Assembly: GCA_028713225.1 (NCBI GenBank)
Contig: JAQTOS010000005.1
Coordinates: 62,001-126,000 of the forward strand
Direction of reading: 5' to 3'
Source of the DNA: Candidatus Altimarinota bacterium
Lineage (GTDB): Bacteria > Patescibacteriota > Gracilibacteria > BD1-5 > UBA6164
Length of the DNA: 64,000 nucleotides
Part shown: piece by piece, positions 1 to 64,000 of the stretch
How positions within the stretch are numbered: position 1 is the stretch's first letter
Layout: each line of letters starts with the position of its first letter
Made by a program: the position numbers and the translations under genes
Notes under the pieces: generated by a model
Told to the model about the DNA's origin: nothing
What the model saw: only the letters and a program-made list of their open reading frames with translations
The model's database searches: none

Positions 1-200
1 TTCTATCTTATACTCAGTCTGGTTCTACTCACCCAGAATTGGATTATTTGACTTATTCAGTGAAAGTATATAATGAATTTTGAAGCTGAATATATATAAA
101 TCCTTTCAAAATAGATACAGGTAAATTTACATATTTTTGAACTGATATTATTCCACGAGAAGGAAAATATTTAAGTAAAGAAATGACTTTAATAAAATAA
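1..200 (+). CDS. C-terminal end of an unrecognised protein (5' end outside window)
   Basis: An open frame enters from the left edge and stops at TAA 198-200, giving about 65 residues that end in YLSKEMTLIK. It contains three in-frame TGA codons, which fit glycine. The fragment is rich in Tyr, Ser, Thr and Asp, without a membrane segment, and looks like the extracellular end of a secreted or pilin-like protein. A prepilin gene starts 22 bp downstream on the same strand, so the two may share a transcript. No family motif is recognisable from this fragment. Confidence 0.6.
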
Positions 201-222
201 ATTATTTTTTAAGATAAAAAAT

Positions 223-1911
223 ATGAAAATAAAAAATAAAAGAGCCTTCACGATGGTGGAACTAATAGTTGTAGTCACTATATTAACTATACTATGAGCT
301 ATTTGATTTATATCATATCAATGACAAATTGAATCATCTAGAAATACAAGTAGGCAAACAGATATTTTGAATCTATGAGTTGAATTAAAAAATCATAAAT
401 TAAAAAATTGAATTTATCCAAATCCAGGAGATTATTTTAATATAATGTATAATTGAACAGGGAATATAGTAGCAAAACAATGATTCATGAATAGCAAAGT
501 ATATTCAACAGAAATAATAACAGCTCCACTAGATCCAAATTATAAAATCCCATATTTGTATTCAGTTACTAAAAATAATCAATTCTATGAACTTGCTACT
601 ATAATAGAGCCTATTGAAGATACAGAAAAAACAAAGACTTATTTAGTTTGAGATTATCAAACAGTAGCAAAAGATATTTTGCCTACAATCTTATTAGCAA
701 CATCAACTTGAACAAATAATAATGTGGAAATATCGAGTTGAACAACAGCTTGAAATCTAAATAGACTTACATTTTTAGCAAATAATAGTAGTTTAAATTT
801 AGCATATTGAAATAATTTAACTACTCCAATTTCTACTCGAACAAGTTTTGATTCAATATTTTCAGAATCAGGAGTAATATATTCTCAGTATCCATGATAT
901 TCTAGCTGTCAGGAAATATATGATGCTTGAAGAAGTGTATGAAGTGGGACTTATCAGATATTAGATACTAATTGAGTAGTTACAAATACTGGGTGTAGTA
1001 TGGTTTTTTGAGTACAAGCATATGTATGAGGGGCAATATATACAAAATGACAAAGTTTTTCTTTTGATTGACTTACTTGGTATGTATCAGCAAATACAAA
1101 AATAGCATACACGAAGGACTCTTGAACTAATGATCTTCCAATTAATTTAACAGATAGTGATAATATATTTGTTTTTGATAATTGACAAACATTAATAAAA
1201 TGAACAAATGCTTTTATAATAAGAACACTAAATCAGTGAGCAACACAGCTATATAATTATGGAATATCATATACTTCATGAAGATTATGGAATGAATGAT
1301 CTATAACTAATTATTGAGCTGATTCAACTACAAGAAAAGCTTCATATACTGCAGATAAGTCAATGCTTTGAGATTATTTTCAATGGTGAAGAAATACTCC
1401 TGTAAGTCTTACATGAACAACAACAAGTTTGTATAATACAACAGGATATCTAACTTGATGAGTAAATTTGTCAACAGATTATTGATTTGTGACAACCTTA
1501 ATTTCTACAGGTAGTTGGTTATGAACTTATCATAATAGTTCATCTTGAATAGTATGGACAAATTCAGGTATATGAAATAATGGACCTTGTCCTAGTAATT
1601 ATCATGTACCCACAACTATTACTATTTGAAGTTGAGAATGGAAAAAAGTTATAGAACTTGTTACGGGGCTTACTTCTGCTTGGACTTCAACAGAAAGATG
1701 AAATTTACAAAAATATCTATTATTACCTATGGCAGGTTATCGTAATTATTACGCTTGAGATTTTGATGAACAAGGAAGTTATGGTCGCTATTGGGCATCA
1801 AGTACTAATGGAGATAATACTTATTATCTAAATTTCTATTCTACCGGTCTTTCACCTATTAGTAGCAATAACCGTGCTTATGGTTTTTCTGTTAGATGCT
1901 TTAAAAACTAA
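223..1911 (+). CDS. Type IV prepilin-like protein with FISUMP-like C-terminal domain
   Basis: 562 residues under code 25. The N-terminus has a short basic leader, then AFTMVELIVVVTILTILGA, a class III signal: cleavage before Phe, Glu at mature position 5 and a hydrophobic helix that anchors the subunit in the membrane and forms the pilus core. The leader ends in Ala instead of the common Gly, as in the second prepilin at 41 kb. The middle is Ser/Thr/Asn-rich. The last 80 or so residues (LPMAGYRNYY ... GRYWASS ... GFSVRCFKN) match the pattern of the Fibrobacter major paralogous (FISUMP) domain, a surface module. I infer a minor pilin or pilus-tip adhesin that exposes this domain. Many of its glycines are UGA. 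A terminator palindrome follows 15 bp after the stop. Confidence 0.8.
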
Positions 1912-1926
1912 ATTTACTTATTACTT

Positions 1927-1968
1927 ATCAAAAAAGACAAAATTGAAATAAATTTTGTCTTTTTTGAT
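1927..1968 (+). terminator. Rho-independent terminator after the prepilin gene
   Basis: A perfect 18-bp inverted repeat (arms 1927-1944 and 1951-1968, loop GAAATA). The 3' arm contains a run of T. It separates the prepilin gene from the suf operon. Confidence 0.85.
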
Positions 1969-2014
1969 ATTTTAATTAAAATATTACTAATTTAGTAATA
2001 TTTTAATTTGTTTT

Positions 2015-2770
2015 ATGATTAGTATAAAAAATTTAAAAGTAAATGTATGAGAAAAGGAGATACTTAAATGAGTAAGTTTGGATTTTGAAATCGGAAAAAA
2101 CTATTTACTTCTTGGAAAAAATTGAAGTGGAAAATCTAGTTTATCTTCGGTGATAGCAGGGAATCCAAAATATGATGTAGTTGGTGGTGAAATTTTAATA
2201 GAGACCGGTATTAAAGGACAGGAAAGACCGGTTTCATTACTAGATATGGCTCCTGATGAAAGAAGTAAAGCTGGAATTTTTTTGAGTTTTCAAAATGTTC
2301 CAGAAATAAAATGAATAAATTTATGAGAATATTTGAGAATTATTTATAATATTCATTTGAAAAATACTAAACCAGAATCATCTGAAATCACTCCTTTTAT
2401 TTTCAAAAGATTTATCAAACAATATTTAGAAGAATTTAAAATAGATGAAGCTTTTTTAGCTAGAGATTTGAATGTCGGATTTTCTGGATGAGAAAAGAGA
2501 AAAATAGAAATGCTTCAAGTGAAACTTATCTGACCAAAATATATAATTTTAGATGAAATAGATTCAGGACTTGATGTTGATGCTTTCAAAACTGTTGCTG
2601 AACTTCTTGCTAAACTTGATAGTCCAAATAATACTTTTATCATTATTACCCACTATTTCAAAATAGTTGATTATTTTAAAATTGATAAAGTTTACTTACT
2701 TGAAGATTGAAAATTGAAAAAAGAGTGATGAATGGAAATAGTTGAGGAAATTAAGGAAAGAGGATTTTAG
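2015..2770 (+). CDS. sufC: SufC, ABC-type ATPase of the SUF iron-sulfur cluster system
   Basis: 251 residues, normal SufC length. SufC hydrolyses ATP in the cytoplasm to drive the SufBCD scaffold on which Fe-S clusters are assembled. Walker A is GKNGSGKSS near residue 39, where the first Gly of GSGKS is UGA; the signature is [14 protein letters not shown]; Walker B and the catalytic Glu are in [11 protein letters not shown]; the H-loop is IITHY. About ten glycines are UGA and about thirteen GGN by my count. No Shine-Dalgarno precedes the ATG. sufB follows after 20 bp, so the pair is an operon start in the order sufC-sufB typical of Patescibacteria and Gram-positives. Confidence 0.95.
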
Positions 2771-2790
2771 GAAAATAAATTTATAATAAT

Positions 2791-4176
2791 ATGAAAGAAA
2801 ATTTAAACTACTCACTTCACTCCACGATAGATGAAGTCTGATATAAAAATATAGCAAGGCCTGGTATAGATGAAGATTTGATTAGACAAATAAGTCTTTC
2901 AAATAATGAACCAGACTGGATGCTTGATATTAGATTAAAAGCTTTGAAATATTTTCAGGATAAAGCTATGCCAAGTTATTGACCAGATTTGTCAGATTTA
3001 GATTTACAAAGTATTTACTATTTTGCGAAACCTGAAGGAGCTGGAGATAATAAATCCTGGGATGATGTACCAGAAAATATCAAAAATACTTTTGATAAAC
3101 TTGGTATTCCAGAAGCTGAAAAGGCATATTTAGCTTGAGTTTGAGCACAATACGATAGTGAAACTGTTTATCATTCTTTGGAAAAAGAACTAGTGGAAAA
3201 GTGAGTGATATTTGATGATATGACTCATGCTCTGCAAAAATATCCTGAAATAGTAAAAAAATATTTTTCAAAATGTATTCCTATAAGTGACCATAAATTT
3301 GCATCTCTTCATTATGCAGTTTGGTCTGGATGAACTTTTATGTATGTTCCAAAATGAGTAAAAATAGAGAAACCACTTCAATCATATTTTAGAATGAATA
3401 TGAGAGCTGGATGACAATTTGAACACACAATAATAATACTTGAAGATGAGTGAGAGGCTCATTACATAGAGTGATGTAGTGCTCCAAAATATAATGAAAA
3501 TTCTCTTCATGCTGGATGAGTAGAAATATTTGTGTGAGAGTGAGCTAAAATGAGATATTCTTCAGTAGAAAATTGGTCAACAGATACTTATAATTTAAAT
3601 ACAAAAAGAGCAATTTTAGAAAAAGATGCTTTTATAGAATGGGTTTGAGGAAATATGTGAAGCTGAGTAACTATGCTTTATCCTTGTAGTATTTTGAAAT
3701 GAGATAATTCAAAAGCGAGTCACTTATGAGTAGCAATGGCTTGAGCAGGACAAAATCAAGATGTGGGCTCAAAAGTAATTCATATAGGTAAGAATACAAC
3801 AAGCGAAATTATTTCAAAATCTATCTCAAAATCAGGTTGAATCTCAACTTATAGATGACTTGTAGATATTAAATCTTCTGCAACATGATCATTTTCAAAA
3901 GTAGAATGTGATTGACTTATTTTGGATGATATTTCTATATCTGATGCAATTCCTACAATCTCAGTTTGAAATGCTGATTCAACAGTAGTTCATGAAGCAT
4001 CAGCCTGAAGAATAAATGAAGATTTCTTGTTTTACTTACAGTCAAGATGAATAGATGAAAAACAAGCTTCAACTCTCATAGTTAATTGATTTGTAAGCCC
4101 AATTTTGAAAGAGTTGCCACTGGAATATGCAAGTGAGATGAATGTGTTGATTGGAATGGAAATAGAAGGAGTTTAG
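2791..4176 (+). CDS. sufB: SufB, Fe-S cluster assembly scaffold subunit
   Basis: 461 residues, usual SufB length. SufB is the scaffold subunit that builds the nascent cluster with SufC and SufD. Family landmarks are present in order: [62 protein letters not shown], and near the C-terminus [12 protein letters not shown] followed by FYLQSRGI, the conserved Glu and SRG region. Most glycines in these motifs are UGA, so a standard-code reading fragments the gene. It follows sufC by 20 bp. Downstream there is a reverse-strand gene before the A-type carrier, so the suf operon is interrupted there. Confidence 0.95.
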
Positions 4177-4198
4177 ATAAATTTTGGGCAAAAATATA

Positions 4199-4216
4199 GC
4201 TCAGCATGTGCTGAGC
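4199..4216 (-). terminator. Short hairpin, probable terminator of the reverse-strand gene
   Basis: GCTCAGCA-TG-TGCTGAGC is an 18-bp palindrome between the sufB stop and the stop of the reverse-strand gene. On the minus strand it is followed within 4 nt by a T run (TATATTTTTG), so it fits termination of the 4225-4533 gene better than of sufB. Confidence 0.5.
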
Positions 4217-4224
4217 AGAGTTGT

Positions 4225-4533
4225 TTATCTTGGAATTTTTGATAATTCTAATGGTTTGTGAGTATATCTCGCTGGAAAATTTCCGGGAACATACTTACCG
4301 TTTATTCTTCTCTTAGGATTTGAAATTTCTTCCAAACCTAGAAATTTTTTTATGGTTAAATATCGTCCACCTGAAGAAATTGTCTGAATTCCATAAATAC
4401 GGAGTTCAGCAGCTGCTAATTCTCGTTTTGCGAGGCTAGCTTTTTTGATATTGTAGTGTTTCACAAAAGCTATCTTTGAACCAGGAGTATAAGTGAATGA
4501 TCCAATTTGTTTTTGTTTTTTTCTTTTTGCCAT
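4225..4533 (-). CDS. Small basic hypothetical protein, UGA-free, with strong ribosome binding site
   Basis: 102 residues, lysine/arginine-rich (begins MAKRKKQKQIGSF), no membrane segment and no motif I recognise. All eight glycines are GGN and none is UGA, unlike neighbouring suf genes where roughly 40% are UGA. AAGGAG lies 6 nt upstream of the ATG, whereas suf genes show no Shine-Dalgarno. It stops at TAA. It sits on the opposite strand inside the suf cluster, between sufB and the A-type carrier. These three traits suggest import from a standard-code bacterium. The basic composition would suit nucleic acid binding, but that is a guess. Confidence 0.75.
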   Translation of the reverse strand: MAKRKKQKQIGSFTYTPGSKIAFVKHYNIKKASLAKRELAAAELRIYGIQTISSGGRYLTIKKFLGLEEISNPKRRINGKYVPGNFPARYTHKPLELSKIPR

Positions 4534-4587
4534 AATAGGCTCCTTACATTTTTTTTATGTTAATTACTTATAATCTAAAAGTTACTT

Positions 4588-4947
4588 ATGTCAAATATAA
4601 ATATAGATAAAAATACTATTTCAGACTTAAATAGTCGCGGGATAAAAAATATAAAAGTATTTTTTTACTCTTCTGGTTGTGCCTGAACAAAAGTAAATAT
4701 AGAGGAAAATCCTGATGTAAGTGATTTAGAATTACTTGAAAATCTAGATTGAATAAATATATTTGCTTCAAAAGAAGATTTAACTAAACTAAAATGATGA
4801 ACTATTACGAAAGTGATGTGAAAATATATTTTTTCATCACAAGTTGTAAAAAGTAGATGTGGATGTGGAAGTAGTTTTAGTTTCGAAGACAAAGGAAAAG
4901 TTTTAGCTTTGCATAAATTGAAAGATTTGAAACTTGGGTGAAAATAA
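4588..4947 (+). CDS. A-type Fe-S carrier / HesB-IscA-SufA family protein
   Basis: About 119 residues, the normal size for A-type carriers, which receive Fe-S clusters from the SUF scaffold and hand them to apoproteins. The three expected cysteines are visible: one in SSGCAGTK near residue 32 and two in RCGCGSSFSFED near the end. The glycine after the first Cys-Ala is UGA. It lies between sufB and the sufD-like gene, the expected context. The alternative, a general HesB-like protein of unknown role, is less likely in this operon. The start is set by frame; it could shift by a base because line counting was awkward here. Confidence 0.85.
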
Positions 4948-4976
4948 AATTTAATAAAAAGATAATTATAAAAAAT

Positions 4977-5642
4977 ATGAAAATAACAAAATGATGATTT
5001 TACTTTTTATCAGATTTTGATAATTCACTTGAAATAGATGTAGATGATAAAGTTGTAATTTTTGATGATTGAGAAAATAATATCTCAAAAATAGAAATTT
5101 TTGGAAAAGCTGATGTTAAAATTTATTGATTTATTAAAAAATCTAGAAATCTAGAAATAATTTCTGCTGGAGAAAAAACGAGTATTTTGGTTAATTATTT
5201 ATTTTTATGACAAAATGATGAAAAAATAGAGGCTAAAATAAACTGAAAAATTATAAAATCTTGAAATAGTTTGGAAATAAATATACTTTGAATACTTGAT
5301 GATAAATCAGTTTTGAAACTAGATTCAGGAGTGGATATAGATTTCCAAGTTGTTTGATGATTTTGAATTACAAATACTGAAATTATATTTTTGTGAAATG
5401 ATGCTAAATTTTCAGGAATTCCAGGTTTGAGAGTAGCGTCAAATGATGTTAAAGCAAATCATAGTTTGAAAATAGATAAAATATCTTATGAAGCTATATT
5501 TTATCTTCAAGCGAGATGACTAGAAGTTGATAGTTCTAGAAATATGATTTTGAGAGCAAAAGTAGACGAACTTTATAAGTATTTTAAACTTTGTAATCAT
5601 TCATTGTATGAAGAACTTGTAACAGAGATTTTTAAGAAATAA
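4977..5642 (+). CDS. sufD: SufD-like protein, shortened
   Basis: 221 residues under code 25. The C-terminal half carries the SufB/SufD core signature: GLRVASNDVKANHSLKIDKI followed by EAIFYLQARGLEVD, matching the His and RG region used at the SufB-SufD interface. Typical SufD proteins exceed 350 residues, so the N-terminal helical domain is missing or much reduced; the protein begins directly with beta-rich sequence. It lies 29 bp after the A-type carrier and before sufS. I infer that it is the SufD partner of the SufBCD complex in reduced form. Confidence 0.8.
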
Positions 5643-5702
5643 AAAAAATCTTTGGAGCATGAACGCTTCCAAAGATAAGTGTTTTTTAAATCTCTTTCGA
5701 GA

Positions 5703-5828
5703 TTAGTCTTGTTCTGCAAAATTTGCTTCAGCTTTGGACGTATTACTTCTAATTATTAGTCCAACTATAACAGCGACTAAAATTAGCAAAATTATTGCTC
5801 CAAAGAATCCATAATCAATGAACTCCAT
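5703..5828 (-). CDS. Small single-pass membrane protein (41 residues)
   Basis: 41 residues reading MEFIDYGFFGAIILLILVAV and so on, then a short charged tail ending AEANFAEQD. One transmembrane helix covers residues 8-27, giving a likely N-out/C-in microprotein. The three glycines are GGA. A weak AGGA lies about 12 nt upstream of the ATG. It sits on the minus strand between sufD and sufS. No family is recognisable. It might be spurious, but start, hydrophobic helix and stop are well formed. Confidence 0.5.
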   Translation of the reverse strand: MEFIDYGFFGAIILLILVAVIVGLIIRSNTSKAEANFAEQD

Positions 5829-5888
5829 TTTATTTGTTTTTCCTTTCTTTGTATTTGTTTATTAACCTTTATAATTAAATTAAATTTT

Positions 5889-7094
5889 ATGTCAAAAAAT
5901 ATGTTTAAATCTGATTTTCCAATTTTTGAAAATAATCCATGATTAGTTTATTTAGATACAACAGCTACTGCACAAAAGCCAAAATATGTAATAGAAGCTT
6001 TATGTGATTTTTATAAAAAAGATTATGCAAATATTCATAGATGATCATATATGTTATCAGAGAAATCTGAAGAAGTTTATGATAATTCAAAGAAAAAAGT
6101 TAAGAAATTTATAAATGCTTCAAGTATTCAAGAAATAATTTATACTTATAATGCAAATTATGCATTAAATATCCTAGCTTGTAGTTTGGAATGTTCGGGA
6201 TATTTAAAATCTGGAGATAAAGTTTTACTTACTATTACAGAACATCATTCAAATATAGTTCCTTGGCTTAACTTAAAGGAAAAAATAGGGATAGAAGTAG
6301 AATTTATAGCCATAAAAGATGATTTTTCTCTTGATATGGATGATTTTGAGAAAAAATATGATGATAAAGTAAAAGTAATTTCTTTTACTCAAGTTTCAAA
6401 TGTTACTGGAGAAATCTATGATTTAGAAAAAATCTGAAAACTAAAAAGGGAGGATACTATTTTCATAGTTGATGCCAGTCAATCTATTCCTCATATGCAA
6501 GTTGATGTAAAGAAATTAAATGCAGATTTCTTGTTTTTTACTGCTCATAAAGTAATGGCAGAAACTTGACTTGGGGTTTTGTGGGGAAAAAAAGAAATTC
6601 TCTCAAATATGAAATCAGTTTTTTCTGGTGGTTGAGCTATAAATTGGGTAAAAGAAGACTCATATAGACAAGCGGCTTTACCAAGTAGATTTGAACCGGG
6701 AACTCCACATATTTCTTGAGCTTTGACTTTGCTAAAAGCATTTGAATATATAGAATCAATTTGAGGATACGAAGCAATTGAAACTTATGATAGGGAACTT
6801 ATAAAATATACTTTGGAAAAGATAAAAGAAATTCCAGAATTACACTTAGTTTGATGAACTAATTTGGATTCTAGAATCTGAGTTTTCAGTTTTTATTTAG
6901 ATAATTTCCATTCTCTTGATATAGCAGAAAAGCTAGCTGAAGCAAATATCTGTGTTAGATCAGGGCAACATTGTGCTGAACCTTTAGCTCTCAGACTTGG
7001 AATATCATCAACTTTTAGAATGAGTTTATATATTTACAATACTTTTGAAGATATAGATTTATTTTTTGAAGAGTTGAAAAAAATAATAAAATAA
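5889..7094 (+). CDS. sufS: SufS, cysteine desulfurase
   Basis: 401 residues, usual SufS length. The PLP enzyme takes sulfur from cysteine to make alanine and an enzyme persulfide for Fe-S assembly. Seen: [11 protein letters not shown] (His that stacks on PLP), [11 protein letters not shown] (the Asp contacting the PLP ring), [18 protein letters not shown] (the PLP lysine in AHK, where SGHK is more usual), [11 protein letters not shown], and [11 protein letters not shown] with the catalytic Cys in a loop typical of class II desulfurases. It closes the suf cluster, separated from sufD by about 250 bp holding a small reverse-strand gene. No SufU or SufE homologue is visible in the window. Confidence 0.93.
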
Positions 7095-7105
7095 TCATAA
7101 AAAAA

Positions 7106-7127
7106 GTACCACGAATTCTCGTGGTAC
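7106..7127 (-). terminator. Terminator of the 7138-7635 reverse-strand gene
   Basis: Perfect 9-bp stem GTACCACGA with loop ATTC. On the minus strand it is followed by eight T, so it terminates the reverse gene whose stop lies 10 bp away; on the plus strand it may help end sufS. Confidence 0.75.
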
Positions 7128-7137
7128 AGTAAACATG

Positions 7138-7635
7138 CTATGGTTCTATTAGAATAGCTCCTTCGCATAAGCCAAAAGCCTCTTTCATATTCTCCTTATT
7201 GGATATTAATAAGCCAAAATCATCTTGTAATAGAATTATTTTATCCTCTTTATTTGTGATATTCTCCATATTATTGTTTATAATATTAAGAGAAATTTTA
7301 TTATCTTGTTTAAAGATTCCAAGGCTTATATCGCGTTTACCAGATTGGTAAACGTATTTTTTATTATCTATAAAAAATACAATATGTGATATATCATTAA
7401 TAACTTGAGAATAGTTATAATATTGTTTTAATTTTTTGAGTTGTTGTACGCTGACGATAAAATCAGTTTCAGCTTCCCACTCTATAAATTTAAAATCTAT
7501 ATCCTTGCCATTAATAAAAAGCATAACTTTTGATATTTTTGTGTGAACAAATTTTTTTGTTAGCTTAGTATCAATATGTTCAATTATAATTTGTCCATTC
7601 TCATCTCTTGGTAATTTCTTTTTTTCTCCACGCAT
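7138..7635 (-). CDS. Hypothetical protein, UGA-free, with strong ribosome binding site
   Basis: 165 residues beginning MRGEKKKLPRDENGQ and ending GAILIEP at a TAG stop. It is soluble and mixed alpha/beta with many Ile, Asn and Lys; no family is recognisable. All eight glycines are GGN, several being GGC, a codon almost absent from neighbouring genes. AAAGGAGGG stands 7 nt before the ATG. It is divergent from the PAS/chemoreceptor pair across a 215-bp gap, and I treat the three genes as one imported block. Possible role with that pair is inferred from adjacency only. Confidence 0.75.
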   Translation of the reverse strand: MRGEKKKLPRDENGQIIIEHIDTKLTKKFVHTKISKVMLFINGKDIDFKFIEWEAETDFIVSVQQLKKLKQYYNYSQVINDISHIVFFIDNKKYVYQSGKRDISLGIFKQDNKISLNIINNNMENITNKEDKIILLQDDFGLLISNKENMKEAFGLCEGAILIEP

Positions 7636-7850
7636 GTTTTCACCCTCCTTTTTTGAGTTGCTTATTTATAAGAATAAATCTCTTTATGTCAATTTATTCT
7701 TTATTTTTTATATTGTATATTAAATCCATCTTAAAAAATAATTTGCTTTAATATTTATTTTCCTTATAAGTAATGGCTATTGCTATGTCTAAGTTATCTA
7801 TTTTTTAGATAATTTAGATGTAGCAATACAAAAACTTGAAGGAGTACGTG

Positions 7851-8315
7851 ATGAGTCAGGAGATTTATTTTCCACCTAAAGAGGGTGCAACAATCGTTTC
7901 AAAAACTGATAAAACAGGTAAAATTACTTATGGTAATGAACTTTTTATTCAGATGTCCGGTTATACTGAGTCAGAACTACTCGGTCAGCCTCATAATATT
8001 CTTAGACATCCAGACATGCCCAAAATTGTTTTTAAGCATCTTTGGATAGAAATTTCAGCTGGTAGAGAAGTCCATGCTTATGTAAAAAATAAGACAAAAA
8101 ATGGAGATTTCTATTGGGTTTACACTACTGTAAACCCGGACTTTGATTCTATAGGAAATATAACTGGTTACTATTCAGTTAGAGTAAAACCTACGCAGTC
8201 GGCTGTGCAAAAAATCTCTGAAGCATATAAAAATCTCATGGGGAGTGATGCAGATAAAAAACTTAAAGAAATCTTAGGAGGAAAATCTTATGAAGAATTT
8301 ATCATCAAGCTCTAA
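7851..8315 (+). CDS. PAS-domain sensor, CetB/Aer-like
   Basis: 154 residues from the ATG at 7851, chosen because GAAGGAG lies 7 nt upstream; a TTG at 7836 is in frame but lacks such a site. One PAS domain spans about residues 12-120: [46 protein letters not shown] and GYYSVRVKP. The [11 protein letters not shown] stretch is typical of FAD-binding PAS domains of Aer and CetB. It ends overlapping the chemoreceptor gene by 26 bp. In Campylobacter, CetB (PAS) and CetA (chemoreceptor) are separate proteins acting together in energy taxis; the same division is seen here. No UGA-Gly codons occur. Confidence 0.85.
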
Positions 8316-9771
8316 TTCTGTTTTAACAAAGACAGGAATTGCTAACAAAATCCAATTCGTAGCATTGTTTGTGTTGTTGGTCTTTGATTTTTTCTTCATA
8401 GATGGACTAGAAAAATATAATTCAAGCCTTTCTCATGCGATTCAGTTCAGTATTTTTACTTTAAATTTTTCTATACTCCTTTATACCTATATTCAGCTAA
8501 AATTTACGAGTACTATCTTTGAAAAGATTACAGATACTCTCAAAAAAGCTGAAAGTGGTAATCTATCTGTTCGTATAACGAATATAAAAGGTGGAGGTGA
8601 AATAGAGGAAGCTCAATGGGCAGTAAATAATTTGCTTGATAAGTTAGAGTATCTTTTAAGAGAAATATCTTCATCTATCTCTATTGCTGCAGATACTCAT
8701 ACTTTTTACAGAAAAGCTTGCAAGAAAGGATTGCCAGAAGCCTTTCACAGATATATTGATTTGGTAAATAATGCAATATCCTCAATGGAAATAGCTTATA
8801 GATCTGAGCTCAAAAATGATTTGAATAACCAATTGATAGAGTGTGATCAAAATAACGCACAACTACAAGTAGTTCAGTCTAATATGAGTGAGGTTACTAG
8901 ATATATTGATTCTATGGTGGGAGAAATTTCTCATATATCGGAACTTTCCAAAACAATTGCGGAATCTTCTATTGATGTTTCAATGGATATGGCAGGTTTA
9001 TCTGAAACATCAAAAGCGACAGAGCTTTTTGTAAATGATGCAAATCAACAAATTTCTGAGATTTCAACTGTTCTAAGTTTTATAAAAGATATAGCGGATC
9101 AGACTAATTTACTTGCATTAAATGCCGCTATTGAAGCTGCGCGTGCTGGTGAACATGGTCGTGGATTTGCTGTTGTTGCAGATGAAGTACGCAAACTTGC
9201 AGATAAAACACAAAAGTCTTTAGGGGATATTGAAATAATTCTAAGTACTCTTAAACAAGCTGCTGTTAGTCTACATGAGTCTATAGATACTTCAAGTACG
9301 AAGATATCGGAAATGACTACAAAAGTATCTAATTTTACTCCACTTGCAGTGCGGATGGATAAAAGTTCAGTAGGAATTAAGTCAAATCTTGAAAATGAGC
9401 AAAAAAGAATTTTCCAATTGCTTGTTATGATAGATCATATTGTTTTTAAAGCGAATTTTTACAAGTCTATGTATTCATTGAAAATGGTCACCAATTTTGG
9501 AGACCATCACAATTGTAGACTTGGTAAATGGTATTCTGGGGAAGGACAAAAATTATTTGGGAAGACAAAAATATTCTCTCAAATGGAAAAGCCTCACTCA
9601 GTTGTACACGATATGGTAATTCAGTCCGTTGAATGCTTAACGGATGCTGAAACTTGTATTGTAAATCGTGATTTTATCGCTGAAAATGCGAGAAAAATGG
9701 AAATTGCTTCGGCTGAGCTTTTTGAATTATTTCCAAAAATGCTCGAAGAAGCTAAACAAATTAAAAAATAA
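8290..9771 (+). CDS. Methyl-accepting chemotaxis protein, CetA-like, with C-terminal zinc-binding (CZB) domain
   Basis: 493 residues. Two closely spaced hydrophobic segments (about 22-40 and 48-67) leave almost no periplasmic sensor, as in CetA, so sensing probably comes from the adjacent PAS protein. A HAMP-like stretch follows (about 68-120), then the signalling hairpin near 267-310 with [20 protein letters not shown] and [19 protein letters not shown], the CheA/CheW contact tip. The C-terminus is a CZB domain: IDH383, HHNC409 with RLGKWY, and PH436SVVH440. The start has AGGAGG 7 nt upstream. There is no UGA-Gly codon among roughly 17 glycines, in contrast to the surrounding genome. Probably acquired from Campylobacterota or similar. 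It needs CheA/CheW-type partners that are not in the window. Confidence 0.92.
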
Positions 9772-9804
9772 AGACCTTGGATTTTATCCGAGGCCTTTTT
9801 CTTT
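9768..9804 (+). terminator. Terminator after the chemoreceptor gene
   Basis: AAGACCTTGG pairs imperfectly with CCGAGGCCTT across a 7-nt loop and is followed by TTTTTCTTTG. It sits at the chemoreceptor stop and just before the stop of the convergent MBL-fold gene. Confidence 0.7.
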
Positions 9805-9806
9805 GT

Positions 9807-11309
9807 CTATTTTTTATAAAATTTCAGAACATAATCATCTATAAGCATTCCAGCTTGAGCTCTTTTGAAATGAAAATCGTATTTTCTTATAACTAAATCA
9901 TTATTCAAGAAATTTGCTCCAAGTGCTGTCCAGAATCTGTAAGCTCTTTTTGGATGTAAATCGTGTAAGAAATTTGAATATAATTCTTGTCTACCATTGA
10001 AAAAATCTTCTAAATCATTTGCAAAATAATCTTCTGAAAATGCTTCACTTCTGCTTTTTTCTTCTGAAAATTTAGTTTTAGAGAAGTCGAAAGTATAGTA
10101 TTTGTAGAAATAATCTCCAGAACTACCGTAAATTACTTTGATTATATATTTGTGATCTGGTGTATTTAAAATAACATTTTTGAAAGAATCTTCTAAGTTT
10201 GCCATCCGATAAGGAAGAAATCTATTATTTAATAAATCCAAGATAATAGCTTCTTGTTGCATAGGATTTCTTTTTTCATTATGCAAAGCTGAATTTCTTT
10301 TAGTTCTAAAAAGTTCTATATCTATATCTTTTTTAGGATTTGAATATTTTATATCAAGCATATATGGAATATTTCCAATTTCTTTCATAGATTTTGGTAA
10401 AATTTCATATCTTTTTCCTGGAACGAAATAAGTCAGAGGAAAATTTTTCTTGAATTTTTTTGCAATTCATCTTTCTATATCTGTTTCTTCATCAAGTCCT
10501 AGAATAGAAATTTTTTGGAATTCTGGATTAATTACAGTTGGGTAGATTATCCCTTGTCCTATAAAAGATTGCATATAGTAAGGCAAATCCTTGATATTCG
10601 AACATTCAACTAATTCATCTTCAAATTTTTCATAATCATAAGCTATTTCTTCCTTTCTATTTGCTATATATTCAAAAGCGAAGTTTTTTCTATCTTTTAA
10701 ATTATTGAAATCAAGTAGTTTCAAATTTCATTCTAATTCATTTCTAGTTGCCATATATAAGGCAGTTTTATAATCTTTTTTTGTAAAAACATCATATAGT
10801 ATTTCTTGAGCTTCTTCAGTATTTGGCGGAAGAGTATCAACTTCAGCATAAACTAACTCGCTAGAGTTTGAAATAGCCAAAGTCATAACATCATCTTCAT
10901 TTGTAAGATTTACGTTTTCGAAGATTATTCATTCAATAGAAACTCAATCAATTTCAAAAACTTCTCTATTTTTTAGAATTTTTATAGTTTGTTTAGGTAG
11001 ATTTTTTTCTAGTAATGGAACTAAAAAACTTATAGTTTCAGGAATAAGTAAAACTGGTCTTGGTTTTATATTTTGGTATAATTCAAGCAAAGTATAAGGG
11101 TCAAAATGGTCAGTATGAGCATGACTTATGAAGATAGCACTCAAATCTTGAAGTTTAGATATATCCAATTTTATCATAGGATTTCTTTCCATCATATCTC
11201 AAAAAGAATAATTAGAAAGCCAAGCATCAGAAAGTATTTTTACTTTTTTCCCATTATTTCAGGCTATTTCTACTATAAATTCAGAGTGTCAAAGGTAATC
11301 AATGTACAT
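9807..11309 (-). CDS. MBL-fold metallo-hydrolase with long C-terminal extension
   Basis: 500 residues, read through about nine UGA codons. The N-terminal domain begins MYIDYLGHSEFIVEIAG and carries ILSDAWLSN and the metal-binding HxHxDH as ISHAHTDHFDP (His63, His65, Asp67, His68), as in UlaG-type MBL hydrolases. The remaining 300 or so residues contain no motif I recognise and are rich in Phe, Tyr, Asp and Asn. UlaG-like proteins are usually shorter than 400 residues, so the extension is notable. The substrate is unknown; a phosphodiester or lactone is possible. The gene is single and convergent with the chemoreceptor gene. Confidence 0.8.
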
Positions 11310-11520
11310 TGTTATTATTATTTATTAAGTAATCTTGGGAGCATTATCAATTATTTTAGTAAAAAGTAAAGAAAAATATAATTTTTTAATTAATAAATAT
11401 AATTTCTAAAATAAATTTCAAATTTGTAAAGAAAAATTATAACTTTTTGCTGTAAATTTTTGCATTTGAAAAAATATTATGATAAAATGAGCAGGAAGTT
11501 ATCTTATAAACACAAGAAAT

Positions 11521-14500
11521 ATGAGAAAAATATTTAAGAAAATATTGTCGTTAATGGTTATTTTAAGCCTTTTTGGAAACTACCTAGTTTCTTTTTGAGC
11601 GGCAGCCGATGACCAAAATAATAAATGAATTTCAGGTTATACTACTCTTAGAGAAGTAGATAAATGAACTTTTAATGAATATAGATATAGACTGACTCAA
11701 CAGTTTTTTAACCTTAAATCAAAATTTGATGTTAATGGTAATTTAGATTCATATACTTTAAATACTATAAAAAGTGTAGTAAATGCTTCTTATAATTTCC
11801 TTCCTTCAGATACTCTTAAAAATCAATTATATAAATCAAATTTATTAACAGCTATAGATAGAGGGATAAAATATCCAAATGATGATTCATCTTATGCTGC
11901 TTTGACAAAAGCTATGGGTGATTATATGGATAATGCTGATGTAAAAGCAATAACTTGATCTATTGAAGCTAGTCCTACTTCATGAAATGCTCCTTTAACT
12001 ACAAGCTTAAGATGAAGAGTGTCAGATCCTTCAGGAACAGAAATTCCATCTTATAATTATATTTGGTGGATTGATAAATGATGAAAAAGAGTTATTCTTG
12101 GTAGAAAACAATCACTTTCGTATGTTTTTAATGAAGAATGAAATTATAGTGTATTTTTAGATGTATCTTCAAGTCATAAAAATGTTAATTGAAATACTGA
12201 TGTACTTGGATTTTCATCTAGAGCAATTATAGAAGTAAAAGAAAAAGTAGCTTCTTTGATAATAAAAGTAAATAATACAAATCTTTGATCTAATGAATCA
12301 ATAAAATTTTCACCAGATGAATCTAGATATGGTTTAATTTTTGATGCAACTTCTTCTACTCCAACAGGTGGTGCTAAATTTGTAAGAACTACTTGGGATT
12401 TTGGTAATGGAATAAAAAAATCTTATACTTATGCTCCAAGAATGGAAAGAGTTGTTTATTATGGGGAATGAGAATATACAGTTAAATTAAATTTAACAAC
12501 AAATGAATGAAAAACAGTTGAAAAAAGTTTTGTAATACAAATTCATAAACCAGTTGCAACTATACAATCTGATAAAGATGAATGATACCAATGAGATAAA
12601 ATTACTTTTTCTGCTAGATCTAATATTGGTCAAAATAATATTACTTATGCTTGGAAAGTTATAGATATAGTATCTGATAAAGTAGTTTATGATAAAGAAT
12701 GAGCAACTTTTGCTTATACTTTTAACACAAAAGGTAAATTTAATGTACAACTTAGAACTGTAGATCCAGCATGAAATGAGGATGTAGATACTAAAATTAT
12801 ATATATAAATTCTAGAGCTCCAGTAGCTGATATTGCGACTTCAATTCCATATACAAATAAACCAAATTATGTACTTCTTGATGCTACAAAATCTTATGAT
12901 CCAGACTTTGTAGATGATGGAAAACTTAAATATACTTGGACTATTGATGGAGAAAAAGTACAACTAGAAAATCCAAATTATAATAGTTCAGTTGGTTACT
13001 ATACTTTTTCATCTAAATGAGACCATTCAATTGTTCTTGAAGTAGTAGACCCAGATGGAATAAATGATATTAAAAAATCAAAACTTACTATTGCGTCACT
13101 ACTTTCAGTTGATTTTGTTACATTCCCAAAAGTTCCTAGAACAAAAGGAGTTATTAAATTTATAGCTGATTCTAAAGATGCAAATTATTTTGAATGGGAT
13201 TTTGGTGATGGAAATAAAAATACATCAGTTTCAAATTCTATAACATATATTTATAGCAAAGCTTGAAGTTATAATATGACTTTGAAAGTTAAAAATGCTG
13301 AATGAGAAACAACTACATATACAAAATCAGTTTATGTTTGAAATGCAGATTCGCCAGTTGCTGATATAACAATAAATAATTGAGATGCCGAGTCTCCATC
13401 TCTAGTAGATGATGCTTGTTCTGGTCAGCCAGCTTATATTGTAGACAGAACATGACCTATTACTTTTGATGCTACTACTAGTATAAATGTTGATTGAAAT
13501 ACTTCAGGATTAACTTATTCATGGAAAATAGGATATGATAATAAATATTCTACTAAATCTTCTGTAACTCAAAAATTTGATGAACTTGGATGTTTCCCAG
13601 TAAAACTTACAGTTAAATGATTAGGTGGAAAATTAGCAACAAAACAAATTTGGGTGAGAGTAGATAATCTTGCTCCAACATTTAATTGACTTGATATAAC
13701 TACAAATGGTGATGATAAAGATCCAGTAATAGTTCAAGTCGCAGCACAAAACGCAAAAGATCCAGATGGTGTAGTACAATCATATTTATGGTATTATTAT
13801 ACAGATTCTGATTCTGAACCACAAGATTTTAGAATTACAAATACTCCAACTACTTCATTTGTTGTTCCAAAAGTAACAGGAACTTATTACTTTGTTCTTG
13901 TTATGAAAGATTCAAACGGGGCTAGAGTTAGTAGTGAAGATCCAATCAAAGATGATAATGGAAATACTATTGCCGGAAATAAATATTTTATAACTTTGGC
14001 TTCTGATAATGTAAATACTCCACTTATTGATTTCAAAGTTGATAATTCATCAGTTTGAATTTGATCGCCAGTTACATTTTCAGCATCAGTTAAAAATGTA
14101 CTTTGAGAAGATTTAACTTCAAAAGCTCAATATTCATTTGATTTTGATGGAGATGGTTTCTATGATGAAAAATCAACAGAACCTACTATTGTTCATAAAT
14201 TTGATACTTCTGGAGAATTTCATGTAAAAGTGAAAGCCATGTATAAATGAATAAGTAATACAAAAAGTATAACTGTTAATGTTGCAAATAGATTAGAATC
14301 AAATTTTGATTTTATATCTATTGGAAATAAATTTATATTTATTGATAAAAGTATAGGAAAAGTTGATTCTAGAAAATGGGATATGTGAGATGGAACTAGT
14401 ATTGATACAAAAGATTTATTTTCTTATGAATATGAAGATAATAAAACAATTCATAGAGTTTCTCTTCAAATATCAGAATGAACAAAAACTGATACAAAAA

Positions 14501-16764
14501 CAATTATAACAAAAAAAGATGTCAAAAATGAACTTCTTTTGAATAATGATTGAATAAATATTGTTTCATCACCTGCTTATAATAAAGATGATTCTAGTGT
14601 AGAAATTCCAGAAAAAGATACTCCATTTGTATTATATTTAGGAGCTTCGAAAGGAGATTTCAAATATTATTCTATAGATTTTGATACACGAGTTGATTCT
14701 GATTTAAATGGTACAAAAGATGATGATACAGATAATCTAAATACTGAAACTTATGAAAATGGAGCTCCTATAAAAGTAACATTGAATGACAATAAAACTC
14801 AAAATATAAAAGTTTCATTACTTGATGCTAATAAAAAAGTTGTTTCTAGTCAAGAAATCAAAGTTACAAAAGATTATATAAAAGAAGAAAATATTGACTT
14901 AGATTCTCTATCTTTTTCTTGAGTTACTGATGCTCAAAGAGCTCAAATAGAAACCCTTAAAGATTATGTAAAAAAACTTCCACAAGAATCTAGATTAAAA
15001 GCTATGAAATATGTTGAAGCTCTACAATCAGCTTGGTTTGATGATAGAGAAAAAACACAAGTTATACTAGATTTTGAAAGATATATAAATGGAATCACTT
15101 TTACTGATAAGGATAATGTTATAAATTTGCTAGAATCTTTTATAGTTGAAAATGATACTGATAAAAGTACTAGAAATATGGCACTTAAAGTAATACAAGG
15201 TTTAATTCCTAAAGATGATCCAAATTATAAAACTATAATGGATAAATTGGATTTATTAAAAACTTGAACAGCTGACCAAGAAACTGCTAAAAAGATTTGA
15301 TCAGAAATTCTAGATATTGTAAAAAATATTTCAGCTATTTCAAATGAAGATAAAGTTACGATAAAAGCTCAATTACAATATCTTATTTATGGAAATAATA
15401 TTCCTAAAGCGGTGGTAACAGAAGTTTCTAATGAATCAAATACTGGATCTACTATAGCAAATATTTTTAAAAATATAGTTTATATATTCCTAGCTTTTAT
15501 CGGATTACTTTTACTTGTTATTTTAGCTTTCTTTATCTATTACAAAATAGTTAATAAAGATCCAAACACGGCTTTCCAAGATTTTATTATAGAAAAAACT
15601 TCTGGTTCAAAAGCAAAAGTTCCTGTTTCTGATGTTTTAGCTTGAATAGATGAAAGTATTTTTGATAATGTAAAAGAAGAAGAAAAGGAAGAAATGGAAG
15701 CAAAACAAGTTAGAGAAGAATCTAATTCTGAAACTACAAGTGAAGCTATTCCTGATTGGTTAGCTGGTACTATGAATTCTTTTTCAGATACTAGTTCAAA
15801 TAATGCTAGTTCAAGTTCTGAAATCAAAGAAGAATCTGTAGCTATTCAGGAAGAAAAAGTTCCTGATTGGCTAACTGGAAAAACAAATTCTTGAGTTTAT
15901 GTTCCACCTAAAATAGAAATTCCAGAAGAAAAGTATGAACTTGAAGAAGATACTTTTAGTTCAGAATCTAGTGATGTTTTAGAAGAAGAAAAAACAGAAA
16001 TTATTCCTGAAGAAATAAATGAAAAAGTAGAAGATGCGAATGTTCCTGATTGGTTATCAGGTGCTATAAAAGAAAGTCCAAAAAAAGAAGAAGCTCCAAA
16101 AAAAGAAAAACATGAATTCAAGGCAAAAGCAAAAGCTGCTCCAGTTGAATCAAGTATTCCAGATTGGTTAAAAGATTCTTTAAGTACAACTGAAACTAAA
16201 GAAGAAGTTGCTACAGAAATACAAGAAGAAAGTGTTGATGAAATTTTAGCAAAAGATATGGCAGAGGATGCAATTGTTTCTAAAAAAGATGAAACAAAAA
16301 TCCCAGATTGGTTATCTTGAAGCTTAAAAGAATCTCCATCAGAAGAAAAAATAGAAGAAACAAAATTACCAGATTGGTTGTCAGGTTCTATGGATAATGA
16401 AACTAAATCTGATAATAGTGAAACTTCTCTTGATGAAGATTTAATAGAATTTAACGAAGTTCCAACTACAACAGAAGCAAAATTACCAGATTGGTTAATG
16501 GAAAATGATTCTGACACAAGCAAAACTGAAGAAATTCCAGAAGAAGAATTAAAAGTTGTAGAAAGTGATGAAAATCCTTTCTCAAATCTTATCTTTGATA
16601 AAGAAGAAACTAAAGAAACAATTATTCCTAGTTGGGATGAAGTAGTTAAAAAAGAGCCAAAAGCTAAAAAAGAACATGCTCCAAAACCTACAAAAACAAC
16701 TGATAAAAAAACAACAACTCCTACTTTGAAGAAAAAAGCTCCAAAAGAAAAAGTTGAGGAATAA
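11521..16764 (+). CDS. Giant PKD-repeat surface protein with one membrane anchor and PDWL-repeat cytoplasmic tail
   Basis: 1747 residues. A signal peptide (MRKIFKKILSLMVILSLFG) precedes an extracellular region of about 1290 residues with several PKD/Ig-like units (for example YFEWDFGDGNKNT and TTWDFGNGIK). A strong transmembrane helix lies at about 1318-1342 (IVYIFLAFIGLLLLVILAFF). The 400-residue tail after it is acidic and low in complexity, with seven PDWL motifs at residues 1411, 1448, 1509, 1547, 1595, 1617 and 1656, usually [IVL]-P-D-W-L-[AST]-G, and a degenerate PSWDEV at 1703; it ends Lys/Pro-rich. PKD units mediate adhesion or extension in other surface proteins. The tail looks like a multivalent docking strand for a cytoplasmic partner. 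Many glycines are UGA. Confidence 0.85.
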
Positions 16765-16770
16765 GTATAT

Positions 16771-16796
16771 GTAGGGAATGAATATTTTCGTTCCAC
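16771..16796. repeat. Degenerate GTAGGGAA...TTCC palindromic repeat
   Basis: GTAGGGAATGA, a short loop and TCGTTCCAC form an imperfect hairpin 6 bp after the PKD stop codon. It resembles the elements at 35310 and 35361, so I list it as a decayed member of the same family. Confidence 0.45.
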
Positions 16797-16808
16797 ATAA
16801 TAAAATGG

Positions 16809-16880
16809 GAATGGAAATATTTATAAATAAAAAGAAACGATTTTAAAATCGTTTCTTTTTATTTATAAATATTTCCATTC
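16809..16880. terminator. 72-bp perfect palindrome, bidirectional terminator overlapping a coding end
   Basis: Arms 16809-16844 and 16845-16880 are perfect reverse complements (36 bp each, centred on ATTTTAAAAT). It serves the PKD gene on the plus strand and the pseudouridine synthase on the minus strand. The right arm includes the last six codons and stop of the synthase (stop 16863-16865). Confidence 0.85.
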
Positions 16881-17528
16881 TCATAATTTTAAATCTCATA
16901 ATTCGTATTCTCAGATACTTACTCTTTTTAGATAAACTACTTTATTATCAACAGCTTCAAGCATTTTTTTGATTTGATGAAATTTTCATTCACTTATGCT
17001 CAAATATATTTCATCATCAGAAATTGTTTCTAGGATTGCTGGTTTTGTAATAAATTCATCAATTTTTAATCAATTTTCTAATTTTTCTATATCTTTTTTA
17101 TTTAATGCTTTTTCTATTTTTACGTAATATTTTTTGTAAATATCTTTCTTGGGACTTATTAATTTATGTGTAAAATCTCAATCATTTGTAAGCAGTAAAA
17201 GCCCTTCAGTATCTACATCAAGTCTACCAACTGGAGAAAGTAAATTTACATAAGGACAATCGTCAAGTAAACTTCTATAACTTTGATATTTTGCTTCAGG
17301 TTTATTTGAACTTAGATAATCTGCAGGTTTATGAAGAGCTATATATACAAATTCTTTAGCTTCAAATTCTTCTTCTCATATTCTCAAATCATCACCCCAT
17401 TCTATTTTGTAATCTGGACTTATTACAAGATTATCATTTACTTCTACAAGTCAGTCTTTTATAAGTTTTACCACATCTTTTCTTGATCCATATCACAAGT
17501 TTGATAGGTATTTATCTATTCTTATCAT
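16863..17528 (-). CDS. Pseudouridine synthase, RsuA/RluB/RluF family
   Basis: 221 residues. The N-terminal S4 RNA-binding domain is MIRIDKYLSNLGYGSRKDVV and following, then the catalytic domain with LLSPVGRLDVDTEGLLLLTN, where the Asp of GRLDVDT is the catalytic nucleophile, followed by DGDFTHKLISPK. These enzymes isomerise uridine in ribosomal RNA (16S by RsuA, 23S by RluB/E/F). I cannot decide the target from sequence. Its 3' end doubles as one arm of the 72-bp palindrome. Several motif glycines are UGA. Confidence 0.88.
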
Positions 17529-17631
17529 TTTATTTAGATTATTAATTTATTATTAATTTTGCATAATATAATCTTTTTTTGTATTTTTTGAAATTTTTAT
17601 ATAATTAATTCAAATTTTAAAATAACAATTT

Positions 17632-18699
17632 ATGAAAAAAGTTTTAATTTTAACAGGATCTTATGGATCTGGGCACAATAGAGCAGCTCGTGTTCTCGAA
17701 AAGCAACTTATAGCAGAATGAAATCAAGTTTTAATTCTGGATATAGTTGATTTTTTGAATGAAAATTCTATGAAATCTGGAAATATTACTAAGAGTTTTT
17801 ATGAAGATTTCTGTGAAAAATATAAAAAAGTATGGGAAATTACATTTAATATTATTGATGATGCTACTGTAAAGAGATTTCTTTATGGTATTAAATATCC
17901 AATTTTTCAATCTAGATTTGATGATTTTGTACAGACTTATGAACCTGATGTAGTTTTGTCAGTTTTTCCTTTTTGGCAGGGATTTATCAAGCATTATTTG
18001 AAAAAATATGAAAAAACTTTTAAAACTGGAGTTTTTATCACGGATTCTATAAATATTCACTCTATTTGGTATTTAGATAAGGATTATATAGATTATTATT
18101 TTGTTATTGATAAATTAACAAAGTGAGAATTTATAGAAAAATTTAATCATACAAAAGATAATATAATAGTTTCATTTTTTCCTTTGGAATCAGATTTCTT
18201 TTTAGATAGAGAAGAAATAAAAGTGAAAAATATAATTTTACTTTTAACTTCTCAAGAAGAAAATTTTATTTTAGATTTACTTGAAATATTAAAGACAAGA
18301 AAAGAATTTAATATAAATATTTTAGCTGGAAGAAATAAAGTATTATTCTCTTATGTAAGCCAATTTTACACTGATATTGATAATTTCAAATTTTATCCAT
18401 TTTTTGATATAAAATCAGAACTTAAAAATATAGATTTAGTTATTTCCAAACCAGGTTGAGCAATAATTTCAGAATGTATAGCAAATGATGTTCCTGTAAT
18501 TATTCCAACTTTTATAGCTGGACAAGAAGAAGGGAATAAGCTTTTAGTAGAACTTGGAGAAGTATGATTTTTTGAACCAGATGCTAAAAAAATAGATTTT
18601 GCTTTGAGATATTTAGATTTTTCTAAATTTATTCCAAACTTCAGAAAAATAAAAAATAAAGATTCAACTAAAATTATAATAGATACATTAATGAATTAA
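17632..18699 (+). CDS. GT28-family glycosyltransferase, MGDG synthase/UgtP-like
   Basis: 355 residues. The N-terminus KKVLILTGSYGSGHNRAA matches the sugar-lipid synthase pattern (Gly-rich loop with GSGH) of MGDG synthases and UgtP, which move galactose or glucose to diacylglycerol at the membrane face. The second half carries VISKPGGAIISECIAND and PVIIPTFIAGQEEGN, the nucleotide-sugar site of GT28 enzymes, also seen in MurG. It is divergent from the pseudouridine synthase gene. I infer glycolipid synthesis for the cell envelope; MurG itself is encoded separately at 58.4 kb. Confidence 0.8.
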
Positions 18700-18721
18700 A
18701 AAATATTTTTTCTTTGACATA

Positions 18722-18757
18722 AAGAGTTATTTAATTATAAATAACTCTTATTTTTTT
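18722..18757 (+). terminator. Terminator after the glycosyltransferase
   Basis: AAGAGTTATTTA pairs perfectly with TAAATAACTCTT (12 bp, 4-nt loop), followed by ATTTTTTTA. Confidence 0.85.
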
Positions 18758-18774
18758 ATAAAAAATTGAGTTTT

Positions 18775-20997
18775 ATGACAGAAAAATGACCTAAATTGTA
18801 TAATGTTCCTGAATTAGCAGAAGATTTAAAAGATTGTATAAAAATAGAAAAAGATCCTAAAAAAAAGATAGATTTGATTACAAATTATCTAAATTCTCTA
18901 AAAAAAGATAAAAAAATAAATATAGAAGTATTAAATGTAATTGCAAGAATGCTTTCTAAGCAGTATGAAAAATTTGAATGAGATGCAAAAACAATAAGCC
19001 CTCATGATATTGAATTTAATTTACTTTCTCCTCTTTCTAAAAGGAAAGTAGTAGCTCGTGATTTTATCAAAAAATTTCCATTTAAGGAAGATAGAAAAAA
19101 AATATTAAATGATTTAAATTCTTTATCACATGTTGATGAGTTATTTGAAAACCTTGATTCTATTTGATTTGACCAAACACTTATTCAAGTTTTTAATTTA
19201 TTTGTTAGGGAAAAAGATACATCTGATCTAGCTACTTTACAATCTATTTTTGAAACTGAGCTAGATGAAGCGCAAAAAAATATTTTTACTGAAATACTTG
19301 AGGCTTGAAGAATACCTAACTCAATTTTAAATAACTTTGAAAGGTTTTTATATGAATCTGATGAAAATGCAGTTGATTTTAATGTACAAAATAATGGGAA
19401 ATATATTCAAGAAAAAGTAGATTGACTATTATTAATGCAAGAAACTGATAGAAAAAAGGTTTCTGATATTAATCCATTTATGCTTGATTTAGATTTTGAT
19501 ACTGGATTGAAATTATTTTCATTTCATAGATTTAGAGAAATATATAATAATAATTTTTTTAAAATTGCTAATAGTTTAATTAATAGCACTGATATTTGAT
19601 GAGAAAATCCCGTTAAGGTTGATATTTATAAGATAGATATGAAAAAATTATATTCATTATCAAAATCAACTCGAACAGTTGAATCAAAAGAATTACAATA
19701 TGCATATCAATTTATAATGGACTGGGATATATCAAATGCATGATTATCAGAAGATGATATATTTAATATAGCAAAAATTGTTGATACTGAATTAGATTCT
19801 TTTCACCTTGTGAAACCTAGAATATCTAATTCTTACGAACATCCAGTAAAATCATGACCAGAAAGATTTAACTACAAAGGTTACTTTTCAAAATCTGGAA
19901 ATAAATTTCTAGAATGAAATATAGTATCGTTGGAAGAAGATAAAATTTGAAAAGATAAGAAAAAAATGATTAGATTAACTTTGTCAGATACCAATCAAGA
20001 TGAATATATATATCTTATAACTCAAATAAGTTATTATATAAAACATAAAAAATTTATAGATAAACATCAATTATATTTTTCAATCTATGATGAATATAAT
20101 AAAAATACTTTTGAATGAGATAGATTATATGATCCTCATACATTTGAAGAACAATATGCAAATATTTTAGAAAATCTCGTTATTCCACTTTCAGTTGAAG
20201 CTAAAAATTTATGATTAAAAGCTAGAAGTACTTCTCTTGTATGAATTTACTGAACAGGGAAAAGTCAACATATGTTAAGTTTATTAAAAGGAAAAACTTT
20301 TGATTATAATTGAAAAAACTTCAATTTAAATGCCAATGTTATAAATATTGACTTAAATTTTTTTAAAGCCATTTTAACTACTCCAATTTGATGAATTAAA
20401 TCAAGACTTGATAAAATATATGAAAATACAGGAGCTCCGATATTATTATCTATAGAGGATATTGATACTCTTGTTAATGAAAAAAAACATGATGTAAATG
20501 ACGAAATAGCACAAGCTATGACTATATTTTTTGAATGAGTATGATCTACTCCAGTTTATGTTATATCAACAGCAAATGATCCAACAAAATTATCAGAAAG
20601 ACTTATTAGAGCAAATAGATTAGAAAACACAGTTTATTATTGATTTCCAAATATAAAAGAGAAATTAAAAATTTTCCAAGACCATATTTCTGAAAGAAAT
20701 CTTGATTTTCCTACTGAATTTATGGATTGAATAACTGATGAGAAATATTTTGTTAGTTGGACAGCTAGTAATATATGAAATTTTGTATCTAGATTATCGG
20801 ATTTCATGAAAATTAGAAAAGAAATTTTTTGAGAAGAAGTGAAGCTTGATATGGAAATTATTAATAAGATTTATATGGATTCACATGTACCAGTTGCTGA
20901 TATGAAGGAAACAGATGCAAAAATTCGTAAATGGATAGAAAATATGAAACCAAGTAATTTATCTAGTTGAGTAATGTGATTTAATACATCAAAATAA
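18775..20997 (+). CDS. AAA+ ATPase with long unassigned N-terminal region
   Basis: 740 residues. The first 450 or so match no family I know and are Asp/Asn/Lys-rich and probably helical. The C-terminal part is a AAA+ module: Walker A GIYGTGKSQ near residues 490-497, Walker B ILLSIEDIDTL near 555-563, then a sensor-1-like VISTANDPTKLSERLIRAN, as in CDC48/FtsH-type ATPases. Both Walker A glycines before the GKS are UGA. It is a single module without a visible protease or membrane segment. It stands alone between two terminators, so the partner is unknown; protein remodelling is the general expectation. Confidence 0.82.
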
Positions 20998-21037
20998 TAA
21001 ATCAAAAAAAGAGCTTAAGCTCTTTTTTTGATTTATT
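20996..21037 (+). terminator. 42-bp perfect palindromic terminator overlapping the stop codon
   Basis: Arms 20996-21016 and 21017-21037 are perfect complements, with a T7 run in the 3' arm. The palindrome starts inside the TAA of the AAA+ gene. Confidence 0.85.
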
Positions 21038-21089
21038 TTAAAAAATCGTATAATGAAAAAAATAATTAATTAAAGATTATAAATTAGAT

Positions 21090-23195
<2,106 letters not shown>

Positions 23196-23278
23196 TTTGA
23201 TTTTCATTTGATTTTTATTAAAAAAAGATTATAAAGTCAACTTATTTTGCACTAAAATTAAATATTATAAATAATACT

Positions 23279-25693
23279 ATGAGTCAATTAGTTCCGGAGA
23301 GCGATGTAGAAGAGGTTTATGATAAAAATACAGATAGCTGGATTACTAAATGAGGTCCTAAAAAACCAAATATTCAAGTCCATACAGAAATTGAATATTG
23401 AGAAATTACGAAACCTGAAATAAAAAATCCTAATTTTACTAAATTATGGGAATCTAGATTATCTACTTTAAAATCAGTGGAGACACTTTTGGATTTTGAT
23501 TCATCTTTACTAGATTCATTATCAAAAATTTCAAATTCTATTTTTCCTGTTTGAAAATGAGAGAAGAAAAAAATAGTTATTTCTTCTGATTTGTTATCAC
23601 ATATAAGTAAAAATATAGAAGTTGATATTCATAAATATATAAATAATTCAGAATTTAAAGAAAAAGCTTTAGAGGCTTTAAAATTATCATGAAATTATTG
23701 ATTTTTTATAGAGAGAACTGATATTGATGTTTTTACTGATAATGATGATGAATTTAATCAGTCTGAAATTTTCCCAGATTCAGATACTCGAAATATCAAA
23801 TTTAATTTGGTTTTACTTCCGATGAATTTGGATATAAATAAATGAGAAACTACTTATAAAAATGCAGGTATTAGTACTTATTATTTAGAATATATTTGCA
23901 ATAATTTACTTCATTTAGAAATTAAAGAAAAAAGATTTGATTTTGTAAGAGAAGTTTCAAGTAAAATAGATTTATCAAAATTATCAAATGTAGAATTATC
24001 AGAGTATTTTTCTTCAGGGAATTACCTAAATTTTATATTTGAAAAACTTATTAAAGAGATTTTTATCCTTTCTAATTGATATATAGATAAGGAAATTTCA
24101 ATATGAATTGCTTGATATATATTGAGATGAAATTTTGATATGGAATTTACTAATTTAAAAGATTTTTTTAATATTATCTCAAAAATAGTAAAGATTCCTT
24201 CATGAAATAATGAAATAATAGAAATAGATTTAGAAGATCTTAAAAAAATAATTGAATCAAAAAATATAAGTATACAAAAATATATATTAAACCCATTATT
24301 TAAACAAAAAATTAGAGAAACTTTAAAATTACCAAATAATTATTGACTTACAATTGATGAAGATAAGTCTAGAATTTTAATGATTCCTATTGATGATGGA
24401 GTAAAAAGATATTCTTGAATAGAAAAATCAAATGTAGAATTTATAATTTCAAATATTTTAAAGTTAGATACAAAAGATAAGAGAACATTATTTTTAAACA
24501 ATATCGTTTCATCTATTGATTTATCAAAATTTAGCGAAGAAGATTTAAATGCTAGATTTTCTTCATGAAATTATATAGGTTTTATATTTAATGAGCTTAT
24601 AAAATATATTTTTAATTATGCAAAAGGAAATTTAGATTTAGATATGGCAAAATCAGTAGCAGGAGCTTTATTTAGAGAAGATTTTAATTTTGTTAATTCT
24701 AATATAGCTTCTAATTTCAAGGAATCATTTTCATCTCAATTAGCTTTGAAATTGACAAGAGCTTATAGAATAGATGATGAATTAGGACAAAAATTTAGAA
24801 CTTCAGTTGATTCATTGGAAGATTTATTAAATAAAAATTTATGAGTATTACCAAATGATATAGAAGTTAATAATTTTCGTAAAAGTTTTTCAAATGATAT
24901 ATTTACAAATTTTTCAGAAAATATAAAAAATTCCTTTAAACTTGTATGAATAACTAATATTGATGAAAATATTATTAGATGATTATTTATATATGTAGTT
25001 CATAATTGAGATATAAAAAATCCTATGAAAAATTTTGTAGATTTAATTTTTTCTAAAATTCATACAAAACATAAAGAACTATCAAAATTATTTGCGTTTT
25101 TTAATTCTCAAGTAGTTCGAATATGAAATGAAAGATATAATTATGCAAATCTTGAATTTAGAGATATAGAATTTAACGATTGAGAATATAGTGTAGAAAA
25201 AATTTTCAATATAATAAGAGAAAAATTAGATAGGTATCATGATTTATGACCTAAAATAGCATCTGTATGAAGAGATTATAACGAACTAAATCGTTTCTTG
25301 GAATTAACAAATAAAAGCATAGATAAAACTAAAGAATATATATCAGAGCAAGAGAAGTCTTTGCTAGACTTAAATTCTTGATTAGAAGTTCTTAGAAAAA
25401 ATATTCCGACTTGAGTAATTGCAATTTTGAAAAAGAAAAAACATTTAGGAGAAATTTCTAAATTAGAACAAGCTAAAATAGAATTAGAAAATTCATTATC
25501 AAAAAAAAATAATAATTTAACTAAATTCATTGATGAGAAACAGTTATATTTATCTAGAATTTCAGCAGATACTTCAAGAGCTGAAGTAATGCAATTAGAA
25601 CAAGAAAAAAAGCTTTTGGAAGAGCAAATAGAAAGAATAAAAGAGGATTTCTCAAATAATCTATTTTACTGACTTAGACAAGACAAAAAATAA
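23279..25693 (+). CDS. Unrecognised 804-residue protein with internal duplication and C-terminal coiled coil
   Basis: 804 residues, no signal peptide or membrane segment, acidic N-terminus. Two stretches are clearly related: IDLSKLSNVELSEYFSSGNY before LNFIFEKLIKEI, and IDLSKFSEEDLNARFSSGNY before IGFIFNELIKYI, about 200 residues apart. The last 150 residues are a coiled coil (from about 670 on, rich in Glu, Lys, Leu, Gln). No enzyme motif is seen. It sits alone between ligA and the peptidase gene. A structural or scaffold role is an inference. Many UGA-Gly codons mark it as native. Confidence 0.75.
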
Positions 25694-25718
25694 GCATTCG
25701 AAAGATGCTTATTTTTTT
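25686..25718 (+). terminator. Terminator after the coiled-coil gene
   Basis: AAATAAGCAT pairs with ATGCTTATTT around the loop TCGAAAG, followed by a T run. The 5' arm overlaps the TAA stop at 25691-25693. Confidence 0.8.
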
Positions 25719-25831
25719 GTTTTAAATTACGAGTAAATCAATATAAAAGTCAAGAAGTTTTTTTGCATGAAGAGAATTAATATGATATTCTTTTATAGAG
25801 ATTTAGAAAATAATTAAAACAAAAACAAAAT

Positions 25832-28057
25832 ATGAAGAAAATAATAGCATTACTTATTCTAATTAGTTTAAATTGAAATTTTGCACTTGCTTTAGCTGAT
25901 GATACTTCTACTTGAAGTTCTTTTGTTGCAGAACAATCAAATCCAGATTTGATTGATAATACAGATATTTCAGTTCCTATAAATGAAGATACTTCTACTA
26001 GTTCTGATGATTCTAGTGAAACTCCTGTAGTTCAAACAAAAACATTAAATGAAAAAATTATTGATGCAATTAAAAATAAAACTCCTGTAAAAGAAGTAAA
26101 ATCTACTCCTATTAAAGCAGTAGTAAAAAAAACAAGTTCTAATTGAAAAATTTTAGATAATTTTAAAAATAGAGAAAAATCATTACTTTTTAGTAATGAA
26201 GTTATATTTTCAGGTTCTAGTCTAGATTTACTTAATACTTGAAAAAAAATGGATATTTTTTCAAGAATAAAAGAGAAAATAGCAGAGAATAGATCACAAG
26301 CAGAAACTGAAAATGAAGTTTTAACTAAAAGAATAGAGTCTTTATCTTGAGCTATATTTGATATAGATAGTGATATATCTGATACTGAAGATACTATTAG
26401 AAAAACAACTATTGATATTATAACTACTACAAATGATATATCTGATACAGAAACTGAAATAGAAAATATTAGACAGAAAGTTGAAGCAAATAAAAAAATT
26501 ATTTTAGAATATTTAGTACATCTTTATAAAACAGGTAATTTAGTTTATGATGAAGGGAAATTGGATTCAATAAGAACTATTTTATTATCTTGAGATGGCG
26601 ATTTATGAGATGTATTATCAGATTATTATTTTAAAAGTGTTATAGAAGTTACTGGACAAGAACTTATTGCAAAACATAGAAGTCTTATAAAAGATTTATT
26701 TCTAAAAAAGAAAGATTTAGAAAACAAAAAAGAAAGTTTAGCGGCACTTAGAAATGAACAATTAGTGCAAAAAACAACACTTTTACAAAAAAAAGCTTTG
26801 AGACAAAAAATTCTTGATATTACTCAAGGAAATAGTGATAAATATGTAGAATATATAAAAGAAAAGTTAGAGGCAGAAAAATCAGTTTCTTTGAAAATTT
26901 TACAACAAAAAATAACTTATAAAAATATAAAAGAAGATTTTTTGAAAGACAATAAATGTCCACGAGTTGATTTAGAAACTGGTGATATAACTTGAGATGT
27001 AAGTGATAGATGTAGAGAATTATCTATAGTTATCAAAAATGAAGCAGCTCTTGGAACTTTGGAAAAAGACAAATCAGGAAATTCATTTTCTTGGCCTATT
27101 GCTCCAACAAAATGAATTAGTGCATTTTTTCATGACCCAGAATATTTCAAAGCTCTTTGAAGTGAACATGAAGCTATCGATATAAGAGCTCCACAAGGAA
27201 CTGATATAGTTGCTCCAGCTGATTGATATGTAGTTTATATTAATCCACCTGTTGATGGAGGATACGCTTATGTTGCACTTAAACATGCTGATTGATTTCT
27301 TACAGTTTACTGACATATTAGTGAAACAGATGTTAAAAAATATGATTTTATAAAAGCTTGAGAAGTATTTGCAAAAAGTGGATGATCTAAATGAACTAAC
27401 TGAGCAGGTCCTATGACTTCAGGTCCACATTTGCATTTTGAAATGATAAAAGATAAAGATTTCGTAGATCCACTTAATTATTTAGATTTAACTAAACTTG
27501 GACTTTGAAAATTACCAGATTCAAAATATATTTATAAATATGCTCGAGATTTCAAAGCTACTTATGGTTATAATTTATCTAATGTAGATTCATATAGTAA
27601 AAATACTTTTGTTCTTAATTGAAATAGCGAAGTAGATAGACAAAAAGATTTACTTTCTAAATATGCTTCGCCTATATTTTCAGATTGGAATATTTGGGTT
27701 GAAGAATCGCTTGATGCTAATCTAGATCCTAGTTTCGTAATGTGTATAGGTTTAGCTGAAACTGGTCTTGGTAGACATTTAAAATCTGGTTATAATGTAT
27801 GAAATGTATGAAATACTGATTCATGAGATGTTAGAATTTTTGGTTGAGCTAGAGCTTGAATAGATTGGATGACTAGAACTTTGAATAATAAATATTTAGG
27901 TAAATATAATGCTGTATCAATGCTTAGTAGATATGGAAATAATTCTGGCCCAATATATGCTTCTAGCCCAATAAATTGGCATAATAATATTATTAGATGT
28001 ATGTCAGCATTAAAAGGAAAATCTATTCCAGATGATTATAATTTTAGACTTAGATAA
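25832..28057 (+). CDS. Secreted M23 peptidoglycan endopeptidase with EnvC-like coiled coil and extra C-terminal domain
   Basis: 741 residues. A signal peptide is followed by a Ser/Thr-rich linker, a long coiled coil (about 130-390) as in EnvC-type activators, and an M23/LytM domain: His446 and Asp450 in EHEAIDIRAP, HADGFLTVYGH, and GPHLHFE (His533, His535), the full zinc set, so it is probably active on peptide crosslinks. A further domain of about 150 residues (VMCIGLAETGLG, YNVGNVGNTDSGD, GIDWMTRTL) resembles lysozyme-like muramidases in spacing. The next genes are an MscS channel (15 bp) and a pilin-like protein. Wall remodelling for surface appendages is my inference. Confidence 0.88.
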
Positions 28058-28072
28058 TTAATAATTTAATAT

Positions 28073-28996
28073 ATGAAAAAAATAATTTATATACTTCTAG
28101 CTTTTCTTAGTTTTGTAAATACAGTTTGAGCTGTTGATACAAGCTCTGCTGGACAAATGGCTTGAGACACAGGAAGTGCAGCAGGTTCTAATGCTTCAAC
28201 TATAATTTTCAGTTTTTTGAATAGAGATTTCTTACTTTGACTTATTTCAGCTATAGTTGCAATTATAGCAACTTTCTTTCTACAAAAATATATAGAAAAG
28301 AAATTAGAACAATACTTGATAGAAAAATCAGGAACTTGAGAGGGGAAAGCAGAACTTTATGCTATTATTATAAGAACTACAAATATTTCTGTTTGGGCAA
28401 TATGAATAATAACAGCTCTTAGTTTTATGTGAGTGGATTTAGCTATTTTTATGTGATGAATTGGTCTTTGAGTATGATTTGCTTTGCAAACATTTCTTAG
28501 CAATTTCTTATCTTGAATAATAATGGTTTTAAGTGGTTCATATAAAAATTGAGATACTATAGAAATTGCATGAAAAGTTTGAAAAATAAAAAAAATAGAT
28601 ACTTTTTCTACGACAGTTGAACAATTTGATTGAATAAGATTTTTTGTTCCAAATGTAGATTTCTTGAAAAATATGGTTGAGAATTATAATGCAAATGATA
28701 GAAGAAGAACAGAAATAGAAATAGGTTTAGAATATGGTTCTGATATAGTAAAAGCAAAAACAATATTACTAAAGATAGTAGATAATTTTCCAAATATATT
28801 AAAAGAACCAGCTCCGAAAATAATAGTAAATGAATTTTGAGATAATTCTATAAATGTAAAATTATGGTATTGGACCCTTATTACTGATAAAACATATTTC
28901 TCAACTAGATCTAATGTTATGGAAACTATAAACCTAGCATTTAAACAGAATGATATTAGTATCCCTTTTCCACAAATTGTTCTTAATCAAAGATAA
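28073..28996 (+). CDS. MscS-family mechanosensitive channel
   Basis: 307 residues, close to MscS. There is an N-terminal signal-like segment, then three transmembrane helices; the pore helix with closely packed Gly/Ala lies in GGIGLGVGFALQTFLSNFLSG, where most glycines are UGA. The cytoplasmic beta domain follows (YKNGDTIEIAGKVGKIKKID, TTVEQFDGIRFFVPN). The channel opens on membrane tension to release solutes. It lies 15 bp after the M23 peptidase stop, so the two are probably co-transcribed. Confidence 0.92.
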
Positions 28997-29082
28997 TTTC
29001 TAAAAAAAGTTAAATAAATTTGCATTTAATAGTCAAATTAATTATAATCATAAGTGTTTTATTTTATTAAACAATAATTTTT

Positions 29083-29445
29083 ATGACAAATAACATAAAA
29101 AAATCTTTATTCGCTGCTGCTTGAGTAGTTTTAGTTGCTCAAAATGAATTAACAAATGCTGCAATTAATTTTGGTGGAAACGCTGGAGTTAGTCAAAATT
29201 TACAATGATCTAATCAATCTGCAGATCAATCAATCCAAACTCTTATTGGTAATGCTATGAATTTCTTATATATATTAGCTGTAGTTTATGGTATTTGGGG
29301 AGGTTTCCAAATATTAACAGCTGCTGGAGCTGATGATAAAGTTAAAAAAGGTAAAACTATACTTACTCAAGCTTTAATTGGTCTTGTTGTAATATGGTTA
29401 GCAAGTTCAGTTGTTCAATGGCTTGTTTGAGGAATACTTAAATAA
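29083..29445 (+). CDS. VirB2/TrbC-like pilin protein
   Basis: 120 residues: signal-like N-terminus ending near NAAINFGGNAG, a hydrophobic segment (FLYILAVVYGIWGGFQIL), a short polar loop with ADDKVKKGK and a second hydrophobic segment (ALIGLVVIWLASSVVQWLVGG). This two-helix hairpin with a small basic loop is the layout of VirB2/TrbC pilins of type IV secretion, common in Patescibacteria without a full secretion operon. No VirB4 or VirB6 gene is in the window. It follows the mscS gene by 86 bp and may be highly expressed, as most of its glycines are GGN. Confidence 0.7.
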
Positions 29446-29451
29446 TCAATT

Positions 29452-29502
29452 AAAAGACAAATAAAAAAATTGGGATTATCCCAATTTTTTTATTTGTCTT
29501 TT
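29452..29502. terminator. Bidirectional terminator, 24-bp perfect stem
   Basis: Arms 29452-29475 and 29479-29502 with loop TTA; T runs occur on both strands. It ends the pilin-like gene and the small reverse membrane gene that converge here. Confidence 0.85.
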
Positions 29503-29724
29503 TTAGTAATCATAATTGTCATCTTCATCTTTTTTCTTCATAATCATTCAAGCAAGTCCAAATCCGATTCAAACTCAAGTTAAAATTGATAGGAAAGTAA
29601 GAAATCAAGTATAAGCTTCAAGTAATATGAAATATCACAAACTAACATCTCACATAGCTAAATTTTCTATTACAACGATAAGTCCAATAACAAGAGAAAT
29701 TCCAAAAAGTAGTTTATAAAACAT
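29503..29724 (-). CDS. Small two-helix membrane protein
   Basis: 73 residues: helix 1 at about 4-22 (LLFGISLVIGLIVVIENLA), helix 2 at about 38-60 (FLTFLSILTGVGIGFGLAG), then the charged tail MKKKDEDDNYDY. Seven of ten glycines are UGA, so it is a native gene. The layout recalls LapA-type small membrane proteins, but I see no specific motif. It converges on the pilin-like gene and shares its terminator. Confidence 0.65.
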
Positions 29725-29793
29725 GATTTTTAATAATTTTAAGATTTAAATTTTTTTCTTATTTTAAGAATTATATATTTTTTTTCAAATATA

Positions 29794-29821
29794 TTGTAAA
29801 AAAAGCCACTTTTATTATAAT
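29794..29821 (+). promoter_or_regulatory. Probable promoter of leuS
   Basis: TTGTAA, 16 bp, TATAAT at 29816-29821, about 30 bp before the leuS ATG. This is a near-consensus housekeeping promoter in the 126-bp gap. Confidence 0.55.
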
Positions 29822-29850
29822 AGGGCTCAAATTCTTTAGTTTTTAAATTG

Positions 29851-32589
<2,739 letters not shown>

Positions 32590-32592
32590 TAG

Positions 32593-32621
32593 AAAAATCC
32601 TCGCATAATGCGAGGATTTTT
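32593..32621 (+). terminator. Terminator of leuS
   Basis: AAAAATCCTCGCA, loop TAA, TGCGAGGATTTTT: a perfect 13-bp stem 3 bp after the leuS stop. Confidence 0.9.
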
Positions 32622-32622
32622 C

Positions 32623-32651
32623 GTAGAGATGTTTTTAAAAAACATCTCTAC
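32623..32651. repeat. GTAGAGATG...CATCTCTAC palindrome
   Basis: A 14-bp inverted repeat with GTA/TAC ends, directly after the leuS terminator. Its ends match the other GTA...TAC palindromes, but the centre is A/T instead of G/C. Confidence 0.55.
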
Positions 32652-32660
32652 TTTTAAAAA

Positions 32661-32703
32661 GTCCCCCTTTGTTAAGGGGGATGTCCAATAGGACAGGGGG
32701 ATT
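32661..32703. repeat. CCCCCTTT...AAGGGGG repeat element
   Basis: CCCCCTTTGTTAAGGGGG forms a hairpin, followed by ATGTCC-AATA-GGACAGGGGGATT with a second small hairpin (GTCC/GGAC). This composite C/G-rich element contrasts sharply with the AT-rich genome and resembles dispersed intergenic repeats known from other bacteria. Confidence 0.6.
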
Positions 32704-32704
32704 A

Positions 32705-33010
32705 TTATTTTTTAGCTAATTCTTCTTTTAAGTGATCAAATAAGTGATTTACTAAATCATCTAATTTTTTGTAATCTTCTCTTGAAAAAGGATGAAGTAC
32801 TCAATCTATTTTTACAAGTAATTTACCATCAAATAATCATTTTTTATTAGTTTTTAAGAAAATTTCAAATGTACTTTCTGCATCTTCTTTAGAATCAAAT
32901 TTTGCTAAATAATGATCCAATTTATTTTCTAGATTTTCGCTTATTAGTCTATCTACAACTTCTTCCGAAATCCCTTCTCAATTTAAGTGTTTTAATACTT
33001 TTGTTGTCAT
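32705..33010 (-). CDS. Hypothetical protein (101 residues)
   Basis: Soluble, helical and highly charged: MTTKVLKHLNGEGISEE, then LDHYLAKFDSKEDAE, a central KKGLFDGKLLVKIDGVLHPF and a Lys/Glu-rich helical end. Three of five glycines are UGA. It is divergent from gatB across 142 bp. It does not match GatC by eye, although its size and position would tempt that call. The function is unknown. Confidence 0.65.
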
Positions 33011-33152
33011 AATCTCATAAAATTAAAGTATAAATTATTGCTCTTTCGGGCAACTATCATTCTAGACTAATTTTATTAAATAACAAGATTTTTTTGAATT
33101 TTTTTCATTTATTCCTATAATGAGCTTAAATTTACACTTAAAAGAAAAAAAT

Positions 33153-34592
33153 ATGACTTGAAAATATGAACTTGTAATCTGACTTGAAATACATGTAAGA
33201 GTAAAATCTCAAACTAAAATGTTTTGTTCTTGTAAAAATGCTGTTGAACTAGCGGAAGAACCAAATATAAATGTGTGCCCAGTTTGTATGTGATTTCCTT
33301 GAATGCTTCCAAAACTAAATGCTGAAGTTGTTAGACTTGGTGTTATTGCTGGACAAGCTATGAAATGTGAAGTAAACAAAATTTCTAGATTTGATAGAAA
33401 ATCTTATTTCTATCCAGATTTGCCAAATTCTTTTCAAACTACTCAATTATATGAAACTATTGTTGGACAATGAGATGTTAGAGTCTTAGTAAACTGAGAA
33501 TTAAAACATTTCAAAATTCATCATATGCACTTAGAAAATGATGCTGGTAAATTAACTCATGTATGAGGAAAAACACTTTGCGATTATAACAGAGCTGGAA
33601 GTCCTCTTATGGAAATTGTTACTGAACCTGATTTTAGATCTAAAGATGATGTTGTTGAATTTTTGAAAGAACTTCAAAAAATGATGAGATTTGCAAATGT
33701 GTCAGATGCTGATATGGAAAAAGGTCAATTAAGATGTGATGTAAATATTTCTCTTAGAAAATTTGGAGAAAATATCCTAAACAATAGAGTAGAATTAAAA
33801 AATATAAACTCTTTTTCTTCTATTGGTAGAGCCATAGATACAGAATTTTCAAGACAAGCAAAACTATATGAAAAATGAGAATATGTAGACCAAGAAACAA
33901 GAGGTTGGGATGATGATAAAGGAGTGTCAAATGTACAAAGATCAAAAGAAAATGCTATGGATTACAGATATTTTCCAGAACCAGATTTATTGCCAATTGT
34001 TCTGACGGATGAATTTATAGCAGATTGTGCTTCAAAAGTAGGAGAATTACCAATTGATAGAAGAATTACATATTTGAATGATTATAAATTTAAAGAAGAT
34101 GATGCTAGAATCTTGTCAGCAGACAGAGATATTTCAGATTATTTTGATAGCTTAGTTGCTCTTACAAAAGATGCAAATAAATCAAATTCTTATATCACTT
34201 CAGTGCTTCTTGCTATGATGAAAGAAGACGCGGAAGTAAATACTTTTGCATCACTTAGATTTGAAATTTCTGAACTTGCTGAAGTTATTGCTTTAGTAAA
34301 TAAAGACGAATTATCTTCAACAAATGCAAAATTAGTTATAGAAGAATTATTTGTAAATGGTGGAAAAACTAGTGCAATAGTTGATGCTAAATGACTTAGA
34401 CAAACAAACGATTTATGAGCTTTAGAAGCTGTTGTAGATAAAGTTATAGAATCAAATCCTACACAAGTTGCCGATTACAAATGAGGAAATGAAAGAATTT
34501 TTGGTTTTCTTGTAGGACAATGTATGAAAGCTTCAGCTTGAGCTTGAAATCCTAAGATTTTTAATGATATTTTAAAGAATAAATTGGGTTAA
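33153..34592 (+). CDS. gatB: GatB, Asp-tRNA(Asn)/Glu-tRNA(Gln) amidotransferase subunit B
   Basis: 479 residues, normal length. With GatA and GatC it converts misacylated Glu-tRNA(Gln) or Asp-tRNA(Asn). Family motifs: [95 protein letters not shown] and the C-terminal YqeY-like region. The zinc cysteines are in CSCKNAV and CPVC. GatA and GatC are not in the window. hrcA starts 4 bp after the stop, so the two genes form an operon. Confidence 0.96.
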
Positions 34593-34596
34593 GTCT

Positions 34597-35292
34597 ATGG
34601 CACAAATAACAGAGAGAAATATCTCAATACTTAAAATAATAGTTGAAGAATTTTTGCAAACTGGAGAAGTGCTTGGTAGTAAAGCACTTCTTAAAAAGTA
34701 TGATATGTGAGTATCATCTGCTACTATCAGAAATGATATGGCAGTTTTGGAAAAACTTGATTTGGTTTTTCAACCATATAATTCGGCTGGTAGATTGCCA
34801 ACAGCAAAAGGTCTTAGAGCTTTTGTTAATTATTTTATGCAAATTTCTCCTGATTATCTGCTTGCTTCAAAAAATATATGAGTTTGAGAAAATATCAAAA
34901 AATTGGAAGATTTTATTTTTGATGTGGTTTTTAATTTGGCTAATTCTACAAAAGAAATCACTTTTCTTGCAGTTCCAGAAGACGGAATTTTGAAATATTC
35001 TGGACTTGCTTCTTTTCTAGAAAATAATCACAAGGCTCTTTGAAATAGTATTTTTAATATTATCAAAATGCTTGAAAATAAAGATAATTTCATCAAATTT
35101 ATTTCTTCACTTGATTTAAATAGAGAAGTTAATGTTTTTATCTGAGAAGAAAATATTATTGCTTACTTAAAAGATTATACGATTATTATAAGACCTTTGA
35201 TAATTGATTGAAAAAAGGCTTATATTTGAATTATTTGAGCTTTGAAAATGAATTATAGTTTCAATATAAGTGCAATAAAAGGGATAATATAA
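34597..35292 (+). CDS. hrcA: HrcA-like heat-shock transcriptional repressor, short form
   Basis: 231 residues against about 340 for typical HrcA. The N-terminal winged helix is clear ([58 protein letters not shown]), and the C-terminus keeps the HrcA ending with VFIGEEN and [20 protein letters not shown]. The middle GAF-like domain is shortened. HrcA binds CIRCE operators before groESL and dnaK. No CIRCE copy was found near this gene. It follows gatB by 4 bp. Confidence 0.88.
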
Positions 35293-35309
35293 AAAATGTA
35301 TATAAAAAG

Positions 35310-35337
35310 GTAAGGAACGCAGGCCTGCGTTCCTTAC
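35310..35337. repeat. GC-rich palindromic element (type copy)
   Basis: GTAAGGAACGCAGG plus its perfect reverse complement, 18 bp after the hrcA stop. Same length and design as the copy within leuS. Confidence 0.75.
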
Positions 35338-35360
35338 AAGGATTTTGTATAAATAATTTT

Positions 35361-35385
35361 GTAGGGAACGATTGCATCGTTCCAA
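35361..35385. repeat. Second, partly decayed palindromic element
   Basis: GTAGGGAACGAT-TGC-ATCGTTCC lies 23 bp after the previous element. The outer GTAG arm has lost its partner. Confidence 0.6.
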
Positions 35386-35421
35386 TAAAACCTGTTCCAA
35401 TATTTTATATCAATTCCAACA

Positions 35422-35450
35422 AAAAAACGACACAATTTGTGTCGTTTTTT
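35422..35450. terminator. Terminator shared by trx and hrcA
   Basis: AAAAAACGACACAA and its complement form a 29-nt palindrome centred on T35436, with A and T runs on both sides. It lies 14 bp from the thioredoxin stop. Confidence 0.85.
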
Positions 35451-35464
35451 ATATTATTCGTGAA

Positions 35465-35830
35465 TTAAGCAGCTTGTGCTCATGAGAAATCTGCATTATT
35501 TGCAGGAGCTGAGTATTTAGCAGCAATAGCTTCTAAATTAGCTTTTTGTTGAACACCAACTAATTGTTCTACTGGTTTACCATCTTTGAAGATTAGTATA
35601 GTAGGAATACTCATTATTCTAAAACTCATAGCAGTATTTGGGTTTTCATCAACATTTACTTTACATACTTTAACATCTGAATTTGAATCAGCAAAATCAG
35701 CTAAAATAGGTAACATCATTTGACAAGGACCACACCATTCAGCCCAGAAATCAACTATTGCAACTCCTTTAGAGTTTAAAACTTCAGCTTCAAAATTGTT
35801 ATCATTTATTACATTTACATTATTTGCCAT
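35465..35830 (-). CDS. trxA: Thioredoxin
   Basis: 121 residues. Disulfide reductase with the active site DFWAEWCGPCQMMLP (Cys pair about residues 33 and 36) and the cis-Pro in SIPTILIFKDGK. It extends by GAQAA after a UGA codon at 35480-35482 before the true TAA stop. Only this C-terminal glycine is UGA; the others are GGN, which may reflect high expression. Its ATG has no Shine-Dalgarno, in line with native genes. Divergent from nothing close; the tRNA-Lys gene on the same strand ends 78 bp upstream. Confidence 0.95.
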
Positions 35831-35908
35831 AATAATTATAGGTTAATTAAGTAAAAAATATAAGGAGACCTCAAAAAGAATCTCCTTATATTATATTTTA
35901 TTTTTTAA

Positions 35909-35984
35909 TGGTGGGGTTGGCGGGATTCGAACCCGCGACCTTGTCCTTAAAAGGGACCTGCTCTACCAGCTGAGCTACAACCCC
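35909..35984 (-). tRNA. tRNA-Lys (anticodon UUU)
   Basis: 76 nt with CCA encoded. Acceptor stem GGGGTTG/CAACCCC, D-arm GCTCAGCTGGTAGAGC, anticodon loop CTTTTAA with UUU, and T-arm GCGGGTTCGAATCCCGC. Discriminator base A. Its partner modification enzyme gene miaA is divergent nearby, although MiaA acts on tRNAs reading UNN codons, not on tRNA-Lys. Confidence 0.96.
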
Positions 35985-36136
35985 AAAAAAAGTTTTTGTT
36001 TCTTTTTTTAAAGCCAGGGCATTATATAAAAAATATTTGATTATGCAAACTTTTTTTGCAAAAAAATAAATTTATCTTGATTTTAAGTTCAAACTAGATA
36101 AAACTAGATTAATACTAAAATTAAAAGTTAAAAATA

Positions 36137-37093
36137 ATGAATGAGTTATTTAAATATTTAGATGATTTTTTAGCTAAGAAATCAGATAAGAAAAAATTAG
36201 TTGTTATATATGGTCCAACTGCTTCAGGAAAAACTGCGGTTTCTATTGATGTTGCAAAATATTTAAATTCTGAGATTATTTCAACTGATTCAAGACAAAT
36301 TTATAGATTTATGGATGTTTGAACTGGAAAAATTACTCAGGAAGAAACTAAGGGGATAGTTCACCATATGATAGATATTATAAATCCAAATGAGTATTAT
36401 TCTGTTTGAGATTATAACATTGAGGCAAATAAAAATATAAGTGATATTTTTGATTCTTGAAAAATACCAGTTTTAGCTGGATGAACAGGCCTTTATATAG
36501 ATAGTTTGATTTATGATAATTTCACTTCAAAAGCTCCAAGAGATGAAAATCTGAGAAATCAATTAGAAGCCGAAAGACTAGAATTTGGAAATGAATATAT
36601 TTATAAAAAATTACAAGAAATAGACCCAAAATATGCCTCTGAATTACATCCAAATAATTATATGTATGTAATGAGATGAATTGAAGTCAAAATGCTTACA
36701 GGGCTTTCAAAATTGGATTTTGTGACTGAAAAATCTCTAGCATATGATGTATTTTTCATAAATTCTTTTAGCTGAGATAATTGAGATATAGTTTATGACA
36801 CGATTAGACAAATATTTTTTTTAAATAATTTTAAAACTAGAGAAGATTTGTACAAAAATATAGATAAAAGAGTTTCTTGAATGTTTGAAAATGGGTTATT
36901 AGATGAATTTAAATGATTACTTGAAAAATGATATAAAAAAGAAGATTTTTGACTAAATAGTATTGGTTACAGAGAACTTTTTGATTATATAGAATGAAAA
37001 ACAAGTTTAGATGAAACTATTGCACTTGTACAGAAAAATTCTAGAAATTATGCAAAAAGACAATTAACTTGGATGAGAAGATATGAAAAATAA
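36137..37093 (+). CDS. miaA: MiaA, tRNA dimethylallyltransferase
   Basis: 318 residues, normal size. It adds a dimethylallyl group to A37 of tRNAs that read codons beginning with U, the class that in this organism includes UGA read as glycine. P-loop [15 protein letters not shown] near residues 24-38; [19 protein letters not shown] (substrate Asp and DSRQIY signature); [42 protein letters not shown] at the C-terminus. Several of these glycines are UGA. Confidence 0.95.
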
Positions 37094-37128
37094 AAAAAAA
37101 TCCCTGGGCTTGCACCAGGGTGTTTTTA
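37092..37128. terminator. Bidirectional terminator between miaA and the convergent gene
   Basis: CCCTGG-GCTTGCA-CCAGGG with an A9 run on the left and a T5 run on the right, so it can act on both strands. It touches the stop codons of both genes. Confidence 0.8.
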
Positions 37129-37749
37129 AAAATCGGTAAATTGTCCTCCAAATGAAGGAGCAATAGGTGCATAAGGAATAAGTTTATTATCCTCATTAAC
37201 ACGAATGCGGAAAAAAATTTTTCTCCCAGGTTCTTGCCAAAACCAGGGAGTGAAAGTATTAGCTTTATCCACACTTTCTCTAGGCCCAAGAATTTTAATT
37301 TTTTTATTGTCTGGAACAAAAGCCGTATTAGATTCATCAGTAAATACGATGAAACGACAAGGGCTTTTTCCAAAGAAAGTTGAGAAACGAATTTCTCCGT
37401 CTTGAGCTTTCATTTTGCCGTAAACGAAGAATTTTCCAGAATTTGCTTCAACTTCGTATCCGATGAAGAAGGTTCTTTTTTGAGATTCTCCTTCACTATC
37501 TCCAACACTCATTGTTGTATATCCACCAGATTGGTACATTTCACAATTTCCAGGTAGTACTGGAATTGATAAATTTACCATATCCATGTATCCACCGAGT
37601 GTGTATTCAAAGATGATATAGTCTTTGACCTTTTCAGATTTAATATCATCTTTCACCATTACTAGCTTGCTTTGAAACCATAATTTATAGAATACTTTTA
37701 GGACAATCGCTAAAAGTATAGCTATAAACGCTCCGAGTAGTAAGTACAT
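37126..37749 (-). CDS. Membrane-anchored hypothetical protein, UGA-free, with strong ribosome binding site
   Basis: 207 residues. An N-terminal membrane helix (LLLGAFIAILLAIVLKVFY) is followed by a Gly/Phe-rich beta-type domain (FEYTLGGYMDM, MYQSGGYTTMSVGDSEGES, TFFIGYEVEANSGKFFVYG). All of about 17 glycines are GGN and none is UGA, which is unexpected in this genome. AGGAG lies 7 nt before the ATG. It stops at TAA. I recognise no family. These traits match the other putative imports at 4.2, 7.1 and 7.9-9.8 kb. The domain probably lies outside the membrane. Confidence 0.75.
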   Translation of the reverse strand: MYLLLGAFIAILLAIVLKVFYKLWFQSKLVMVKDDIKSEKVKDYIIFEYTLGGYMDMVNLSIPVLPGNCEMYQSGGYTTMSVGDSEGESQKRTFFIGYEVEANSGKFFVYGKMKAQDGEIRFSTFFGKSPCRFIVFTDESNTAFVPDNKKIKILGPRESVDKANTFTPWFWQEPGRKIFFRIRVNEDNKLIPYAPIAPSFGGQFTDF

Positions 37750-37817
37750 TTTTTTCTCCTAGAGAGGAATTTTAGTTTTGATTTTGGGCTTTCGCTGATT
37801 TTATTTATAGTATTTTT

Positions 37818-38570
37818 TTATACTTTGTCAAAGATTTCTAGAAATTCTTTTTTTGATAAATTTTTAAATCTTTCAAAAAAATCTTTAAAATCTGTTTTGT
37901 GAAGGGCTTTGTATCTGTTTACTAATTTTTTGAATATTTCAAATTCTGAAAAAGTGAATGAAAAATGTTCTTTGTAAAAATCATAATTTTCTTCATTTTT
38001 TGTATTTTGCCCCAAATATGAACTTATATTTTCAAGTAGAGAAATATAATCTAAATCTTTCAGAGAATTTTGCATAGCTTCAATATCTACTTTTTTTGAA
38101 TCTAAACTTACAAAATCAAAAGGTTTTTTTAGAATTATTGCTGGAATTTTTTCTTTTGAAGCGACAAAATCTATAGCAAAAGATTCCATATCTACATAAT
38201 CTTCTAAGCTCATTTCTTCAGTATTTGTTATTACTTTTTCGCTCGATAATATAGATTTTAAATCTAAAAATTTGAAATAAATTGTAGGAAGAGATTCTTT
38301 GAAATTAGAATTATTTTTTATTCTGGCAACTTGAAAACAATCATTTTTTAGGTCAAAACTAGCTTTCCCACAAACTCAGATATTTACTATAAAATCTGTC
38401 TTATTTTTAGATAAATAATCTTTTAGTGAGTAAATAGTATTATAATTTCCAACTCAAGTTTGCAAGAAATCTATTTTCAAAGCAGTAAAATTTAGATTTT
38501 TTATAAGAGATTTTATTGTTTTTAATTCTTGAGAAAGCGCACAGGCAAAAAGGATATTATATTTTTTCAT
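37818..38570 (-). CDS. Nucleoside phosphorylase/MTA nucleosidase-like protein
   Basis: 250 residues. The start MKKYNILFACALSQELKTIK and the QTGVGNYNTIYS loop fit the phosphate/nucleoside-binding GxGxxN pattern of the PNP_UDP_1 superfamily, and VDMESFAIDFVA is the superfamily's purine/ribose-contacting Met-Glu motif. The C-terminal half is unusually helical and charged, and the usual Asp after the MES motif is not clear, so substrate and activity are uncertain. It starts 2 bp after the lytic transglycosylase stop, so the two are one operon. Confidence 0.65.
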
Positions 38571-38572
38571 AT

Positions 38573-39448
38573 TTAGTTCATTATTTTTATTTCCCATTTT
38601 CCTTCTGGAAGTGAATCTCAAATTATCCAAGGATTTAGTAATTTTATTGTTTTATAATTTTCATTTTGTTTTATTGCAAAATCATAAAGATTATCAATTT
38701 TTGAAACTTTTATAGTTTTAGTTTTTGGTGGATAATATTTATCTCAGATTATCTTATCTATAAACCATTTTTTTGATTCATAATCTTTCATAATATATTT
38801 TATTGCAAGAATTCTAAAAACATATCTAGAAGTTTCTTCATTTAAATATAAATCATAGAAAGAACTAACTTTTTGTTTATCCAAAGCATTTTTTATACCA
38901 TTTTCTCATCTGTTGTAAGATGCTGCAACTAAAGTCCGATCTCAGAATTTCTTGTATAATTCTTTGAAATATTTTATAGCAGCTATAGTTGATTTTTCAG
39001 GGTTATATCTTTCATCTACATAATCATTTACTTGAAGCCCAAATCTCTTGGCTGTTTCAGGCATAAATTGCCAGATTCAAGCCGCACTAGTACTAGATAA
39101 AGCATTGTTTAATAATGCCGATTCAGCAATAGCTAAATATTTGAAATCATTTGGTATTTTTGCTTCACTAAGGGCTTTCTCTATATAGGGCATATAAATA
39201 GGACTTCTTTTTATATAAAGAATGTCTTGATAAACATTATAGGAATTTATATAAAATTCTTTATCAAATCTTTCTTTATTGAAAAAATAAACATCATTCA
39301 TAGGGACTTTTTCATCTGCAAAATTTATATTGCTTCAAGGGTATGAAAAAATGATAGATTTATCAGAAGATGAATATTTGTTAAAAAGTATTCATATAAT
39401 AAGAATTAATCCTATTATAGCTAGAATCATTAAGTATTGTTTTTTCAT
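38573..39448 (-). CDS. Membrane-anchored lytic transglycosylase (SLT/MltD-like)
   Basis: 291 residues. One N-terminal helix (YLMILAIIGLILIIGILF) anchors the protein outside. The SLT domain carries the catalytic Glu in YLAIAESALLNN, then SSTSAAGIWQFMPETAKRFG, VDERYNPEKSTIAAIKYFKE and AASYNRGENGI, the full family pattern of MltD-type enzymes, which cleave glycan strands into anhydromuropeptides. There is no LysM domain. A nucleosidase-like gene follows at 2 bp. Promoter and dnaA lie upstream on the other strand. Confidence 0.9.
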
Positions 39449-39545
39449 TTTTTTATTTCGTAATTTGTAAAAATTGAGTATAATTTTTCTCACATAATAT
39501 ATGCAAAAAAACTATTTTTCAAAAACTATTTTTTAGATTAGAAAT

Positions 39546-39590
39546 TAAGTTTTTAACAGTACGGAGAGGGAATGCCGTATAAAAAACTTA
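39546..39590. other. Structured hairpin between the transglycosylase and dnaA
   Basis: TAAGTTTTTaacagTACGG, loop AGAGGGAATG, CCGTAtAAAAAACTTA: two stacked inverted repeats in the 258-bp gap. The rest of the gap (39449-39706) is AT-rich and holds the candidate dnaA promoter. I see no cluster of TTATCCACA boxes, so an origin is not supported. Confidence 0.5.
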
Positions 39591-39622
39591 TACAGAAAAA
39601 TGTGTCAAACAAAAAATAACAA

Positions 39623-39650
39623 TTGACTTTGAACTATAAAAACATAAATT
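39623..39650 (+). promoter_or_regulatory. Possible dnaA promoter
   Basis: TTGACT, 16 bp, TAAATT, placing the start of transcription about 50 nt before the dnaA ATG at 39707. Confidence 0.4.
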
Positions 39651-39706
39651 ATCGACATCAAAAAATGTTAAAAACTTGATTTTAGTCTTTTTACAAACGA
39701 AGAACA

Positions 39707-41143
39707 ATGGAAAAATACTACAAACTTAAAAATATATTATCTTTCTTAGTTACTACACTTAGAAAACAAGATTTTTTAGTTTATTTTAAGAAAATGACGA
39801 TAGTTGATGTTGCTTGAGACGAACTTATTTTATGAGTTGTTTCTAGTTTCATGAGAGATAATATTGCAGCAAAATTTTATGATAATATTTTAGAAGCGGC
39901 AAAAACTGAATTTCCAAATGTAAAAAGAATTGATTTTATTGTAGATCCAAATATAGAAAATCCTACAAATCATAATGTAGTTGACTGTGTGAGTCTTTTC
40001 AAAGATTCGACTTCAAAGAAAAAACCTAAAAAAGAAGAAGAAAATCCTATAGTTGATAAAAATCAAGCTGGATTTTCTAGAAATACAAAAACAGTAAATG
40101 ATAGATATAGTTTGGAAAATTTCATAGTTTGACCAGATAATCAATTAGCTTATTCTGCTTGTGAAGCTGTTACTAGAAATCCAGGGAAATCATATAATCC
40201 TCTTTATATTTATTGAGATGTTGGTCTTGGAAAAACTCATTTACTTCAAGCAACAGGAAATGCTATTTCAAAAAAATTCAAAGATAAAAATATCGCTTAT
40301 ACAACAGCTGACAAATTTATCACTGATTATGTTTCTGCTGTTAAAAGAAAATCAGTTGAAAAATTAAGAGAAAAATATAAAGAAATTGATGTTCTAATAA
40401 TAGATGATGTACAATTTCTAGCTAAAAAAGAACAAACTCAAAATGAACTTTATAATATTTTCAACATTTTATATGATGGAGAAAAACAAATTATAATAAG
40501 TTGAGATAGACCACCAAATGAGTTATCAGAACTTGAACCAAGATTAAAAAGTAGATTTGCATGGGGCATAACTGTAGATATTGGGAAACCAGATTATGAA
40601 ACGAGACTAGCTATCATTCAAGAAAAATCAAGAGCTAGAGAATTTCTTCTTCCAAAAGATGTTTCTGAATTTGTAGCTGCAAATGTTACTGATAATGTCA
40701 GAGAATTGGAATGAGTTCTAAATCAAATAATAGCTGAATTTGAACTTGATTGAAGCACTCCTACACTTGATAGAGTAGCTAAAAAATTGAAAAAATTAAG
40801 TTTCACTTGAGATTTACTAGGATTTTGACATGCTCCTGCTGTTAATAAAATCAAATTAAAATCTTATGAAGATGTTATTGATGCAGTTTCTGCTCATTTC
40901 TGAATAGAAAAAGAATGAATTTTATGAGAAAATAGAAGAAAAGAATTTATGATTCCAAGACAAGTATCAATGTACTTACTTAAAACAAAAATGAACTACA
41001 CTTATGAAAGAATCTGAAATATATTTTCAGGGAGAAATCATTCAGCTATACTTTATTCTTGTAATAAACTTGATAGCATAATGAAAAAAGATAAAAATCT
41101 TTTATACGAAGTTAACGCTATAAGAGAAAGTATTTGACTATAG
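39707..41143 (+). CDS. dnaA: DnaA, replication initiator
   Basis: 478 residues, normal length. Domain III AAA+: NPLYIYGDVGLGKTHLLQA (Walker A near residue 170), IDVLIIDDVQFLAKKEQTQ (Walker B), ISGDRPPNELSELEPRLKSR (sensor 1 and arginine finger box VII). Domain IV: RQVSMYLLKTKMNYTYERIG and FSGRNHSAILYSCNKL, the DnaA-box-binding helix-turn-helix signature. UGA supplies several conserved glycines, for example in the Walker A stretch. The domain I region is short but present. Confidence 0.97.
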
Positions 41144-41173
41144 AAAAAATGACGAATTTTCGTCATTTTTTCT
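41142..41173 (+). terminator. Terminator of dnaA overlapping its stop
   Basis: AGAAAAAATGACGA, loop ATTT, perfect complement; the left arm starts inside TAG 41141-41143. Confidence 0.85.
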
Positions 41174-41255
41174 TTTTATATTTTAAGCAATTTCTTTTTT
41201 GCAAATTTATCAAAAAATACTAAAATAAAAACAATTTAAAACATAATTTTTATTT

Positions 41256-43007
41256 ATGAAAAAACAAGAAATAAAAGCCTTCACATTAGTGGAATTAATT
41301 ATAGTAATAACAATTCTAGCAATACTTGCTACTATTGGTTTTATGTCATATCAATCATATACAGCTGATGCTCGTGACTGAAAAAGAAAACGAGATTTAT
41401 GAGAAGTTAGAAGTGGACTTGAAATATATCAAATGAAAAATTCAGTACTTCCAGATCCAGATGCACAAACTGTAATAATAATGAGTGGTGCAAATACAAT
41501 ATCAACTCAATGATATTTGTGAGCTAATGTTCTACAAAAATTAAGAGCATCAGGTGATATAAAAGACTATCTAGATAATAATTACTATACATATTCAGTA
41601 AACTGAACAAAAACAAAATATCAATTACTAGGAATGTTTGAAAATAGTTCTAATTTAGCAATGAATAATAATCTATTAGATAGAGCTTATGCACAAACAG
41701 ATTATACAAATAGATATGCATATACTATTTGAAATAAAGTATGAATATTTTTTTCTTGAACAACAAACAATACTCCAATACAAGAAACAATGAGTTGAAA
41801 TTTGGATTTAACAAGTTGAGCAAATGCAACGAAAATATTCAAAGTAATGTTTAGTAATCAAACTACAAATAGTGGAACTCTAAGTATAACTTGAGCTAAT
41901 CTCCCATCTATAATACAAACAGAAACTAATAGTACGACGACAACAACAGCAACAAATCCATGAATAAAAACAACATGATTTTCGACAACACTTTATACAT
42001 GAAGTGGTGGAAATCAATCAATCACTACATGAGTAGATATGTCTTCTCAATGGTGAACAGATCCTAGTCAAACTTTTTGAGGTTTAGTTTGGGGAAAAAG
42101 TAGAAGTAATGCTCAGAACCATTATTTAACTGATACAATTAATGGTGCTGGATATATTGTACAATCAAGTACTACTAACAATCAATTAAACAATACTTCA
42201 TATATAACAAATTTTACAAATAATGGTTTTTCTTTAGCTTTAAATTGAGGGGATTCAAATTATTCATGATATACTTATGCTTCTTGGAATTTTCAAACTA
42301 CTAATCGTATTACTGGTACTACAAATCATTCTAAAACATATACTTGTCAATATAATCCCTATACTTGATTTACGATGGTTAAATATGTAGGTAGTGGTTT
42401 AGCTTGACATGAAATTCCTAATTGTTTAGGAAAAAAATTAAATTTTGTTCTAATTAAAAGTACTAGTAACGTAGCTGATTGGTGGACTTTTACAGATACA
42501 TCTGCAATGGTATTAAATACAACAGCTGCTTCTCCTAATGCTGCTGGAATAAGCGCGGTATCAAATACAGCATCAAGTTCAATATTAAATCAAAATTATG
42601 GGCAATATAATCAAAATAATGCAACTTATATTTTATATGGTTGGACTAATTCATACTATGATGCATCAAATAATCTTGTAGGTAATTATGAAATCTGAAC
42701 ATATAATTGAACATGAACATCAGGGAATAAAATAACTACAAAAGCTAAACCAGCTTGGATTATGGTAAAAAGTATAAATAGTATAGATAATTGGTATATA
42801 TTTGACAATAAAAGACTTAATGATTGATATGTAATTTCTCCTAATTTAAGTAATGCCGAAGATACTTCTTATGATTATCTAAATTTCAATTCTGATGGAT
42901 TTACTTTTAATGCTTCATATATAAATCAATCAAGTAGTCAATACTTATATATGGTAGTTTATGATAATGATAATTGATCTGGAAAATCTACATATATGTT
43001 AAAATAA
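41256..43007 (+). CDS. Large prepilin-like protein with phage tail-fibre-like C-terminal modules
   Basis: 583 residues. The N-terminus KAFTLVELIIVITILAILAT is a class III prepilin signal; mature Glu5 is present. Residues to about 200 resemble a pseudopilin head (GKRKRDLGEVRSGLEIYQ). The rest is Ser/Thr/Asn/Gly-rich, with two related modules: GFTMVKYVGSGLAGHEIPN then KLNFVLIKSTSNVADWWTF, and KAKPAWIMVKSINSIDNWYI then FDNKRLND. Such 'W-[IV]-[ML]-[IV]-K ... W' modules occur in phage tail-fibre proteins. I infer a pilus-tip adhesin with binding modules of phage type. It stands alone between dnaA and a CoA-binding gene. Confidence 0.8.
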
Positions 43008-43024
43008 TTACTAATTTTAAAAAT

Positions 43025-43387
43025 ATGAACATAGCACTTGTTTGAGCATCAAACGATACATCAAAATATGGAAATAAAATTCTTCATAATTTGTTATCTA
43101 AATGACATTTAGTTTTACCAGTAAATCCGAAAGAAGATTTTATTGAAACTATAAGGTGTTATAAAAGCCTGTCAGAGATAAAAAATAAGATAGATGTAAT
43201 AAATCTAGTAACTCCTCCAAAAGTGACTTTAGAAGTTCTAAAAGAAGCCTTAAATTTATGATATAAAAAAGTGTGGTGCCAACCTGGAGCATCGGATGAG
43301 AATATAATAGAATTTTTGAAAGAAAATAATTTTGATTATATTGCGGATGCTTGTATAATGATTGAGAATATAAGAAAACTAGATTAA
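43025..43387 (+). CDS. CoA-binding domain protein, YccU-like
   Basis: 120 residues: Rossmann-like fold with MNIALVGASNDTSKYGNKIL, HLVLPVNPK, IDVINLVTPPKVTLEVLKEA and KKVWCQPGASDENI, matching the CoA_binding_2 family, in which a free CoA or nucleotide is bound. The physiological role in this family is unknown. The gene begins 17 bp after the prepilin stop and ends in a palindromic terminator. Confidence 0.88.
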
Positions 43388-43401
43388 ATTAATCTAGTTT
43401 T
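43375..43401 (+). terminator. Palindromic terminator overlapping the stop
   Basis: AAAACTAGATTAA and its complement around A43388, followed by TTTTT. It contains the TAA stop (43385-43387). Confidence 0.8.
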
Positions 43402-43403
43402 TT

Positions 43404-43444
43404 CTTACACTAATTTTACAAACTTATATTAATATGCTTGTAAA
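43404..43444 (+). promoter_or_regulatory. CTTAC-box promoter upstream of the first regulator/kinase operon
   Basis: CTTAC at 43404, TTTAC at 43415 (11 bp apart), then TATATTAATAT and TTGTAAA at about +36. It matches the arrangement at 51.6-51.9 and 52.6 kb, and lies 23 bp before the response regulator ATG. Confidence 0.6.
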
Positions 43445-43466
43445 ATAATCCTTAAAATATCAAAAT

Positions 43467-44123
43467 ATGAAAATACTTTTAGTAGAAGATAACAATATAT
43501 TATCAAAAAATATAAAGGAATATCTGAAAATAAAATGAATCACTGTTGAACATGAATTATATGGTGATAGAGGCTATGATCTAGCTTTGAAAAACCATTA
43601 TGATGTTATAGTTTTGGATATAAATTTGCCTGGAAAAGACTGATTATCAATTCTTCGTGATTTAAGAACTAATCATATAAATGCTCCAGTAATTATGCTG
43701 ACTTCTAGAAATACAACTGATGATGTTATAGAATGACTAAAAGCTTGAGCTGATGACTATATGTGAAAACCATTTTCTCTTGAAGAACTTGTTTTTAGAC
43801 TAGAAGCAATTTATAGAAGAACTGCTCAAGATAAACAAAATCTTATAGAAATTGCTTGAGTAGAAATAGATATAGAAAAAAGGAAAGTTAAAAAAGACTG
43901 AGTAGATTTGGATTTATCAAAACTAGAGTTTGATTTGCTGAAATATTTAGTACAAAATAGAGGAAAACCTATTGATAGAGCTGAACTTTTTGAAAAAGTG
44001 TGGTGAGATTTTGATGAGCATATGTTATCAAGAACTGTTGATGTTTATATTTCTTATTTGAGAAAAAAACTTGGAAATGATTTCATAGAAACAAAAAAAG
44101 GATTTGGTTATTTAGTAAATTAA
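43467..44123 (+). CDS. OmpR/PhoB-type response regulator
   Basis: 218 residues. The receiver has MKILLVEDNN, the phospho-acceptor Asp in VIVLDINLPGKDG, VIMLTSR and KPFSLEEL (conserved Lys). The DNA-binding winged helix contains LSKLEFDLLKYLVQNRGKPI, VWGDFDEHMLSRTVDVYIS and FIETKKGFGYLV. Seven of its glycines, including that of KAGADDY, are UGA. The kinase gene starts 6 bp later, so they form a two-component pair. The CTTAC promoter 23 bp upstream suggests autoregulation. Confidence 0.95.
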
Positions 44124-44129
44124 TAAATT

Positions 44130-45398
44130 ATGTCAAATAAAACAATATTAAATCTTGAGAAAAAGAAAAAACATTTAGCCGTAATATTTTCAGTTATAGT
44201 TTTTTTGATTTTGTTTTTGCTTCAGATTTTTTTCTTTACTTTTAAATATGTAGAATATCATAGTGAAATTTCGAAAAAATTGGATAATGATTTCAAAATG
44301 ATAACTACGATGAGAAATATATTAGGAACATTAAGTCCTAATTGTATCGATGGAGATTGAGATTGTGAAACAGAAAATTTTTCTAAGTGAAATTTAGGGC
44401 TTAATAGATGACAGTTAAAGGACTGAAAATGACCTAGATTTAAACCTTCAGATTTCATATTGTATAACTCAAAAACAAGTTCCATTATTTTTTCAAATAA
44501 TTCAGAAGATGATTTCAATACTGAACTTGTAAATAATAAAGGTGAGTATGGAATTTATGAAAATGATTTATGGGATAAAGATTATTTCATACTTAGAAAA
44601 AATATAAAAGATAATATAGATATTTTCATTTATACAGAATGAACTATGGATTTATCATCTATAATATTCGATTTATTTAAGTTTTTTATACTATCAATTG
44701 TATTTTCAGGACTTATTTATTATTTGATGATTAGATTTATTAATCGTTTATTTAAACCAGTTGAAGGAAATATAGAAGAAATGGAAGATTTTGTTCATAA
44801 TGTTGGTCATGAGTTAAAAACTCCTTTAGCTAATATGAAAAGTTCACTTGAATTAGCTAAATTAAAATGAGATTATTCTGATTGTGCAATTGATAATTTC
44901 TCTGAGATAGATAAGATGAATAATCTTATAGAATCACTTCTCACTTTATCAACTCTTGATACTAAAAAAACAGCAAAATTTCAAATTTTTCCTTTAATAG
45001 AAGACGAAATTAAGAACTATTCGGCTAAACTAAATGATAAAAATATAAGTGTAAATTTAGTAAAAAATTATGATTTAAAATTAAATATTAATAGTGATCA
45101 TTTCAGAATACTTTTTTCAAATTTACTTTCAAATGCTATAAAATACAATATAGAAAATTGAAAAATAGATATAATTTTAGATGAAAAAAGCTTAAGTATA
45201 AAGGATTCTTGAATCTGAATAGAAAATGAAAATTTTGAGAGAATTTTTGAAAAATTTTTTAGAGAAGAATTTGCAAGATGAGAAAATGGTTTTGGAATCT
45301 GATTATCTCTTGTAAAAAAAATTATATCTTTATATAATTGGAAAATAGAAGTCAAAAGTAAAAAGTGAGAAGGAACTGAATTTGTAATAAAATTTTAA
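44130..45398 (+). CDS. Sensor histidine kinase, partner of the adjacent regulator
   Basis: 422 residues. Transmembrane helix 1 at about 14-36 (LAVIFSVIVFLILFLLQIFF), an extracellular segment of about 140 residues containing CIDGDGDCET, helix 2 at about 177-200, then HisKA with VGHELKTPLANMKSSL (phospho-His) and a HATPase with LLSNAIKYNIENGKID (N box), IKDSGIGI (G1) and GENGFGIGLSLVKKII (G2). The acidic loop DGDGD between two cysteines suggests a cation-responsive sensor, which is an inference. UGA encodes catalytic-domain glycines. Confidence 0.94.
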
Positions 45399-45438
45399 AA
45401 AAATATAGCCTGTGCAATTTTGCACAGGCTATATTTTT
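45399..45438. terminator. Terminator with 19-bp stem shared with the convergent regulator
   Basis: AAAAATATAGCCTGTGCAA, loop of 2, and its perfect complement. The right arm includes the stop codon of the regulator on the minus strand (45429-45431). Confidence 0.88.
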
Positions 45439-46100
45439 AATTGATATCATTCCGAGTGAAGTGTTTCCAGTTCAAAATCAGATCATAATTTATTTCTTAT
45501 TTTATGTAGTGTAACATTTATAGTGTTATTAGTTACAAATGTTTCATTGTATTCTCACCATATATATTGAACTAGTTCATCTTTTGTAACTACTTTTCAT
45601 TTATTTTTTATAAAATATTCAACAATTTGTTTTTCTTTTAAACCAAGATGTATTTCTATTCAATCTTTTAATACTTTATGTTCTGTATAAGAGTATTTTA
45701 TATTTTTATAATAAATATCATCTTCTTTAGAATTTATATGTGAATTTCTTCTCATAATAGCATTAATTCTTGCTATTAATTCATCAGGCGAAAATGGCTT
45801 CATTATGAAATCATCAGCTCAAATATTTAATGAATAAATTTTGTTATCAATTGATTCAAAACCGGAAATCATTATTATAGGATTTTGATATTTTTTATTT
45901 TTTCTTATGAAATCAAGTATAGATAATCATGTTCAATCACTTAGTAAAACATCAATTATATATAAATCAGCTTGAATATCACTAGATTTCATAAAAGAAT
46001 TTATATCATTATATATTTTTATATTAAATCCTAGATTTTTTAGCTTTTTAGCTATTTTTGTTGCAAGAATTTTTTCATCTTCAATTATTATAATTTTCAT
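45429..46100 (-). CDS. Orphan OmpR-type response regulator A
   Basis: 223 residues. Receiver: MKIIIIEDEKIL, phospho-Asp in LYIIDVLLSDGTGLSI, IIMISGFES and MKPFSPDEL. Winged helix: LGLKEKQIVEYFIKNKGKV, IWGEYNETFVTNNTINVTLH and ETLHSEGYQLKI. The helix that reads DNA includes TNNTINVTLHKIRNKLG, almost the same as in regulator B next to it (DNTINVTISRIRAKLG). So A and B are recent paralogues. The gene is 22 bp downstream of regulator B. No kinase lies in this pair. Confidence 0.93.
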
Positions 46101-46122
46101 TTGTTATAAATTTATCAAAATA

Positions 46123-46794
46123 TTATTTTTCTAATTTATATCATTTTCCAATTAGTGTTTTTAGATTGAAAGAGTCTCACAATTTTGCTCTTATTCTAGA
46201 TATTGTAACATTTATTGTATTATCGCTTACTAGTAAATTTTCATAATCTCACCGAATAGAACTTGTTATTTTAGCTTTAGTTATAAGTTTTCATTTATTA
46301 TCTAAAAAAAGCTCTACTATATCTAGTTCTTTTTTATTTAAATCTATTTCTTTAGTTCATTTTTTTAATGTTTTATTTTCTTTATCATAGTAAAAATCTT
46401 TATATTTAAGAATTGGAGTATCATATGTTGTATAGGATCTTCTTATAAGTGCGCTTACTCTAGCTATAAGTTCATCTGGTGAAAATGGTTTAGCTAAATA
46501 GTCATCGGCTCATAAACTAAGTCAATACACTTTTTTATCTATATCATTGTACGCGGAAGTTATTATTATAGGACTATTTGTTCTTTTATTATCTCTTAAC
46601 CATTTTATAAATTCTAGTCAGTTTCAATCAGGTAGAGTAATGTCAACTATGTATAAATCATATTTTAATAAATTATTATCAGTTTTTATACTTAATATAT
46701 CATTAAAAACATTTACGGTATATCAATATTTCTCTAACTTTTTAGCTGTATTTTTAGCTAACAAATCTTCATCTTCTAATATTGCTATAAGCAT
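46123..46794 (-). CDS. Orphan OmpR-type response regulator B
   Basis: 223 residues, paralogue of regulator A. Receiver: MLIAILEDEDLLAKN, phospho-Asp in LYIVDITLPDGNGLEF, IIITSAYND and AKPFSPDEL. Winged helix: DLNKKELDIVELFLDNKGKL, RGDYENLLVSDNTINVTISR and KTLIGKGYKLEK. The pair A/B forms an operon starting with B. Regulatory DNA upstream of 46794 lacks the CTTAC boxes found at 43.4 and 51.6 kb. Confidence 0.93.
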
Positions 46795-46886
46795 AATTTA
46801 TATTGTAAAGAATTAAAATAATTATTTTAAATATTACTATTATACTCATACTACCTTAAATCCATATTAAATTTTGACATAAAATT

Positions 46887-46918
46887 AAAAAAAAGTTACT
46901 AAAATGTAACTTTTTTTT
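46887..46918 (+). terminator. Hairpin with T8 in the leader of the zinc-ribbon genes
   Basis: AAAAAAAAGTTAC, loop TAAAAT, GTAACTTTTTTTT. Regulator B runs away from it and the next gene starts 41 bp later. No upstream plus-strand gene needs a terminator here, and TTGACA stands at 46874, so it may be an attenuator. Confidence 0.55.
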
Positions 46919-46958
46919 AATACAGTAGCTTTAACTTATTTTATTAAAGCCAATTTAT

Positions 46959-47807
46959 ATGGAATTGAAATCTTATAAAAAAGCATCTGAAATCCCAAAA
47001 AAATATTTAGCGAGTTTAGTTGATGCTGAAATAGAATGTTGGTGATCTAGACCTTTTGATGAATACAAAATTTGTACTAATCCTAATTGTAAAGCCATTT
47101 TTTCTATTGAAGATATTTATGAAACAGTAGCAAATTATATAAATAGAATAAATGATGAATTAGCCAAAAATTTTAAATGTTCTTGCTGTAATTCCAAAAC
47201 AGAATTAATCTATGAAAAGAATAAATTCTTGGAAATTATTAAAGAATATATCAAATGAGAAGTTTCACGAGTTTTACTTATAGATGATAATGAAAGAGTA
47301 GAAGGATTTTGAGTATTATCAAAAACTAATTTATCTGGAGCTATAAATTATGAATTTGCAACTAGGCCAGCTTCTTATGATAAAGAAGAATTACTTAAAA
47401 GTTTATCTAAAGAATTGTTTTGAACTGAAGATGCTTGAGAGGAACAAATTTCTTTATTACACCAGATTTATGTTTCACATCTTTATAGATGAACTTGATT
47501 TTGAAAACAAATATTGAACTCAATATTAGAATTTAACTGAAATGATAATATTCCTATTTTACTTGAAACTAGATATGATAGTGAATTTTATCCTATTTCT
47601 AAAACTTTGTGATTTAAAAATATTATGAATGATAAATATTGATATACATGTCAATATATTCCTAAAAAAGATTATTTTATTTTAGCAAATAAACCTACGA
47701 TTTTAAAAGAAATCTCAGCCAAATTTAGTTTTTATAAGAAAGAAGCTTTGGAAATACTTTCTTTAAATAACTCATTTCTAACACAAAAATTTTATATTTC
47801 TAATTAA
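46959..47807 (+). CDS. Zinc-ribbon plus GNAT-like protein
   Basis: 282 residues. Two Cys pairs (CTNPNCKAIF and FKCSCCNSK) form a zinc ribbon in the first 90 residues. The middle resembles a GNAT acyltransferase: RVEGFGVLSKTNL, then the acetyl-CoA loop VSHLYRGTGFGKQILNSIL and LLETRYDSEFYPISKTLGFK. The substrate is unknown. It is followed 8 bp later by a paralogue, so both are co-transcribed. Glycines are frequently UGA, including those of the acetyl-CoA loop. Confidence 0.7.
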
Positions 47808-47815
47808 TTTATTAT

Positions 47816-48673
47816 ATGACAATTATTCAAAATAATTCATGAAAATCTACAACTATTATAGAGTCAGTAAACCCTAAAATGTTGAGTCAAAAGGATTTAG
47901 AAAAGATAGTAGAAATAGAACAGGATATGTGGGCTAGAGAAGATAGTCTTTGAGAGTATGTAAAATGCAAGTGTTGTAATAAAATTCACTCAAAAGAGGA
48001 TATTTTTTGACATTTGGAAAAAGATATAAAAATTCAAACTGTTAAAAAAATAGAAAATATTATAGATTTTGAAATAGTTTGTCCTGATTGTAATGGACAA
48101 ATTAAAACTATCTATGATAGAAATGAATATATTGAATCTATAAGAAGTAGATATAATAATACTATTGAAAGTTTTTTAACTGTTTATAGAGATAATACCT
48201 GAGAAATAAGGGGATTTATGGATTGATATATAGATAATTTTAGAAAAATCTTTGATAAAGAATTATTTTTTCATTTTGAAGATATAGGAGAATTTTGACT
48301 TAAAAAATATATAAATTCTAAATGATATAGTTTGACTGAAAATTTGTTTACAATTAGTTCATTATGAATAGAAGAAGAATATAAAAATTTTTTTATTACC
48401 TTTGATCTTATTAAATATTTTGCATTATCAGTTGATTCTAAATATGATGATTTATCTTGAATATTTGAAGCTATTGTTTGAAGTAATACTTATAAAATAT
48501 TCATATCAATGTGAGCAAATAGAGTTTATATAAATAATATTTTAAATAATTTTGGATTAAATAATAATGAGACAGATATACTAATACATTATAATTTAGT
48601 TAAAGAATATAAAACGAAATTTAATATTCCAGTGATGCAATTTTTAAGAGAAAATAAAAGAAAAATCCGATAA
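47816..48673 (+). CDS. Paralogous zinc-ribbon protein
   Basis: 285 residues with the same layout as its neighbour: Cys pairs in CKCCNKIHS and CPDCNGQIK, then NTGEIRGFMDGYIDNFRKIF, matching the position of the GNAT-like domain of the upstream gene. The acetyl-CoA loop (RGTGFGKQ) is not preserved: the corresponding region reads FEAIVGSNTYKIFISMG. So it may be a catalytically dead or different paralogue. It shares the operon with the upstream gene and precedes a kinase gene by 64 bp. Confidence 0.65.
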
Positions 48674-48700
48674 TTTTGAAAAAATATCAAAAGATATATA

Positions 48701-48739
48701 ATACTTAAGATTTTATTATTTTAACAAAATTTTAAGTAT
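48701..48739 (+). promoter_or_regulatory. Inverted repeat covering the kinase start codon
   Basis: ATACTTAAGATTTT and AAAATTTTAAGTAT, 14-bp arms with one mismatch and an 11-nt spacer; the last two bases are the AT of the ATG. It could be an operator or a hairpin hiding the start site. Confidence 0.45.
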
Positions 48740-50840
48740 GTCATACTATATAATATTACATATTTTATTAGTTATATCTTTACTTATTTTTTGATTTTAT
48801 GTTTTTGAAAGATATATAAAACAAAGTGGAATATTTTTTTTAAAATTTTCTATATTATCAGCTATACGGTTTTCTATATATATAATAATGTTTACACCTA
48901 TATATGATAAATCACTTATATTATTTTTATCTAGGTTAATGTATTGATTATCAATAGGAGCATTTTATAATATGTTATTTTTTGTATGATTTTTTAATAT
49001 TAATATTAAAAAATCTAGAAAATATTTAATTTTGCTAGATTTTATTTGGCTATGACTAATGTATTTGTCATTATTTACAGATACTATTATAAAAAATATG
49101 AGTTTAACAATAGAACCTTGAAGATATTTAGAAGTATATTGAAATTTATATTTTATATTTGAGTTTTTATATTTATTTTTTTTACCATTGTTTATATTTA
49201 TTTGATTTAGAAAAATGAAATATTTATATTTTTTAAATAAAGTTAGAGTCAAATATTTATTGTATTGATTTATAATATTTACTTTTTTAGGTTTATTATT
49301 CCAAGTAATTTTACCATTATTCTGAATATATTTATTTGAAAAGGAAGTGATATTTTTTCTTTTACCATTTATATTATCAATTTTTTATGCTTCACATAGG
49401 TATAAATTCATAGACATGAAATTTTTTGCACGAAAAATTTTAAATTTTATATTATCATCATTTTTATCTATTTTTTTTATAAATATATTTAGATATTATT
49501 TTTTGAATTACTTAGATATTAGATTAGTTTGATTCTGGTGAATATCACAAGATTTTTGATTTTCTGACTTATTTTTTGGAATAATACTTTATTTGGTGTT
49601 TTATACTATTTTTAAGAAATATATCTTTTGAAATAATGAATATGTTGAACTGACTAAAAGAATATGAAAATTAAAGAAAAAAATACTCTTTTTATCTAAT
49701 TTTTATTCTTTAAACAGTTTTTTAAATAAAGAATTTGCAAGTCTTATAAAAACGAAATATGTTAATATAAGTTTATATGATGAAAAAAACAACAATTTAG
49801 AATGATTAAAAAAATATTTTGAAAAAGACAGTTCATATAATTTATTCATAAATGATACAGTTTTTATAGAAGAAAATAAACATAAATTTGATGCTGATAA
49901 AATAGCAAAAGAAATTTCAGAAAAATCATATTTAATTTTTCCTTTGATGAATAATACTTGAGATTTTTTGTGAGTTTTTGAAGTGTGAACTAAATCTTTT
50001 AAGGATATTTATACATCAGAGGAAATAGATATAATTGCAGAATTTGCTGAATTTTTGATTTTGCAATTAAAACATATAGAGATTTATTCTCAAATTCAGG
50101 ATATGAATATAAATTTGGATAAAAAAATAGATGAAAAAACTATAGAATACAATAATCTACTTAATAAACAGACTGATTTTATTGCTATGATTTCTCACGA
50201 AATAAAAAGTCCACTTGGTTCTTGTATATTTCAAATTGATAGTATTATAGATGATATAAAATCATGAAATCAAGATAAAAAATATTTGCTAAAAGAACTT
50301 GAAATATTAAATACTCAGCTCTTAAATGTATGAGATTTAACAAAAACTATGTTTTCTATAAAGAAATTTGATTTAAATAAAGTTGAGTTATTTAAACAAA
50401 AAGTTGATATAAATGTATTTTTGAATGAAAAAGTACAAAATCATAAAAAAGAAAACATTGAATTTATTTTAGATATAACAGATGATTTACATTATATAAA
50501 TATTGATAAAATACAATTTTGACAAGTTATTGATAATTTGATAGTAAATGCTATAAAATTTACTAATAAAGAAACTCCAAAAATATATATAAAAGCAAAA
50601 TTAGAAGAAAATAATTTGATTTTTGAAATAGAAGATAATGGGGAATGATTTGAATGAGTAGATGCTGAAAATATTTTTGATAAATATACAACTGGAAAAA
50701 TAAGTGATGTGTGAATTTGAATGTGAATGTACTTATGTAAAAAAATAGTTGAACTACATGGCTGAAATATAAAGGCTTGAAATGGGGAATATTTACCCTG
50801 AGCAAGCTTCAAAATAGTAATTCCTAATATTATTGACTAA
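48738..50840 (+). CDS. Multi-pass membrane histidine kinase with GAF-like domain
   Basis: 700 residues. About eight hydrophobic helices fill residues 1-300 (7TMR/MASE-like sensor). A GAF-like domain follows at about 330-440, then coiled coil, HisKA with DFIAMISHEIKSPLGSCI (phospho-His) and a HATPase domain: DNLIVNAIKFTNKETP, FEIEDNGEGF and GIGMGMYLCKKIVELHGG. The embedded sensor suggests response to a membrane signal. A response regulator starts 56 bp later after a palindrome. The start codon lies in the right arm of an inverted repeat (48701-48739). Confidence 0.9.
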
Positions 50841-50847
50841 ACCACTT

Positions 50848-50885
50848 ATAATAAGCTAAAATATGGCCATATTTTAGCTTATTAT
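50848..50885 (+). terminator. 38-bp perfect palindromic terminator
   Basis: Centred on GGCC within ATATGGCCATAT and followed by a T run. It lies between the kinase and the next regulator; the regulator GTG follows 11 bp later, so it must reduce or gate read-through. Confidence 0.8.
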
Positions 50886-50896
50886 TTTTTAGCCTC

Positions 50897-51592
50897 GTGA
50901 ATATTTTAATAATAGAAGATGACTTATTTCTAGCAAGAAATATTGAAAAAATTTTTGAAAAGAAAGTAGTAACAAATAGAATAAAAATAATATCGGATTA
51001 CAAGCAGTTTGCTTTAGAATTATCTATAATTAATTCTTATGATATAATACTTGTTGATATTTGTTTATGAGTAATGGAAAAGAAAACAGGAATAGATTTT
51101 ATAAGTCTTATAAGAGACAAGAATAAGTCTATTCCCGTTATTGTTGTAAGTTGATATGATGAATTATCTTATTTGGAAAAAGCTTTTTCTGTTTGAGCAA
51201 ACGATTATATTACAAAACCATTCAGGTTTAGAGAACTAGAAATAAGAGTATTTAAATGGTTTGCAATTTATTTTTATTCAGATTTAAAGGCTACGGAGAA
51301 TATAAAATATTTTTGACTTGAATATTGTATGCAAACAAATGAGTTTTATTATAATTGAAAAATATTAAATTTAACTAAATCAAATAAATATTTACTTTCT
51401 TTATTTTTATCAAATAGAGAAATTTTACTTAAAGAAAATTATTTGATTGAAAAAATATGGGGAGATATATCTTGTATTATTGAAAGGAACTTAAGGGTAA
51501 GCATTTTAAGACTAAAAAGGGCTTTAGAAAAACATTGTTTGGATTCTTGGATTTGTAATATAAGAGGAGAAGGGTATATATTGAAGAAATAA
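50897..51592 (+). CDS. Response regulator with divergent DNA-binding domain, GTG start
   Basis: 231 residues. Receiver: MNILIIEDDLFLARN, phospho-Asp in IILVDICLGVMEK, VIVVSGYDE and TKPFRFRELE. The C-terminal part still looks like an OmpR winged helix (SCIIERNLRVSILRLKRAL, NIRGEGYILKK), but the first part is unusual (LEYCMQTNEFYYNG). GTG at 50897 is chosen because it opens the standard receiver motif and no ATG precedes it. It follows the kinase, with a palindromic terminator between. The three CTTAC promoters begin 6 bp after its stop. Confidence 0.88.
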
Positions 51593-51598
51593 CGTTTT

Positions 51599-51642
51599 CT
51601 TACTTATTTTTAACTTAGTATTTATAAAATGCTACACGTAAG
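51599..51642 (+). promoter_or_regulatory. CTTAC-box promoter 1
   Basis: CTTAC at 51599, TTAAC at 51610 (11 bp on), TATAAA -10 at 51623 and GTAAG at 51638. The first of three tandem copies upstream of the Met-rich secreted protein. The rest of the 323-bp gap (51593-51915) has no gene. Confidence 0.7.
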
Positions 51643-51706
51643 CTTAAAGAATTAATATTTTAAGGCAAAATAGTGGATAAATATTTATTATTAAATAATT
51701 CTTTTT

Positions 51707-51750
51707 CTTACATAACTCTTACTTGAGTCTTATATAATAGTATACGTAAG
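51707..51750 (+). promoter_or_regulatory. CTTAC-box promoter 2
   Basis: CTTAC at 51707 and again at 51718, TATAAT at 51733, GTAAG at 51746: the box-to-box and box-to-GTAAG distances equal those of copy 1 (11 and 39). The best match to consensus. Confidence 0.75.
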
Positions 51751-51810
51751 ATATATAAAACAGCCAACTAAAAAGTAATTATAAAAAGCTCTGGCAAAAT
51801 ATATTTATCT

Positions 51811-51855
51811 CTTACATGATTTTAACATACTATATACTAAAATATCTTTCGTAAT
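51811..51855 (+). promoter_or_regulatory. CTTAC-box promoter 3
   Basis: CTTAC at 51811, TTAAC at 51822, TACTAAAAT at 51835-51843, GTAAT at 51851. It lies 61 bp before the ATG at 51916. Confidence 0.65.
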
Positions 51856-51915
51856 ATAGAGAGCTCCTATTTTACAAATATTTTTATTTTTACTTATTTT
51901 ATAATTATAGATTAT

Positions 51916-52515
51916 ATGAAAAAACAAATAATTGCCTGAATTGTACTTGCTACTTTAGCTACAACAGGAGCATATACTTATGCATCGAATACTTCAACTT
52001 GAAGTGTTACAAAAACTGAAATAATGGATTTGGTAAAGAAAGTAAGGGATGGTGTTACTCTGACAACAGAAGAACAAGCTAAACTTGATGCTGTAAAATT
52101 AAATAGATGACAAAAACATGAAAAAATATGATCTGGTTCAACAATGTCTGGTTCTATGAATGAAATGAGATGAGAAATGTGAATGGGGTGAATGATGGGG
52201 GCTTGATTTTCTACAATGACTCAACTTAGTGATGCTGAAAAAACTGCATTAACAACTATGACAGCAGATCAAAAGAAAGCATTTTTTGATGCTAAGATGA
52301 CAGATGTAAAAGCAAAAGCAGAGGCTAAAGAAACAGTTATAGATAAACTATTAGCTGGAACTGCATTAACTGCTGATGAAGAAACTCTTAGACAAGAAAT
52401 AATTAAAGATAGAGCAGCAATGAAAGCTCAAAAAACTGCAATGGATGCAAATATGCAAGCATGAAAATGAAGAATGTGAGGACAAAAATGAGAAAAAAGA
52501 TGAATGAATAGATAA
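51916..52515 (+). CDS. Secreted Met/Gly-rich stress protein, CpxP/Spy-like in layout
   Basis: 199 residues. A signal peptide (KKQIIAGIVLATLATTGAYT) precedes a mature part with a Met/Gly-rich stretch (STMSGSMNEMRGEMGMGGMM, residues about 75-95), then a charged helical half (LSDAEKTALTTMTADQKKAF, ETLRQEIIKDRAAMKAQK) and a Gly/Lys/Met tail. Small secreted helical Met-rich proteins such as Spy, CpxP and copper-binding proteins have this composition, but no LTxxQ motif is certain. It is driven by three tandem CTTAC promoters, and the export operon follows. I infer a role in envelope or metal stress. Confidence 0.7.
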
Positions 52516-52529
52516 TTAGACATTTTTTA

Positions 52530-52560
52530 CAAAAAGAAGCAATTTAATTGCTTCTTTTTG
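52530..52560 (+). terminator. Terminator after the Met-rich gene
   Basis: CAAAAAGAAGCAATT, T, and its perfect complement. Confidence 0.88.
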
Positions 52561-52566
52561 GTTTTT

Positions 52567-52614
52567 CTTACATTGTTCTTACAAGTAAATCATATAGTAA
52601 ATTTACAAAGTAAG
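52567..52614 (+). promoter_or_regulatory. CTTAC-box promoter of the MacAB-like operon
   Basis: CTTAC at 52567 and 52578 (11 bp apart), TATAGTAAAT at about 52593-52602 and GTAAG at 52610. It overlaps the end of the preceding terminator and lies 140 bp before the first ATG. Confidence 0.7.
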
Positions 52615-52706
52615 AGATTTGTTTTTTATATAAGTGTTAAAGCCAAAAAAACAAGTATAATGAACAAATCTTAAACTTTATTTAAAAACTTAATTTTAAA
52701 AAAAAT

Positions 52707-53036
52707 ATGAAAGATAAAATTATTTCATTTGTAGCTTGAATAATTGTTTGAGCCTTTTTACTATCAGGATATTATTATACTATTTGAGCAAAATCTCAAA
52801 CTTCAGGTTTTGCTTGAGGGCAAAGATGACAAATGATGGATCCAAAAAATATGTCAGATTCTCAATTAGAAAAAATGGCAACTAGAGTATGAATGACTAA
52901 AGATAAACTTAAAAAAGAGCTAGATTCTTGAAAAGATTTGAGAACTATTATACAAGAAAAAGGAGTTAATTTTGCTGGAAGAGGATGATCAGGTTCTACT
53001 AATTCTTGAAATTTCTGAGGAAGACAAGCTCAATAA
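52707..53036 (+). CDS. Small membrane-anchored protein, first gene of the export operon
   Basis: 109 residues. One N-terminal helix (KIISFVAGIIVGAFLLSGYYY) is followed by an external Gly/Arg/Gln-rich part, a short helical domain (DSQLEKMATRVGMTKDKLKKELDSGKD) and a Gly/Ser-rich tail ending GGRQAQ. It shares the Met/Gln-Gly style of the preceding secreted protein, which suggests related roles. The next gene begins 22 bp later. I do not recognise a family; the helical part recalls SHOCT-like or CpxP-like small domains. Confidence 0.65.
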
Positions 53037-53058
53037 AATTATTATTAAAACTACCAGT

Positions 53059-55161
53059 ATGTTTAAAAATTTCATTTCTAAAATCTCTGTATTTTATTTT
53101 GTTTTATGAATACTTACAAGTTCAGGTATTTATTATTATGAATTTGTAAAAACTAGTTCTACAACAAGCACTTCAAAAACTGCTTCTACAACAGAAGCAG
53201 TTTCTTCTGGGTCTATAAAAGATACAGTTGATGCTGTTTGAACTGCAGAACTTGTTGATGAACAATCTCTTAGATTTAAGTGAGCGTGAACTGTAAAATC
53301 TGTTTTAGTTAAAGAGTGAAATAAAATTAAAAAATGAGATGTTATAGCTATCTTAGATGATAAAGATGGACAAAATTCAGTAGAGCAAGCTCAGATAAAT
53401 CTAGATAATGCAAAAATTGCTTTGAAACAACTTTATGATACTCCGGATCAAAGTAAAATAATGCAGGCAAAAAATTCTATAAAATCAACTCAAAATTCTA
53501 TTACTATAGCCCAAAAAGAACTTACAAATTTACAAAATTCTCAAGCTAATGATATAGTTCAACAGACTAAAAATATAGAAACAGCTAAAAAAGATTTAAT
53601 AACTTTACAAAGCAATTTAAAAACGGCTCAAACAGATTTAGCTTTAACTCAAAAACAACAAGATAATACTTTATCAAATACTATTGTTAATAAATCTACA
53701 ACAATTAAACAAGTTGAAGATAGCTTTTCAGCAGAACTTACAAGTATTTCAAAAATTATAGAACAATCAGATTATATTTTATGAGTAACTGAAAGCAATA
53801 AATATAAAAATGATTATTTTGAATCTTATCTTTGAGCAAAAAATACTGCTTATAAAACTCAAGCAGAAACAGCTTTATTAAAAGTTATATCAGAATATAA
53901 TAATTTACAAATTGTAGTTTCAAACTATGATAATTCTTGAGATACTACGAAACTTATAAGCATATTAAATAGTATAGCTCTAGTTTATAAAGATTTGATA
54001 ACTAGCACGGATTTGCTTTATAAAACTTTAACAAATTCTATTGTATCAAGTACTTTTACAGATTCTGATTTAGAATGAAAAAAATCAAATATTTATTCTT
54101 ATGAAACAACAAGTCAATCTAAGCTAAATTCTATAAATTCTACTATAAATTCTCTTAGTACACTTAGTGATACTAATTTGATAAGTGAATCAAATAATAA
54201 TACTTTAACTAGCAAGCAAACATCTGTTAATTCAGCTCAACTTGCTATAGATAAAAAATTAATTGATATAGATAATTTAGAAAAAAATCTAGATGAAACT
54301 ATGGATTCAAATGCTGTTAATTTACAAAATAAACAAGATTCTAGAGATAATTTAGAAAAAACTTTAGAAATTAATAATGAATCATATAAAGAACTTATAG
54401 AATGACCAACAGTAGAAAATGTTGCAAAAGCAAATAATTCTATAGCACAATCTGAAATTAATTTACAAAATGCTGTAGAAAAGTTAGATGATTATAAACT
54501 TATTGCTCCTTTTGATTGAGTTGTGAGAAAAATAGACTATATGGCTTGAGATAATCTGGCTACAGATTCTGACAAATATGTTTATATAGAAAATCCAAAT
54601 TTACTTCAAATTACAGTTAATTTAGACCAAGTTGATATTGCAAAAGTTTCTATCGGAACAAAAGCTACAGTTACTTTTGATGCTTATACTACAAGTCCCG
54701 CAAATGCTGTAATTACTTCTATTGATACTGCTCCAATAACAACAAGTTGAGTTACATCATACAAAGTTACTTTGATTTTGGACGATAAAAATTTCAAAAA
54801 AACTGTATTATCAGGAATGACTGCTGATGTAGAACTTATAGTTGCAGAGAAAAATAATGTTATAGTTGTCCCAACAGAAAGCTTAACAAGTGAAAATAAT
54901 AAAACTTATGTAAATTTAGAAAAAAATTGAAGAATTATTAAAACAGAAGTAATTATTTGAATAGAAGTTTCTGGAAAAACTGAAATAGTTTCAGGATTAA
55001 AAGTTGGTGATACTATTTCTATAACTACTTATACAGCTAGTTCCAGTACTGATACAACAAAATCAAGTTCACTATTAAATTTATGATGAAATAGAAGTTC
55101 AAGTTCTTCAAGAAGTAGCAGTTCTTCTTCTAGTCAAATGTGACCTCCAGGAGGATTTTAA
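53059..55161 (+). CDS. MacA/HlyD-type periplasmic adaptor with long coiled-coil hairpin
   Basis: 700 residues, about twice a usual MacA. One N-terminal helix (VFYFVLGILTSSGIYYYEF) anchors it. A biotinyl-lipoyl half (KGAGTVKSVLVKEGNKIKKGD, ILDDKDG) opens, followed by about 350 residues of coiled coil rich in Asn, Gln and Ser, then the second half (YKLIAPFDGVVRKIDYMAG), a beta-barrel domain (QVDIAKVSIGTKATVTF) and a tail of Ser and Arg ending MGPPGGF. The adaptor works with the ATPase and permease downstream. The unusual coiled-coil length may suit a thick envelope with no outer membrane channel. UGA-Gly is used throughout. Confidence 0.9.
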
Positions 55162-55180
55162 GAAATAATTACAAAATTTT

Positions 55181-55840
<660 letters not shown>

Positions 55841-55852
55841 AAAAATATTTAT

Positions 55853-57049
55853 ATGATTTCAATAATTGAAAATATTACAAATTCTTTTGAATCAATTAGA
55901 GCTAATAAACTTAGGTCTTCTTTGAGTATGCTGGGGATAATTATTTGAGTATCTTCAGTTATTATTTTGACGGCAATTTGAAATTGAAGCCAACAATCTA
56001 TAACTTTAAAGATTCAAGAACTTGGTACAAATATTTTGACTATTTCTGCTGGATGATGAGTTGGTTGAGTAAATACAAAAGCAACTTCAAAAGATATTCT
56101 GAGTGCAAAAATAGTAAAATCTATAAAAGAAAATGTAAAATGATTGGATTCAGTTCTTCCGATAATAACATCAAACTGACAACTAGTTTATTGAGCAAAT
56201 AATATGAGTGCTTCTATTATGTGAGTTACAAATGATTTTTTCAAGGCTAAAAATCTGACTATTGAATATGGTTCAAATTTAACTGATAAAAATCAGAATG
56301 ATTTAGATAAAGTTGCTGTTATTGGGCAAGATGTTGCTACGACTCTTTTTCCAAATAATAATCCTGTTTGAAAAAAAGTGAAAATGGGAAATAATGTATT
56401 TTTAATAAATTGAGTGATAGCAACTAGTTCTACTTATGGTTCTTATATTTTTGTACCAATAACAACTGAAAGTATCAGAATAACAGGACAAAAATATTAT
56501 TCTCAAATAATGATAGCAGTCACTGATTCTACTCAGGTAACATCTAAACAAACAGAAATTGATACACTACTTCAAAAAGAATTAAAAGTAACAGATACGA
56601 GTAATTTGCCTTATAGAATAAGAAATCAGTCAGAAATGCTCTCAAATATGAGTTCTATAACTGGGACTTTGACTATGTTGCTTGCTTGAATAGCTTGAAT
56701 TTCACTACTTGTTTGAGGTATTTGAGTTATGAATATAATGCTTGTTTCAGTAACAGAAAGAACAAGAGAAATATGAATTAGAAAAGCAATTTGAGCAGGG
56801 AAGGCAGATATTTTGATGCAATTTTTAACTGAAGCAACAAGTTTAAGTTTGATTTGATGATGAATAGGAATAGCATTTTCTTACTGAGTTGTCTCTCTAT
56901 TAAACCATTTTTCAATCCGAGCTATAATAACAACAAATTCTATATTTGTAAGTTTCTTATTTTCGCTTTGAATATGAGTTATATTCTGATTATTACCAGC
57001 TTACAAGGCTGCCAAACTTAGACCAATTGATGCGCTTAGATTTGAATAA
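55853..57049 (+). CDS. MacB-like ABC transporter permease
   Basis: 398 residues. The N-terminal helix opens with NSFESIRANKLRSSLSMLG (MacB-PCD leader, one helix), then an extracellular domain of about 220 residues, and three further helices with AGIAGISLLVGGIGVMNIML, TERTREIGIRKAIGAGKADI and PAYKAAKLRPIDALRFE, the FtsX/MacB signature. Such permeases use mechanotransmission to move substrates held outside the membrane. Antimicrobial peptide or metal-related export is possible, given the regulon, but the substrate cannot be read from sequence. Confidence 0.95.
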
Positions 57050-57091
57050 AACAAAAAAGCCTAGATTTTAAAATCTAGGCTTTTTTGTTTT
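57048..57091. terminator. 44-bp perfect palindrome between the permease and metK
   Basis: Arms 57048-57069 and 57070-57091 are perfect complements. It begins within the permease stop TAA (57047-57049) and touches the metK stop (57091-57093), so it serves both convergent units. Confidence 0.88.
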
Positions 57092-58215
57092 TATATAAGT
57101 TTAGAAAATAAATCTTTGCTATCAAGCTCTTCCCAACTTACATCATCTCTTCAGAAATGTCAGTAAGTTGCTGTTTTTTGGTATATTGGTCTTCTTAAAT
57201 CTAATTTTTTTATTATTCCAGCTGGAGACAAATCAAATTCTGAATTAATTGTATTTATAATTTTTTCTCTACTTACTTTTTCAGTTCAGAAACAATCAAC
57301 ATAAATACTTACTGGTTTTGCTACTCAAATAGCATATCCAAGTTGGATTTCACATTTATCACAAATTCCTGAAGCTACTATATTTTTCGCTAAATATCTA
57401 GCAATATAAGCTCCAGATCTATCTACTTTTGTTGGGTCTTTTCCTGAAAAAGCTCCCCCTCAGTGTCTACCAACTCAACCATAAGTATCAATAATTATTT
57501 TTCTACCAGTTAGACCACAATCTCATTTTGGCCCACCAATTTCAAAAATACCAGTTGGATTTATAAATATTTTTGTATCACTATCTATCAAATCTCAAAC
57601 TACAAAATCAATAACTTCTTTTTTGATTCATTTTTTTAAATCTTCTTGAGAAATATATTTTTTGTGTTGATTTGAAATAACTATTGTATCAACTCTGATT
57701 ATTTTATTATCTTCATATTCTACTGTAACTTGAGTTTTTCAATCTGGAAGCAAGTAATCAAGGATTTTATTTTTTCTCACTTCTTCTAATCTACGAGCTA
57801 ATTTGTGAGCCAAGTTTATAGGAAGAGGCAGGTAATTATCACTTTCATTTGTAGCATAACCATACATTATTCATTGGTCTCAAGCTCATCCAGTATCTAC
57901 TCAAGCAGCAATATCTGGAGATTGAGTGTTTATAAGTAAATGAACTCAAATTTCATTTCAATCGAAGCTAGATTCAGGATTATCATAACCAATCTCGCAT
58001 ATTGTTTTTCTAACTATTTCATTGTAATTTACTACAGCTTTTGTTGTTATTTCTCAGCTTACTATAGCTGTTCCTGTTGTTACCATAGTTTCACATCATA
58101 CTCTCGACATTGGGTCTTGAGCTAAACAAGCATCAAGTATTGCATCACTTATTTGGTCACATATTTTATCTGGATGACCAGAAGAAACTGATTCTGAAGT
58201 TATAAAATTTTTCAT
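57091..58215 (-). CDS. metK: MetK, S-adenosylmethionine synthetase
   Basis: 374 residues, normal length. It makes SAM from methionine and ATP. Motifs: [35 protein letters not shown] (where many glycines are UGA), [39 protein letters not shown] and [26 protein letters not shown] riboswitch and a terminator hairpin lie directly upstream. The organism keeps this gene although a full methionine pathway is not visible here. Confidence 0.97.
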
Positions 58216-58231
58216 ATAAATATTTTAAAAA

Positions 58232-58262
58232 TAAAAAAACTTTCCTCTTTTAAAAGGAAAGT
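58232..58262 (-). terminator. Expression-platform terminator of the metK riboswitch
   Basis: On the minus strand ACTTTCCT, loop TTTAAAAG and AGGAAAGT are followed by seven T. The position between the aptamer and the metK ATG fits SAM-dependent premature termination. Confidence 0.8.
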
Positions 58263-58289
58263 AATATTTTTCTAATTTTTATTTGTAGA

Positions 58290-58397
58290 AATTCACATCT
58301 TTCCCTTTAAAGGGTAGGATTTAGCACCTTGATTTCTCAGGTTGCTGGAGTGTTAATAACGAGCCTATTCTCTTCCACTCTCTCTTTATGTTTATGT
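58290..58397 (-). promoter_or_regulatory. SAM-I (S-box) riboswitch upstream of metK
   Basis: Read on the minus strand it contains AAGAGAGAGTGGAAGAG, then CTCCAGCAACCTGAG and AAGGTGCTAAATCCTACC, followed by GGGAAAGATGT. These match the conserved core of the SAM-I aptamer (GAGaGGuGGAGGGA, GCAACC, AaGGUGCuAAuUCC, aGAU), including the kink-turn region and the pseudoknot-side elements. High SAM would stabilise the aptamer and favour the terminator 28 bp downstream. Confidence 0.92.
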
Positions 58398-58438
58398 CTT
58401 GTATCTTATGAAAAATTTATTTTTAGTCAAATTTGATT

Positions 58439-59470
58439 TTATAAAATCTCTTTTTTTATTACTTCAAGTCCATCAGAAAATCTGCTTAAATTAAGCTTTT
58501 CTTTCCTATAATTTTCTAGTTTTTCTAGCTCTAATTTTAGATTATTTCATAGATTTTCTGACTCTTCCAAAACTATAGAATCAAAATGTTTTTGAAAATA
58601 CATAGCATTATGAAATTGGTGATTTCAGGCAGAATTTTTTAGTGGAATAATAATTTGTATAATTCAGAAATAATATTGTTCCCAAATACTTGTGGCTCCA
58701 GCTCTAGTGATAGAAATATCAGCCTTTTGCATCACAGTTGCTAATTCTTCCTGGCTTATAAAATCATATAATTTAGTATTAGGAAATTTCTCAAAATTTT
58801 TTCTGAAACTTGTATTTTTTTCTCATAAAATAATAGTGAAATTAGTATTTGGAAATTCTCAGATAATCTCAAGTAGATTTTCAAAAATGATTTTAGAACC
58901 TTGACTTCAAGCCATAACTAGGATTTCTTGTTTTTCATTTTTCTCTAATTTATCTTGAATATTTTCTATTAATTTTGGATTTAGAATTTGAGAAGATTTT
59001 ATATATTTTTTTCAGTCAATTAGAGAATTATCAAAAGTGAAAAATACTTTTGTAGCCAGGCGAGCAATTATCTTGTTTGAAAGTCACATAACAGTATCTG
59101 ATTCGTGAATGTAGATTTTTTTTCCAAGAATTTTTCCAGCAATACAAGCGGGAACTGAAACAAAACCTCATTTTGAAAATATTATATTTATGTCATATTT
59201 CACTATATAATAAAGACTTTGAAATACTCAAAAGATAATTTTAAATGGGTCAAAAAAGTTTTTTAAATCAAAATATCTTCTAATTTTTCCAGACATTATA
59301 GAATGAAATTCTATGTTATTTTCTAAAGCTATTTTTTGTTCTAGAGAGTTTTTTTCTCAAATCCATACAAAGTCTAGATTTTCATTTTTCAAATGATTAT
59401 AAACCGATAAAAGAGGGAATACATGACCACCAGTTCATCCTCAAGTTAGGGCTATTTTTATTTTCGTCAT
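58439..59470 (-). CDS. murG: MurG, lipid II-forming GlcNAc transferase
   Basis: 343 residues, normal length. It adds GlcNAc to lipid I at the inner membrane face. Motifs: [20 protein letters not shown] (G loop 1, with UGA for two glycines), [15 protein letters not shown] (G loop 2), [27 protein letters not shown] (G loop 3) and [20 protein letters not shown] followed by PLKNSAGNHQFHNA (UDP-GlcNAc site). The metK riboswitch begins 41 bp beyond its stop. Peptidoglycan synthesis is thus retained. Confidence 0.95.
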
Positions 59471-59492
59471 AGTGTTTTGTTAAATTTTTATA

Positions 59493-59532
59493 AGCCCTCA
59501 CCCCCAACCCCTCTCCCAAAGGGCGAGGTGAG
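59493..59532. repeat. C-rich intergenic repeat (CCCTCACCCCCAACC type)
   Basis: Begins CCCTCACCCCCAACCCCTCT and then has CCCAAAGGGCGAGGTGAG; the end half pairs with the start (CTCACC/GGTGAG, GCCC/GGGC). It is strongly GC-rich in an AT-rich genome, between murG and the permease, and resembles dispersed repeats of many bacteria. Confidence 0.6.
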
Positions 59533-59546
59533 AAGATAAAAGTAAT

Positions 59547-60350
59547 TTATTTAATTATTTTCTTAAATATTATAGAAAAAAATAGAAAAATCGCAAGAAC
59601 AAGTACTATTGTTGCTCAAGTTGCTGTATTTAAGTAATATGATGTAAAAAGTCAGATATTTACTCAAATAAGTGAGACAATAAGTGCAAAAATAAAAACT
59701 TTTTTGATAGAATTTGCTAGAATTTTTCATATATTACTAGGAAGAATTAGAAAAGCTCCAAGAAGTAAAATTCAAAATATTTTTATAGAAAAAGCTACAA
59801 CAAGTGCTGTTAAAATCAGAAAAGCTAAATTATAAAAATTTGAATTTATATTTTTACTTTTGGCTAGTTCTTCGCTTATAGATATTGCTAGTAATTTTTT
59901 GCTTGCAAATGCAAAAAAGATTATTCAAATTAGTGAAATTATTCCAAGTAAATATAAATCATTTTTTGTGATTGCAAGGATATTTCCAAAAAGCAGACTT
60001 GTAATATCAATTCTCAAATAAACTAAATATGAAATCAAAAATATTGAAAGTCGCATCATAATCTGAGAAAGAAGCTCCATTCGTGAATCGCTTGTCAGTA
60101 ATTTGGTTTTATTTATGAAAAATATAATAAAAGAAGCAAAAATCGCTCGAATTACAGAAATTATATTGTAATCAATTCCAAGAAATAATCCCAAACTTAT
60201 CCCAGCCAAAACTCGGTTTGAAATCGTGTGACTGATTTGAACTTCTCTTCTAATAACAATAAAAACACCGATTATACTTCGGATTATTGCTATCAAATTT
60301 CATCAGATTAGTGCATTTGTAAAGAAAGAATAGTTTAGTATTTCAAGCAT
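59547..60350 (-). CDS. ZnuB-like metal ABC transporter permease
   Basis: 267 residues with about seven to eight membrane helices. The start LNYSFFTNALIGGNLIAIIRSIIGVFIVIRREVQ, shown here by its parts FFTNALIGGNLIAI and GVFIVIRREVQISHTISN, and later RVLAGISLGLFLGIDY, follow the ABC-3 family (Zn/Mn uptake). The C-terminal LLLGAFLILPSNIGK is also typical. No solute-binding protein or ATPase gene is adjacent, so the partners lie elsewhere or are lost. Glycines mix UGA and GGN. Confidence 0.85.
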
Positions 60351-60407
60351 ATTTATATAATTTTAATTTTTCTCAAATATAATGATTTTTTTAAAAAAAT
60401 GAAATTT

Positions 60408-60439
60408 AAAAAACTACTTCAAATTTGAAGTAGTTTTTT
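60408..60439 (-). terminator. Palindrome between the permease start and the toxin gene end
   Basis: A perfect 32-bp palindrome (AAAAAACTACTTCAAA and its complement), 35 bp beyond the toxin stop, which terminates the toxin-antitoxin unit on the minus strand. Confidence 0.75.
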
Positions 60440-60473
60440 TGCTAATAGTGATTTAATAAAATATTATCATATT

Positions 60474-60722
60474 TTAATCTTGATGGTCAGATATTTTAAA
60501 TATTTTTAAAATATCTCATTCAATGAAACAATAGGCTCTATATTTTTGATTTATTCTAAATTGATAAACTTTGTCATTTTTAGGTTTTCTGATTTTGAAA
60601 TCAACTTTATCAAATAATCAATCTAATAAATATGATTTAGCTTTTTTATATTGTTCTAATAAATTTCTAGATATTATATAAGGAACAACATCCTTATGTT
60701 CAATTATTTCTTTGAATCTCAT
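60474..60722 (-). CDS. RelE/ParE-like toxin
   Basis: 82 residues. The C-terminal part KVYQFRINQKYRAYCFIEGD and then ILKIFKISDHQD fits the RelE fold (R-x-x-Y-R-x-x-Y core, then a basic/His strand and end). RelE-type toxins cut mRNA in the ribosome; ParE-type ones block gyrase, and I cannot tell which. It begins 5 bp after the upstream small antitoxin-like gene. Two of its glycines are UGA, so it is not a recent standard-code import. In-frame UGA would also kill its expression in a standard-code cell. Confidence 0.75.
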
Positions 60723-60727
60723 AAGCC

Positions 60728-60895
60728 TTATAAATTAACAAAATCTTCTATTTTAGCATTTTTTGCTTTTTTATAAGAAGCTTCTAGTTCCTTTTCAAAT
60801 TTATAATTTTCATACAGTTTAAGTAATTCTTCCATACTAGAAAAATGAGTTTCTTTTAGCTCAAAAGGGATTTTATCTATTGTTAAAGTTGTCAT
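60728..60895 (-). CDS. Antitoxin-like small protein
   Basis: 55 residues: MTTLTIDKIPFELKETHFSS, then a helical acidic/basic part (YKFEKELEASYKKAKNAK) ending IEDFVNL. The beta start and helical end suit a Phd/RelB-type antitoxin that binds its toxin and the operator. Contains no glycine. It lies 5 bp upstream of the toxin-like gene in the classic order antitoxin then toxin. Confidence 0.65.
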   Translation of the reverse strand: MTTLTIDKIPFELKETHFSSMEELLKLYENYKFEKELEASYKKAKNAKIEDFVNL

Positions 60896-60962
60896 ATATT
60901 TTTATTTAAAAAATAACTAAAAATATAATAAGATTTTTAAGGTTTTAGTCAAATTTTATAAT

Positions 60963-60998
60963 CACAAAAACAAGCTCCAATTGGAGCTTGTTTTTGTG
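60963..60998. terminator. 36-bp palindrome ending the OB-fold region
   Basis: CACAAAAACAAGCTCCAA and its perfect complement. It separates the toxin-antitoxin unit from the OB-fold gene; T runs on both strands. Confidence 0.8.
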
Positions 60999-61005
60999 TA
61001 TTTTT

Positions 61006-61125
61006 CTAATACTTCTTATATCCTTTTTTTCAAGTATATGGATTATAGTTTCATTTAGCAGAATAATTATCAAACTTCACTTTATTTGCTGTAGTTTTGA
61101 AATGTCAGCTAACAAAAGTTTAATT
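61006..61125 (-). pseudogene. Remnant of a C-terminal NYSAKGNYNPYTGKKG-type domain, after stop codons
   Basis: In frame with the OB-fold gene, but beyond its TAA and a second TAA two codons later, the sequence reads SGHFKTTANKVKFDNYSAKG followed by NYNPYTGKKGYKKY and a stop. This is a conserved tail seen in other small proteins (DNYSTKGN-x-NPYTGK). No ATG opens it alone. I read it as a domain cut off from the upstream gene by nonsense change, or as a remnant of another gene. Confidence 0.5.
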
Positions 61126-61650
61126 TTACTTAATATAGCAATCATTAATTATTATATTTCCTAATTTTCAAGTATTTTTTCAAATAACAACAATATTTTC
61201 TCATTTTTTTAAATCTGCGGCTTTTGAGCTATCTTTTAACATACATTGAACTACAAAAATACTATCTCAAGTTTCTAAACTAACGAAAGGATGATCTAAA
61301 ATATCTTTTCATATACTATCAACTTTTCAACTGATTTCAAGCATTTTATTCTTTGATGCATCATCTGCTCGTATTTCATTTGCTTTATATACTCTATATA
61401 AATCTACAGCACTAATGACTTGAGGGGCTTCTTCTTGTTTTATTTGATTTACTGGATTAATACTAGGATTATTAATTTCAATCATTGATTGAACCATATT
61501 AAAAGCAAGAAAAGCTATAATTATTAAAGTAAGTAGAGGATGTTTTGCTATTCAACCTCTTAAATCTTTTTTACAGTTAGGACATATAGTCGCTTTTTTA
61601 GGTATTTCTGAGTAACAGTATTTACATACTTTCAAATCTTTATTTTCCAT
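61126..61650 (-). CDS. Zinc-ribbon, membrane-anchored OB-fold protein
   Basis: 174 residues. Four cysteines (CKYCYSEIPKKATICPNCKK) form an N-terminal zinc ribbon in the cytoplasm; one helix follows (LLTLIIIAFLAFNMVQSMI), then an outside OB-fold-like domain beginning VYKANEIRADDASKNKMLEI and ending VVIGKNTGKLGNIIINDCYI, as in tRNA_anti-like putative lipoproteins. Function unknown. The TAA stop is followed by a conserved-looking domain tail in the same frame. Confidence 0.75.
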
Positions 61651-61678
61651 AGGATAAAATAAATAATTAAATAATTTT

Positions 61679-62611
61679 TTAGTTTAGAGATTTTTTATAT
61701 CAATCTTTTATAGCTTCATCTTCGCTACAAAAATAAACATAATTATAATTATATTTTGTTTTTTCTAAAATATCATTATAAAATTTAGAATTTTTATCAT
61801 AATATATTTTGTCTGCAGTATTATCAGACCAATATTGAATACATCATTGAGTAAAAGGAATATTATCTTGTTTTTGAATTTGTAATTGATTAGGAAAAAA
61901 AACTCATATTTTTGAATTTCAATAATATACATCTGTTCATTTAATTGTAAATGAGTTACTAAAAGTCATTAAATCTTCTTGTATATATTCATATCTCCAT
62001 CTATGATAAGATACATATATTTCTTTGGTATTATTATTGTAAAATCAATTTTCTAATTCAGTATAATAGCTTGTTTCAAATTCTCAAGTTTTAAGATTTT
62101 TGTATAACTCATATCATTTAACAATATTATTTGTTGTAATAATTTCATAAACTAAATTTTTCCCTTTATCATAGCTATAATTAGGAGCTGTTATTTCAAT
62201 AGTTCAAATTGGTCTATCATCGCTTGATAATATTTTTTTATTGTCTTCTTCAGCTTGTTTTTCTAATAATTGTTTTTGTTTTATTTCAGTTTCTAAATTT
62301 TTAATTTTTTCTAATTTATCTTTCAATAAATAATTTAAATAAGATAATATATAATTATTTTTATCTGATAATTTTGTTTTTAACAAAATATCTATTTTTG
62401 AAACAATAGTATTTATATTAAGTATTTGCTTTTCTTCGCTTATTTTTGATATTTTATTTTCAAATCATTTATAAACGGAATTTATTTGTTTTTTATATGA
62501 TTCTTGCTTGACAGCAGATAATTTAGTTTCTACTTTAAAATCTCAAGCAAAAGATAAACTTGTATTTAATAACATAAAAACAAGTAAAAATATAGATAAT
62601 ATCTTTCTCAT
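61679..62611 (-). CDS. Secreted coiled-coil protein of unknown function
   Basis: 310 residues. Signal peptide (KILSIFLLVFMLLNTSLSFA), then a coiled coil of about 100 residues (KQINSVYKGFENKISK to LEKQAEEDNKKILS), then a Tyr/Asn-rich beta domain. Ends with YVYFCSEDEAIKDGYKKSLN, similar in style to the Ada/YHS-like 'YFC..x(n)A...GY' tails. Asn/Tyr-rich composition is typical of external proteins here. It follows the OB-fold gene by 28 bp on the same strand (upstream), so both may form an operon. Confidence 0.65.
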
Positions 62612-62664
62612 AAACCAAAAATTTAAAAAAATAATTAAGTTTTTATTTAGTTTTTGCAAACAAA

Positions 62665-62775
62665 AAAGGACAACTTATGAGCCTAGATGTTTTGCCGACA
62701 ATCTAATCTAAAGTTATCCATAATAAGACACAATAGGACAAAGCAACATAAGTTGCCCTTTAATACTTATTATGG
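62665..62775. ncRNA. Structured intergenic element with interleaved inverted repeats, possible pseudoknotted RNA
   Basis: Arms AAAGGACAACTTATG (62665) and CATAAGTTGCCCTTT (62747) pair over 15 bp with one mismatch. A second perfect pair, CCATAATAAG (62718) and CTTATTATGG (62766), is interleaved with the first, so both cannot nest; together they form a pseudoknot or two alternative folds. An inner TAGAT/ATCTA hairpin also fits. The element stands in a 457-bp gap (62612-63068) before the ComM-like gene; the rest of the gap is AT-rich and has a short palindrome (AATCTAAATTTAGATT) at about 62974-62989. Confidence 0.45.
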
Positions 62776-62927
62776 GTTTATTAAATCAGATTTATCGGCT
62801 ATTCATTTATATCAAATTTACAATTTTTTGCAAATTTAGATATAAATTAACTTTCACAATATTCACAAAAATCATATTTTCAAGTTTTTCTTGAAGAATA
62901 AGCCAATAATTTAAGATAAATTTAAGA

Positions 62928-62956
62928 TTGATAAGATTTTTATTTCCTATTAAAAT
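62928..62956 (+). promoter_or_regulatory. Possible promoter of the ComM-like gene
   Basis: TTGATA, 17 bp, TAAAAT at 62951-62956, giving a leader of about 105 nt before the ATG at 63069. Confidence 0.4.
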
Positions 62957-63068
62957 AAATCCTAAATATGTCAATCTAAATTTAGATTTTACTAGTTTTT
63001 GTTAATGTTTAATTAATATTTAATAATTAAAATAATGCATGTTATTTTTATATTATTAAGAATTTTTT

Positions 63069-64000
63069 ATGATTTCACTTGTAAAATCTATCGCAGTAAA
63101 TGGGCTTACTTCAAATATAATAGAAGTTGAAGTAGATATAAATAATGGGCTTCCAAGTTTTACAATAGTTGGTCTTCCTGACCAGGGAATTCAGGAATCA
63201 AGAGAGAGAATTAGGTCAGCTCTGAAGTCTTCTGGTGATAAATTGCCAGCTGCGAGAATAACTGTGAATTTGGCTCCAGCCGATATTAGAAAAGCTGGAC
63301 CAATTTTTGATTTGGCTATTGCTGTGGGAATACTTGTTAATTCTGGAACTATAAAAACGGACGAACTTATAAAGGATAGTATTTTCCTTTGAGAACTTTC
63401 TCTTGATGGGAAACTTAGGTCAGTTTGATGAATACTTCCTGCTACAATTTGAGCAAGTGAAAAAGGATTTAAAAGGATTTTCTTACCACGAGCAAATTCT
63501 CGTGAAGCTTCATTTATTCCTGGAATTGATGTAATTTCTGTTGATAATTTATCAGATTTAATAGAAATTTTGAATAAAGAAAAAAAGCTAGAAATAGCTC
63601 AAAAAATGGATTTTTCAAGTTTATCAAAAACGAAATTGGATGATAAATATGATTTTAGATATATTATTGGGCAAGCTCATGCTAAAAGAGCTATGGAAAT
63701 AGCACGAGCTGGCTGACATAATATAATAATGAATTGACCTCCAGGAAGCTGAAAAACTCTTCTTGCCAAAACTTTTGCTACAATTTTGCCAGAAATGACA
63801 CTGGATGAAGCAATAGAAGTTTCAAAAATTTATTCTATTTCCGGGCTTTTATCTGATGAAAATCCGATAATTACATCTAGGCCTTTTCGCTCAGTTCATC
63901 ATACTGCAAGTAGTATAAGTATAATTGGTTGAGGAACAAAAGCTCGTCCAGGGGAGATAAGTTTGGCTCATAAATGAGTTTTGTTTTTGGATGAGATTTT
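63069..64000 (+). CDS. comM: ComM/YifB-like Mg-chelatase family ATPase (3' end outside window)
   Basis: The first 310 residues are visible. The N-terminal Lon-like domain begins MISLVKSIAVNGLTSNIIEV and contains GLPSFTIVGLPDQGIQESRE, then VNLAPADIRKAGPIFDLAIA. The AAA+ part has IIGQAHAKRAMEIARAGGHN, the Walker A GPPGSGKTLLAKT (two glycines UGA), FRSVHHTASS and the start of Walker B (GVLFLDEI) at the edge. ComM is a hexameric helicase that promotes branch migration during natural transformation, which would fit gene uptake here. Its identity is clear, but the role in this lineage is inferred. Confidence 0.93.

Follow-up and report, generated by a model that had tools for sequence, protein, structure and literature searches.

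A PKD surface protein of Gracilibacteria with repeated PDWL words in its disordered cytoplasmic tail, a probable docking motif

The PKD surface protein and its tail

The window, by which we mean the whole stretch of 64,000 nucleotides analysed here, carries on its forward strand the gene of a PKD surface protein (11479-16764; Table 1), a frame that is open under genetic code 25 only and in which 40 TGA codons are read as glycine. The genome, of 1.24 Mb, uses this code (TGA=Gly). Glycine TGA codons are heavily used in one family of the order (f1), and none to few occur in many orthologues from another (f2, including the genomes G026 and G028). The protein begins with an apparent signal peptide, which is followed by a PKD ectodomain, a single membrane helix and some 400 residues of acidic tail. 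Pfam matches to PF00801 and PF18911 (134.9 and 132.1 bits, respectively, above the Pfam cut-off; E 1e-39) in six to seven stretches identify the PKD domains, and the hydrophobic N-terminal signal, read from the sequence, together with the single C-terminal transmembrane segment marks the protein as exported and anchored in the membrane. The all-helical part of the ectodomain next to the membrane has no sequence relative in the PDB and no significant fold match in Foldseek (best E 0.7). Elsewhere on the forward strand of the window lie an 804-residue protein without any Pfam match (23279-25693) and a small two-helix T4SS_pilin protein (PF18895; 29083-29445). A T4SS_pilin module is fused to the N terminus of the PKD protein in f2 and in relatives from the class, which suggests that the small protein and the PKD protein of the window work together.

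Table 1. Positions in the window of the PKD surface protein gene, its parts and the motif copies of its tail.
Feature	Position	Strand	Remarks
PKD surface protein, open reading frame	11479..16764	+	1761 aa, code 25 (TGA=Gly), stop included, N-terminal signal peptide
Membrane-proximal all-helical ectodomain segment	14929..15435	+	AlphaFold2 helices, pLDDT about 80-90
Single transmembrane helix, aa 1333-1355	15475..15543	+	Hydropathy, position, long helix in model
Cytoplasmic acidic disordered tail	15544..16761	+	26% Asp/Glu; pLDDT <50 nearly throughout past the juxtamembrane helix
Conserved juxtamembrane motif NKDxNxGFQDFIIEKTSG	15553..15606	+	Short helix in model
Motif copy 1, IPDWLAG	15748..15768	+	
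Motif copy 2, VPDWLTG	15859..15879	+	
Motif copy 3, VPDWLSG	16042..16062	+	
Motif copy 4, IPDWLKD	16156..16176	+	
Motif copy 5, IPDWLSG	16300..16320	+	
Motif copy 6, LPDWLSG	16366..16386	+	
Motif copy 7, LPDWLME	16483..16503	+	
PSWDEV, degenerate copy or chance	16627..16644	+	Same place as the last conserved copy of other genera of the family, ELWDDGMKIPDWLK

With PKD domains that are exported and a single helix after them, the tail is placed inside the cell, be the signal cleaved or retained, and relatives with the added two-helix T4SS_pilin module at the N terminus keep the same membrane parity; the cytoplasmic location proposed in the initial annotation is thus borne out by topology. AlphaFold2, run on 25 orthologues, gave the tail pLDDT values of about 30-50, which predict disorder, and the motif is far better conserved than these disordered surroundings (pLDDT below 50), so that the earlier description of the words as short linear motifs in a disordered tail also holds.

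The seven-fold PDWL repeat reported in this acidic tail was recovered in full, with all seven [IVL]PDWL copies located at a median spacing of 52 residues. The places first given for the copies were right, and the residue numbers were 13-14 too low because another start codon had been taken; the longer pattern [IVL]PDWL[AST]G fits five of the seven, the exceptions being copies 4 (IPDWLKD) and 7 (LPDWLME). When this tail was shuffled 20,000 times, [IVL]PDWL occurred on average 0.0005 times per shuffle and never more than once. Within the window's genome the PDWL word is limited to one tail: the nucleotide pattern CCNGAYTGGYT has eight matches in the 1.24 Mb, seven of which are the tail copies, and the eighth (G000:C18:2577) encodes GDPDWLKK in the N-terminal region of an unrelated protein. 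A wider genome search for P-x-W-L, covering all but a few middle residues (such as Pro, Leu and Val), found no further in-frame [IVLM]P.W[LM].

Conservation in the order and distribution in the class

The PKD protein was matched in all 40 of the order's genomes that were searched, and so was the motif tail, save where contigs end ahead of it. Named relatives belong to Candidatus Gracilibacteria, such as bacterium 28_42_T64 (complete genome CP042461) and Ca. Altimarinus. The 29 C-terminal tails read from these 40 genomes contain 151 copies with the consensus [IVL]-P-[D/S]-W-L-K-G-S, in which Pro and Trp are present in 100% of the copies, Leu in 95%, Asp in 77%, Lys in 72% and Gly in 62%. In the relatives the consensus is PDWLKG, in place of the PDWL[AST]G first proposed. 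P[DS]W[LM] was observed 134 times against 0.09 expected from shuffled tails, and the tryptophans of the tails lie mostly inside motif copies. Complete tails have four to eight copies each, across about 30 genera and 40 named MAGs. In one genus of five species the linkers are almost unalignable, and 30 of 34 motif columns are invariant compared with 33 of 379 linker columns, so the motif survived the comparison with its linkers that had been proposed as a refutation test. A comparison of the window's species with its nearest relative shows 25 identical motif columns out of 49, a figure lowered by copies missing where the contig of the relative ends within the tail. In the window's genus Ala, Thr, Ser or Met mostly takes the place of the motif lysine, so that one side of the motif is looser there, a point against the docking reading discussed below.

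The copies are not equivalent. The last copy in f1 is extended (ELWDDGMKIPDWLK), ELWDDGM is conserved ahead of the last copy in one family, and one copy in f2 runs on into a conserved, helix-like stretch (PxWMxGVDxxSLxxEVEEEI, copy included), as read in the tails L022-L029 and in those of f1. Since individual copies have conserved extensions of their own, the sites along the tail probably form an ordered series.

The class contains homologous PKD proteins, and in other families of it the tails of single-pass PKD proteins carry one to three copies, which often close the chain (GPVPDWLKGV, GPIPDWLKN, GELPDWLK and KDIPEWLK are examples). Such a tail follows the C-terminal membrane helix of a PKD protein in f4, f7, f8, f12, f14 and f19. 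Among the families read, f13, f18, f22 and f23 either have chains that stop shortly past their final membrane helix or lack such a tail near the PKD genes, and a tail gene may lie elsewhere in these genomes. A nucleotide search for IPDWL/VPDWL in 380 genomes of the phylum gave single matches near chance, with counts close to the search's own control in most genomes; among the matches listed, close pairs were found in f7 genomes, where they are real tails, and in G242, outside the listed reading frames. A search with the whole tail in 287 phylum genomes returned the window's own protein and one marginal match only, and is insensitive, as the single-copy relatives were missed too. On the sequences compared, the motif belongs to the class as a whole, and this order is where it was multiplied. 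Single-copy docking may be ancestral, with multivalency as an expansion in this order. The multivalency originally claimed for the tail does not seem to be its central feature, since a single copy, often placed at the very C terminus, is what other families of the class have.

Probable docking and competing explanations

Because a seven-residue word is selectively retained in a disordered inner tail, we take PDWL to be, very probably, a site at which an inner partner docks. In our view the sequence data are best read as a docking motif, present in several copies, that a conserved cytoplasmic partner would bind, with a probability of roughly 0.68. The disordered cytoplasmic arm would display several copies of [IVL]-P-[DS]-W-L-[K/S]-G, a conserved cytoplasmic protein would bind their Pro-x-Trp-Leu core, and each PKD surface protein could then hold several partner molecules, or a single oligomeric or polymeric partner avidly, at the inner face of the membrane beneath the surface layer. 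We infer both that there is a protein partner and that multiple copies would serve avidity or clustering. That Pro, Asp and Lys are kept like Trp and Leu argues for more than a mere hydrophobic sticker. A self-association or membrane-touching role would be expected to leave much of the same conservation, which counts against the docking reading. Gene neighbourhood offered nothing constant as a partner (one family has SSB, LepB and TruB there, the next a further PKD protein), and the presence or absence of FtsA, SepF or PF06723 proteins did not separate motif-bearing from motif-lacking families.

FtsA is a candidate partner because the motif core resembles the FtsZ C-terminal peptide, which is bound by FtsA, ZipA and others. 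In the FtsZ-like explanation the tail copies would occupy the pocket of FtsA for this peptide (FtsA binding is reviewed in PMC5832921) and so tie the surface protein to the division ring. The motif fits the peptide's core phi-P-x-[F/Y/W]-[L/M/I] and shares with it the sequence of hydrophobic residue, Pro, any residue, aromatic residue, Leu and basic residue at the end of a disordered linker, in several families at the extreme C terminus as the last residues of the chain. Of 43 genomes, moreover, 42 contain FtsA and none contains SepF, and the actin-like model PF06723 matches only FtsA and an apparent DnaK in the window's genome (judged by length and position, its matches in most genomes are confined to DnaK, FtsA and PilM). 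The FtsZ peptides of the same genomes, on the other hand, always have Phe and Arg with Asp-x-Asp ahead and Lys behind, whereas the tail motif has Trp in place of Phe, Asp at +1 and Gly at +5, is flanked by neither Asp-x-Asp nor Lys-Lys, and occurs in several copies on a transmembrane surface protein. A basic residue follows Leu in about 77% of copies overall (Lys/Arg) but in only one of the seven in the window (Lys), and what comes next is Gly rather than a basic tail. FtsZ varies between Leu, Met and Ile across the class while the motif stays Leu, and some families have FtsA without a motif tail. With a different aromatic residue, different neighbours and no co-variation, mimicry of FtsZ is a minority reading that we consider unlikely. 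The window's genome also contains a second FtsZ C-terminal fragment (G000:C15:3676-3999; 57% identity), which sits where a 4 kb contig ends and is either a paralogue or contamination.

It is quite unlikely that the tail acts as a chain of stickers and spacers, whose Trp-Leu words would associate with one another or with the inner leaflet and cause clustering without a separate partner. Trp/Leu words set about 52 residues apart in an acidic disordered linker, at four to eight copies per tail in the order, are what such a chain would look like, but single-copy versions exist in other families, Gly is conserved along with Pro, Asp and Lys beyond Trp and Leu, and some copies have conserved extensions of their own (ELWDDGM; GVDxxSLxxEVEEE). 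A functionless expansion by slippage in a low-complexity tail is very improbable: the tails are long, variable and in some species partly repetitive, but the linkers diverge almost fully while the motif stays, the same word recurs across many families including as single copies, and the invariant columns of the five-species genus contradict it.

Known systems and what the tail may mean

The tail with its probable docking motif is a genuine and strongly conserved feature, and no description of it emerged from the searches. The initial observation holds, and its interpretation holds in part. An open-access library contained no paper with 'PDWL' and 'motif' together, in keeping with the initial annotation, which knew of no such system, and a literature search returned no binding or localisation data for this protein family. 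The suggested adhesion, PKD domains being generic, and the outside-in signalling are unsupported; like clustering and contact with a host, they are inferred from the domain type and the lifestyle.

Eukaryotic single-pass adhesion receptors of the integrin type combine ectodomains, one membrane helix and a multivalent inner tail with linear motifs, and cohesin-dockerin scaffolds are extracellular, with folded domains and repeated docking units on one chain. The PKD protein shares with the former its extracellular domains, single membrane helix and inner tail with linear motifs, a likeness of layout only, and has no homology to them; with the latter it shares repeated docking units on one chain, which here are seven-residue words in a disordered tail inside the cell. 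The comparison drawn earlier with integrins and dockerins thus stands for the layout, as an analogy only. Conserved tails with several copies of a linear motif are well known among the receptors of eukaryotes; in bacteria, to our knowledge, they have rarely been described. Large PKD membrane proteins have been reported from CPR bacteria such as Vampirococcus, whose PKD surface proteins resemble the present one in being large and membrane-bound, and the portions of the article drawn on here make no mention of a repeated inner motif for them (PMC8080830). Relatives that are likely Absconditabacteria-like (f13) have short tails without the motif.

Gracilibacteria are tiny and probably host-dependent bacteria. 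It is conceivable, though we hold it to be improbable, that the class-wide motif, amplified in one order, constitutes a bacterial docking code that couples the surface PKD protein to inner machinery that the cell cannot do without, such as the division apparatus via FtsA, and so physically links host contact and an inner process. The motif tail was present, contig ends apart, throughout the searched genomes of this order of genome-reduced bacteria, on a protein with a large surface part, and the identity of its partner, for which the motif offers a direct bait, would show to which inner process these presumed epibionts couple their surface.
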